The notes under the pieces: generated by a model
What the model was told of the DNA's origin: nothing
Database searches by the model: none
The model's input: only the letters and a program-made list of their open reading frames with translations
Made by a program: the position numbers and the translations under genes
NCBI GenBank assembly: GCA_026874595.1
Contig: CM049307.1
Span: forward strand, 57,581,870 to 57,645,869
DNA: 64,000 nt
Direction: 5' to 3'
Source: Sipunculus nudus
Taxonomy: Eukaryota > Annelida > Sipuncula > Golfingiida > Sipunculidae
Shown: piece by piece, positions 1 to 64,000 of the stretch
How positions within the stretch are numbered: position 1 is the stretch's first letter
Layout of the letters: each line of letters starts with the position of its first letter

Positions 1-1384
1 ACATTCATTTTTATTTCTGCAGTTGCAATTTGTGTTGGTAACTTCCGTTTTTTCTTTCTCTCTTTCATGTCTGAGGAGTCTTTGGTTGTGTGACGATATT
101 ATCTGTTTCATGCTTGGCATGCAGCTGTAGCTGAGTTTCACGGTGTTTCGATTCAGTATTTTATGCAGCTTGTGGTCCGGGGGAAAACACTTATCCAGGA
201 GTCGCAGGAACTTTTTTCCGATATTTGTTTTCACATTTGCGCTGAATGGTGCATGTGATGTGTCTCGTTCTTTTTCTCTTCTTACTGTTTGGGTTGGGTT
301 GTTGTGGTTCGGAGTATTTTAGTTCGTGGTCGTATCCGCTTTTTCTTAATGCATCTTGGTATGGTTGTGCCGCTCGGTCAAATACTTCTGCGCTGGATGA
401 AATGGTGGACAGTCTTTTCTTGATACTCGCTGGTATATACTTTATTATGGATGGGGGGTGGTTACTGTGCTTATGGATATAAGTTGGGATATTGTTTGGT
501 TTCATGTATGGTTTGTATTCTCCTCTGTTCAGGTCCAATGTGATGTCCAGGAAGTCTATTGTTTTTTTATTGGCTTCGGTTGTGATTTTCAGTCCAAATT
601 GGCTAAAGATCTTGTAAATTTTCTTTTTCACTTGTTCAGCGTCTCTGGGTTTCAAGTTGCATGCGGCAAGTCCGTCATCTCTGTATAATCCTACTCCGAT
701 ACCATCAATATTTCGTAGTTCTGACAGCAAATATAGTCCAACCAGGTCACAAGTTTCTGCCCCTTCGTAGCTGCCCATTGTCACGTCAAATCGCTCTTTG
801 TTATTTCTTTCGTTCCAGGCGGTGTTGTTGTGAAACAGCAGGGATTTCTTTGCTTGCATTATTATTTCTTCTGTCGCTTCTGGTATGTGTTCGATTTTCG
901 ATGCGAAATCGATGGCCTTTTTTAGTAGCTGCTGAGTGATCGAAGGATAGAATTCACATATGTCGAATCCTATAAATGTGTTACCTTTGTCTTCAATTCT
1001 TTTGAACCATATCCTATTACATCCTGTGAGTTTTTCCATTGGTTCAGTCGAAGTGTTTTTCTAACGTTGGTGTTAATTTTTTTCGATTATTTGTTTGCTG
1101 ATTCTGCCAATTTCGGTTTTTGCTGGATTGATCAGTCTGTAGGTGGGGTTATTCCGAAAGTTGGGTTTGTGGTCTTTCAGTGTAACAAATGCTTCATGTT
1201 CCGCCATGGTTTCAACTCTGTCCGCAAGCTTGAGTCTTGTTGCTATTTTTTTTTTTCGAGATTGGTTTCATCAGCTGCAGTTTTGGGCGATTTCTTGTAG
1301 GTCTTTGTTATATTTGCTTCAAGGAGTTTGTCATAGGTCTGTGGTTCTAGCTTATAGAAGTTGTTGGTCTTGTCGGCAGGGGTA
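1..1384 (-). pseudogene. Penelope-like retroelement, RT relic (runs off left edge)
   Basis: Reverse transcriptase of a Penelope-like (PLE-type) retroelement read on the minus strand. Pieces in order: an N-terminal block with FTPADKTNNFYKLEP (about 1,384-1,247), a block with [20 protein letters not shown] (about 1,215-1,070), the RT core (1,039-270) with GFDICEFYPS and catalytic YRDD at about 685-674, then SNHPPSIIK and a tail with [11 protein letters not shown] and a Cys motif CNCR at the window edge. In related elements this precedes a GIY-YIG endonuclease, which would lie outside. The blocks are in different frames: I see shifts in the A/T run at 1,247-1,257, near 1,066, near 1,005-1,035 and near 270, so it is dead. 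Its 5' side stops at a (TG)n tract. Family placement rests on motif memory; RT identity is firm. Confidence 0.85.
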
Positions 1385-1387
1385 AAC

Positions 1388-1432
<45 letters not shown>
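1388..1432. repeat. (TG)n microsatellite
   Basis: About 22 TG units directly against the 5' side of the Penelope-like relic. It may be the original target or a product of 5' truncation. Confidence 0.95.
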
Positions 1433-1434
<2 letters not shown>

Positions 1435-1952
1435 GGTATGTACCTTCGACCTCACGAAACTGTTTAAGGACAGGCAATTCATGAGTATTTTAATGATATC
1501 ATCATTTAATCATTAAAATGAAAGTTTAGTCGCCGTTCGGAAGCCACGATGCATTCAATAGCGCTAGAGAGAGGAGTAAAAGATCAAATTTTGCTAGGAA
1601 TCTTTATATTTGCCTCTATCGTGAAGTCTCTCTGAACGACACATTTTATTAATCAATCTTTAGAATATATAAGTTCAGCCATTTCACGAAATTTGTCCCT
1701 GTTTGCTTTTTGGCAATGGAACATTCAAAATAAAGGTGAAAACACGGTTTTACCTTTAACATTTACGACGTTAAATATCTCTATCAATATCTTTGACAAG
1801 AATTTGTTTTCCCTTTTCCCGTCTTCTACTGCGTCATTTTGTCTTATATTATCTTATCAAGCGAAAAAAAGGAATCTTATTATATCATAAGATATAAAGA
1901 CTAAGTCATATTCAGTCTTTACTCGGATTCATCACATTTTTAATTATGTATA
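1433..1952. other. No feature recognised
   Basis: AT-rich DNA between the (TG)n tract and the TIR element. The one open frame (1,693-1,890) has no recognisable motif. Confidence 0.6.
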
Positions 1953-3717
1953 CCCCTGTAAGGACTGTAGTTAAACGGTGTCACCCAGTATGGTGTATAC
2001 CTTTACCCGGCAATCAAAATAAAACTATTCCTTTTGTGTCGCAAATGTAATGTGTATGACGAAATTTAAGGTGTTAAATAATCTGAACCTATCAATTTTT
2101 TAAACAGTCGCGTAAAAGAATTTTGAGAATTTTAAAGGGGTATGGTAGGGCAAGGGTGTTAGAAAAATGTTTTCGTTCATGCGAATACAATGTGGAGTTT
2201 CCGATTAGTTGCGTGTAGGGGGCAACAGCCTATTGTTTCGCCCTTGGGCCCACATTGGTGTTAATACGGTCGATCCTGTGAGTACATTTGTGTAGGGGTG
2301 TGAAGGTGTATGTGTGTGCAAGTAATTAAACCAGAAATAAAGGTGTTTGTTTTTCTATCAATGAACAGACTATACAAGAGCCAGGAATATGTAGTATTTT
2401 CTGTGAATGAAAAATGTGATATATTTATTTTGCAACTTATATACAGCATCTCCTGTTATTACTGGTAGTTATCTAATACAGGACAATCCCTTTGTTGACA
2501 GAAATAAATACAAGTCCAACTGCATCCTTGGCAGTTCTTCTATTTTTGACTGCTGGAAATCAGAAAAAGCAAAAATAAAAGTGGTGTTTGTGAAATTTAA
2601 AGACAAGAAGATGAATGTACAATGAAAACTGAAGAGTTGAACGTCCATACTGCAATGCCAAAATGCAAGCGAAGCCGCCTTCGTGTTAAGACAGAGACCT
2701 GGCCTTTCATTCCCGGGCATATGCAGGCGACCTGAGAGCCTCCTTAAACCCGATTAAGACTCGATTTTGGGTCGCCTTAAGTGTAATGAACCAGAGATGT
2801 CCCCCTGTAGGCGAGGTAGAATGGTATAAAACAAAATATTTGTTTAAAATTTGAGATTACTTTAAAAGGGAAGCCAAGTGAGTTTGTGAGTCTTGAGCAG
2901 TATAGAACTGGAGAGCAACTTTAAGCCCCTTGTTCCGTGTTGGGTGAGGACTTCGATAATATAATTATTTCTTCGGCGTATGACGGGGTGCTGTCAATCT
3001 TTTCCCTGCCTGCCGCACGTTTGTGAATGTAACGGTACACTTTAACACGGGTGCGATGGATATCTTAGAGGAAACATGGTAATCTAAAGCCGTAGTTGAA
3101 TTTTCGGACCCAAATGAAAGCAATCCTAGCTGGAATAGGCATGGGACGGGCTCATTTTGTTCCCAGAACGTTTGAAGAGGCTGGAGAATGAATGACGGAT
3201 AGGGCCATTTTCAGTCCGAGTTTCCTATTTTTTTTTTTTATTAATAGGGACCTTGTTAGCCCGTTCCAGCTTAGGACACGGTTTTTAAATTGTTATTAAA
3301 TCCGCACCCATATTATCCTCCAGTGGGCTGGAATTGCCCGGAAACCCGCAGTTATCAGGTTTCAATTGAAATGGTATATATGCCTTGATACAAGCCTACT
3401 AAAACTGCCGAACGTGGTTAAACCTCCCGCGAAAAAAAAAATTATTAATTTGTTGTCTCCTGTATATTTTACCCTGCCACAAAGCCGAGATGACAAAGAA
3501 AGCCCGGAATTGATGGCAAAGCGTGACAACAGATAACAAGGCAGCACCCCCCCCCCATTACACTATATCCTTGTTACATACATATATACACATAATACTG
3601 CATATGATTGAAGAATATGGTTTATTTGCTGAGATCATTAAAAAAATAACATTCAGTTCATTGGATAAAAACAGTTTATTCATTTGATATATATATATTG
3701 AATAAACAATTTAATGA

Positions 3718-3740
3718 ATATATATATATATATATATATA
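3718..3740. repeat. (TA)n microsatellite
   Basis: Short pure TA run inside the 1,953-4,440 element. Confidence 0.9.
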
Positions 3741-3838
3741 ACATTTTTCACAGTATACCTGTATGTTTTTGGCTGGATAAATACTTGCGTTTTATATTAT
3801 GAAGTCACGTCAAAGTCGCTGGGTTCAAATGCTTTGAG

Positions 3839-4050
3839 ATGCCACCTAGTTGGTTTAAATGAATTACAGTGATACCCAAACAGGTGTGTGTGTTGAGTTT
3901 GTGAGACGAAGGGTGCCAAAACCTATTTGACTGGGTATAACCATATACTTGCCTGAAATCAGTGTTTTAGGGGCTTGAAATTTTGTGTTATGGTAGCAGG
4001 GTAAATTATTTTGTTTCGCTGTATATTCATTTATACCCACTAGGTGGCAT
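3839..4050. mobile_element. 212 bp MITE-like inverted repeat
   Basis: Arms 3,839-3,876 and 4,012-4,050 are reverse complements over about 38 bases; the outer part ATGCCACCTAGT is exact and the rest has few mismatches. There is no coding capacity. No clear target duplication is seen. It is nested inside the larger TIR element. Confidence 0.6.
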
Positions 4051-4442
4051 TTGGCTAAACTTCTTGTGAACAAATGTTCTGACCACTTTCAAATTTTCAA
4101 ACCTGGTCATAGTGGTATATGCAGAATTTAAATTTTGAACCTCAAATGTAAACTACTGGATACGCAACCTTGGTTCTGTCTTCATTTTGCTCATTTTGGG
4201 ACCTACATTCCGGAAAACATGCCACTTTACCATACTTCAATCAACAAAAAAATCAACCAGCCAGTAAGCTTGTTCAAGGCCACTCTTTGCTAAGAATTAA
4301 GTATCAGTTAAGATAATACAACACCTCAAATTTCTTCATACATATAATATTAGAGACACAAAAGCAAAAGTCTTATTTGGATTGCTGGTATAGGTGCAAC
4401 GTACCAGGTGACACCGTGATTCCGCAGTCCTTACAGGGGGTA

Positions 4443-5035
4443 CATCTTATTTTGTCTGGCAGAAATAACACTGTAATGTAACGTTTATAAATTCAGCCAT
4501 TTTTATATAGAATATTAAAAACTTAAATTACAGATATTAAACCAGTCCATCCCCTGATGATTAAAGAGTAATTGCTTGAAAAAAAAAACCCTAATTCCCA
4601 TGTGCATGTTCATATGTTTGTATTTGTTTAAAGAATAACATCTGTATCATGTCAAAATTTGATTAACATCAATACAATTATCCGCAGTTACCACTACCGA
4701 ATGACAAACAGTAGACCCACTTTATCACCATATTTTTTTATCATTACAACCAAGTGATCTTCATGACGTAAGGCACGTTCTGCTGTGGCTTAGTTGTCAA
4801 GAGCTCCTGTGAAACAAAACCTCATAAGCAGGTTGATCACTCCTATTTATAACATGTCCATTGCACACAAAAAAATACATAACACTTAAATAATTGAATA
4901 AAATAAATTTACTTGTTAAAAGAGTATTTTATTCTTTATAATTATCAGTATTTTCTTATAACAATATTTACAATATCAAAATAAATGTAAATGTATGTGC
5001 ACATGGCCCCTTCAGTCCAACTGGCCACGTTCCCA
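4443..5035. other. No feature recognised
   Basis: AT-rich sequence without coding signals; the following stretch grades into a degenerate minisatellite. Confidence 0.5.
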
Positions 5036-5655
5036 ATATACCGACTGTCTCGCACACATCACTCACACATATCTCATTGGGCATTTACACACAGTCATTC
5101 CAGACTTTCACTCGCACACTCGGAAAATGTTATCAATGCCTTATATGCCTCCATCTAAATGTCCCACAAAATCTTTAAATGTTGAAGCACATGAGCATTG
5201 TAATGTGTAGGTCGTGGTATGAAATTAGAGATATGAAAAACAGTTGAAAATAGGTTGTGTTTTCACACAATTTGGATATCGGATATTTCCACGAACACAG
5301 CCATTCCCATACAGTTTTACAATGTTCACATTTTTACCCACACACTGCTCAATGTGAGGATAGGAACATGTTATATAAATCTGTACTGGTATAGAAATTT
5401 GACAATTGATAAAAAGATAATGTTTTAACACACCCTTGATCTCTGGTACATCCACGAAAACATGAGGTCATCGGGGATTCAAACACTCATTATGCGACAT
5501 TCACACACTCATCATAAGTCATTTATACCTAAGCTCAGTATATTATATTTTATAGTCTAATGCAATGGGCAAAATGTGAATGTCCTATGCCCAGCGTGTG
5601 AAAGACATATGAGCAGTGTGTTAATATCCTATGATCAGTTAATATCCTATACGCT
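5036..5655. repeat. Degenerate 22-24 bp minisatellite that inverts
   Basis: Diverged units of the form CACACTCATNATANGTCATTC recur from about 5,050 to 5,530. From about 5,575 to 5,655 the same units appear in reverse complement (GAATGTCCTATGCCC, GACATATGAGCAGTGTG, ATCCTATGATCAGTTAA). The orientation switch lies near 5,540-5,575. The exact 755 bp duplicated block begins inside the inverted part, at 5,611. Confidence 0.5.
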
Positions 5656-6365
5656 CTTTTATATTGGAATAACGTGAAGAATACAAGAGTTTGACTCCAA
5701 GTAATGCAAACCTCTTTTTAGACCTGCGGCAGAGAGGGGTTTCATGGGGTCAACCCCAACCCAAGGTATAACAAAACACAACCTATTTTTTATTAGTAAT
5801 GAACTCGTATATTTCCAGAAAAAATAGGTCGTGGTCTCAAGGTCGTGTTTTGTCCTACATTTACAGCCATATTTCCATGGTAACCATTCTAATTTACAAG
5901 GTCAGAATAATTTTTAAATAAATTACCATAACTCTGTTGTTTTTACACATAGAAAAATGCAACCAGCACCAAAATGCGGGAAATAACATGGGGATTTTTA
6001 TATTGTACATCATGTATTCCTTATTTGTTTAATTTATGGTAATATATGTAAACATATGCAAATTTTTAATTTAAAATGCGCATTTTTTGTCATCTCAAAT
6101 AAAAAATGTTATAAAAATGGTAATCCTTCTTTGCTTAAATTTTCCTTTTGGGACAGGGGACATAAATTCTTCATAATTTATAACTACAGTTCAGTTATTT
6201 GGCCTGTATATACATGCAAATGTTTATGCAAATAGAGTTACCATAATATAAAATTTGTACATATAGTTATCACTGGAACTGTTTTTGCAGTTGTTAAATA
6301 ACCTGCAACTGTATCTGTTACGGTTGAGTGCTTTAATGATATTCATCAGGAAAGCTATTTTATGC
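5611..6365. repeat. 755 bp segment duplicated exactly at 8,744-9,498
   Basis: Every base I compared between 5,611-6,365 and 8,744-9,498 is identical, and the lengths are equal. This copy lies in continuous context: the inverted minisatellite precedes it and the rest of the ~2 kb repeat follows, so it is likely the source copy. Confidence 0.9.
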
Positions 6366-7665
6366 GTAAATAATTTGCAATAAATTGGATAGATAATGTT
6401 AATTATATTCTGAAGCTTATGGGGACATAAAGGTTTTATGAAGATGGCGATTACTGGGAGCAACGTGTGTAAAACCATGTCGTTCACCACTGTGTAGGAT
6501 TCCAGATCCAACCTATCATTTGCACACTCATGTCGAATTGTGTATACGCTTGTGCCATTCTTTGGAATTCACATATAAATTTTTGCAATCATAATTTTTT
6601 TTTTATAACTTTGGATCCTAATGTAACTATAAATAAAAATCGATGTTTGCATTTTTTCTTCCGCCATCATGAAAAAATGGCGGCCATATTAAAACCAGGG
6701 TTTTATATCACTCAAAAACCGACATTTTAGACACGGAAAGTCAAGAAAAATTCAAAATCCTTCATAGATAATTTTTCTTGATTGATTCTAGGGTAATTTT
6801 TCCTGTAAAATTAAATTCTGCTATCACTATTGTTGTACTTTACGTATTAACTTTAGATAATTTGCATAAATTTGCATATTTGACTGAATTGTGGAATTAA
6901 TACAATGAATATATATGTATTGATTATTTGGCTTTTTATGGAAAAAAATAAAGTATTTCAAGAACAAGCTATTCAAATATGATAAGATATAACGTATGTC
7001 TGTATAAATCATATTTTCCGAATTATAAAATGCAGATAAATTATGCAAATTAGAAAAATTGAGATTAAGGTAGTGGTCTTTTCATGAGAACATCATAAGG
7101 TAAATAGTTGCTTAATAATTAACTTATTAGCGGTCATATGTCCACTTATTGATTGTAAAAATGTAATAATTGTTTTTATTTTTAAAGCTAACATACATGT
7201 CACTTATTAACTTAGTTTCGTATATATGAACACGCATGTATTTTTCCGATGGGATTGGGACACTGATTGTATTGTTTATTAATTGAATGTAATTTATAAA
7301 CATATATTAAATGGATTAAATATTTGCTTACTTAGGTAATTTTTCTTTCCCTCTAGTTGACCAGTGAATAAAATATTAGCTAATTTGTAATGTATTGAGG
7401 ATATGAGAACATCATAACTTAAACAGTTCCTACTTATTTCACTTTACGGCTATTTCAATAGTTGTTTATTATTTCACTTGTCAGCCATAATAATGTGGTT
7501 CATTATAAACACTAATTTAAATATCTCTGTTATTTATTAACTAGTTTGCATATATAAATATATGCGCCGAATTTGGATAGCGACACTTATTGGAAAATTA
7601 AAAAGAAATGATGTTATTTTAGAGCATTTATTAAGTGTGATTAAATGGTTTGTCTGCTACCCAAT
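5705..7665 (+). repeat. ~2 kb interspersed repeat, copy 1
   Basis: Non-coding AT-rich repeat with marks such as GTCAACCCCAACCCAAGGTA, AAATAGGTCGTGG, ATGCAAACATCGAT (on the other strand) and TTTGCATAAATTTGCATA. A diverged copy lies in opposite orientation at 13,105-14,155. It has an internal hairpin (AACCTATTTTTTA against AAAAAATAGGT near 5,783-5,830). There is no open frame of note and its class is unknown. Confidence 0.7.
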
Positions 7666-7987
7666 TAGGTTGTCTAGTTAATAAATAATTTACTTATTTG
7701 CACATGCAGCCGCCGGTCAAATCATGATCAGTTGTAGGGTGTTTGGTGCAAAATAATTTATCGTTATTGATGCCAAGATGTGAGTGGCCAAGATTTAGCA
7801 TGTATTTTATAAATAAATTTGATGCACCAATTCAAGCGAATATTATTATAGGTGCAAAATAATACATCCATTTATTCTTGATGCAAACGTGTGCGAGGCC
7901 AAGATTTGACATGTACTTTATAAATAAAATAACTTGATACACCAAATTAGGGGAATATTTTAATTCATGCATAATAGCATAAATTAA
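7666..7987. other. No gene; AT-rich spacer
   Basis: Contains two loosely similar ~130 bp stretches (a GCAAAATAAT...GATGCA...TGCAGGCCAAGATTT-like pattern near 7,749-7,830 and 7,855-7,940), perhaps an old tandem duplication. Confidence 0.4.
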
Positions 7988-8640
7988 CTAGAATACGGGT
8001 AGTCGACAAGCGACTACGCGTATCCGCAGAAATCAGGGTGGGATGGGTGAAGTGAGGCATGGATTGAGTGGCAAGAGGAAATAGATTGAGATGTCTTGCA
8101 TACTAGCATGGATGTCTGCCACTAAAACATGATTGTAGGTGGCGCAACCTGTTAATTGAAAGAGAAAGCTATCCAAGATGTAAACGTATGCAACATTTCA
8201 GGTGGATAAGTGATACCACCGCTGAGATATGAGTGATTTTTACCCTAGGCAAATGAACAGATTGACACCATGCAAAAATGGTTGTTAAGCTGTAGAGCTA
8301 TTTAAGATCTATACTCATGCAAAATTTCAGGCCTATATGTCAAATCAGTCCTGAGACATTTGCATGGATGTCTGCAGCGTAAAGGTGAATGTAGGTGGCG
8401 CCTCCTGCCACAAAACCAATAAACTTTCGAAGGAATATACATATGCACATTTTCAGGTGGATAAGTCGAACCACTGCCAAGATATGGATGATTTTATCCC
8501 ACGGCAGACAAACAGAAGGACGCTGTGCAAAAATGGTTGAATGGGCGTATGATAAAGAGCTATGTTAGATCTAAACACATGCGAAATTTCAGACCGATAC
8601 GTCTTACCAATCTTGAGATATTAGCACGGATGTTTGCAGC

Positions 8641-8745
8641 ATAAACATAAATGAAGGTGGCCCGACCAGTTATTTTGTATGATATAAGTATATCCAAGCG
8701 CTACACTTGTACACAATTTCAGCCCGATCGGTCAAACGAGTCCGA
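8641..8745. repeat. 105 bp direct repeat flanking the inserted block (left)
   Basis: Identical to 9,501-9,605. It belongs to the Helitron-like core and runs into the duplicated 755 bp block instead of its normal continuation (AGATATGTG), which follows only the second copy. Confidence 0.9.
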
Positions 8746-9498
8746 GCAGTGTGTTAATATCCTATGATCAGTTAATATCCTATACGCTCTTTTATATTGG
8801 AATAACGTGAAGAATACAAGAGTTTGACTCCAAGTAATGCAAACCTCTTTTTAGACCTGCGGCAGAGAGGGGTTTCATGGGGTCAACCCCAACCCAAGGT
8901 ATAACAAAACACAACCTATTTTTTATTAGTAATGAACTCGTATATTTCCAGAAAAAATAGGTCGTGGTCTCAAGGTCGTGTTTTGTCCTACATTTACAGC
9001 CATATTTCCATGGTAACCATTCTAATTTACAAGGTCAGAATAATTTTTAAATAAATTACCATAACTCTGTTGTTTTTACACATAGAAAAATGCAACCAGC
9101 ACCAAAATGCGGGAAATAACATGGGGATTTTTATATTGTACATCATGTATTCCTTATTTGTTTAATTTATGGTAATATATGTAAACATATGCAAATTTTT
9201 AATTTAAAATGCGCATTTTTTGTCATCTCAAATAAAAAATGTTATAAAAATGGTAATCCTTCTTTGCTTAAATTTTCCTTTTGGGACAGGGGACATAAAT
9301 TCTTCATAATTTATAACTACAGTTCAGTTATTTGGCCTGTATATACATGCAAATGTTTATGCAAATAGAGTTACCATAATATAAAATTTGTACATATAGT
9401 TATCACTGGAACTGTTTTTGCAGTTGTTAAATAACCTGCAACTGTATCTGTTACGGTTGAGTGCTTTAATGATATTCATCAGGAAAGCTATTTTATGC
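8744..9498. repeat. 755 bp exact copy of 5,611-6,365
   Basis: Same orientation and length as the source block 3.1 kb away, with no difference seen. It lies between two identical 105 bp copies of the surrounding element. The left junction shares GA with the source; the right junction (TTTTATGC then ATATAAAC) has two bases not explained by either parent. Confidence 0.9.
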
Positions 9499-9500
9499 AT

Positions 9501-9605
9501 ATAAACATAAATGAAGGTGGCCCGACCAGTTATTTTGTATGATATAAGTATATCCAAGCGCTACACTTGTACACAATTTCAGCCCGATCGGTCAAACGAG
9601 TCCGA
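9501..9605. repeat. 105 bp direct repeat flanking the inserted block (right)
   Basis: Identical to 8,641-8,745. From here the Helitron-like sequence continues normally. Confidence 0.9.
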
Positions 9606-9800
9606 AGATATGTGTGTGAAGGCAGACGCACAGATAGACGCACTGCAGAGAGGAAATATCAGAGGTCAACGCAAAATATTTTGGCACCAGTTCACATGTG
9701 ACCCGATAATAGGGTCAAGTTTTCTGAAAAATCGGTCCAGTTGTCTCAGAGTTCAATTCCGGAATGGAACGCGGCGCGGCGGCGGAACCCGGTCAAGAAC

Positions 9801-11220
9801 ATAGTATCCTCAAAACTTTGTTTTGGCGAATACAATTAAATATGGAACAGAGAATGCAAACTTTATGCGTGTGATGCTTGGCTGATAGTTAATTAATATG
9901 TTATTCTTTCCAGTTGTATTGATATTTGCATGATATCGATTGGACATATTTTCATGGCTTAATTTTGCAATAAAATTAGCAAATATAACGAAAATGCTTG
10001 ATCCGTATCCAAGTAATAAGCCAATGTGGTCAAAGAAGATAACAATGTGAACCATCTGAGCAAGAACAGTAATAACTGTAATGGGTGCTGGATGTGGGTC
10101 ACTCTATTAGCATACAAATAACAAAACACGGTGTTTGAATTAACGTCATTGACAAGGGTGATAAGTGGTTACTGTAATTGACGTTTTAGTAATTACCGAC
10201 ACTTGATGATACATGTATATAGAATTATAATGGTGTCAGTGTTTTAGGATAAACAACAACTACATGCTTCTATTAGAGTCTATTAATGTTGACAGGCCAG
10301 GATATATGCTATGAAATTACACTTATTATACTCACGTGTAACAGAAATATAAACTTTCAGTTTACAGTTTGCAGCACACATTGTACCAATACATTTAATG
10401 TATACCCTACATGTCCTTCTTGGATTTCAACATACTGTATACGCTAGTGCATATGTTTTACGTCATATAAAAGTCCAAGGCCGCTTGCATTTATTATTTA
10501 CTGTTCCTCCACCTTGAAGAGTTTTATAATGGGAGTCTAGCCCCTTGCGATGAAAATAAAATATTACATATCATTTATATTGATCAATATAATAACAAAC
10601 TCATAAAAAATGTAATTTAAAGTACATTTTCATACTAGTAATGTAGACCTGATTGCAAATGTAATCATATTTTGTATCAGTCTGTGGCAAAATAAAATAT
10701 TCGTTTGATGAAGCTTATCGCGTAAATATTACTTATGGATAAATAAGTATACTTCATGATTAAAACTTTGACAAAATGGACATGTACTTGACCATTAATC
10801 CAGAACAGTTCATTTTCCACAGTTTAACTAGCTAAGGATGTTAAAAAATTCATATAGCACATTAAATATCAAGCATTAAGATAAGGATTTGAAATAGAGT
10901 AGAAAGGTCAGGGTAACGAAACAAGAACCAAGTCGTCTGAGGACAACAAAGCTAATCGGTACGGGGCATTCAGAAAATCCTTAACCTTTAACCCCAAAAT
11001 TACATGTGGGATTCCTAACCCCCATATACAATACATATGTATATGTTGTCCCTAAACTTTAACCTGAGCTGGGTTGGAATCAGTACAAATCTGTACAAAT
11101 GTGGTTTAATTACTGGCCGAGAAATTAAAATATGATAAAAACTGTTAATAGTTGTGCCAGGAATTGTCATTGTACATCAGTGTATTAAGTTTTACTTTCA
11201 AGCTATACGTCGGCCATAGG
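9801..11220. other. No gene recognised
   Basis: AT-rich, with scattered stops in all frames. The only structure noted is the palindrome-like GTCGTCTGAGGAC near 10,929, similar to the left end of the HINE at 58.1 kb. Confidence 0.5.
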
Positions 11221-12868
11221 GTATTATAAGAAGGCACTGAAGCGCGCCGATGTCTCCAAGTTGTAAGTGGACAAGAATGTCTCCCTCCTCAAAACTGACC
11301 TCAATAGGAAGCTAGCGGAGCTACACTTGACAAGTTAGATATCGAGAATGACTGGGCAGCGTTTAGAGATCTTGTCCAATCCACCTGACTGGATGTCCTT
11401 GGACCAACAACTGTGAGGCACAAGGACTGGTTTCATGAGAACGATAACAAGATACAAGGACTCCTCACAGAAAAACACAGGCTTCACCTTGTGTATCAAC
11501 AGGACCCCACCTCAATCTCAAAGAAAGCGGCCTTAACAAACATCCACCGCTTGGTCCAGACTAAACTACGCAGCATGCAAGATACCTGGCTAAGAGTCAA
11601 AACACTAGAGATCCAGAGATACGCGGATATGCATGGCTCTAAAAAATTCTATGATGATGCTCTCAAAGCTTCCGACATCCCAGTAGGCAACGGAGTAAAA
11701 ACAATCCTGCGTTCTATAGCTCTAAAACTGTTCAGCATGATGTTTGCTGCAATTCTAATGGCCGCTTTTAACAAGGACGATCTTGGAGTCGGTGTTAGAT
11801 ACCGCACAGATGGGAAGCTCCTCAATCCCAGAAGACTCTATGCTGTCACGAAAGTCAGGACAACCATTATCCGTGACCTGCTCTTTACTGACGATTGCGC
11901 CTTGAATGCATCTTCAGAATCAGACATGCAGCATAAAATGTACCAGTTTTTTCGTGCATGCGACAACTTTGGGCTTACCATAAAGAAGACAGGAAATGAT
12001 GCACCAACCAGCACAAGAAAAGCAATATAACGTACCTTCCATCATGGTGCATGGATCAAATCTGAAGATGGTGGGAAAAAAATCACGTATCGGGGGAGCA
12101 CATTGTCAAAACAACAAACATAATTGATGAGGTCAACATTAGAGTAGCAAAAGCCAGCATTTTGGGATCGCAGAACATCCATATTAAAACCAAGATCCAG
12201 GCTTAAAAGGCTGTAGTCATCACTACCCTGCTGTATGGCAACGAGACATGGAATATCTATGAAAGACATGCCAAATAACCGAACCACTTTCACCTGACCT
12301 GCCTTCGTCGACTGATGAATAATAGAAAGCAAGACAAAGTTCCAGATACTGAGGTCCTAAGATGTGACGACCTCCCATGGTCCATGCATCATCATGCATC
12401 TATGCCAGGTCCAATGGGCAGGTCACGTTTGCCGCATGCCAGATACAAGACTCCCAAAACAACTTTTGTATGGAGAACTTTAGTGTCTGGTAAAAGGTCC
12501 ATAGGAGGTCAGCGGAGGCGCTACAAGGAGAGTCTGAAAGCATCACTGAAAAAAAAACTATCCATCAATACAGATACATTGGAAAGTCTAGCGCAGGATC
12601 GAAAAGCATGGCATGCAGCTGCACACTTAGGTGCAGTAGACGATGAGATAGCACGACTAGCGGAGTCCAGGAGAAAACGTGAGCTCCGCAAGGCGAGGAT
12701 GGCAACTACCTCAACGGCAACCACCGATCATAAGTATCCAACATGTGGGAGGTTCTTCTGTGCCCAGATCGGCCTGACAAGTCATCTCCGGTGACACAAA
12801 GTTAGATCAACTACAAAACCTTGATAATCATATAGTCATCTTCGCAAAGCGATGGACGAACATTCAGC
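11221..12868 (+). pseudogene. Jockey/CR1-like LINE ORF2 relic
   Basis: Degraded non-LTR retrotransposon. In order: a linker before the RT (WAAFRDLVQST, VLGPTT, DWFHENDNKIQ, about 11,345-11,450), WLRVKTLEIQRYADMHGSKKFYDDALKASD, a late RT block with RYRTDGKL and FTDD (11,884-11,895; usual FADD), FGLTIKK, then after frame breaks the C-terminal region with DKVPDTEVL, HARYKTPK, GKRSIGGQRRRYKESLKASL, LAQDRKAWHAAAH and a decayed zinc-finger end CGRFFCAQIGLTSHLR. The ORF 11,413-12,030 looks continuous only because most of the RT (after KASDIP, about 11,685) is deleted. The 3' part GATAATCATATAGTCATCTTCG (about 12,820) is the family's usual UTR as I recall it. Stops and shifts occur throughout. The clade name is tentative. 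Confidence 0.85.
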
Positions 12869-13104
12869 TAATGATATATTCAGTGGTCTACTGGATGGTA
12901 AGACCAATTAAAACGCGGCACCTTGATAGCTTAGCATAGATAACCAAAGGGTGAGGTATTATATAATACGTTTCATAACCTCCACGAAACTCATGATTCG
13001 ATCCGTGGCTCATTACATATGCAAATGAGTTATATAATTATAACATGATAATTGTTTTTAGTCTTTGGAAGGGGAAGACTAATCTGTTATTATCAGGGGG
13101 AACA
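12869..13104. other. No feature recognised
   Basis: Short spacer between the LINE relic and the inverted copy of the ~2 kb repeat. Confidence 0.4.
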
Positions 13105-14155
13105 ATTACCCAAGTAAGTAGACAAACCATTTAATCACATTAGTATTCTTTCTATTAAAAGCCAAATAATCAAGATTTTTTGTTGTCTAATCAATTCTAT
13201 ATATTCATTCAAATATGCAAATTTATGCAAATTATCTAAAAAGATATGAACAGTACAACATTTTATTTTATAACAGAAATTGATACTACAGAAAAAATTA
13301 CCCTAGAATCAACCAAGAACAGTTTTCGGTTGAGGATTATCAAATTGTTTGCCTTAACCTTGTCTAAAATGACTGTTTTTGAATAATATATAACCCTGGT
13401 TTTAATATGGCCTCAATTTATCCAAGATGGCGGAAGAAAAATGCAAACATCGATTTTAAGTTATATTATGATCCAAAGTCATGATAAAGTATGTTTGCAA
13501 AAATCCACATGAAAATTCCACAGGAGCCAGCATTTAGACATAATTATATACACTACAAAGCATGCACAGAAACCAGTGTACTTAAAGTCTTGTTTATATG
13601 CACTAACATTTCTATTCTCACAGACTAACCCTAATTTGCATAAATTTGTGACTGTTTCATAACAATATACTCCATTAACCCTGGCATATTTGATATTAAT
13701 TTATTCCTCAGTAGCTGGTCTTTTCATCTGATCACATTTTGTGGCTCCTTTTCACTCATTTGCAAATCTACAGAAAATATAGGTGCATATATAGCAAATT
13801 TTAAAATAAAATTAGCATCTAATTAACATAATAAATATGCAAATTTCTTATTTTTTATAATATTTTTCTGTTTTCCAAATCTGTAAAGGAAATACTACAT
13901 TTTTGTGAAGACTGCAAGTGCCTATCGTTAATATTAATTAAGATATTAACAAACAAGTGAAATTAATTATTTTATCTAAAATTTGAGAGGTTGCCATGGA
14001 AACGGGTCAATAAATATGCCAAAGAACAATTTTCTGAAGCCACGACCTATTTTTTAAGAATGAGGGGATGACTACCTCTTTTAAGATGTAGGTCGTGTCT
14101 TGTTATACCTCCCGTTGGGGTTACACCTATTTCTAAGCCTCTTTTGGGAGGTTGG
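13105..14155 (-). repeat. ~2 kb interspersed repeat, copy 2 (inverted)
   Basis: Reverse complement of the family at 5,705-7,665. Shared marks are ACCCTGGTTTTAATATGGCC (about 13,395), AAATGCAAACATCGAT (about 13,438), CACGACCTATTTTTTA (about 14,041) and GGTATAACAAGACACGACCT on the minus strand. The arms are about 6.5 kb apart and diverged. This copy is shorter through internal deletions. Confidence 0.65.
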
Positions 14156-14875
14156 CCGCTAGTCTATTTACTCCCCATTAAAAAGTTTGCCCCAACTTAT
14201 AGCGTAGCCTACGTTTTTATGAAGCGTTCTACCGGTATACCGTAAAGGGGGCGTATCGGTGATCTGCCGAGTAAATGAAAAGCACGTGGTTAATGATTGG
14301 AGGATATTTTCAAATTTTCACCACGGATGACAATTGATCCAATGGCAATCATTCTCCATCACATAAATGTTAACATTATTCTGAATGTGGATTTATATGC
14401 TTAATATGGCAAAAAGTTATATTTATATCTTACAATGTAAAGATTCTTCTGGATCATTTCACATGAGTTCACAACCCTCCCTTGATAGTTTGCTTTTCAT
14501 AATATACATGAAATAAGTAGCCTATTTTAGGTTTTTTTAAATGTTTGTCTCCACTCATAAGACTAAAGGTCTTTACAAGCATGAGGAAATTTAAAGTGAT
14601 GTACTTTTGTAATTATTGTGAAAAAAAAACACATTGAAGTATTATTATAACAGCGGATTTTTTTTAAAGTCTTTTGTTCAACTAAACAAATTTCAAAACT
14701 GTGATCGTCTTCCAACCTCCAATCCATTTATTTCACCGGAGAGAGTCATCACAACTAGGGTGTACTTGAGCGTATCTTGCAACAACTGTTTACAAAGGGT
14801 GTAAAAGTGCTGTCCATCGGCATAAGTAAATCGCCATAAACCCAGGAAATGTGTAAAATTGATATATGTCGTACA
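14156..14875. other. No feature recognised
   Basis: No coding, RNA or clear repeat signal seen. Confidence 0.5.
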
Positions 14876-14908
14876 ATATATATATATATATATATATATA
14901 CATGTGTG

Positions 14909-14963
<55 letters not shown>
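14876..14963. repeat. (TA)n microsatellite
   Basis: Nearly pure TA interrupted by one CATGTGTGTATAA. The ORF called through it on the minus strand is an artefact. Confidence 0.95.
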
Positions 14964-14967
<4 letters not shown>

Positions 14968-17506
14968 ATGTAATACTTAGGGCCTTTAGCCATTGTTGAA
15001 CGATGAGCTCCCGGCAGATGGGATATCAACAAAACTTGTTTGTGTGTGTAGGCGAGTGTGCAGTACATCGATCCATCATGAAGAGTTGTATAAGCGGGTG
15101 ACATATAGCCATTGAATAGATCACTTGTCACATGAATGTTCTATGTCAGACTGCTACCATTACCAGGCGCAAACAGCCATCATTACGAACAGTTTAGCTG
15201 ATATAAGTGGCCCATTTTTATAACCGATGTCATCGACAACATTAAACATACTTATCATCATTTGCCTTAAACAGAAAAAAAGGACATGTGTCACAGTAAT
15301 TGTAACAACGTGACATAAAGCACTTATGCGATATAATTGCCGTAATAACACTACTGCGTAGGCCCTTACATGGGCTGGTTAGAGTCGTGATAAAAGCCAT
15401 ATCGAGGAATGCCTCGCAGTGGTCTTCTATCATGTTGCAGTCATATCGTGGTAAACTGCCCAAAATTCACAGCTGAAACTGATACTCATTCTCTATGGTA
15501 ATGAGTCACTTTCTGTATTGCGTACAAGTAGGCTACGTCCAGTAAACCGTGTGAGCCATGTTTGCATTCATGCGGTCAGAAATTGAACAAACATGCGGAG
15601 GGATTTGCCATAATAAAATGAAATGATTTAACAGTACTCACATGCAAAGTGATTTGAAAGCAGATCTTTGAGAAAAGGGATTACCAATATGCTTAGTTAA
15701 AACGGAATTTTTCTCGCTAATGTAAGGCATATTCAGAGAAAACTAACGATTGGCGTGGTTTATTTCTTGTGACAACACACGTGTAGCCAATGAGGCGTTG
15801 TCAGAAAAGACGAAAATATAAAGAGCCTTAAAGTGTTTAACGTGCTGTAGGATGTAACGGCACTCAGACGCCAGTACACTGTTCGTAGACTCTCTAATGT
15901 CAGAAGGAGGAAAAAGCGCTAGTGATATGATTGTCTACGAAATTATTTTCCCTTTATATAAACACTTTAAAAAGCTTAAACATTTCAACAGCCGTGTTAC
16001 CAATGTGATGAAAACGAGCACAAAAATGAATATATGACTTCGTCGGTATATGATACAATAAGATTACTGTTTTCGCCTGATGAGATAATATAAGAAAAAC
16101 AGTGAAACAATAGGAGACGTTTGAGTCTTTAAACTCTGGGTGTGCTTACAGTAAAAATAACTTTACTTTCATTACTATAATTACTTTATGTTGTCCGTTT
16201 ATATCATCAAGGCAATGTTACTTTTTAATCACTAAATTCAGTGGAGCCCATCTCACCAGAAAAAAAAAATATCTCTGCCAAAGATATTGTAAAAGAAATT
16301 AGACGTCGTAGATGTTAGAGTGAACACCGTGTTTTTTATTTTTATTTTGAATGTTCTCTTGCAAAGAAACAACCAGGGACAAAATTGATGAAATGGCTGA
16401 AATTACATTTTCATAAGATTGATAAACAAGTTGTGTTGTTCAGGGAGAAATTCTGCCCAACCTTAAGATCCGCTGCTGTATTTTTCCCCATAAAAAAAAT
16501 TTCAAAGTTCTGGTTTAAATTCTGGAAATCTGCGTGGATCATTTATATTTGGCTTTAATGATTGTGTCCCATGCATAATGTCACGGAAAAGAGTTAATAC
16601 GTCATATAGTCATTATGTTAAGTTTGTTATTAGCTAAGGAAATTGTTACGATATTTTGTAAATAACTTCTTTTATGGCAAAATAACATTCTTTTGTTTGT
16701 CATCATGGGGTGGGAAAATTGTGGTGTGATAATATATTATATTCCCTAAGCGTCCCCCTCCCCGCTTCCCGCCAAATTGCGCTTCTGTACTGTTTCAACA
16801 ACAGTTGACTATACCCTACAATACCAGAAATCATATTTCACAAAAGAATGGTGATGGCAAACTCATTTAAGGTAAGAAATACAGTTGCCATATTTGTGAT
16901 TAAACCCTACCCTTTGTGACTCACTTATGCATAAATAAATCATATATTTAATAATAACCAAACATGTAACTGTGGTTATCGTTCAACATTCTACAATCTA
17001 CATCATTCTTTTCACATGTTAATGTACATTGTATTTTTTCAATGTTTTATTTAACCAAAAGCTTTTTTATTCTCGTTCTTACATAAGCAAAGATGTAGCC
17101 ATATGAGTTATAAATAAAGTATGCATATTTCGTTATGTTATAATCTTCTGCATGATTTAGCTGTATGATTCTGATTACCCCTCACCAGGCGGTGTCTTCT
17201 CACATGATCAGTGTTCTTCATTAATAGCCTAGAAAGAAAAAAATAGGCTTAAATTTACCTAAAAGTAGTTGGTTTTAGATGTACTAAATAAAAAAGTCTA
17301 CGTCACAGTAATGAGACTATAAGACAGTAAGACAATTCTATTTTGATTCAGTCAATGTGTCAAATAAACTGAAAGATTTTTTATTCAATTTGTAAAATGA
17401 CCGAAAATTTCAGTCATTTTATAAAGTGCCTGAGTGAACAATATTGAATATCAGGCAATTTACAATTTGACAGATTTAACTATTTGAATGTAACATAAAT
17501 ACATAC
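14964..17506. other. No gene recognised
   Basis: 2.5 kb of AT-rich DNA with no family-specific motif in any frame. Short minus-strand frames at 15,160-15,463 have no recognisable domain. Confidence 0.5.
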
Positions 17507-17608
17507 AAGGGGCGTAGCCAGGGGGGGCCGCAGGGGGCCATGCCCCCCCCCCCCCATCGGTCGCATCCAGTCCTAGCCGTCCTTTCGGAATTTTTCTTAT
17601 GCTAATAC

Positions 17609-17647
<39 letters not shown>

Positions 17648-17700
17648 GGCGGTTCCGTAGGGGGGGGGGGGGGCTTCGGCGCGCGGCCCCCGCTGAGCTG
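17507..17700. mobile_element. Adjoining transposon-end fragments with poly-G
   Basis: GGGGCGTAGCCAGGGGGGG at 17,508 and AGTGGCGGTTCCGTAGGGGG at 17,645 resemble the GTGGCG(T/G)A-type termini common in invertebrate hAT/MITE elements. They are separated by C/G runs and a (TA)n tract (17,612-17,643). No full element can be delimited. Confidence 0.4.
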
Positions 17701-17834
17701 CAATAGCTCTCCTTTCATCTAACTTCCAAATTTTAGTGATTAATTTTCGTTTTTAATATTTCTTTTTATTAATTTGCAATTAGATTTTATCTCATTTTTC
17801 TGCAGTTTATTACTTTCAAATTCATTAGCTGAGG

Positions 17835-17985
17835 ATGGAACATCAATGAACAACTGCAGAGCATCAGACCCTGGTTTGGGTCGACCGTTAACAATCCCAC
17901 GGCTCCTCTGGTGGTATCGGTACTCGAACTGGCGATCTGTACTCTAAGGAGTCTTGTGTACTGTCGAGACCATGGACACCGGTAA
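17835..17985 (-). mobile_element. tRNA-derived SINE (family A)
   Basis: On the minus strand a B-box-like CCAGTTCGAGTACCG follows a tRNA-like head; then GTCGACCCAAACCAGGGTCT and CTCTGCAGTTGTTCATTGATG. The same order of blocks occurs on + at 41,885-42,030, so these are two copies of one short element. Confidence 0.55.
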
Positions 17986-18506
17986 AATGCAAAATTACGG
18001 CCAAAAAATAAATAATGAAAGGTATGGCTCTAAGCCACCGCCCTCGTCACTTTTTACTCCCCGCATCAAAATGTTTAATTTTGATTATACAATTTTGATA
18101 AGATTTCTTTTGTTACGTAGTACTTTTACCTGTTTAGCAAAAAACTTCAAGCTTTTGCCATTATCAAGACATCCAAAAATAAAAATAAAAAATAAAATAT
18201 CCCCGGCCGTGCTGATTTCTGGAAAAAGGTGCCTAAGAACCAAACCTTATTTTTTGGCCTGACATAGGACTTCAACATATCATTTTTTTTCAATTCGAGC
18301 ATTATGTTGAAAAGATAATAGTATGCAAGTTATAAACGTAAATGCGCCTTTGCGCCATTGATTTGAACATGTTGAAAACGATTGAAATTTTATGTACTTA
18401 TTTTGAAGAAATATAAATAGTTAATATAAATAGAAAATTGCCTCAAAACGTCCTCTATACATTGAATATTAAAATTCCAATATGGGAGGGGGTATCCCCC
18501 TCCCAT
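17986..18506. other. No gene recognised
   Basis: The 102-codon frame at 17,954-18,262 starts inside SINE sequence and has low-complexity Lys/Asn-rich content; not supported as a gene. Confidence 0.5.
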
Positions 18507-18912
18507 ACCCTCCCCATGCACCTGTAAGTAACTTTAATGAAACCATGCTTCATAATTAAAAATAAAAAAACATGTTTTCATACACTAAAATATATAACGT
18601 ATAGTAATAATAATCATAGTAATAAAAATAAAAATAATAATATATAAATACATATACACGTATATATAACAGTTTTCATAGTACCCGTACATACATATTA
18701 GCACCCCTAACAAAACCCTCCCCATGTACTTGTAACTTACGTTAATGAAACCATGGATCATTATTGAAAATTTAAAAAACAAAAACATGTTTTTAAATAC
18801 TAAAATATATTACGTATAGTAATAATAATGGTAATAATAATAATTATATATACATACATATACATGTATATATAACAGTTTTCAGAGTACCCATACATGC
18901 ATATTAGCTCCG
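18507..18912. repeat. Two-unit tandem duplication, period 207
   Basis: Units start at ACCCTCCCCATG (18,507 and 18,714). They run through GTAACTT..AATGAAACCATG, ATTACGTATAGTAATAATAAT, CAGTTTTCA and GTACCC to CATATTAGC. They are diverged at roughly 15% by eye and non-coding. Confidence 0.75.
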
Positions 18913-19512
18913 TGTTTAACATTTTTTAAGGTAGTTCTAGATTTCATTAGTAGGACAAGACGGTTTAAGAGATAATAGTAATTACATTATCTTTATGATC
19001 TCGTACAACTGAACTGAAAATATTTTTGAAACGAAATCACGCAGAACTATCATTATAGGATAACACATAAACCAATGACTATTATTGTTATTATTATTAT
19101 TCAACTGTAACTGTAAAATATCGATGCTTGTCTTATGTTACATTTCATCTCGGACTAGTCACTGCTTAAATTGAAAAATGTAGTTTCATCATGTTCATAA
19201 GTCTTTATAGGTACAATTTGTTGTTATATTGCATATAATAGTGTATAATCCTATAGAGAAGAAGAATTGATATGGGGTTTTTACCCCGTTTTCTTAGCCT
19301 CATTGCATGTTTGCAATTAATTATTGTTAATATCAACCTTAACATTAGTTTTTTTTTAATTATTAATTAACAGTATCCGCCTGGCGCCCCTAAAATGAAA
19401 TTACTTTTTTATTGTCTGATGTTTGGACATTACAGTGACTGAATATCACGAGAAAATGTCAGGTTTTAGGTTTCTAGTTGTATTAATTTGGATGGTTTGT
19501 ATATTAGAGCCA
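18913..19512. other. No gene recognised
   Basis: AT-rich upstream region of the VWC gene, with trinucleotide-like TTATTATT patches near 19,086. Confidence 0.4.
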
Positions 19513-19522
19513 TTATATATGG
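19513..19522 (+). promoter_or_regulatory. Possible TATA box of the VWC gene
   Basis: TTATATATGG lies about 25-35 bases before a putative transcription start near 19,545-19,550. It is followed by a short leader that ends in a strong donor (ACTTG|GTGAGT at 19,615/19,616). In such AT-rich DNA this is only suggestive. Confidence 0.3.
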
Positions 19523-19666
19523 AGCTGTGATCAATTATTTTCATGACTGTTTGTCTACATATAGCCATAACCGGTGCAATAATCGAATCAGAAGCGTCTG
19601 GCCGGCTATCACTTGGTGAGTATTTTCATCAACAGCTTTTACATATTACACACACACTTGGGCAAG

Positions 19667-19668
<2 letters not shown>

Positions 19669-19738
<70 letters not shown>
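19669..19738. repeat. (TA)n(GA)n compound microsatellite
   Basis: Pure TA then GA runs inside the proposed first (5' UTR) intron of the VWC gene. Confidence 0.95.
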
Positions 19739-19741
<3 letters not shown>

Positions 19742-20008
19742 CGCGAGAGAGAAAGGAAGATAGAAAGGAAGTGAGAGAGAGAAAGGGAGGAAAGTGTAAT
19801 AATTCCTATAAAATAACCTTTTTTTAATACCTGAGTATATATGATAATTTCGGTCTTTTTATGTAAATACCAAATCTGCAGCTTAACAATGACTGCTTAT
19901 TACCAACACACAATCACATTTAAAGAACTAAACACATTTTTTAACATTAAAAACTACTTTTTAAACCATTTTTCACTATAGTATGCCAAAATTTTAGATA
20001 CAGAGATC

Positions 20009-21069
20009 ATGCGAGGAACACTTGTCGTTTGTGGCGTGGTTTGCCTGTTGGCGGCAGCTTATGCTGATGATATAGAGGGGTCTTCCTGTGACGGGGAGGA
20101 CTACACAGAAGTTTCTCATCCTGATCCCTGCGAGTGGTGCCGATGTATCAATAATGTGGTAGAGTGCGAGCGTTTCCAGTGTGACATCCCGCGTTGCAGT
20201 CCCGGCAGTGAGTTAGTGTATGACTCAAAATACTGCTGTCCTTATTGTGAGTAAAATGTATAAATATAAAGAGACAGAGAAAGGGGGTGGAGGGGGTAAG
20301 AATGATTGACAAAATATCTGCTGCATGATGTACATGGAAAATATTTGATTCATTGTACATAAGACTCGATGGTTTTCCCAGTGAGTAGTTTGCCTTTTAC
20401 TTTGAGAGTGCATTTACGGACATACGGATTTATATTTAGAATTACATAATTCATTTTGGCGGATGGGAGTTGGGGGGAGGGGGGAGGTGTCCAGGGGATC
20501 TGGAACCATCCCTTTTTTCAGGCGTCGCTTACATTTGGAAGTGTTCAAACTGATTTTTGACCCTGGACCCTCGCCTTTTGTTTAGATTCAAGGAAATTTT
20601 AAAATGTTCTCATCACTGTTTCTGTGTTTGAACTTCATTCCCATTTTCTCAATAGATTCGGGATCCACAACATAACCAGAAAAAAAAAACAGATGTATCG
20701 ATGATATACTAACAACAGACAACTTATTTTGTAAAGTGACAGAACATTTAAAAAAAATGGTTCATGAGTTGAATTTCTTCTGATCAGTATTTAAGTTTCA
20801 CATTAACCATGTTTTATTTCATTCAACTTTATATATGCAAAAAGTCATGTAAAGTTAGACCGTTATATATAGACTTTTCCTTTCAGTCCGATTTACCTAT
20901 AGTCGTTGCTGGTTTCGTCGCTTTTTTTGGGATTTGTTGCTTCTTATCAATGAATTACCTGGGTGTTAGTGTTTAAACAATGATGATTCAATTATTATTG
21001 CAATTAACAGGTAAGAAAACCGGGAATGGTGCACCTCCAACGCTTACTTATGCGGCTCTTGGAAGATAG
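20009..21069 (+). CDS. Small secreted single-VWC-domain protein (2 coding exons)
   Basis: Coding exons 20,009-20,246 and 21,011-21,069 join in frame (TATT|GT AAG) to 98 residues. Residues 1-19 are a signal peptide (MRGTLVVC..., cleavage after AYA). The mature part has ten cysteines at 27, 41, 44, 46, 53, 58, 63, 76, 77 and 80, the VWC pattern C..CxxCxC..C..C..C..CCxxC; a short tail ends LTYAALGR. VWC domains typically bind BMP/TGF-beta ligands or matrix, so a secreted modulator is plausible but not shown. The donor is GTGAGT (20,247) and the acceptor AACAG (21,010). AATAAA at 21,133-21,138 marks the 3' end. A leader exon to 19,615 and an acceptor at 19,981 likely supply the 5' UTR. If the coding intron is retained, Cys80 is still made (TGT GAG TAA), giving 81 residues. 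Confidence 0.85.
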
Positions 21070-21132
21070 TCTGTACGAGTCCTGAAGATGATTGGTTGAA
21101 GACAATTGATTAGGAGGAGTCGTGGAAGGCTG

Positions 21133-21138
21133 AATAAA
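21133..21138 (+). terminator. Poly(A) signal AATAAA of the VWC gene
   Basis: Canonical hexamer 64 bases after the stop at 21,069, in GGCTGAATAAAATATAATA. Confidence 0.6.
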
Positions 21139-21155
21139 ATATAATATTAAACAGA

Positions 21156-22796
21156 TGGCATTTTTGTTTTGTTTTAAAGAGAAGAATAATTAAAGAGTCG
21201 GGTATGTTATTTCCATTAATTCATACAGAAAGTCCATCGAGCTAGTGATCGGTCAGCCTGTCTGTCCGTCTGTTAGACAGGCACGTTTGCACACTGTTAA
21301 ACCTAGTAATCTGAATTTGGCATTTAGTTCTTCTACCATACCTAACTGCGACTTCGTTCATACGAACATGTAAGCAAAAAAAATAATCATTAAAAACTGG
21401 TGGAACACATCAGGGCTGATCACTGCCAAAAGCATTACCGCCTAGATCAATGGTATAATACGAGTATATAGTTTCAATTTAAGTTATAATATGAAGTTGC
21501 AAAATATGAATAAGGCAAAATGAACCGTCCCCGAGGTATTACAGTGATACTGCAACCATGCTGTGATAATTTATTTGTTATAAAACGGTCTGTTTAGTAT
21601 TGCGAATACGAAAGTAATACCCGAAAAGCCGGTTCATGTTATTTATTAAATGAAACAGCATGCGTATTATATCCAAAATCAACCGTGTTCAGGCTATCTG
21701 TTTTCAGGTAGAACTGAATCATTTTAACAGCAACACGCGCCGGCACCTTCACGAGTACAGGTCTAAGTTTTGTTAGATCTGTTACGGGGCAGCGCGCCAC
21801 AGAGCACTGTGACGTCACCGTCCTGTGATGCTACTTAATTTTATTTTACACATGTACTTCCGCAACAAAGCTAAAGGCCAGGTTACACCGAACGATGTGT
21901 ACATTCAGACACATTGACAGTCCATGTCAAACGCACGGCCATGTCTCGCTGTTCAGGGCTGCAAAGCAATTAAGATACAAAAAGTTCCACTTCTCCGCTT
22001 TGCAACTTCGAAAAATGTGTATATCTCTATTAGGCAACACCCAATCAGCCGAATCGTACTGAATTTTATTTTGCGACTACCATGTAATCGACACAGTCAA
22101 TGGGGTACCTTTGAACAAGGTTATTGTTATTTACGGTAACTTTTGCTTATCAGCGCCATCTTGTGTTCATTTAGTGAAACACATAACGTTTGAGTAGGGC
22201 ATTAAAACTGGCTATTCAGTATCTGAAAAAAAAAACTGATACATTGATCGCCATGATCCCTTGCATGCACATTATTCATGGATTTTCATCAGATCCTGCA
22301 GTCACTTATTTTTTTTATTTCGATTTTTTTTCGAATTTTTGTGCATTTTTTCTTTTCTCTATGTGGGACCTTCAAATGAAGCAGCCGTCTGATAACAGGG
22401 CCCAAATCGTAACCGTAGGACCTAAAATCTCTTTGTTTGACGTCCAGGGACGCTCATGAAAATTCTCCTTGAAACCCCAAATTAGGTTTTTGTTACCCAT
22501 ATATATCGAGCAAGGGTGCTCTAACCCCCCCCCCCTTATTATTATGGTTAAATGATTTGAAGTTGAGTAATTTATTGTCATAATATTAATTTATTTTGTA
22601 AAGTGTAAATTATTGTAAAGTAAAAACTATGTTATTGTCGTGTTAAAATTTAGTCAGTATTTCTTAGAAATGGTATTTTTCCATTCAACATAAGATTCTG
22701 ATAAGCCTCCGTCAACGCTTCGTATTTTTGTATGGATTTATAACTTTATTTCTTCAATGGAAATCATATATGACACATTTGATAATTCGTCCAACA
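21156..22796. other. No gene recognised; one CRE-like site
   Basis: Holds an exact TGACGTCA at 21,810-21,817 and, 107 bases on, an ATG frame (21,924-22,139) without a convincing domain. Poly-C near 22,524. A hairpin CCTGTCT...AGACAGG lies near 21,258. Confidence 0.4.
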
Positions 22797-24474
22797 GATG
22801 AAGCAAGCGAAGGAAAGCGGTGCAGCATTCCTGGAAAGGAAGAAAACGAGAGATGAGGAAACAAAGAAAAGAAGGTAAAGGTACCTAGTTAAAAATTCGT
22901 CACTCGAAACCAGGAAATGAGACTTTTACAGGAGGTCCAAGTGATATTGTTGTTGAAGCAGAAAACGTTCATGTTGGTGCTGATGATGCTGTTACTTCAG
23001 ATAGAAGTCAAATATGACTATGATGATAATATAGGGAATATTCTGGAGCTACATCATTTGATGGTGAGGTACGACCCAGTCATACGTGAGCATTTGGTGA
23101 GGGTGAAGCTTGAAAAAAAAGTTCGCAACCTCCTATTTTTCACCAAAAATTCAGAACGCATTTGTAAACATTTTGGAAGATCTAGTCAGGAAGTTAATCG
23201 AGCAAATATTTTTTTTCCATTTTCGTCGACAGTACTCTAGACATTTCTCACAAGGACCATATCAGTCAAGTCTTATGATATTTCAAAACTGATAGAATGA
23301 AAATCAAAGAAGAGAGAAATGTTCCTCCATTTTATAGAGACGAAAGGCAGAACCGCAGAGAAAATGGCATAATTGATTTTGGGACAACCAGAAAAGGACG
23401 ACATCCCGTTTCAAGACTGTCGCGGACAGGCATTTGATATATATATATATATTCATTCTTTTCTGCTTCCCCTCATCATTCGGATATTTTGATTTTGGCG
23501 ATTGACCTAACTTTCAAACAGGATGTGGAAATGTGATGGCGTCAAGCAGACTCTGTGGATGTTACGTTGCAAAAATTCTGGGAGGTCGTCGCTGTACTGG
23601 AACCTCTAACGGAAGATGAGGAAAACGCAGCTACCAGGTCATGTACAGTCTTGGTGCTTCATGCAGTGCTTTCTTTTCTTTATTCTTTTTTATTTTTTGT
23701 CTTTCCTGGGGCTTTGGGAAGGTGTCCCCAGGCTCACTGAAATGATGCGCAAAAGTACCTTCAAAGGAAAGGGCTAAATTTACAACAATGATCTGCTAAG
23801 CTATTGGACTTGAGAGCTGTTCTTGAGAATCGGGACATGATGGTGGACTATACAATGGCCTTTTAAAAGAAATTTGTTCAGACGGAAGGATAAGCATGCA
23901 GTGTCGGATTTGTATAAAGAAACGAATGGATTGTGAAGGATCTGGCGATGACGCACTAGGGTACGAAGGTGAGCTTAGAAGAGAAATTTTTCAGTGCTAG
24001 GCAGGCTGAATAAATAATTAACTTTAAGGTTTGAACAGGTTCACAATATTGCCAAGAAAAAAACTTTCTCACACCTTCAAAGCTAATGGATACAGAGGAT
24101 GATTGGCAGCTGTGTGAGGCTGATGAAGATCTAGAGAGTAAAAAGTGCCGAGAAGATATAGCATCATTTTGTGACGGCGGCTCAAAGTAAAAAAAATGAA
24201 AGACCTTTGCAGCTTCTGAATTCATGCAAACTATAATCTTGTTGATTCATTGCCAAATACTGCCGTATTGCTACGCGTGTTTTTGACTCGTGAAATCAGT
24301 GTTGCGAGCTGCGAACGGTCATTCGCAAAACTGAAATTAATCAAAAACTACTTACCATTCACGGCTAACTGACCTGGGAATACCTTCCATTGTGCGGGAA
24401 CTTTCGGAACAAATAGATGTTTATAAAGTGATTACAGATTTTGCGGATAAGACGACTAGAAGGATTAACCATTA
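22797..24474 (+). pseudogene. hAT transposase relic, ZMYM1-like type
   Basis: Ordered but frame-broken blocks of the zinc-finger-MYM-like hAT transposase: ESGAAFLERKKTRDEETKKRR (22,800-22,880), DIVVEAENV, LHHLMVRYDPVIREHLVRVK (about 23,047-23,107), FATSYFSPKIQNAFVNILED (from about 23,122), DSTLDISHKDHISQVL, IKEER..FLHFIETKGRTAEKM, DDIPFQDCRGQAFD (about 23,399), then FWEVVAVLEPLTEDEENAATRS (23,576-23,640), KYLQRKGLNLQQ, and the C-terminal dimerisation block NTAVLLRVFLTREISVASCE followed by RSFAKLKLIKNYL (about 24,258-24,350). Stops separate most blocks, so it encodes nothing functional. The N-terminal zinc finger is largely missing. Confidence 0.85.
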
Positions 24475-24620
24475 ATTTATAATCAGCATTAATTGGCCGT
24501 AAATGTAACCATCTTTGTTATTTTTCAAATCACAGATTTTGCTGAGAGGAAGGCTAGAAAGATTACCCCTCATATCATCATTAGAGATCATCGTATATTG
24601 CAGATTTTGAAATGGTGTTT

Positions 24621-24623
<3 letters not shown>

Positions 24624-24669
<46 letters not shown>

Positions 24670-24740
24670 TAGATAGATAGATATATAGATGGAGAGAGAG
24701 AAAGAGACAAAAAGACAGACAGACAAAGAGAAAGAGAGAA
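24624..24740. repeat. (TA)n-(GATA)n-GA-rich tract
   Basis: Compound simple repeat between the transposase relic and the terminal inverted repeat. Confidence 0.9.
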
Positions 24741-24780
24741 GGAAGGGGCGGAAAATTCTACGACCGTTTCCGGCCGGCAT

Positions 24781-24798
24781 AGAGCTAGGTACGCCGCT
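24781..24798. repeat. Probable right terminus of the hAT relic
   Basis: GAGCTAGGTACGCCGCTG read in reverse starts CAGCGGCGTACCTAG, the CAG(T/C)GGCGTA form usual for hAT ends. No matching left terminus was found, so the 5' end is lost or too diverged. Confidence 0.5.
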
Positions 24799-27700
24799 GC
24801 ATGTTGCTTTTCACCTGGAGGGTCCAACGGGGTCCGGGTTTACAATATTTTTTTTTCTATGGCACACTTTCATCCTTGAAATTGCAGAAATTTGATTTTC
24901 TTTATTATAGTCTGTATATATTTTTAATCATGAGTGCTTATAAAGGAATAAGTGGGCTCGGGCCCAGGAGTTTCAAAATTTACAAGAATATGCATGAACG
25001 AAAACAGAAATCTAATTAAATGTTAAATTGTGTCAGTGTATATAAAGGTTTTAATCCAGTGCACGGCTTTATACGCCCCGGGCGGGAAAAGAACCCCATG
25101 ACGCATGAAATGCTTGAAAATGTGATTAAATCCAGAGGGAATGGAATCCTTTGATGATATCAAAGCGGCCAGGCAGATTTTTTTCGGACTGATATTAAGT
25201 TTACGGTACGACACATCCTGATTCGGGTCCGCAGTCTGTCCTTTGGTCTATGTAAATTCAAATGTATATATTTTCTCTTTTCAATGTATAGATATAATTC
25301 TTAAGCTCGCGTTTATATTGCAGGATAGTTATTTTTAAAGTAAGGTTTATTTTCGATGAAAATATTCAAGGGGGCACATATATTTAATGATGAATAAATT
25401 TGAATGATTCTACTGAGAGGTGACTTAGGTCCCTTTCTTTTTTTGTGTAAGCTGGGGAGGGGGAGACTCGCATCTGTTTAATAAATCCTATATTTCTATG
25501 TGCAAGGTATGATATCAACTATCAAGTTTTCAGAAACGCATTTTGCTTATTTGTGTGACCATTAAAGGGGCATAATCAGGAGGAATATTATCCCTATTCT
25601 TTAACACTTTCCGTTAAGTTTTGCTTTATTCAAAATTTTCCCAGCAAAACCAACCCAGCACACAATCTCAGTACCTCTCATACGGCTGTTTAACACCCAT
25701 ATTATGGTTCTGCGTGTTTGTATACACAGGGCACGTGTGTTTGTTTACCATAACAAGGCCGAAAATGAGCTGCAACACGTGATGTTTTAGCCTGTGCCTG
25801 GGAACATGTATTACATTTTTGGGGTAAAGTCAGGGCATCTCGTGATTGTCAGGTGATGCACAGTCCTACGCGCCTTGTTAATGTTGACACCTGTGATCGC
25901 GCCCGGTCCACTGTTTTTAACACGGGGTTACTTTAGTAAGCAAACGATTTCAGGGCAATATTTTGGCAGGTACCAATTTATTTAAGGGGGAAGAAGCTAT
26001 TTTTCGTGTTATTTTAACATTCTTTACAGCAGGTGATTGGACCCCTTTAATGGTTGCGTCTTATATATACATGCCACACATTCAACTTAACGCAAGTTTA
26101 TGCTTGGTCTATTTATTTAACTTAATTGGACAGCAAATAAACAAGTTTAACGGTAGTGTTTCTTGGTGCATATGATGCTGATATATATGAGTCGTGACAT
26201 GTTTGTATATATGTTTGTAAAATAAAAACTGTGTTTTCCAAAGAATAACAGTAGTCATCGGTACAGCTTCCGTTGTTTATCTAACGCTTATCATTTTCGA
26301 GTATATCGGGGGTGGGGGGGGGGGGGGGTTAACTGCTACAGAATATCGCGCGAACTAACACATCTGCACTCACTTTGGCTGCGTCGGTATATTGTGATTA
26401 ATCAAACAATAATTATAACTAGATGCACCCATGGAAAATCCAAGGTTCTATATGATAAATAGTGTTGTTAAGAGGAAACCCCTTCCCCCAAAAGATCAGC
26501 AAAGAATGGCAAATAATGCTATTCAAGAAATCAATCAAAGATGTTGACGTGTGGCATATATAGGGCCAGCAGGTACACTTTGTCTAGAAAAAAAAAGAAC
26601 CAACTGCGTATTAATTATATGGATAGTCTGTAAATTTGTTGTTTATGTCCCGGTAATTTCTAATCCTTCCAAGTTCAATTTCTTGGTGAAAACTACATTT
26701 ATTGATAGAATAGATAGATTAGATGTCACATAATGTTTTGCTTTGAGGTTATTGTGATACCTGCATAATTAGCTATAATTACAATCTTTATTGTTTTTAT
26801 TTTGGTACTTTGTTTATTGAACAATGGCGCCTAATCTGCCCTGTGCTTCAAGGTTTGGTCTACATGAATATTATAACTGAGATACAATAATATATTTATA
26901 TACAATAAAATATAAGGAAATAAGATAAGCTAAGCTTCATCACTTTTATACACGAAATGTTTCGTGCATTGTGTATTTATTAGGCTTCCAAATGACATTG
27001 TTTCTAATGGCGGAGTAAGTATATGAAGGAGAACATAATATTACACGGTCTCAAATGCAGCGAAAAAAAGCCAAAGATTGCTTGCATCCCTGTCTTATAT
27101 ACAGAGTCCATTGTTTGTTAACTCTTCCATGGACTACAGATTGCTTTGAGATTAAACGAATATGTCTTAACCAATATAACTGAATCGGGTGGGGGTTGGG
27201 GGGTTAGCCGGTACATCGTAAGGACCCACATGGGTCCCGGACGCCCAGAAATTCCCTAAAGGAGCCCCATACCAAGTATGAAAATGTAGAGGTCTTATTT
27301 AGGTTTATTTAGCTTTTATGACTTAACTTAGAAGTTCTGGAGAGGGTCCGGATCGAACAGGAGCGCCATTCAAATATGGCGAGAAATCCTGAAAACATGC
27401 CATTAAATGTCACACCACTAAAGATGTGAAGGACCAGGTTCTTTTAAATGCCAAACAAATGGCTGAAACTACACTCTGATGCAAGCAGCGCAGACCTTCC
27501 TCTGGACTGCAGATATCGGAAGCCTATTCTGAACTGGCGCACTGATCGGGCAACTGTAGCGAAGATCTTCTTAATCAAGACTTTAATATGCTTGCTGACG
27601 TCACAAGTCCTGGCCTTCATCTGGCAAATCACCTATCCCTATTATGCCGTTTGCCAATTCTTACATAAATTTGAAAGTAGACACGTCTCCAGGGACAAAA

Positions 27701-27981
27701 CCCTGAGAAAACCCAACTAAGCAGGTGCTCATCCTTTGAAGTCAACAACAAACAGTCATTTCTAAAGAGACCGCCAAACATAGACGGCTCATGCGGAATT
27801 AACTGTTATGAAATTAACATCAAACGAGACACTTTTTCTCTTTAACCAAGGTTCTCACGCTAATATCTAAACATGATACATGTACTCCATTTTAATGTAT
27901 AATAAATTGTCAAAACATTCGTTTTGTTATACTCCCTACTTGAACATGCCACACGATAACTAAGTCACAGTCCTCTCTAGA
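24799..27981. other. No gene recognised
   Basis: 3.2 kb without a supportable gene. A poly-G tract is at 26,309-26,328. Short frames at 25,963, 26,551 and 27,448 have no recognisable domain. Sequence near 27,690 (CCAGGGACAAAACCCTGAG) looks like repeat DNA but could not be assigned. Confidence 0.5.
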
Positions 27982-28009
27982 CCTCTCTCTCTCTCTCTCT
28001 CTCTCTCTA
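27982..28009. repeat. (CT)n microsatellite
   Basis: About 14 CT units. Confidence 0.9.
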
Positions 28010-28185
28010 AATATATATGCATATATACATATGTTTAATTATTTATATGAAGTACTTTTTTTCAAGTTACGCTAGGAATGAATGTGACTGATGCTTGCAT
28101 ATTTAAGAAGTGCCAATTAAATCCCGTGCCTGCTTGATAAGTAGTTGAACGATGCGAATAACTGCGCACAACGGGTTTCCTTCAG

Positions 28186-28564
28186 CATCACGCAATTGGC
28201 ACCGTTGGATAATTACACCAGATTTGTGCCTGTTTACTGTGTGACGCAAGGTGACGCTATTTTTGAAATATTTTGGTTATCCGCTGGTGAACGGATTAAA
28301 CAAAGTTCAATTCCCAAATGCTTTAACATTTCTCATTATATTTTTTCCCATCGTATAGGCTGGTCCCTGGTGTCAGTTTTGAATGAATAAGACAGAATAG
28401 AAAACACGTTACACACCAGGACCGGGATTTTAATATGATTTCAATAAAGCGATCATATAGTTAGTAGATCATGCTCCAGTTCCGATAATCGTCTGTATAT
28501 CATTTATGGCACGTTGACTATATGATTGTTATGTTAAATACTGTTTAACGTCCGTTCAAAGTAC
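28186..28564. other. Probable 3' flank/UTR of HAO
   Basis: No minus-strand AATAAA within about 100 bases of the stop; a plausible one reads on minus near 28,441 (CTTTATTGAAATC gives only TTTATT on minus, not the hexamer). The polyadenylation site is not defined. Confidence 0.3.
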
Positions 28565-28632
28565 TCAAATCTTGGCCATTGTAGTAGATTTCATTATAAG
28601 ACTTGAGTTGACATCTTTTAAGGAGCGACACC
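28565..28632 (-). CDS. HAO1: HAO last coding exon with PTS1
   Basis: Acceptor ATACTTTCAG. Joins as S-G-C, then [13 protein letters not shown] and ends with Ala-Lys-Ile and TGA. Spacing matches the tail of human HAO1 residue for residue, which confirms the splice. Confidence 0.82.
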
Positions 28633-31600
28633 CTGAAAGTATTAAGACAAATAATATATCTAACCAGACGAACCAACACTTTGACACTATACAGATAATA
28701 AAACTAATAGTTTAACCGTTTAAACATTTCTTTCACAAAGTTTTTTCTTTAAATATATGTTCGCAAATGAGCAGATAAAACATATTTTATATATTTTTTT
28801 CTACTTTTGCAAAGTGTAAAATTATTATATATTGCCGAAACGCAAGTTCAGCTAAAACATTTCAACATTTTTTAAATTTTTTTTCATTTGAAACGTTTCA
28901 TCGTTATATGTCCCTTCTCTAAATATGCTTGTGAAAATATTTCTGTCGACGAGTGTATAATTCAAACGGACACTTTAAATGACTATTACAAACCAGATAA
29001 AGCCATGGCTTGTCTCAATTCTTCCTTCAATAACAGGAGAATATCCTCTACACCCTGTTGACCCTACAGAAGAAAAAAAACGGAGAAATCAGACCGGGAG
29101 TTTGGGATGTTTGTGAAGTACAGAACCGCATAAATTTGTAACCGTCATTATAGGTATGAAATTGAATATTACAGTCTAAAACTGTTGATGAAATAGACTG
29201 GCCCAGTCGCTACAGGGCATGGTTAAGACTTTATAACATCTCCCACTGACAGTGCCATCAACAACGTTTAAAACATGTATTGCCTAATCGGGGCAAATTA
29301 TTTATCTAATTTCAGGCTCTTTGGCCGGCTTTTCTCGAGTGATAAGAGTTTGCACTGAGTTATGTATATTAGTACATGGAATCATGTTTTAGTATATAAG
29401 TGTACGCATTTTCGTGGCAAACATAAATACTAAAGCCCTGGCAGGGCTAATGATGAAATGGAGGCGTGGACAATCATTTCACAATAACGATAAAATTTCT
29501 TTGCAAAATCTAGAGGGTTCAAGGTAGTGAATAATACGATAGGGATACTGAGTACGGTTCATAAGGGTTTATATCCCTTTTTCTCTTTTGTTTGCCTTCT
29601 TTCTTCTGTTTTTGTTAAACGGATACGTACAAGTTATACATTCCAATCAAGGAATTAAAACAATAATATTTGTTCATAATGTGCTGAGTTGGGCTGTGGT
29701 ATAGATCTTGCAGGAATCTTATACATTGGGTTACTTGTATAGAGAAAGGTTACTGAAAAATCTTTCACCGAAATTAAAATCTTCTGTCCGGTTACAAAAT
29801 ATAACTGTAAGGCGCCAGATAAGTTTTTAAAGGGGATGAACATCCTCTCTCTATATATATTTATTCATAAATATATACATAATTTTCTCTTGAAAAAGTT
29901 TTATTTGTCATCTATGAGAAAATAGAGGGAACTCAGTAATTCAATATAACAAAACAATAAGTGTTCTGAATGTTAAAAGTTGTTGCAGAAAATACAGGTC
30001 CTCTACCATGACAGACTCAAATTTTCCAAAAAAAAGGAGCGTCAAGACAAGAATAATGTTCTAAAAATAACGTGGGTTTGGGATATCTTTTCTCTAGAAT
30101 ATGAAGATTCGGGCCATTTGTTTCAATGAGTGTCAATACAACTAAGCCATGCTGATCGTTATATTGAAAACACAACTGCTTATTAATTAACTTTTCAATT
30201 TTTTACATTGTATGAGTAAATTTTATCTTTCAAATGACAGCATCTTCGGTGTTTTTTGTTTAGATAACTAATGGTTACCATACACGCCAGTCCCCACACG
30301 ACGGGCCGTCCTACAAACACCGCTCTGGCTCCGAGCGCCAAAGATTTCAATACATCTGTCCCCGTTCTGACTCCGCCATCCAGGTATACCTCAACGCGCC
30401 CTCTAGCGGCAGCAACTACTTCGGCCAAAGCATCGATCTAAAATTAAAATTCATGATCTTACAACACTATTACGAAAGAATATCCATTGTCCTTATTGAA
30501 CAAATAAATTTTTTTCTTTGCTGGCGACAGCAAATTCTATATAGTAATATAATAGAATATAATTTACATTCATGACCAAACTGCATGAGTGCAAATAAAA
30601 CAGCTATAACAATAAGAAAATTGAGTTCTTTATATTACTACGTTACGGATTTTGTTGATGTTATAATTATTACACAATTAAGCTAGAGAACACAATGTAG
30701 ATACTTTTTATAAAGATCGAATATTTAAATCCAGTGTGTAACGGAACTCAAACTAGACAGCTGAAATATTTCGCATTAGTTAACTTCTGTACTCAAAACG
30801 ATATTACAGATATACGATATTTTCTTAGACCAAAAATGCCATGTCGAAATTTTCATACATATGTCTCCATTGAGACTCGTTGGTTGCGCTATAGTGCATG
30901 GCCAATTCGCAAGAGCTTACAGAGGATATGATTGGAGGCAAAGACGTAAACGGGCGAGCACCATATTTAAATCGGTTCGAATAGAGGCATAGATCTGTTT
31001 GCAAACTAAATGTATGACTGTAAAAATACAAATATATAAGCTCCAAGTACGCAGGCTAATCATGATTTAGACTTAAAATTATTAATCTCTGATTTAGACT
31101 TGTCCACTATATGTTGCCAAGTACTGATCTGATGACGCATCCATCTCATAACCACCCATATTTCCCAGTCTGTAATCGTGGGTATATCCTCGATAATGAA
31201 TCAAGCTTTTGGGATCGAGAGAGGCGACGTGTGAACTGCTTCCATTGTATTCTAAGCTTAGTGGAAGGAATTGTTAAACATGGGCTTATTGAATCGAATT
31301 AATGTATGTACGAAAAAATGTAACATGTAAAACTATTAAGGGGAAAGTTGGCAAACACAGGTCCCCCGGTGAGAAAATTAATCAAATAGCAACAACACAA
31401 CCTATCATGAGAGCTGGACTTTGGTTTTTGCATACTGTTAAGTTTGCTATAAGAATTGCGCCAAGTCTGAAATGGGAATCCTTACTATTTCTATGTTCTG
31501 TTACTTTGTCCAAATTGACCTATCCATGAAATCTATGTGACCTAAATCGCATATACATTTAATGAATAATCATAGACAGAGCAGTTGCGAGCAACCAATC

Positions 31601-34245
31601 AGGTTACCTTTGACAGTCATCCGACAAGCGCAAAAGTTGCATAATTACGGCGACTCTCCAAAACAGCACGTGTATATAGTCTGCACCAATACCCGTGCCG
31701 ACCAGTGTTGGAATATTTTTTATATAAGAGAGACAGTAAAAAAGTTAAAGGCCAAAGGTTGCAGGAGCCGTTCCTCCGACTAGCTAGTGAATAATATGTA
31801 TTACCTGGTACGTTACTCGATCGTATGAGACAAATAATCCAAAATATGGCAAGACAGTTCACAATGACTGCAATATATTCAACACTGGAAAACAATCGAT
31901 ACAGCAATTCCAGTTAATGACGTCAGTTAATACGACGTCATATGTCATCGATTTGTGACGTTACTATTGTCTTGTAAACAGCTCTCGCACCCACAGGCAT
32001 AGAATACCTTCTATGTAGGTTCAAAGGGCGAAGCATATGGGCTGTGGTGGCTAGGCAGCATGATGAAATTGTCATGGTATCGGTTCATACAATGCAATGC
32101 ATGGAATCAAGTTGTTGACTGTAAATTAATGAAAGCCTCGATCACTTAATAAGCGCCAGCTGTCAGTCAGGTCAGAAAATGAGTCCACACTACTGCCATC
32201 TAACGGTACATATTCTAACTACATCAATCTATCTTGCTTGCTCTTCTTATTTATTTTAATAACCCGGGTTACAAAAGAGTAGTGAATAATTTTGTTTACT
32301 ATGGTTGTCCCTAACCATTATGTCAGGTGGCCTTTTCATTCAGGTGGCATAATCTCCTACATAATTTGCAGTATCAGTCAAATATGTTTTAATCTCTGGG
32401 AAATGAAGACACGCCGAATGCTTGTTTGGGACTTCTTGGAGCAATTATTTTAGGCTACCTTCACTGCATGCGGACCAGGATTGTGTAAAAATAAGAATAA
32501 AAAATCCTTGGTCTCGTTTGACTGTAGAAACAAAAATAAACTCTTGGATAGAATGTTTGAAATAAGAATTGATTTTGAAGTTGTACAAAAAAAAGGCACA
32601 GACTTCACGACTTTTGTAGATGCTATATAGGAAAAATAAATACGTATTCAGCATTAGACAAAACAGTATGTCACATACCGAGGCCTGTACTGTATCTAGC
32701 TGTCTGCCACCATGGTTTGAAACATAAACAGCATCAGCGCCGTGCTGTATAGCCAGTTCCGTATTATCTGCTGCCAGTATTCCTTTGACAACCACCGGCA
32801 GCCCTGATTCCTTCTTCAGCCACCAGATGTCGTCCCATGTCACTCGCGGATCGAAAACCTTGTCCAAGCTTAAAAACGGTATATTTGCACGATTCTGAAA
32901 ATATTATACAACATACATAACAAACACATTCTAATTCATGTAAATGAATATGAAAATAATCAAATGACGGATAAATGAGAATAAATCTGGATGACAACTT
33001 TCAATTTGGAAGATTTTTTATTTAAATTCAATAGGCATAAAGAGGTACGTTAGATCGAAATTAAATGGTTATGATTTAACAGATACCTAAACATTTCCAA
33101 ACATATTGAACTTATGCAAATATAGTTTGGTCTATATTGCTTTTGTTATTTGAAATGTGTACTCCTTTTATAGTTTTATTTGTGTGTGTAGTGTGTGCGT
33201 TTTTGCTGATTTACCGGTATCAGCATTGGTTGAATTAGGTGGGAGGGTAGCACCAAAGGATTTCGGGAAACTTCTCTCCGCTTGCTTGGAATGGGGGCGT
33301 CTGCAGTGAGTACGAGCGCCGTGAACCCCGCCTTCGCCGCCCGCCGCACGTTGTCCCTCGTTATTGCTCTGTCTGGATGGATGTAACTTGAAACCATTTT
33401 AGGCCACCAGGGGCCGCTGCCTGCACCACCTCAACTGATTGTGTTGCGCCAGTACTCATAACATAGCAGCTCCCGACACTGACTGCCGCTATTGTTAAAT
33501 ATAAAAATGGAATCAAATTGTTAGTTCTTCAACGTTCATAAAAATGTTTGCCGAGATTTGATTACAGCAGATGCTTTGAAAAGAATACGCCTTAATTAAC
33601 ATTTTAATTTAAGATCGCTTAGTTCAGGGTCATTCGATTGCGAACACACTTTGCTAATAAATTACTTATTTTTCGAAACCAAATTGTGGTTATTAGCTTA
33701 AGCGCGATATGCTAAGAACTTCAACTGTTTACACTATCACATATCCAGATGGCGCAAAGGGATTCTTGTTGACATGCAACAAAGAAAATTGTACGTATAT
33801 TTATTCTAATCACGTTTGCTATTTTGAAGCAAACCTAAAGTTACATAACAAATGGAAAAAAATAGTACTCAGCATTTTAAGTTTGCTTAACATGGAAGGG
33901 TATCAACGGTAGCTTACGGTGTCTCGTATAGGACACACAGAATTTTATTTTTTATCTCGTTCCCACGAGATAGTATCTCGTTCCCACGAGATAATTATCC
34001 TGTTCGTACGCGATAGCATCTCGTTGCCGCGCGACAGTATCTCCTTGCCATGATAGCTATAGCCCTCATGCGGACAAGAATGTGTGTTGTCTGTTATATG
34101 GCTGAGCCTTAATGCAACTTAAATTGTAAATATATATTTTGTATATCCTTTCACGCCGAATTCTCTGAAGTCAATTTAACCGCGGCTTTCATTGCGTTGG
34201 TTCTAGGTTCATCTGGATATATATAAATATGTAAATACATATAAA

Positions 34246-34301
<56 letters not shown>

Positions 34302-35482
34302 GGTTGGTTCTCTGCCAGGCGGAAAGGTATTTCTGCCCTGCCAATGGCAGAAATAAGGCAGAAATCCATTCTGCCGAGTAGTATTGGCAGATTAAATTAT
34401 CAAAATATAAATTGTATTTTAAAAAGAGATAGTAATCTTAATATATCAAAAGCTGCCTTAAATACAAGCATTTATTAATATATTAGGGAATAATAGTCAT
34501 TTTATTCAATTTAGTTAATGATAATAATGCCCAATGTGTCTCTTCCCTTTCTGTAACAATCAAGGCTTGCAAGTTCTAGGAAGGCAGAGGGGAGGATTAA
34601 GCAATAGGATTATAAACTAGTTTTAACTGCCAGCTGAAAACAGCATTTTGCATAAAACCAACTTTCCCCAAATTTATGAAAAAGAGATTTATAACAACTG
34701 TAGTGACTCGGGTGGTGTAGTCTTAGGGCTATTCTTGACTCTTAGAAACTTTCAGGTGCAAGTGATACATGATTTCCAGTTGACTGGGATTATGCTGTCC
34801 AAGTTCTAGAGCCTGAGCTGTCCTGAAGATTCCTGGGCATGGGACCATGTGTATGTGTGGCACTTGGGTTCCTAGGCTCAGGCAATGTCATTATCAGAAC
34901 AGCCCTTTAGGTTTGCTGATATGTATTAACTTGTTTACATAGCCATGTGTGTCACTGAGACCTGAAATGATGTACCAGAGCCTAGCTCCAGTAGTGCTCT
35001 CGCCTAAGAGTGGGTATCTTAGGGGATAGGGTAGGCAAGCCTGATTCCAGTGGTTACTATTGATGAGAGTCATGTGCTCCTTCATGCATGACATAATGCT
35101 GACTATGATGATACTAACAGAGCCCCTGACCTTGGCGCAGGAACCTTGCTTAAGTTTAGATCATTGACTGAGTGATCATTAAAGCCGCCCCCCCCCCCCC
35201 ACCTTTCCTAAACTTTAGTTTTCTCATGCCTTCTTCAGGGATTACCTGGAATCTCCAGTAATTATTAATATATATTCGTTCACAAGTTTACACCTGGTTT
35301 ATTTTTATAACTGTTGTACAACTGTTGTATTTGTTGTATCACATTTGAATCGGTTAGCTATTGTAAGTTCATTTTATCGCAGTTTTTAGGACTTTTCTGA
35401 AAGGGCAGAAAGTATTTCTTCCGCACGGAAGTTGCCGGGCAGAAACCATGACAGAAATGGCAATGGCAGGAACTTACCAACC

Positions 35483-35555
<73 letters not shown>

Positions 35556-38179
35556 TACAAAACTTACCCAATTTTAAGTGTTCATTAACACTATATTGAG
35601 TTTGTTTAGGGTTACTGGTTTTAAGGCTAGGGTAATGATTATATAAACATATGTACTTACCATATCAAGCAAACTGAAACATTGTTTGTATTTTTCCTTC
35701 CAGTAAAATCTTATTTTTTAGGGTCGGGGTTATATATAAGGATAAGGGTTATGGTTATATAATCCCGGGTCCCGAACAAGGAAAACAACATGTATTTATG
35801 TTATGTCTCATAGTGGGGGGGGGGGGCATGATTTCAGATGAGGTCGTGGGACACCGAGTAGCTTTTGTCTACTCATTCTTTCAGGGAATAAAACACTTTT
35901 ACCAAAAAAATCAACCCCCCCCCCCCCCCCATTTATTTCCACAATAATATTTCAGTTATGCATTTCGCATTTTAAAAATTTAGTATGTGTTACAGGTGTC
36001 TCCTTTATGCAGTCATACATGTGTCTGTGTAGCGCTAGCATTGTCCGTTGCCATGGGAGACGCGCGAGCCGGCCCGGCCCACGTGTGGGGTCTGACGTGT
36101 AGAAACACAGCGGTCATGCTAATCTGGAACTTTCTGGGCTGGTCGCGCTCTGCGAGTGTCTTGTAATGTTCTTTGGGCGTTTGTATTATATGTTGTTGGG
36201 TTCTTTTGGATTGTTCGTGAGATGGAAAGTTCTCGGCTTCAGGTGAAAAGTTATAAATAAGGGATTGTGTTTAGAGCCCGGAGGGAGAGGAGAGAAAATA
36301 TTCCAGCGTACACGGAAGAGTGTGAGTCAGTTTGTGGACCTATCCGATAATTGCTGTAGATTCTTCGAACTCTCTGAAGATTTAGTGGGACTGTCTCCAG
36401 TTTGCCTTCGGGATTATTACAAGAGCTTTACTTTGGACTATATGAACTGTTTGCGTGGATTATTAGTTTTAAAGGACTTGTTGTCGCTGTGACGATGGTA
36501 GTATCCAGGTACTGTACACTTTATTTATTATACTGTGTAATCGTATTGACTTACTGTTATACTGTTGTTATACTGTGCAATTGTATTGATCTGTGTATTT
36601 TAATGTTAGGGTTGTTTTAAGAATAAATTATAATTATTTGTTAACAAAAAACCACTGGCTTCTTTATTCATTCCCCTAGACATTTCTAGCTGCCTAGTGT
36701 TACAGAATCTGATTTTTATTTATCTCCGTAACAAAATTTATGTTCTTCATGACTACGTGATCTGTTGTTATTAGGTTCCTTTACATATGGCACATGTTTT
36801 TTTCTGTACTCTTGTACCCCCCCCCACACACACACACATACACACACATTCTCTGAAATGTCGTTCTTGCACCATTTCAGGTCTCACCGTATAAAGCCCG
36901 CTCCATATGCATGCAAATAAATCCAGTGAAGAATATCATGAGGTGCGAACGCGGTACTGTTGCGAGGGAACGAGATAATTATCGCATGGGAAAGCGTATC
37001 GCGCGCCATAAATATAGAGAGACAGTACAGTAAGACTTATACCTCTTAAATCTTTAAGGCTTGTTTCTCTACATTGGATTAAGATTATGGTAAACTAATT
37101 TGCATGCATAATGAGCAGGTTTGATAAGCAGATATGAAATGGTGAACGGTATACTTACTGCGTGGGAACGAGATAATTATCGCAAGGGGAGAGATACTAT
37201 TGCATTCGAACGAAAAAAAATATCTCTTTGGAACGAGATAACATCGCGTGGAACCGAAATATAATATAATTTTGCGTGTACTATACCAGCCACTGTAGGT
37301 ATTTTACCTTTCGCAGTCGCCGTTTCTCCGTCTGGATGAAAGAGGCCGTGGCAACCTGTTGGAGCGATTCCAATTGGCATGGAAACCGGATGTCCTAGTA
37401 AGGATGTCCGATGGTCTATGCTGGACACGTCACGAAGCATTCTGGGACGAAGCCGGATTCTGAGAAATCATTAAGAGGCCACATTACACAAACAAACACA
37501 CACCTGTATATGGTTTATAACTTAAAGAGCTGACGGCTTTCATTGGATGACAGTTTTCATCAAAAGTATGAACATTGTTATAAGAAATGGTTTCACGTGA
37601 GGGTGTGTGAAAACTTAGTTAAAGCAAAAAAAAAAGTGTACGTTTGAAATGTAAAGGGGGATTTGGCATCCGATTTAAGAGGTTTGGTAAGATCAATGGG
37701 ATACCTTCAGCTAGTAGTAATTCATGTAGATTTGATGGCCCAGAAAATGTGTTCTGGGAAGAAAATGAAATTTAAGCCTTTTTAAATACAGATTGCTTTT
37801 AAGACGTGCGATTAAAACGTGGGTGGCATTGATTACACAGTGTATACGTATATGTTATTATTAAGAGCAGGGGGCGGCATGCATACCCTGTTGTTGATAA
37901 TGGAATTTACATCACTCAAGCTGAGAGAATATTTCGTTAATGCACAAGAAGCACACAGTAGAGACCTACCTAACAGTGGATTTACTCTACAGGTTTCAAA
38001 TTCTTATAGTTCAGATTGTTCATTAAGTGATTATTGTATACTGACCTCTTAAATGCTTCTTCATTGTCACGAAGTGTTATTTCATCTTCCGACCCCGACC
38101 ACATGTATGCCGCCTCCATTTTTCCAACTAGAGCCGCGGCCCTCTTCTCATAGTCAGAAATGCAAACCGACTCTGGCAT
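28565..38179 (-). CDS. HAO1: FMN-dependent 2-hydroxyacid oxidase (HAO/glycolate oxidase), 7 coding exons, one frameshift
   Basis: Peroxisomal enzyme that oxidises short-chain 2-hydroxyacids such as glycolate to 2-oxoacids with H2O2 release. Coding exons, 5' to 3' on the minus strand: 38,179-38,046; 37,459-37,308; 33,488-33,215; 32,894-32,679; 30,437-30,279; 29,063-28,994; 28,632-28,565. All junctions are GT-AG and keep phase. The product would be about 357 residues (family about 350-370). Conserved: active-site Tyr25 in [13 protein letters not shown] and KRRE, the catalytic VVVKG lysine, SNHGGRQLD with catalytic His and Arg, and FMN-phosphate motifs [11 protein letters not shown] and FVGRP. 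It ends Ala-Lys-Ile, a PTS1-type signal (human HAO1 ends SKI). One base is missing in exon 3 at WFQ-V-(Y)-IHPDR, about 33,383, at the second active-site Tyr. So this is either a sequence error or a recent lesion. HAO1 versus HAO2 orthology is not resolved. Confidence 0.88.
28994..29063 (-). CDS. HAO1: HAO coding exon 6
   Basis: [20 protein letters not shown] then ALS. Acceptor TTCTTCTGTAG. The stop that follows in frame (28,986) is not used if the donor TCTG|GTTTGT is spliced. Confidence 0.85.
30279..30437 (-). CDS. HAO1: HAO coding exon 5
   Basis: 53 codons, phase 0. [20 protein letters not shown]-phosphate loops [12 protein letters not shown] and [15 protein letters not shown]. Donor ATG|GTAACC is chosen over the nearer GCGT|GTATGG because only it keeps phase with the next exon. 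Confidence 0.88.
31111..31495. repeat. HAO intron segment duplicated at 38,620-39,000
   Basis: Shares long near-identical runs with 38,620-39,000: CTTTTGGGATCGAGAGAGGC, CAACAACACA, GAGAGCTGGA and TTGGTTTTTGCAT. Same orientation. Lies in the intron between HAO coding exons 5 and 4. Confidence 0.8.
31918..31961. promoter_or_regulatory. CRE-like cluster in HAO intron
   Basis: Exact palindromic TGACGTCA (31,918-31,925), then GACGTCAT (31,934) and TGACGT (31,956) within 44 bases, a CREB/ATF-type pattern. Function is inferred from the motif only. Confidence 0.3.
32679..32894 (-). CDS. HAO1: HAO coding exon 4
   Basis: 72 codons, phase 0 at both ends. [29 protein letters not shown], catalytic Lys in VVVKG, and His/Arg in [10 protein letters not shown] partial second copy exists at 40,262-40,365. 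Confidence 0.92.
33215..33488 (-). CDS. HAO1: HAO coding exon 3 (carries a 1-base deletion)
   Basis: Codes [29 protein letters not shown], then after the missing base [23 protein letters not shown] and [10 protein letters not shown]. With one base restored the 274-base exon has the length its flanking phases require. Acceptor AACAATAG, donor ATACCG|GTAAAT. Confidence 0.85.
33957..34055. repeat. Array of palindromic ~25 bp units
   Basis: TATCTCGTTCCCACGAGATA repeats twice well and then decays (TGTTCGTACGCGATAGC, GTTGCCGCGCGACAG, CTTGCCATGATAG). Inverted relatives occur at 36,955-37,255. Confidence 0.75.
34249..34298. repeat. (TA)n microsatellite
   Basis: Left flank of the element at 34,299-35,485. 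Confidence 0.95.
34299..35485. mobile_element. 1.2 kb element inserted in (TA)n
   Basis: Bounded on both sides by long TA runs. Left end CAGGGTTGGTTCTCTGCCA; right end in reverse CTCGGTTGGTAAGTTCCTGCC, an imperfect terminal inverted repeat. Near both ends the motif GGCAGAAA recurs. The interior has no coding frame of note. Confidence 0.5.
35484..35548. repeat. (TA)n microsatellite
   Basis: Right flank of the 34,299-35,485 element. Confidence 0.95.
35988..36704 (+). mobile_element. Candidate solo LTR
   Basis: 717 bases starting TGTTACAGG and ending GTGTTACA (TG...CA). Inside are a TATA-like TTATAAATAAGG (about 36,250), a GC-rich 5' third, and AATAAATTATAATT (about 36,623) as a poly(A) signal, in LTR order U3-R-U5. 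Flanking pentamers (GTATG/GAATC) match poorly. The shared GTGTTACAG at both borders could alternatively be a 9-base target duplication. Confidence 0.4.
36822..36849. repeat. Poly-C/(CA)n tract
   Basis: CCCCCCCCC then CA units. Confidence 0.9.
37308..37459 (-). CDS. HAO1: HAO coding exon 2
   Basis: Codes [12 protein letters not shown] through [18 protein letters not shown] (FMN-binding strand 1). Acceptor TTTCTCAG, donor AAAG|GTAAAA. A transposable element end lies 10 bases inside the following intron. Confidence 0.9.
38046..38179 (-). CDS. HAO1: HAO coding exon 1
   Basis: Starts [12 protein letters not shown]; the ATG follows an acceptor (TTTCTTTTTAG at about 38,188) by about 8 bases, so a 5' UTR exon must lie upstream. 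It holds the first active-site Tyr and ends AAG AG|GTCAGT. Confidence 0.88.
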
Positions 38180-38619
38180 ATTTCCTGCTAAAAAGAAAAC
38201 TATGACAAATACAGCTTTGCTATAGTTGCACATTGGATTCTTGTCAGTTTGGATTGATGACTCATACTTCGTAGAGACCATTAACTGCACTGTATAAACT
38301 GTACAGGGATTATTATATGTTATCTACATAAACGCGTACCTCTTGTCTTTTTTATTTTGTTTGTTGATCTATGTCATCAATTAAGGTAGGTCATGCAACT
38401 AAACAAAGATGTATTAACCTCCCAGCATTTGCGTTGGAAAATAAAATCCGACCTAATGTTGTGCCCCCTTGAAAATGAGAAATCATTTTTTTTCGAAAAC
38501 ACTTTACCTTGTAGAGTTTTTTTCATTTTTATACTCCAGCCATTTGTACCCTAATTGCCATCTGTTACATCACCACAAGAATTCAGTGATTTAGCGATTC
38601 ACAAAATTCAGAGATTAAT
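38180..38619. other. Upstream flank of HAO; no feature recognised
   Basis: A 5' UTR exon and promoter for HAO are expected upstream of the acceptor at about 38,188 but cannot be placed with confidence. Confidence 0.3.
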
Positions 38620-39000
38620 GAATAAAACCAGTTTATGCATCCATATCATGACCACGCTTATTTCCCTGTTTGTAATCGAGGGTACATACGCGATAATAAA
38701 TCCAGCTTTTGGGATCGAGAGAGGCGACATGAACAGATGCTTCTTCTGTTCTTCAAGATTAGTAGAAGTAATCATTCAACATGAGCTTATTGAAAAGAAT
38801 TAATTGCTTTTATGATATAGAACATGTTAAACTATGAAAGGGAAAGTTTGCAAAAACAGGTACATGTAAAATGAAATAGTCCCCCGTAGTACAACTAATC
38901 AAGAAACAACAACACATCCTGTATTGAGAGCTGGAGTTTGGTTTTTGCATTGTTATTTATGCAATGAGGATTGCGCAAAGTCTGAAAATGGGAATCGGTG
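38620..39000. repeat. Copy of HAO intron segment 31,111-31,495
   Basis: Same orientation as the intronic copy. Followed about 1.26 kb later by a copy of HAO coding exon 4, the same order and similar spacing as at the gene. Confidence 0.8.
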
Positions 39001-40261
39001 CAATATAAATTCTGGGCCGGCCTTTAGGTTGACCTTTTTATGCTAATGAACATACACATCCCTGTGTTTCTATAGACATCTTCATTACTGGGTCTAGTGT
39101 TTATGATATTTGAATTTTCATCTCCATTCAAGATGAAGTCTTGGCGTGACCTCTCGTTCCAAGATGGCAGATTTCATACCTTGTGGTTGTTAGTAGGTAG
39201 ACGGGATAAGTTATAGAAGTGAAATAGATTGAAATTCAAAATAACGTGTTTTTTAGCGGGACTCGATGGTTTATTTAAGGTGTGAAACCTCTCAAAACTA
39301 GGATAAAGGAGTTAGTTATTGATAATCTGATATAAAGTCCGGTGTAGGCCTATTTCTCTCTAATTGTCGCCCAGGCCAATATTTGTTAACATTGTGTCAA
39401 GCGCCTGTGACACAGGGTTTCAGGTTCGAGACCCAGTGAAGTGCTTCACAAATGCATGATGTTATGTGTACTTATATATTTGACTCTTTCACTCATTACA
39501 AGTTCGCCAACAGACACAGATGCAGAAGACATACATACGAATAGCCGCCGACGGCGACGCAACAGGTTTCAAGTTTCTGTTGCGTCGCCGGCCCACCAAA
39601 GGGCTATCTGGGGTTAAAGCACGATACGATCTGTTACTCTAAGAAAGGAAATTGAATAAAAATATTTCCTATGGTTTTAATAAACCAATGTTCACATAAT
39701 GTTGTATGTCGAAAGGCCTGTAATAAGAAATAACCATTGTGGAAAGCATGAAGCACCTGTAACATCAACAACTGATATTATATGTCCAGAGAGAATTGAA
39801 GCATTAACAGCCCCGGTAGACATATTGTATTTGGTGGCAGTCCTGTATAAGGCTTTAGGCCTGTGTACTATTATGTTCATATTTTAACTTCCTTGGTGCA
39901 AAATAGGGCTGAGAACAGAACAGTAATGTTCTCTAGTGGTTAATATACAATACACATAGATGTACTGAACATTAATCAATGGATATATGTTAAATCTCAC
40001 AGTTGTGTATGAAGTGCTATAATCACAGTTAACTGCAGGTGCAATCTATGGACTCCACATTGCGTCAGTCACTGAAAAAAAGCAATTGAGGAGTTCATTG
40101 TTATTGGCTAACATCCGAATAAGAACACCATATCCACGTAGACTAGACACTGATACTTTTTACATCCTGAACCAACTCGCTCCGACGCCTCAGTTCGTGC
40201 GTGAGGTTTTTGACAATCGCTCTAAACTAAATACGTATCCAGCAGTAGAAAAAAAGAAAGT
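39001..40261. other. Spacer within the duplicated segment; no gene
   Basis: A tRNA-like B box (GGTTTCAGGTTCGAGACCC, about 39,416) suggests a SINE piece. An inverted pair AACAGGTTTCAAG / AAGTTTCTGTTGCGTCG surrounds GCCGACGGCGACGCAAC near 39,545-39,590. Confidence 0.35.
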
Positions 40262-40365
40262 CACATACCGAAGCCTGTACCGTATCTAGCTGCCTGCCGC
40301 CGTGGGTAGACACATAAACAGCATAAACGCCGTGCTGTGCTGCAAGTTTAGTATCCAGGCTGGCC
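40262..40365 (-). pseudogene. Orphan partial copy of HAO coding exon 4
   Basis: Minus-strand DTKLAAQHGVYAVYVS then [13 protein letters not shown] with the donor GTATGTG kept. Compared with the gene's exon, the upstream half (including the catalytic Lys) is absent and Asn of SNHGGRQLD is Thr. No other HAO exon follows or precedes it in the window, so it is a duplicated fragment. Confidence 0.8.
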
Positions 40366-41468
40366 TAAAACACGGAACGGACCACGGAACGCGGTACGGG
40401 ACACTAATATAAAAAGTGTCATTACTTTTAAATGGATAAATGGATTTTTGACCACATTTACTCTGAATAAGGATTTTAGTTATACCTGTCGGATGGTTAA
40501 CTTAAAGAGACATGTCATGATATATTTTACTTTAGAATTAGTACCTACCGGTCAGGACTCCTTCATCCACAACGGATACATGTTAATAAAGTATTCCAGT
40601 GATAAACCAAACTTACTCGTTAATTGTATCCTTTAGCCTTTTCACGTATATCTCAGCCCGTAATAATGTATAAATAGTCATTTCTTCACACGATTCAACA
40701 TGCTCATATCCGTCATGATTCCTCCTGCAGACCTCTGCTTGTTTACACTACTTGGCTTATGTGCACATTTCCTGCCTACGTCACTCACATACGTTGTGTT
40801 GCGCCCTCGAAGGCTTTGTATGCACACAGACCACGGCTGTATATTTGGTGTATTCCAAGAGTTAGGGTTTTTTGGCTTTGTCCGCGCGAAGCGGGCGGGG
40901 GTGGGGGGGGGGGGGGGGGTGGTAGGGCAGTTAGCGGACGCGAGGGGGCCCCCGGAGGGAGGGGATGCCACGGTGAGCAAAATTTTCAAAAACTGTATGT
41001 ATACTACTGCATTCTGGTGCATCTTTATATTAATAGCGTAACGCGAATTTTGTGATTTTCAGTCTCTCCTCTGATACCACTGTGCCACTGATTTTCGAAA
41101 TACATATGCTCCGGTTTTGTCCGAAGAGATTTGAGTATTACGTGCATAATTTATAAATTAAATATCCCCCCCTTTCCCATTGGCGCCCCTTTTCTTTGTG
41201 CGCTCTAGCCTGGAAAATTATTGGCCATAGAGTGTGTGATGCCGGGATCAAACATTCCCTGGGGGCTCTATGCGGGGTTTTCCTGCAATTCGCGGTCACT
41301 GAAATAATCCCCCTTGGATTAGACTATTGTGCACAAGGAGATCTCGCATGAGGAAAATGCTCAAAAGAGGGATCTTTGAATGAACCATAATTGCCCGAAT
41401 AGAATTGCAGGGGGATCCAAAAAATGGGGGGGGGGGGGGGGGTTGCGCTAGTATTCTGTTTAAAAAAA

Positions 41469-41471
<3 letters not shown>
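40366..41471. other. No gene recognised
   Basis: Starts with a repeat-like ACGGAACGGACCACGGAACG and contains poly-G tracts (40,897-40,920 and 41,424-41,441). Overlapping frames at 40,678-41,055 on both strands run through poly-G and are not credible. Confidence 0.45.
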
Positions 41472-41513
<42 letters not shown>

Positions 41514-41516
41514 ATT
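41472..41516. repeat. (TA)n microsatellite
   Basis: TA run with one TTT interruption. Confidence 0.9.
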
Positions 41517-41884
41517 AATTTCAATTATGAACCATGTTAACTGAGGGTATGATAGGGGGTAACTCCCTTCCATATTGGGAAATATTTACATACACCAAGA
41601 TGACATTAGAATGAGTTTTAACAAAAACATATGAGGATTTTCTGTTCTTCAGAAATTGCACGATGTAGTCAAACTGTTGATGGAAACAATATTTCATATT
41701 TATATTTGCTTCAAAGTTATGATATAAAATTTCAGTTGTTTTCAGCATGCAATGTGAATGGCGATTAAGTGCATCCACGTTAATAATTTGTAAAATATTA
41801 TCTCTTAAATGTAATGTTCGGGTTAAGATATATGGAAAGATATATGGAAGATGTCTGATGCTGAACTTTGCATTATACTGTGGT

Positions 41885-42030
41885 CTGCAGCGCAAAGGCA
41901 TACAAGACTTAACAGAGCACACATCGTGAGTTCGAGAACCGGCATCAACGGGGAAGGCTTGAGAGTCGACCCTGACCAGGGCCTGGCGCTCTATTCTGCA
42001 GTTGTTTATAAATATCCTCGTTTATAAATA
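41885..42030 (+). mobile_element. tRNA-derived SINE (family A)
   Basis: tRNA-like head with B box GTGAGTTCGAGAACC (about 41,928), then GTCGACCCTGACCAGGGCCT, CTGCAGTTGTTTATAAATAT. Same block order as the minus-strand copy at 17,835-17,985. Confidence 0.55.
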
Positions 42031-43815
42031 AGAGATATTTCAGCTAAATGGGGAGGCGCCTGCCGCGGGCGTCACCTCAGGATCCGCCACTAGTAATATA
42101 TAGCAAAGCATTTAGATGCATGTAGGTATATATATGTGTCTGTGTGTGTGTGTGTGTGGGTGGGTGTGTAAACACTTAACAATAATTCAACATAACATAT
42201 ACCCTTTTAATTCCAATTAGAAATATCAGTATCACAACAGGAATAAATATTATATTGGAATGACTAAACCTATTGAAATGTAGAAATAAGCCCCCTGTAT
42301 TGAATGCATTGACGGTCTCACTGGAAAACATTGGCTCAGCTTTCAAACAGGAATGGTCTTTGGGGATGCGTGATATTTAAAATATATATATACAGCCATT
42401 AAATGTACTTAATACTTTAATGCTTCCGCAAATTTCTGCGCAGCGGGATTGCCAGACCATGTGAGTGCTCAGTTTTTGTGCGTAAAAAGGGGAATGCAAT
42501 TATTGAGAACACGTCTCAGCGCTACTGTACTACTATGCAAGATAACAGGTTGCTTAACTGTCGGATTGACGGGCATCTTTCAATAGGGATGTGAAACATA
42601 ATATATTTTTCTAAACAAATAACTTCATGTATTATATAAACCTCTCCGAAATATTCTTCGGCCATTCTTTTGGCTTCAGTAAGATTTTTATGCATAATAC
42701 CATACATATAATGGATCTATAATATATAGATAAAATAGAAAAGGTTGCCGTGATTTCCGAGATCGCACCGGAACGTATTTGACCAAGTCATTCACACTCG
42801 GACAGACGGTAAACTCAAAGACAGAACACTTACACACCAAATATCGTCTTCAAAGAGGTCTTATGAAGGTAATATTGTACAACCAAGATATTCAAGATTA
42901 TTTGACATCAGGTAATTGCTAGTTGTCATTTATTGGTCAATGCTTGCTTAGAAAAAAAACACAAAATCTGTCTTGCTGGAAGTCAAAGTTTAGGGTTCAT
43001 TTTGCCATAAGTACATTATTTAAGAAAAACGCCAATTGGACTTCATTGAGTAGATTCTCCCCGGGTCAGGAATAACGTCTTTTCCTCTGCGGACAAGCAA
43101 GAGAGCCAAACCACTATGGCGACTTTAGAGAAATTACATGCTTAAATTTCCAAAAGCTTGGGTGTTTATCAAAATAAAATAGGTTTAACGCAGGAAGTTA
43201 TAGCTTAAAACCCTTTGCGCGTCAGAGATAAGGTTTATTCAGCTGGAAACTTTAATTTTTATGAAAACCCTTAAGGAAAACCCTTACTTCTAACCATATA
43301 AGGGAGGGCGACTGTAATGGCATAAGAATTAAGAGAGGTGGCAAAAAGGTACTTCCTTGTACAGAGATGGTCACTTGTCTGGCAATGGATGCATTTTTAC
43401 AGATACACGAATGTTCTGCGACATGTCGCTCAATATGAACAGTCCATACACACATCGACATGTTCTTCAAAATGTCCTGCAAAACTATGATAAAAACTTC
43501 AAGCAATAAATATAACTTCCAGGATTTACCATCATTTTGTATGGTAATATTATATTTATCAATATATGTGCGTGTGACGAAAATGTATTCTGCCAAGGAC
43601 ATATTCTGTCTTGTTTCTCTTTATTAATATAGATATATTGGAAAAATAGGCACAGGTATTTTATGATAGCTACACAACTTCTTCTGAGTTTGCTGTTGAC
43701 CGCATAAACAGATGACACCCTCATCAGACACGGTGAAATTTGGCCGGTCACATTATCACAGGATAACATGATAAATTATTATATATTCGTTGACTTTTCC
43801 GAAGACTGGGCCTGA

Positions 43816-43878
43816 TGTCGCGCGACAAGTCGCAGGAAAACGAAACATGTTCATTCTTCTGCGACACGTCGCGCAACT
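43816..43878. repeat. Inverted repeat with TGTCGCGCGACA-type arms
   Basis: Arms TGTCGCGCGACAAGTCGCAG (43,816) and CTGCGACACGTCGCGCAAC (43,860) are near reverse complements around a ~20-base loop. A third copy, CTGCGACATGTCGCTCAA, is at 43,416. Confidence 0.6.
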
Positions 43879-45007
43879 CATGTTTAGTTTCTATGGTGAT
43901 CGAGTAAAATTTAAACCATGAAATGTAACTTATTAACAATCCTGTAATGAAAATGACTTCAAATATAAATGATTTGTAGGTTTAAACAACCAAAATGACT
44001 ATTAATATGGCGCATAGCCCTATAGTGACCCAATTTCCAGGCAATCTGGAATACGGCTATATTAAGCGCACATTAAACAATTCATACAGGTTTTACATAT
44101 TAGATTCAGAACTTAAATTTTATTTCGAAACAATGGGCGGATCAATCGGGGGGGGGGGGGGGGAGGGACGAGTGCCCTTAAGAATTAATATCATATTATT
44201 ATAACATAATTGCTACAAAATTACTTTCACTTTCTGTGAAAATTGAATATAGATTGAAATGCAATTATTCACACTTCTATGCTTTAAACAATTCGTTTTT
44301 CAAATCATAAATTATTTCATCAAATATTAAATTTCCGACGCGTTCCACATAAATATCTGGAAATTGAATATTTTATTGTGTGTTCAAAGTTTAAACATGT
44401 TTATTCTATTTAATCAAGTCTTAAGAATAAAAAAGATTATTAAATAAAAACATTTTGCATAACTTTAAGAGAGTGAATTGATTTCCTGTTTATCCTGAAC
44501 TGGAATTTGTAAAAGAAATATATTATTAATAAAATGATGATATCTGTATCACATATAAATGCATGCGCAGTTTTGGAACTGACTGGAATGCCTTACATTT
44601 ATTATAATTGTGTGTCTTTATCAGTTAAAACGAACATGCCCGAGGCACAGAGATGAGGTTGCTGTATGGGTTTATTATAAGCAGTTTCATGACAAAATAC
44701 AGAAATAAACGTATTTAAACATATTCCATTTATTAAATTTCTATTTTAACAAATTAATATCAAAGAATATATTATTTTTATTTCATAATTACGTTAAAAA
44801 ATCCAAACTTCTGTCATCGCTATTTAAAGAAAGAGTTATGAAGATCATGTGGGCAAAATGAAAATTTATGAAGCTGCCCACATTCTGAAAAGAAGAGATT
44901 GGGCCTACAACACACAATTGTGGGACACACAATTAATCACCACGATTAACTCTAGATGCACCCCCTTCTCCAAACGTCTGCTACCATGTTCCAGACCCCT
45001 TGTCTAG

Positions 45008-45088
45008 GACGTCATTATTACGTCATTGTGTTTAATCTCATTGTGCACCAAAATTCCATGCTGACGACGTCACCAGGACAACGTCATT
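45008..45088. promoter_or_regulatory. Cluster of four ACGTCA sites
   Basis: GACGTCAT 45,008, ACGTCATT 45,020, GACGTCAC 45,066 and ACGTCATT 45,081 lie within 81 bases. They resemble CREB/ATF half-sites. No gene start is identified nearby. Confidence 0.3.
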
Positions 45089-46867
45089 TCCTGAGCGTAA
45101 AGTTTGAACGGAGAAACAAACAGGACAATAAAGAAAAAATATATCATTAGTTTATTTTACCGAATTGTCCCTAAAATCTTTTTTTTTTTTTTTTTTTTTT
45201 TTGCCTCTGCAGGTTCTTCCACAGTATACACTAAAATGCATTGAAAACTTCCGGAAATATTGCACGGACTCCAGACTTCTGCAGTAACGTCTGTCACATT
45301 CCCTCTCAAAGAGAGTATAACCTCGAATATATAATTTGCTAAATCACTAAATGTCATAAATGAGGTGTTTTTATCAAACTTAATTACATACTTGATCTGA
45401 GTTGTGATTCCTCGTAAAGCAACCAGACTGTCGAGCAGTATCCATTTAGAATTTCCTGGATATGGGAATGCCCGGTATATGAGAACACGTGTAAAAGGCC
45501 TTGAGCATTGTGATAAAAAGGCTCAACTACAATGAAAAAGTTTGTTTTTAATCAAAATTGCTAAAATGGACTGGTGTTGTTACAATTCCATCGATGACGT
45601 AATGTGTTAACCAATTTAGTTCTAAGGTATTTTCTTCAACCAATTTGTTAAATAAACTTAAAGCTCATCCTCAGAAATATTGACTCTAGAAGACAATAAT
45701 CTAATTAAATTATTAACAATTATCATTAATTTTACCTTCAAGTATCATATTCTTGAACACATTTTTGTTTCTTTCATCAGTAAAAGGTATCATGTTGATT
45801 CATGTGTTTCGATAAGATTGATTTCATTTAAACGTCAGGAATAATTTCATATATAACTTATACAACAATAAAATTATCATAAAAAATTCACTAGAATCTG
45901 GGATCTAAATGAGTTGAATTTAAATTATCAGAATGCTCAATTTTATACGTGAATTTTTACCAACGCAGAAGCCATCAGATTTCGCTTCATTTGAAAACGA
46001 AAAAAAGTTTGCAGTAAGCTGTTTATACCTTGTTGTATACCTTGTTGGGTTTCCTCTTTTTAAATAAATAACCATCAGACGTCTTTACATCAGATTTTAG
46101 TTAAGGAATATGTTTACTCTTATGCTGGGTCTTATTATGTTAAAAAATCATTTTGGATCATTTGTAAGATTGCCCGATAATAAAGCCTGCTATTTATCGG
46201 CATTATTTGTAGAATCTATGTGATGCCTGCCTTACACTTGGTATATATAAATAAACTGTTGTTAATTACTGTTAGAAAATCTCTCTTTTAACGCCTCTGT
46301 ATAACTTTTTTTATCAATAAGCTGGTACTCAAGGTATATGCGCAAAAGTTGGTAAACACAAAAAAAACTATAAGGTAAGGTAGCTGGTTGCATAGGTGCA
46401 GAATAATTTGACTTGCTTCCAGATGTCCTTGTTGAATGCAAATGGACTTTGGCTTCAGCCTACATGTTATAAACTTGCTGACACATTAAAATTTTTGGAT
46501 ATTATCTTTAAGCCTAAACCGTTAAAATTTTTGCATGTTGGATTTGATTAAGGATAATCTTGACGTTATATGCTGTTCGTAATTAAGGTTATCAAAAAGT
46601 TAAAAAAAAACTTATTATTAAAAAGTTATTAAGTTATCATTTTCCGTATCCTCCCATATTTTTTATAAGATTTCCAGTGGCAAACACAGAAACAAAAATC
46701 CACTTGACCACTTTTCATTTTAGTTTGTCAATTCAGAACCCTACATGTCTGCTTCTCTGGTAGTTTTACAAAGTGCATTATCTTCCAAAATTAGTTCATT
46801 TTTTGCTGAAAACAAACTTCTATCAGCCGAACCTTCATGGCTTTAAGACTCGGTCTCTTTTTCACTT

Positions 46868-46921
<54 letters not shown>
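46868..46921. repeat. (TA)n microsatellite
   Basis: TA run with one C substitution. Confidence 0.95.
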
Positions 46922-46924
<3 letters not shown>

Positions 46925-48071
46925 TGTGTGTTGATAAAACAATCCAGGTATAACTGTTTACTCTTGGGCGAAGATACGATTGCGCAGGCGCGAAAACTGT
47001 CAATCATGGAAGTTAGATATACATGAATGTGCATGAATCACAAATATATTAATTTTTTTTTAAACTTTTGGAGCCATCTTAATTAATGACACGAGTGTGG
47101 GACGCTATCTCTATTCTTTCTTTCGCGTCACTGATCTCACATGGGAAAATATTATTTTTACTGTATACAATAATGACATAATGGTTTCAGAAAGAAATTT
47201 TGGTTGACACTATTATAAATCCCTTGCAGGACTTATTATTTCATGTATACCAAATATTCCATGGTGACAGGTGACAGAAATCCCATATACAGAGACTTCA
47301 TATCACACTTTAACACACAAAAGACGATATTTATTATTAATTTGATATTAAAAAAAAGGCTTACATTGAATTTGACCTGTATTTTTAATCGAGCGGAATT
47401 TGACAATTTTTGGGAATTTCAATGAGGATCTATCACAGCGCTGTCTATCACAACTAACGCAAATGTATCTAGTGGGTAATCTCGGCTCACGGAGGGCCGT
47501 TCCGGACATACGATGCCGAAGTCGTTTGGACCTTTCCCTGCGGACGAATGGGTAATATTCTATAGTCTATTTCACTGAGGGATGCATATTAAAAATTGTT
47601 GTATTTTTATAAATTGGTGGAATAAATTGGTAGGCTTAATGAACTTGAATGAAACCAACACCTTTCAAACTATTTTTGCAATGCAATTAATCGACAACTC
47701 AACCCTACTGATGGATGTAAAGGTAGGTGCTCACATGTTCAAACAGCCAAATTAAAAGCCGCTGATTGGCTGTTTAATGCCATAAATATTCTAAACAGTG
47801 CAGCAGTCACAGTGAGGCTGACATCATATGACAGACCTCTTGATACATTTCCGCAATATTCAGATAAACCAGTAGGTTGTAAAATCAAATATTGATTTTT
47901 ATCATTAAATTTTCATCTTATATCAGACCATATCAGTCTGTCAAATTCAGAGTCAAACTGTGTGATTATATTTAAGAAAATAATCACCAACTTTAAAAAG
48001 GCACCTACTGGTGGTACAGACCTAGCTAATGACTTAAATCTGTCTATGAGACTGAAAGCAAGTAACACTTA

Positions 48072-48303
48072 GGGCCTGGACAGTCGAGGAGTAAGACGCT
48101 CGGCTCTCTCCGCTGGCGACACGGGTTCGATCCCCGGTGTGGCCGTGAGAGTGGGTTTGTAGTTGCCCGTCACAGGCCGTTGTTTTCTCAGGGTTCTCTG
48201 GTTTCCTCCACCCCTACAGACTACCGAACTCCCACATCTGAGCCATGGAGAGAGCCTTGATTAGTTTAATAACTATTGGTACAATCCATGAAAAATAAAT
48301 AAG
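48072..48303 (+). mobile_element. tRNA-derived SINE with A-rich tail
   Basis: The head has a tRNA-like GTCGAGGAGTAAGACGCTCG and a perfect B box GGGTTCGATCCCCGG (about 48,122). The body has TTTTCTCAGGG and CTCTGGTTTCCTCCACC, and the tail AAAAATAAATAAG. This is the classic SINE order, not a functional tRNA, since the 3' half continues into the body. Confidence 0.75.
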
Positions 48304-48862
48304 TTTACAATAACACATGTAGGGTCTCATGTGCCACCCATTAACGCATGACAAAGTTGGCAGGCGGGAATCACCCCCCCCCCCCCCCGGACATTTAAAA
48401 TAGATTTATATTTGAAACCAATTCTGCCACCTTAAACATGAAATAACTCCTGCATAGGTCAGGTGAAATATTTATTTTTACATAAAAGATCTGTATTTCT
48501 TCTGGCGTAACTTGCGTATATATGGAGAGACCATTCGCAAATCATTTCATTGGTTCTAATGCCAGTTGTTTTTCCTGATATAATTGAAATGGAGGAACAC
48601 AGCCAAAAGCACATAACATTCAAATTTTCCCAGCTTTTTTAAAAGGTCTAATTTGTACCTTTAAATCTGTACTTTTTGAGGAATACCTCATGCTACTACA
48701 TAATACTTATTCAGCCAAATGCCGCCCCCGATGGGACCTGTTTGTGTATGCGATATGTGCATGATCGAAAAAATGATCATTTCTCCTTGTTTCTCCCTTA
48801 CACCTAATTTTAAAGAGTGTAAACAGTAACAAATATATCAATCCTGCTTGAAGAGCCAAAAA
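48304..48862. other. No gene recognised
   Basis: Poly-C at 48,376-48,388; otherwise nothing seen. Confidence 0.4.
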
Positions 48863-49202
48863 CTGTTGTTGCGTTCTTGTTCACAAGGGTTTAAGATTCG
48901 AGATATTCCAGAAAGGGAAATTATTGCGAAAATAAAACCCACCTGGACCATCACAGAAGGCAAGTCCAAAGGGAAAAGATTCTATATAAAGTATAATAGA
49001 TCTTGTATATTCAAAGACTGCGATTGCAAATGTTTTCAACTCGTTAGATCTTCCTTTGGATCCTCGTCTATTTGTTAAGATTTTGCGAACAGAATTTGAT
49101 ATAATTTATTCCTGCTCCTATGGTTTACTTTGCGTATTTGCGACACGTTAAAAACGTGGAAATTGCGAAATTTTAACTCCGCGAATATGAAGCCAACCTC
49201 AG
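48863..49202. mobile_element. MITE family B, copy 1
   Basis: Left end CTGTTGTTGCGTTCTTGTTC; right end in reverse CTGAGGTTGGCTTCATATTC then GCGGAG. Internal ATTGCGAAAATAAAACCC and AATTGCGAAATTTTAAC. Diverged copy of 49,997-50,410. Confidence 0.55.
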
Positions 49203-49397
49203 TGAAAATTCCTAGCATACACAATGTTCCCAATATGGCTCAGCCCAGCACCTTAACACGCGCAATTCACGGGGTAACGACTTCAGAAATATAAACCCTC
49301 TTCAGTTTACCATAGGGGATACGCTCTGAACACAGCGCGTGACCTCCCGGTAGTGTAGCGAATGTTTGGGCGTAGCGCAGCCGCTGCTTATGGCAGG

Positions 49398-49425
49398 GGA
49401 TAACTTGAAATCGATTTCAGATTAA
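49398..49425. repeat. Partial palindrome TTGAAATCGATTTCAGATTA
   Basis: Imperfect copy of the perfect palindrome at 49,790-49,817, 392 bases away. Confidence 0.7.
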
Positions 49426-49789
49426 CCACTTCGATTCCAGATTACCCCTGCAAATCAGGTGTTCCTTTATTTTCATCTACTCAAAATTCATCTAAATAAC
49501 TTTCTTTCTCCCCAAAATAGTTTTAACCTTTTATGTAGTTTTAGTTTATTTTATGTGTGAATGGAAAATGTTTTGCGTTTTGGTGAAAGTGAATGAGTAT
49601 AAATATTATTTACAGTATATTGAACATTTTAATTAACAACTTTATTTTTCATAGATTGATTTCATCTAATAAATTGTATCTTTCATGGGTTATATTGAAA
49701 TAACATATATTGAGTTAAAAGCACTGGAATTTATCAGTTCGTTCAATCCGCGGGAGGTTGCCTGAAAGTAAGTTCAGACTACCACCGGG

Positions 49790-49817
49790 GATAATCTGAA
49801 ATCGATTTCAGATTATC
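49790..49817. repeat. Perfect 28 bp palindrome
   Basis: Reads GATAATCTGAAATC then GATTTCAGATTATC, its own reverse complement with no mismatch. The flanks (ACCGGG / GGAGGT) do not extend it well. Confidence 0.9.
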
Positions 49818-49996
49818 GGAGGTAACCTAAATTGTTTATTTATTTATTTGTTTTTTGGAGGGGGGGGGGGGGTCATCTTAAGACTCTACACCGGCTTTCG
49901 GGTACTCCATCAACCTTTGCACTTGGCACTTCGCCAAGGATTACAAGCTCCGTCTACATCAGCCCTAACACGTGGTGTTGGGACCTTAAAGGTATA

Positions 49997-50410
49997 CTGT
50001 GGTTGCCTTTTTGTTCGCGAGGGTTTTAATTTCGCGATATTCGCAAATGGGGAAAATCGCGAAAATGAAACCCTCGGGAATAATTGGCCAATTGGGTATG
50101 TCCATCTTATTCAGTGAAACCAATACTTGTATGTGAATAAGTTAGAATAGTGAGAAATTTTATAATAAATTGCACCCATGCAGGTATAGGGAAAACGTTA
50201 GCTTAAATTTGAAGTAAACTACCTGTGCTGTTATATGAGTAGAATATCACAAACTCATGACTTATTCTCATTTTATAATGCACACAGGTAAGCCTTTACC
50301 AAAGATTTGATATAGGTTCTGGTGAGATCGCGAAAAATGAAACCATCGCGAAACATTCAAACTGGAGAAATCACGAAATTTGAGCCTCGCGAATATGAAG
50401 CCAACAATAG
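49997..50410. mobile_element. MITE family B, copy 2
   Basis: TIRs: CTGTGGTTGCCTTTTTGTTC then GCGAGG on the left and, in reverse, CTATTGTTGGCTTCATATTC then GCGAGG on the right. TA flanks both sides (49,995-49,996 and 50,411-50,412). 414 bp, no coding capacity. Internal repeats of TCGCGAAAATGAAACC. Confidence 0.7.
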
Positions 50411-50457
50411 TATGCAGAGATACCAACAATTGATAAGGTAACATTTTGTGCATTTAC

Positions 50458-50572
50458 CGATTCTACCGTTACATGTCAAAGCTTTAGGAGCCTGACCCTC
50501 TAGTGGGAAAGGTAAATTAAAAACTATCAATATCACCATGAAAAACAAGAGAGTTTTTGCATATTCCTCCAT
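50458..50572 (-). CDS. Possible signal-peptide exon
   Basis: Minus-strand ATG at 50,572 opens MEEYAKTLLFFMVILIVFNL then PFPLEGQAPKALTCNGRI, a good N-terminal signal peptide with a cleavage-like site, and ends at a donor ATCG|GTAAATG (50,458/50,457). An acceptor-like AAGTTTCAG precedes the ATG by two bases. I could not find the next exon; MITE copy 2 lies about 50 bases into the putative intron. In AT-rich DNA a hydrophobic frame with a donor can occur by chance. Confidence 0.3.
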
Positions 50573-50795
50573 ATGACTGAAACTTTATATAACTTTTAAT
50601 AGCGTCTGTTGTCTACTTAGATTCAGCTGGACAATGGTTTTTCAACAGATTTAATCAAACAGATTAACAATAATTAACAAATTTGCAGAAATTGTGTTGT
50701 ACCGAATTTTAATTTTCCAACAGTTTACACAGTGATATCAGTTACAAAATGATACAACTTTTTTAATGCACACAATGTACTTAATGAAACATTTA

Positions 50796-50836
<41 letters not shown>

Positions 50837-51422
50837 TATATATCTATAATAAAGCATACATGATTTTGTTTGTTGTATGAAGTAACAAATAACAACATCA
50901 ATTAATGAATAAATCAATTTGAACCTTCAATACAGAATAGCGGACAACAAAAGTGTATATACATAAGTTCATATAGAGAAGTTCTATATAAATCAGCACA
51001 GGATATCGCTTCATGGACTGTATATGAAATAAAATATAACAAATTTGTATAATATTATGTGCTCGTGCATTTTGTTGCTAAATCTGATGTTTTACCAATG
51101 ATGAATTAGCTACAAATAGGTGCAAGAGGCTGCAGGTCATTTCAACAGCTTTTCAGTGCGACCGCGCATTACTTTCTAAAGATTGCATGGGGAATCATAT
51201 ATGATAAGCACGGACACGTCGCTGTATCTCAAAGCTGAAGCGATAATGAAAACCACAGAATTATCCGAGCATGTTCATAGTGCCACCAATCAGACCTCAA
51301 ACATCACGATGTGAACAGTTTTGAGATTTCGTTAAAATTTTAATTTCTTTGGCCGTGTCGGGCTATTTTCACATCTGTAACTACTCCTTTCCAGCCATTG
51401 AGACTAGGCCCCTCTTTCATGT
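50573..51422. other. 3' flank of the GPCR; (TA)n at 50,796-50,834
   Basis: On minus, AATAAA (plus TTTATT at about 50,785) is about 640 bases past the GPCR stop and could be its poly(A) signal. Nothing else is seen. Confidence 0.35.
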
Positions 51423-52499
51423 TTACCGAATCCGGATACAGTGAGCATGAAGTAGTTCCTTGACCTGAGAACGAAATCTTTCGTTCATGAGCCAGTAAAC
51501 AAAGGGGTTACATATATTGTTTATATAATGAGAGTAAACAATAATGGAGTTGACTTTGGTGACCCGGAAGGAGATCGCCCAAGGAGCATAGCTTATGATG
51601 AACAAAGCCGAAATGACGCAAAACATGTTGGCAGTCATTCTTACGTGTTTCCGTTTCCTCTCCGCGATGGAATTGTTATAAGACTGGATTCCTCCGACGC
51701 CATGCTGAGTGACACTACCTTGTATTCTGTCGTTCCTCTTTGCTGAACTGCTGCATGATGGGATGGCATTTGAACCAACTGCAGCATCAGTGGTACCTGG
51801 GGTCCGGATAACGTGGTCTGAATCTTTTGGTAATTGCAGGTGGGTTGTTTTTGAGCTTCCTGACGTCGACCGACCCTGAGTAGTCGGTTGGTTGGAGCTC
51901 CGACCAGGAACTGGGGCAACGTGGATCACGTTCGTCCTTTGAGCGTAAAGCTTCTTGAAAATTAATATGTACATAACTGTTATGGCTAGTATAGTTATAA
52001 CCATATAAACCGACAATAGGTAGACTTGTATGCCTCTCATTTTCAAGAAGATAAACGTTTCAAGAAAAACGATGAGGCAGGTGGACACGCCAGCAGTAAC
52101 TCTGACTAAAGTTCGGTTCCGACGGGCTTCATTGTAGGCAAATGGCTCGTGCACGGCGTAATAACGGTCAATACTCAATGCTAATAATATCGTCAACGAG
52201 ATTATAATGGTAGCGGCGTTGACGCATATGAATAAAACTACCAGTCCGTTAGGCAAGACTCCATACCCATGAGGTGGGCCCAAAGGCATGGACGTAAGCG
52301 TAGCCGTCAGGTCGGTGGCCGCTAAAGCAATAGTTAACACATTCGCTGCCAGTCTCTTCTTTATTCTGAAGTAAACTACTATAACTATGATGTTTCCTAT
52401 TACACCGATGATGATGAAGACGATGATGATGACAATAAAAGCCACTGTCTCATTCCATGACATCGGAAGTAGCAGTCTTTCTGTACGATTTTCTGCCAT
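51423..52499 (-). CDS. Rhodopsin-like (class A) orphan GPCR
   Basis: 358 residues, seven membrane spans at about 18-43, 53-72, 85-110, 132-152, 158-183, 289-311 and 316-336. Class A marks: GN (35-36, N1.50), LAATD (D63, 2.50), DRY (111-113), APW after TM6 start, and NPFVY (331-335, NPxxY). N-glycosylation sites NRT (4) and NET (16) are in the extracellular N terminus. Unusual: no Cys at 3.25 (Val87), a very short second extracellular loop (about 7 residues, no Cys), Tyr instead of Trp at 6.48, and a ~100-residue Ser/Thr-rich third intracellular loop. The missing disulfide and short ECL2 recall the melanocortin/cannabinoid/adenosine-like group, but no ligand can be named. Start: an acceptor TTCGTTTTAG at 52,522 lies just upstream, and in the spliced frame the exon before has a stop, so the upstream Met at 52,598 is rejected. 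Confidence 0.88.
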   Translation of the reverse strand: MAENRTERLLLPMSWNETVAFIVIIIVFIIIGVIGNIIVIVVYFRIKKRLAANVLTIALAATDLTATLTSMPLGPPHGYGVLPNGLVVLFICVNAATIIISLTILLALSIDRYYAVHEPFAYNEARRNRTLVRVTAGVSTCLIVFLETFIFLKMRGIQVYLLSVYMVITILAITVMYILIFKKLYAQRTNVIHVAPVPGRSSNQPTTQGRSTSGSSKTTHLQLPKDSDHVIRTPGTTDAAVGSNAIPSCSSSAKRNDRIQGSVTQHGVGGIQSYNNSIAERKRKHVRMTANMFCVISALFIISYAPWAISFRVTKVNSIIVYSHYINNICNPFVYWLMNERFRSQVKELLHAHCIRIR

Positions 52500-52645
52500 T
52501 GCCTTTCTGCACTCGGTGGTACTAAAACGAAACAATCGACATAAAATGTAACACGATACACTCCAATTGAAAGCCCCTTTAGCTAAGGGGTAGAGCAACG
52601 GAATGAAAGACGAAACTTCAGCACCCCCCCCCCCCCATCTCTAAC

Positions 52646-52655
52646 TCATTCTCTC

Positions 52656-52696
<41 letters not shown>
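52646..52696. repeat. (CT)n microsatellite in GPCR leader intron
   Basis: About 25 CT units; poly-C just before it (52,625-52,637). Confidence 0.95.
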
Positions 52697-52698
<2 letters not shown>

Positions 52699-53457
52699 GG
52701 TAAGCGCTCTACAAGCTCAGTGACAAAACTGTACCTTACAGCCGTGGTCATTCATATGGCCTAGCAATTGGGGTAATTACATACCCCATTACCAATGGTG
52801 CCTTATTAATCGTTTTAACCAGGGTTTAATAAAAAGTGTGCGCTATCTCCCTGTCTCCAAGTCCGAAACCGAAAAGGAAATCTTAGTAATCTGAGTATTT
52901 ACATAGTTATTTTTAAATTGACGCGGTTACCTGCATTAAAAATATAAACAAAATAATACTATGTGTGACGTCGTTGTCTACATGTATTTACCACTCAGTC
53001 TTTTTCAGACATACATACACACGACCACTAATAGTAACCGAGACCAGGATGTAAGATAAACGAATGTCTAATACATTCACCAGATCTAAAGTATAACAGT
53101 TCCCTATTTTTTACACAAGAAGTTACAAAATTAAAAGTCTTCTATTAAACCGGCATGATTAATTTTATTTAGAATTTTAAAGTCTATAGTGGCGTTAAAA
53201 CAGGGAATCATATATTATCAGTCATTAAATGCTTTTCATTCATTTCTGAAACATGGCCTTTTATGGATATTGTTTTTAATTTGTTGCACTTTGAACAACT
53301 TTTTTTGTACTTTTTACTAATTATAGTTTGAGCCTCTTATAATGATTACTTTACATTCGAAAAAAAGTGGGAGGGGGTACAAAATATGGTGTATCACCTC
53401 ATGTCCTCCTGTTGCCTAATGTATGACACTGAAAGCAAGTACCATGCATATACATAC

Positions 53458-53530
53458 CTGAACAAGTTCGTCTAGTTTGTCTGGAAAGGCAACGACCACG
53501 CCCAGTCAACAGGAGGCTGACTTATCACGA
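53458..53530 (-). other. Likely 5' UTR exon of the GPCR (3' border firm)
   Basis: CGAACTTGTTCAG|GTATGTATATG is a near-consensus donor at 53,458/53,457. Joined to the acceptor at 52,521, the reading frame into the GPCR meets TAG about 15 bases upstream of the junction, so this exon is untranslated. The upstream limit is unknown. Confidence 0.45.
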
Positions 53531-54514
53531 ACAGGACTCGATCGTCTGCCGCAGGAGTCGTCTGCCACCTCCTGTGCCGACAGCGCCAACAAAGACTGAA
53601 TATCAAAGGGATTCTCCGTTTGATTATTTCTCCAGCAGAAAGTTTTATGCCAGTTTTTATTGCACGGCATATATATCGAGGGATGAAACGGTACTTTTTG
53701 TCGAATACTACCCCACGATCTGGTATTTATAATAAAATGTTTTGCTGTAAGCACGGTTGAAACGGTTTAGTCCTGCATATAAATCTTCGGTTTTTGGCTT
53801 CATATTACATACTCGTAATGTCACAAGACTTATGGTTTGATTTCTTAAGTATTGCTCCCATGTACCAAGTATCAGGTCACCATTGACGCCATATTTCTTA
53901 AAATAAATCTGTAAAAAAATCAAATGACCTTTTAATTAATAAATCATGATTGAAATTATGATACTGAATGTAGATATTAAATTGAAATATAATTGTCAAG
54001 TTTATTTTTTTTTTAAATGTTTCAGATAAAATTAGAACTATGCATGATTATAAAATTATATTTTTATATTTTCTTTCTTATTAAAATATATATGAGGACC
54101 ACAACAACATATTATGAAGTTGTTTATATTTTATAAATATTGAAAAGGATATTACAGTTTTCGAAATAAAAGTTGGAAAAAGTAGCGTATCATGAAACCT
54201 TCGTCAGAGAAAATAGAGAAGAGGTTTATTAGGTGCACTGAATGATATCGACGCCATAATAGCAATAATTACCACCGTCGGTTCGGCTGAGTTTCACGCC
54301 TGTCTGTCTGTCCGTTTCTTTCTGTGTTCGTTAGTTTGTTCGTCTGTTAGCAGGATTACGCAAACAATACTCAACCGATTTTCGATCCCAGTCCGGTTGT
54401 TATTCCACGGGAAGGGTATGCGTTTCCTGAATCAGCTCTTACAATATAAAATTGCGGTTTTTGTTAATGTGGGTATTTATAGTCTGATATCGCTAACGAT
54501 CAGTCTCACCTGAC
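53531..54514. other. No gene recognised
   Basis: Minus-strand frames 53,506-53,923 could include GPCR 5' leader but have no domain. CTGTCTGTCTGTCCGTTTC (about 54,301) and the following TACGCAAACAATACTCAACC resemble dispersed repeat DNA. Confidence 0.4.
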
Positions 54515-54805
54515 TAAAATTGACACTCTTGCCTTCCTGGTCTTTCATCCTTGCTGCTTTTCTCGCCTCCCATGCCTTCCTGGTTTTTCATCCTTGCAGC
54601 TTTTCTCGGCTCTCTAGGGAACATGCAACCCTAGCACCCATATCAGGCGCTACATTTGCTAGCCAGTCCTGGGTAAGAGAGCACTCTTTTTGGCAAAGAC
54701 AAAGTCCTGGAGTGTTTGCGCGGAAGGCGGTTGGAACGGGACACGAACCCAAAACCTTGCGGTCACAAGTCCAGCGCTCTGACCATTACGCCACAGCGCT
54801 CCACT
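54515..54805 (-). mobile_element. tRNA-derived SINE
   Basis: On minus: GAGCGCTGTGGCGTAATGG (A-box region), GTCAGAGCGCTGGACTTGTG, and B box GGGTTCGTGTCCCGTTCC, then a body with CCCAGGACTGGCTAGCAAAT and TGCTAGGGTTGCATG. The tail carries two copies of AAAGCNGCAAGGATGAAANACCAGGAAGGC. Confidence 0.65.
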
Positions 54806-55792
54806 CTTTCCCTTGGCTTACTTTCATCATATTTGTCAGAAAAATAATAACCTATCTTTGCGTTCGGTCAACGAAAACCGTCTAAATGGTACAAAAGTGT
54901 CATATGAAAGTCGGTAAATGTTTCTTAAGTATCATATAGCCCCCAAAAGTCTGGAATTCACTTCCTACTAAACTTAGAAATCTCCTACTCTTACATCGTT
55001 TAATACCAAATTAAAAAGTTATCTTATTCGGAAAGATTTTGTTCATTAATATGTTTTTTTTTTCTTGTAACTCAATTACAAATTGAGGAAAGTGAGAAAG
55101 AAAGTGAGCAGTAAGGAGAGGTACAGGAAGCAGGTTTCCGAGATATTATGCTCTGTATGTAGGTATGAGTGCTTGCGTATCATATAGTGCTATGGGTCCG
55201 GTATATTAATATTATTTATTATTTTTATTTTAGGATGCGTTCTTTATAGACGCTTCGTTGTGAAGTGATGGCAACCTGAGAGTGAATTATAAAACTAGAA
55301 ATCTGCATTCTAAGGAATGCAAGCCTCCGCCGTATCTGGTCCTTATTGTGGCATGGTACAAAACGCATGCATTCATTCACTTATTCGCCTCATACTCCCA
55401 GGTTCATTCGTGCCTTAGTAACAATACATTTATGATTATACCTTGATGATGTTTCTGAATCCGGATAATGTGCCTGATCTACACGATAATCTAATCGGCT
55501 CTCCTTTGAGAAATTAATTATGAGGTTCCGTTCAACACAAACATACACACACGCACGAGCGGGGATGAACACATACCCTCCTGGCGGAGGGAAAAAGTAC
55601 ATTGCCAAGGACATTATTTTTTTATATGAGAAATCTTATAATTTAATTATAAAAAAGTAATCAATGAGCAATGCTTGCCTGTATAGCACGTGTAAGCAGG
55701 GTTTGGAATGTTTTTCGCTAAAGCTTGGTTCACGATCATTTTGACGAATAATGCGTGCAACTATTCGGTCCGGTTTGATTAAGGTAACCGGC
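54806..55792. other. No gene recognised
   Basis: No coding, RNA or clear repeat signal seen. Confidence 0.45.
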
Positions 55793-56100
55793 TTCTGTGG
55801 CGCAAGGGTATAGCACAAAACTCAAAGCCGTGAGATCGTGAGTTTGAATCTCTTCCGATTAAGTGAGATTTTTCAAGATCTGCCCGACCCCGGATGCATG
55901 AGCCTTTTGCAGGCATAATGGAAAGGCAGTACCCAACGGCCGAGTTCTATGCACTCATTAGCAAGCGCGTCTTTTGGGGATTCCTTGCTGGTATAACCCA
56001 GCAGCTTGGACGATAACACAACCAGGGACCGCAGGTGCAGTTGACACCGTGTTAACACCAGGATATAAAATGAGAGGAAGCGTGTGATACGGGCCTGTCA
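55793..56100 (+). mobile_element. tRNA-derived SINE
   Basis: tRNA-like TTCTGTGGCGCAAGGGTATA with B box GTGAGTTTGAATCTC (about 55,838). A non-tRNA body (CTGCCCGACCCCGGATGCAT, GACACCGTGTTAACACC) follows. It differs in body from the other SINEs here. Confidence 0.6.
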
Positions 56101-56596
56101 CTTAGTCCAACCCGGAGTGGAAGATGTGCATATACTAAATGAGTTGGTTACCAAAAAAATATTTAAAAAAAGTTTGCTTCAAATAATATGATTTAGAGTA
56201 GGAATTTTTACTTTGCGACTCTGTTGCGTTATATTGAACGCCGAGGATGGCGTCTTTGATTTAGTATTTCAATACGTTACTCCATGGAAGACTTTCATTG
56301 GCTTTGGTTGCGACAGCTATTTATAAGTCTACAGCGATGATACTGAGGTCGATGCCGTAAGACTTTGTGTTGACTGACGTCATTAGCTGGAATGGTAATT
56401 TTATTTCTCAGTTCTTTGGTGCTGAACATATCGCAAACAGTGTAAAACATATTGCCATATATACATGCCATATTTTGCTGCAGATTATATGCGGCTGCCT
56501 CTGACAAATTCAGGGTAAGGTATGGATTTTGTTTCATTCATTTACATTGGCGAAATAGCTCTTGCAAGCTTTGGGTCAATCGTTTTTATACTGCCC
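56101..56596. other. No feature recognised
   Basis: Nothing supportable seen. Confidence 0.4.
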
Positions 56597-56810
56597 CAGG
56601 GGCGGATCGGGGAGTTAGGCAAAGTTGGGGTCTAACCCAGAAGGACTAAGGAAACACTTAAAACAGGTCCCCACTTCCAGAAAAGGGGGTGGGGATTGGT
56701 CCAGACCTACAAATATTGTCTGAAACCATTAAAAAGGTTGCTTTGGATGAAAAAAAAGGGGGGGTCCGGACCCCCTACCCCCCCCCCCCCGGGATCCGGT
56801 ACTCTGCCCC
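56597..56810. mobile_element. GGGGCGGATC-type short element
   Basis: Starts CAGGGGCGGATCGGGGAG. It ends with poly-C and GGGATCCGGTACTCTGCCCC, whose reverse shares GATC/CCGGATCC with the left end. Termini of this form are common on MITE-like repeats. Boundaries approximate. Confidence 0.4.
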
Positions 56811-57477
56811 ATTTGTATAAAACTGTAGACATGGGGTACCATGTAAGCGTTTAAAAATATCGGGATGAAAACAAGTGATCTATGAAAAGTTGAACACAGT
56901 TTAGCATCAAGATGCCAACTTAATGCAGGAATGATCATATCTGAACCAGCAGAAAATCAATTTTTGCCCAAATCCTTTTGATACTGCTGGTGAAGCTCCG
57001 AACTTGAGGAGAAAGTAAAAATCAAAGTAAAAACTAAATAAGAAAAAAAAACTCTTGCTCGAGAGCTTAAATTCAGGAAGCCAAGTATTTAAGCCCTCCG
57101 CGAGAATTTTTTTTATATAGAGAAGACTAACTATGAAAGCTTTATTTTTTTTATTGAGAAACAGTCAGTCTAGCTCACTAGATAATTCAGCTAAAGTAAT
57201 GGATAATACTTTTAAAGTAATGGATAATAATATGACTGTACATTTTATTTGTCATAGTAATGTCAAGAGGAGAAAAACACTGTGATGAAAGACGAAGGAT
57301 TTTTTTAATGATATTCAGGGTCTATCCATGAAAGTCAGCTCCTTTTGCAGGGGAGAGGTGTATTTGCATAGGTTTCCAGATTAATTTGTATGGAATTCCT
57401 GATGGGTCTGTCCAACGATCCATGAGGTATACTCTCACCGGACTATCATTTATCGCTTGTGTCAAGCAAGCGGAACT
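56811..57477. other. No feature recognised
   Basis: Nothing supportable seen. Confidence 0.4.
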
Positions 57478-57862
57478 ACGGTCGAACCTTGAATATCCGA
57501 ATAATATTGGGGACATCAGATTTGTTCGGATATTTGAGGTAACGTATATACGGATATGTAAGATATGCAATTTGTTTAAAAAAATATACTAAAATATTAC
57601 TAAAAGTCGATATATGTGAGCATATTAAGGGTCAAACCCATTAAGTTTAATTTGATCGGGCCGATCGTTATTCTTCACGTCAGAGTAATTAAACGCCACC
57701 ATATCAGTAGTCTCGGACTCGCGTTCGGTAATTTGGGATAAAAATATATTTTTCGAATGTCGTATTTCTACTTTTCGGTTAACAGAGGTAAATTTGGGTT
57801 TCACAATTTACTGTCCGGATAACTAATTTTCGGAAAACGAGATAAGGAAATTCGAGGTTATA
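57478..57862. mobile_element. MITE with GGTCGAACCTTGAATATCCG end
   Basis: Left AACCTTGAATATCC and, in reverse, right AACCTCGAATTTCC are inverted termini. Internal TTCGGATATTTGAGG and GTCCGGATAACTAATTTTCGG echo them. The layout resembles pogo/Tigger-type non-autonomous elements. Confidence 0.5.
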
Positions 57863-58074
57863 TTATATTGGAATCAATCTCACGAACTTACATCTAGGAA
57901 AGTGCATGGCGGGGCGGCCGAAATAGTCTGTGCGAGGCGGGCTGCGGGTTGATGATCCGGCAATTCAGTAAAACATGAATAAAAAATTATAAATTAAAAA
58001 AAAATCATTTAAAGACCTCTAAAATGATTCCGGTGGTGTAAAAATAGTTATATTGAGAGATAAATGTTAACTAG

Positions 58075-58849
58075 ATGTGGTCGGACAATAGTCCTCAGAG
58101 GACCCGCATTTCTGGTAGTGCTGGACTTGTTTACATGTGGGTGAAAAGTTTAGGTTAAAGTTGAAAAATATGAAAAACAGAATTGAATTAGGATTTTATT
58201 CATATGCATGAGGGAAAAAAATTCTATTTGTCCATATAATATTAAAGAGGATATGTCTCGAATAATGTGTGCAATAGAAAATCACCGATGGTACTCTGTT
58301 GCCCATATTTAAATTTTGAGCAAGTCAATATTTCAATAGGTCAGACGCACCATACAGGCGCCAATTTAATGATCCCAGTGAATTTGAGAAAGATCAAGCA
58401 TGTTCTTGTTGAGATATCAGGTGCGAAAGAAAATCAACAATGTGCTCTAGCAGCCATATTGGAATTTCAATAGGTCTGCGATTCGATAGAGATTGAGCCC
58501 TTGTAAGTACCATTCATGTTTGTGAATTTGGGAAAGCTGCAGTATGTTGTTGTTGAGTTATCGCGTGTGAAAAATAATCAGCGATTGGGCTTTAGTGGCC
58601 ATATTTGAATTCAGACAGGTCTGTTATTCAATAGGTCTAGAGCCCTCATAGGTACCAATCATCCCTGTGAATTTGGTAAAGCTGCAGTATGTTGTTGTAG
58701 AGTTATCGCGCGCGAAAGAAAGTGTCACTGACGGAAGGGCGGAACTACGGAAGGTCGGATGGACGGAGGGACGGACTGACACGGTGATCACTATACTAAA
58801 TAAAGCACCGCTATAGTACCCCGCTTGTCAAGCGGGGCCCTAACTAATT
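58075..58849 (+). mobile_element. Pearl/HINE-like non-autonomous Helitron
   Basis: Left: GTCCTCAGAGGAC palindrome at about 58,091. Middle: three core repeats, marked by GTGAATTTG at 58,378, 58,522 and 58,667 (periods 144 and 145), each with RAAGCTGCAGTATGTTGTTG-like and GAGTTATCGCG parts. Then a degenerate ACGG tract (58,729-58,780). Right: a perfect hairpin CCCCGCTT-GTC-AAGCGGGG (about 58,821-58,839) followed by CCCTAACTAA|T, a CTRR|T end. This order matches the pearl elements described from bivalves and the HINE/Helentron class. Confidence 0.7.
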
Positions 58850-59876
58850 TTAAATTATTTCGTTAACTTCTTACACTGACTGACAGTTGTATTAATTAAG
58901 CATGCAAATGTTTCTTTTTTTAGGTAAAATTCAATTAGTTACACAAAATAGATGATGCATCATAAATTTGAAATCTAAATTTTAAACAATGGTCCTAATT
59001 GCAGTGGGAGCTGGCCATAACTTAGTACAAAGTTACCTGGCCTAATATTGTATATGGACTGTAACCTCCGTACATGTGTCAGGTTTCACATATAATATTA
59101 GAATGGCTAGGAGTGAAGCAAGGGCATAATTACCTTTGAACTTGTAATAGACACTGTGTGGCTACAGCTGGCTCTTTAAGCGAATCAATTGACCTAGAAC
59201 TGCACAAAGCCTACAAGGTGGACTCCTTATCTAATTAATTGTTACTCCATGTGGTGTCTTATTGTAACTTACATTGACCACTGGTCAAATCCCTGTTTGG
59301 ACACAGACCAAATTTAGGTGATGGCCGGCAGCTATAATATAGGGACACCGTTCTGAAATTTGCTGATAAATAAATGACGTCCATATATATACCGGCGTTG
59401 TTGGCACAGGGGTAACCATGCATAATAAATGACGGGTATATACATGCACTTCAATTGCACTGAATGTGTTAAGCACTTTAGCACCTGCTGTGTGATCTAA
59501 GGCATTCATGGATGTCAGTTTATATGTGTTTCCTGTCAGTATTTTAAACAATGTGTTATAATTTCATGTCATTGTCCACATATAAGATTTTGCAGGTTGT
59601 GCAGATTTTTATTCCTGTACCTTGATTTAAACTAATTATATACATTTTATGAGTATAATGTCTTTTATCGTCATAATGTAATACCATAGTGCATGTATGT
59701 TCCTGGATTATATGCATTTCTTATCTAGCCTAAGTAATATTTAAATCTTACAGTCTGCATCTTTATTTAATGATTTTTTTTCATAGTAATTTTTATGCAA
59801 TTGCTTGCTTTTAATAGCGTTTTAGAGCACAGCACCGTTGATTTTACGCTTTACAAAATAAATTAATAATAATATT
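58850..59876. other. No feature recognised
   Basis: Nothing supportable seen. Confidence 0.4.
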
Positions 59877-59883
59877 ATTATTT

Positions 59884-59929
<46 letters not shown>
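59877..59929. repeat. (ATT)n microsatellite
   Basis: About 17 ATT units. Confidence 0.95.
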
Positions 59930-60289
59930 AACCTGTTCCTGATTTGTCAGCAACAGGCCCCGTGAAGACCCTCCAGTGTTTCTGTGATTAACACTATAGT
60001 GGTTGAAATCTGTTGTAAAATCATACTTGATGATTGAAAGGTATACATATTTACCATTTGTTCACAAGGGGCTATCGCAGCTCTATCTATCAGAAACTGT
60101 GAATACCGTGTATTTAGCAGTGTTACATTCCATTTTGCGGGCTATAACATATATTTAAATAGCTCCAGGAGAGTGCTTATAAACTGCTTGTAAAACATGG
60201 TATTTATTAATTAAACAAATATAACTTTAATTTCAAGTCCTTATATTAACAACTAATTAAAGCTTAATATAATTTATATAATCATTATC

Positions 60290-60290
<1 letters not shown>
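59930..60290. other. No feature recognised
   Basis: TATCGCAGCTCTATCTATCA (about 60,073) loosely resembles 47,430-47,470. Confidence 0.3.

Positions 60291-60347
<57 letters not shown>
60291..60347. repeat. (TA)n microsatellite
   Basis: About 28 TA units, followed at once by the repeat block at 60,352. Confidence 0.95.
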
Positions 60348-60351
<4 letters not shown>

Positions 60352-60353
<2 letters not shown>

Positions 60354-60393
60354 CGCTCTTTACACAGCGCTTTACCTATAGGGCTACTTCCTA
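60352..60393. repeat. ~42 bp block repeated at 61,540
   Basis: TACGCTCTTTACACAGCGCT, TTACCTATAGG and CTACTTCCTAT recur at 61,540-61,582 with few changes, same orientation, 1.19 kb apart. Both lie close to (TA)n tracts. Confidence 0.8.
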
Positions 60394-61074
60394 TATCGTA
60401 AGGCGCTGTTTGTTATGACCTCGTATCCTGAATTGCAACACCAGAGGGGAGCACTGTATTTTTGTCCAATCAGATGAAACCTTGTGCTGGAAGACAAAGC
60501 CAAGCGAGGAATACACGGAGCCAATCATATTAATTTCTTTTTGAGTGACAGCTCATCCCCCAGCGTAACCGTCTGAACAGGCCACAGGCTCAGAGAGAAT
60601 TGCCCCTGACATGGTTTGCTTAGGGCCTTGGGCACATAGGATGCTCGGCCGGTGAGCTGTAATTCAAACGAAACGTAACAACAAAGGCTGCGTGCACACC
60701 TCGCTGGCTGGTTTCAGTTCTGCAGACAACAGGTACATGGCTACGCTAACACAGTCATAGTGTCATAATCGAATCGGTCGATGATGCGAGAATGCAGAGG
60801 GAGCAATTTAAATTCGACCGGAAACTGATCAAGAGGCGCTTGAAGCGCGGCAATGGGCGGAGCCAGGATGCCTGTCGAGTGTTTGTTTATTGGCACATGA
60901 TTGGCTGCTTGTCACATCGTACGCACGTTTATTTCAGTGGACAACAAACCGCCATCTGGTGTCTAAATATATCATAAACGGTCAAAGCTGGCAGCGCGAA
61001 AATCAGTTGCTTCTTTAGAAGCGCAAGATTTCCGCTGCCTCGGGAGCGTAATATAATATATATAATAAGAGGTA
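60394..61074. other. No gene; GC-richer patch
   Basis: Less AT-rich than its surroundings, with CCAAT-like (60,521; inverted GATTGGC 60,899) and GGGCGGAG (60,855) motifs, so it might be a promoter. No gene start can be assigned; the 61-codon frame at 60,792 is unsupported. Confidence 0.3.
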
Positions 61075-61315
61075 TATAGCCGTACGTGTTATAGTATATA
61101 GTTGAAGCGAAGGGTAAGACAAACAGCGACGCTTTTTAGATAGACTAACTAGTTTATTAAAACACGATCGGGCTTTCGAAGTACAGAGACTTCTTCGTCC
61201 GGTGTTTATTTAGTGGGAACGTGTAGAGAGATGTTATATGATGGAACGATAATGTATAGAGTCCATATTGCCAGAAACAGTGTTTTTACACGCTGATTGA
61301 TAAATACCAATGACG
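61075..61315 (-). mobile_element. 3' tail of a retroelement
   Basis: On minus, ACGAAGAAGTCTCTGTACTT then CGAAAGCCCGATCGTGTTTT and AATAAACTAGTTAGTCTATC. I recall this as a conserved tail of retroelements in many invertebrate genomes (peptide-like EEVSVLRKPDRVL in one frame). No RT is present. It abuts (TA)n at 61,318. Confidence 0.4.
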
Positions 61316-61316
61316 T

Positions 61317-61317
<1 letters not shown>

Positions 61318-61395
<78 letters not shown>
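61318..61395. repeat. (TA)n microsatellite
   Basis: Long TA run with one G. Confidence 0.95.
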
Positions 61396-61539
61396 CCGGA
61401 ATATAAAACTACATAGGCTTGTAGTTGTATATTACCTGTATTATGCCACTGGCTATCAAAGTTTGAAAATATAACAAATAAGTAGATCTTGCAAGATTTG
61501 TGTTTATTTAAACAATTATTGCGGTACGCTGTCCGCAGG

Positions 61540-61582
61540 TACGCTCTTTACACAGCGCTTTATCTACAGGCCAACTACCTAT
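61540..61582. repeat. Second copy of the 60,352 block
   Basis: TACGCTCTTTACACAGCGCT followed by TTATCTACAGGCCAACTACC. Confidence 0.8.
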
Positions 61583-61773
61583 GTGTAATTCTCAGAATAG
61601 GGGTCAATTTCGAGTTCCCAAACAGAGGCAAAAAAGTTGTTGCAAAATTCATTTTTTCTTCTTTCCTTTTCAAGCGGGATATATGAAAGGTCAAAAACTC
61701 CCATCAGCAGCGCACTTTTATCCATACTTGCTTTTTTACCACAATAGAAGAATAGCAGTCTTTAGTCAGCAAG

Positions 61774-62547
61774 TCAACTCCGTTACAGCAGTTTATTTTT
61801 TTTTAAATCACAAAATAATGCGGTAAAAAAGAAGAATGAATGTGTCACGTATGTAGATTTTACAAAAGTATGGTACACAATCATCATAAACACTAGAGTT
61901 TGATTTGAAAATTATTCCTGACATTTTTATTAATGCTAAATAATAAGGTGATAGTGCACACAAATGTTTGACCCATAAAGTGCATTGAAGAGAACTTGCT
62001 AAAAGAGACAGGTATACGCTCAATATTACTGATCTCCTACAAATTGTCCATCATTTGACAATAGTTTGTAACGTTATCTTCTGCAAAGTCTGGAGGAAAA
62101 CGGTCGAATATAGTTTTTGGCTAAAATGTTGCGCTGACTGGAATGTAACGGAGTTGATAACGCACTAAATTATTAAGATATTCTTACCTAAACTTTTAAC
62201 ACATTTGAACAAAAAGTAAACAGATAACTATCAAGTTGTATCATGCTAAAATATATCGACACAAGTTACCCTGACCGGTAAACAAAAGTTTACCATATAA
62301 AGTTTATTTTAAACACATAAAGTCAATTAATGTAAATTACTGCTAAATTGAACAACTCAGCTCGGGATTGTTGCGAGAAAGAACTTGCTAAATGCCTACC
62401 TACTAGGTATTTAACCATTTCAATATGAATTCAATAAAAACATATTTCTCCTTTAATGACAATAAAATACTTGAGAAAGTAAAGAAATGCCAACATTATC
62501 TAAATCCAGGAAAATATTGTTACAATTAAGAGCTGTAACGGAGTTGA
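61774..62547. repeat. TGTAACGGAGTTGA motif, three copies
   Basis: Inverted at 61,774-61,787, direct at 62,144-62,157 and 62,534-62,547, all 14 bases exact. The intervening DNA is AT-rich and non-coding. Spacing of 370 and 390 suggests a repeat element of unknown class. Confidence 0.7.
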
Positions 62548-63170
62548 TCAATTTTCAACAAAAATGATAGTCTTGTTACCTTATAGAGCTGTGCTATATA
62601 TGCAACTGGCATTAAAGGCTAGTGTCATCTAAACTAATAAAATATTATCATTAATTTCACATATATTTAAAACAATAACGCAAATATTATAGTAAACTGA
62701 TACCAATTTTTGGATTTACAGTGAATCCTAAGTAAAAAGGGCCTGCTCGACCACTTAAAAGGTGTACACAGTAATATGTTCCAAAACTTTCTCCTAATTT
62801 AATGCAAAAGACTTCATATTTTATTAAGAAGTCATAATTTCCTTGGATGGTCAATGCAATGCTAAAACGTGATGGAGCTGAACACTTTCAGCGGCCTTGT
62901 AATCAACCTGAATTCGTGTTACAATAAAAGCTGTCATGTGTAGAACAGAGAACGGAATACACAACACACAGTGTTCATATTTGGAATGTTCTCCTTTCGT
63001 TTGTGGGCTAAGGGGATATTCTTTCTTATATAAATGCCTAACACTTCATTAGATGAATCCAACAGAAAATAATAATGTCTATATACCCTCATTCGTTCTT
63101 TTCCAGTCTTAGCCATGGTGATTAGCCTGTAAACCCAATGAATTTAAGTTATAAGCTCATAAACAAACTA
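62548..63170. other. No feature recognised
   Basis: Weak echo of the preceding motif at 62,868 (ACGTGATGGAGCTGAAC). Nothing else seen. Confidence 0.35.
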
Positions 63171-63174
63171 GAGG

Positions 63175-63262
63175 TGCGGACCGGACCGCTTGGACCGATA
63201 ACACAAAATACCGGACCGCTTATTCCTGAACCGGACCGGTTGGACCGCCGAACTTAATGTTA
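63175..63262. repeat. ACCGGACCG-rich cluster
   Basis: GCGGACCGGACCGCTTGGACC, ATACCGGACCGCTTATTCC, GAACCGGACCGGTTGGACCG occur in 80 bases. GC-rich island in AT-rich DNA, possibly a transposon terminus. Confidence 0.5.
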
Positions 63263-63625
63263 AAAGGATTAAGTTAAACAAATGTGTTTCAGGATTTAGT
63301 TTCACCAACAATCGTGTTATGAACAAGGGGTAATAAACCATCTCAGAAAGACTCATTGGCTACATAAAATATATTTAAAGCAATGACAGCTGCAATAGTA
63401 CAATTATATACGTGCACATGTATTATTTTATTTTTTTTTTCCATCGTGAGTAACAGTTAAAGTTCATATTTTGTTATTAACTTATGATTGAAGTGACATG
63501 TTCAGCATTAGATCATTGTCCCTGCTGTGTTGCACAATGCTGATACTTTTGCTTAGTATAATAAGACCAATTTCTATACGATGAATACATTAAATATATT
63601 CTTTATATTAAATTATTAACAAAGG

Positions 63626-63870
63626 ATTAATAAGTTTTGTGTATCAGATCGCACATAAACCATTACATAACTTATCAGCTGATGTCAATCTGCATCCCTG
63701 CCCAGTATAATCTTTGAATCAGCTCGCCCAACCCTGCACATTAGATTAATAAGTTTTCAATATCAAATCGCACTTAAACCGCTACAAAACTTCAACAGCG
63801 TATGTCACCCCGCATCTATCCCCGCCAAGCAAATTCTTTAAATCAGCTCGCTCCACCCTGCACATTTGGC
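63626..63870. repeat. Two-unit tandem duplication, period 119
   Basis: Units begin ATTAATAAGTTTT at 63,626 and 63,745. They share ATCGCAC.TAAACC, ATCAGCTCGC and ACCCTGCACAT. Diverged. Confidence 0.75.
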
Positions 63871-64000
63871 TTATATTCTAATCACTATGCCCCACACAGT
63901 AACACAAAATATTTACCATTGAAAAATTTATTAAAAAAGACTGTAATTTTAAATTTGTCATTAAAAATCAAACCCAGATCCTGCGATTAAAGTATAGAAT
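63871..64000. other. No feature recognised
   Basis: Nothing supportable seen up to the window end. Confidence 0.3.

Follow-up and report, generated by a model that had tools for sequence, protein, structure and literature searches.

In rice, patch-mediated insertions that form tandem duplications were reportedly attributed to break repair by Vaughn and Bennetzen in 2014, and the mechanism is said to start from nicks. For human PLP1, the excerpted text of PMC6902434 describes directly oriented duplicated blocks around a normal-copy block (DUP-NML-DUP), a layout with two junctions that join the end of block 1 to the start of block 2 and the end of block 2 to the start of block 1. According to the same text, these junctions carry microhomology or a few inserted bases, with a 3-bp insertion in one case. 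Judged by titles and abstract openings, almost all of the papers listed on this layout deal with human disease or with methods. In transposons, passages of PMC8277862 report that single-copy Pack-TIRs show a cis bias and a median microhomology of 2 bp, that microhomology exceeds chance in 84.4% of the human Pack-TIR breakpoints tested, and that the DNA they capture occupies a small gap (a median of 4.6% of the element).

Here we describe a pair of direct repeats inside a transposon of Sipunculus nudus, found in a 64-kb stretch of DNA that was analysed as a whole (the window). A recent local replication/repair error inside a TIR transposon copy, with two template switches, is the probable source of these repeats, and its product would be a miniature, directly oriented DUP-NML-DUP.

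The repeats and their host transposon

The window occupies 57581870-57645869 of contig C2 in an assembly that comprises 1,426,538,692 bases (1.43 Gb) in 153 contigs. We found that bases 5611-6365 equal 8744-9498 at 755 of 755 positions, an exact match that cannot be extended, and that 8641-8745 equal 9501-9605 at 105 of 105. An earlier, sequence-only reading had claimed both an exact 755-bp copy and identical 105-bp repeats on either side of it, and both are there as claimed; chance is no explanation for repeats of such length. The 2-base homology claimed at one junction is likewise present, as the GA at 8744-8745 that is common to both repeats. At the other junction, AT (9499-9500) sits between the 755-bp copy and the second 105-bp block. 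In the BLAST view, the long repeat covers 758 bp and has a single mismatch, A at 9499 for G at 6366, in a GCG/GCA context, so that what had been called two extra bases is also readable as donor 6366-6367 with one G-to-A change. Read in this way, the second junction may have no added bases, only a 1-bp overlap and a CpG-type change that came later. Among 19 aligned relatives, 4 (L011, L013, L014 and L024) have A at the site equivalent to donor 6366. The features are as follows.

5611..6365, + strand: donor (parental) segment, 108 bp of flank plus 647 bp of transposon left end
5611..5718, + strand: host DNA left of the transposon, copied into the insert; a place-specific flank by copy comparison
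5716..5718, no strand: left 3-bp target duplication TTT, equal to 14167-14169
5719..14166, + strand: host TIR DNA transposon copy of 8448 bp, 860 bp of which were gained; ends TAGACCTGCGGC / GCCGCTAGTCTA; collinear genome copies
6366..8640, + strand: skipped normal-copy segment, 2275 bp, collinear with L009, L010, L013 and L016
8641..8745, + strand: 105-bp block, first copy; present once in the alignments of empty relatives
8744..8745, + strand: junction 1 (8745 to 5611), 2-bp microhomology GA
8744..9498, + strand: second copy of 5611-6365, with a second transposon left end TAGACC... at 8852
9499..9500, + strand: junction 2 (6365 to 8641), AT; two added bases, or donor 6366-6367 with one G-to-A
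9501..9605, + strand: 105-bp block, second copy, 105/105 identity
14167..14169, no strand: right 3-bp target duplication TTT, equal to 5716-5718

The stretch 5719-14166 is one TIR DNA transposon with a 3-bp target duplication. Its termini (left TAGACCTGCGGC, right GCCGCTAGTCTA) form 12-bp imperfect TIRs, and its inverted arms span ~1.2 kb: the left arm, 5746-6961, aligns inverted with 14127-13130 at a score of 450, where the best of 50 shuffles reached 85. The 3-bp flanks match each other in the window (TTT), as they do in 6 of the 7 copies with both ends found, L012 being the one that disagrees. Helitrons are not known to have terminal inverted repeats or a target duplication. The earlier assignment of the host as Helitron-like is thus ruled out by the TIRs, the inverted arms and the target duplication, and the stretch at 13.1-14.2 kb, which had been compared as a strongly diverged relative, belongs to this same element as its right inverted arm. 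Genome copies follow the same outline. L009 and L010, the two most complete relatives (7926 and 7936 bp, or 7.9 kb), are collinear with the window from 5719 to 14166-14167 with a single break at 13144/13145; L012, L016, L019 and L021 align in several pieces that together run from about 5714-5719 to about 14157-14170, and the alignment of L013 to the window ends at 11392.

Several other features of the element and the window were recorded. The window copy lacks ~330 bp at 13144/13145, where L009, L010, L012, L016 and L021 have 324-348 bp, and the deletion junction 13144-13145 shares TA. Since the missing block is partly an inverted relative of 6932-7137, it is the inner right arm that was deleted. 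Diverged tandem units of ~256 bp (~72% alike) occupy 8094-8745 and 9501-9653; they belong to the transposon in relatives too, and in L019 the array is expanded. At L020:2164-3276, a long array of ~80-bp units lies just past the aligned part of the transposon copy. Open frames at 11389-12794 (+), in a stretch common to other transposon copies, gave us the impression of a LINE-type reverse transcriptase with a terminal zinc finger; neither of the ORFs at 11389-12027 and 12279-12791 matched Pfam, even at E values up to 10. Elsewhere in the window, 51426-52640 (-) is a single 405-aa open frame with a rhodopsin-type receptor family match (7tm_1, E 2.7e-16), and the open frame 32448-32903 (-) matches part of an FMN-dependent dehydrogenase (PF01070, E 2.5e-23). 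Bases 32633-32764 recur at 40224-40354 with 82.6% identity, perhaps as a second exon copy.

Donor, empty sites and age

We used copies of the transposon elsewhere in the genome to identify the donor and the state of the acceptor site. The genome match list held 46 rows, two of them the window's own, with 40 of 1235 candidates scored. From the 44 non-own rows we compared 20 loci, with 7 extensions; the 20 are the best non-own matches listed, minus the partial C2:95817913. L017 and L018 have a common left flank and do not count as independent copies. Both lie on contig C2, ~167 kb apart, and their nearly identical left flanks suggest a duplicated chromosome stretch. The match list omitted the 105-bp block in relatives that carry it and is no measure of the rarity of that block.

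The insert consists of 108 bp of the locus's own left flank followed by the first 647 bp of the element. Of the 44 non-own matches listed (40 of 1235 candidates scored), none begins to the left of query 205, which corresponds to donor 5712; matching in 20 of 20 fetched copies likewise begins at donor 5712 or beyond. Among 35 loci, the 108-bp flank was found only in L001 and L002, both of which are the window's own place. At the other end of the donor, 19 of 20 copies align through 6365/6366, and L023 is broken there. A copied host flank, together with a family that runs on past 6365/6366, shows that 5611-6365 is the donor and that the copy was made here after the transposon had landed. The assembly thus gives the donor and the recipient, the direction of copying and its origin in place.

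At the acceptor (8745/9606), a copy was scored as spanning if its match started before position 250 and ended after position 340 of the joined query. Six of 20 copies span, at sites that are paralogous, not allelic, and all six are without the insert. Four of these are clean empty sites, aligned over the entire 591-base query or all but one base (L009, L010, L013, L016), and two are partial (L019 and L021); the L019 match is weak (72%) and falls within a displaced tandem array. The other 14 copies fall below the cut-off and were counted neither as empty nor as filled, including L024, whose shorter match crosses the acceptor without an insert. Compared with the empty relatives, the window copy has lost no element sequence at the acceptor and has 105 bp duplicated instead. 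Judged on the six spanning relatives, the 860 extra bases appear private to the window copy. This genome-copy test supersedes an earlier one on the window's own tandem units, in which the joined flanks scored 110 and 100, against 86/85 and 75/60 for the filled sides.

How old is the insert? Private substitutions were counted at 6 of 647 sites in 5719-6365 (against 10 copies) and at 4 sites in 8641-8745 (against 4 copies), and because the duplicates are identical, all ten are present in both. The duplicates themselves show 0 differences in 860 bp; counting 9499 gives 1 in 863. Ten private substitutions in both duplicates, with no difference between them, make the event recent, and its relative youth can be read from the assembly; on these substitution counts we judge it young relative to the copy's own divergence, with the qualification that some 'private' changes, found against a sample of copies, may predate the insertion of the transposon.

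Probable template switching and its alternatives

What kind of event left these repeats? Both duplicated blocks (755 bp and 105 bp) retain parental order and orientation, so that the sequence reads as normal to 8745, back to 5611, on to 6365/6368 and forward to 8641. In left-to-right copying, the new strand would leave its template at 8745 and re-prime 3,135 bases upstream at 5611, using a 2-bp match (GA) in the host DNA that borders the transposon. It would then copy 755-758 bases, to 6365 (or 6368), leave again and resume at 8641, skipping 2,275 bases, with normal copying afterwards. None of the transposon ends coincides with any junction. Both junctions are contained in the assembly. We infer that two template switches took place in a single event (FoSTeS/MMBIR, or the filling of a gap after a transposon break), not a tandem duplication followed by a separate deletion; this is the simplest account. 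The sequence-only reading had also proposed template switching with a return 105 bases upstream. That part remains the best reading and gains support from the empty sites of 6 relatives, the copied flank and the private substitutions in both duplicates; its Helitron host is not. The same reading had judged 105 bases to exceed by far any target duplication of known transposases. Most simply, these bases are the tail of a tandem duplication with a skipped middle, a known layout, and need not be a target duplication.

Two observations weigh against the two-switch event. First, the observed microhomology is no better than that of random junctions, at least 2 bp being found in 17.7% of these and at least 1 bp in 46%, and we do not count it as proof of a template switch. 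Second, secondary structure as a trigger was tested at the donor start and rejected: the weakly palindromic stretch 5429-5693 folds no better than its shuffles (z 0.49), and no special DNA structure was seen there. Moreover, a tandem duplication plus a deletion, or a staggered break with templated filler, would leave the same letters.

In the first of these routes, a tandem duplication of 5611-8745 (3,135 bp, GA junction) would be followed by a 2,275-bp deletion (6366-8640) in the second copy. Two ordinary events then yield the observed sequence, AT excepted, the deletion points have GC in common before the break, and deletions do occur in the transposon family, such as the ~330 bp missing at 13144/13145. 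However, two independent events would have had to strike the same place before a single base in 860 bp had changed, and we consider this route unlikely. The second route is patch-mediated repair of a break made by opposite-strand nicks 105 bases apart, with both overhangs filled in and filler taken from 3 kb away. Its sequence product would be identical to the observed one, and in mouse ES cells, according to the excerpted text of PMC8355091, tandem duplications arise from paired nicks, yet a stagger of 105 nt exceeds the 43- and 50-nt overhangs given in that text. Nor does patch repair explain why the filler should come from upstream, keep its orientation and be collinear with the tail; we hold it to be distinctly unlikely.

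Could the repeats have been made by the assembly, through a chimeric read, a mis-joined haplotype (an allele without 6366-8640 placed in tandem) or a false duplication? The layout is what would result if a second haplotype, carrying a simple deletion, had been placed after the first, and passages of PMC9516828 put false duplications at 4 to 16% of the sequence in the older assemblies studied there. The marks of false duplication named in these passages are gaps, half depth and, if two haplotypes are the source, one-copy k-mers. The 64-kb window has no gap (0 N), the contigs are chromosome-sized (61-111 Mb among those seen; 153 in all), and the two copies are without differences, whereas haplotype duplicates are expected to differ. 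In addition, an overlap assembler should hardly be able to make joins on 2 and 0-1 matching bases unless a real read spans them. On these features of the sequence an artefact seems an unlikely source of the repeats, and we give it only a slim chance. Finally, the idea that a mobile 755-bp unit transposed and left an unusually long target duplication can be dismissed almost outright, despite the first-sight appearance of an insert between direct repeats and the dispersed relatives of its inner part. An insert made of the locus's own left flank and the element start was not made by transposition of a unit, and neither of its ends is a family boundary: one is 108 bp of host flank, and the family runs on past the other (6365) in 19 of 20 relatives. 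Among the 44 non-own matches listed (40 of 1235 candidates scored), none starts before query 205, and the one that extends furthest ends at query 863, no more than 3 bases inside the right-hand 105-bp block.

A nested element and comparison with known systems

The copied piece carries a left terminus (8852) with TTT in front of it, and junction 2 joins this piece to 8641. As a result, 8852-14166 (5,315 bp) has both termini and the same 3-bp flanks, with an internal deletion of 6366-8640 relative to the parent. It is conceivable, if rather doubtful, that the scar created a nested shorter transposon in one step and that template switching gives birth to internally deleted derivatives inside their parent, without excision. 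If true, such nested pairs would be the missing intermediates. Among the matches listed (40 of 1235 candidates scored), no other place runs through junction 2, and there was no sign of the nested element moving.

The preferred two-switch reading makes this locus a further example of apparent template switching inside a TIR transposon, one that leaves a second left terminus, and we claim no priority for it. It is a known kind of DNA copying error, and the understanding of the mechanism is unchanged. The scar is unusually clean, with the parent, the copy, empty relatives and both junctions reachable at base resolution, and it illustrates that an insert may be flanked by long direct repeats without these being target duplications.

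How does the locus compare with the systems described? Rice patch-mediated insertions, as reportedly described by Vaughn and Bennetzen in 2014, are likewise insertions with tandem duplication, but in a plant. The directly oriented DUP-NML-DUP of PLP1 (FoSTeS/MMBIR), as given in the excerpted text of PMC6902434, has the same two junctions, which here stand in cis in the assembly: 5611-6365 and 8641-8745 are duplicated and direct, and 6366-8640 is single. Compared with these clinical cases, the blocks here are far smaller (755 bp and 105 bp on either side of a 2,275-bp gap), and the case lies inside an animal transposon and is known from an assembly, not from a pedigree. In the cycles of templated insertion of PCAWG, to judge from passages of PMC7025897, a copied template also returns and re-replicates a stretch (here 105 bp), leaving two junctions; those cycles belong to somatic human cancers, and their templates typically come from different chromosomes.

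The likeness to single-copy Pack-TIRs, as they appear in passages of PMC8277862, is that a TIR transposon has gained, internally and after its insertion, non-transposon DNA from within 5 kb, with 2-bp microhomology at one break. The element has TIRs and a target duplication, and the duplicated non-transposon DNA, the 108-bp flank copy, has a known parent. Unlike most of the human Pack-TIRs tested in that paper, the window case has microhomology no better than chance. Also unlike Pack-TIRs as described there, 647 of the 755 bp are the element's own left end, so that host DNA contributes only 108 bp, and instead of a small gap the element sequence is intact at the site, with 105 bp of it duplicated around the insert. 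By analogy, then, the window case would work like a Pack-TIR, and we do not file it as a standard one.
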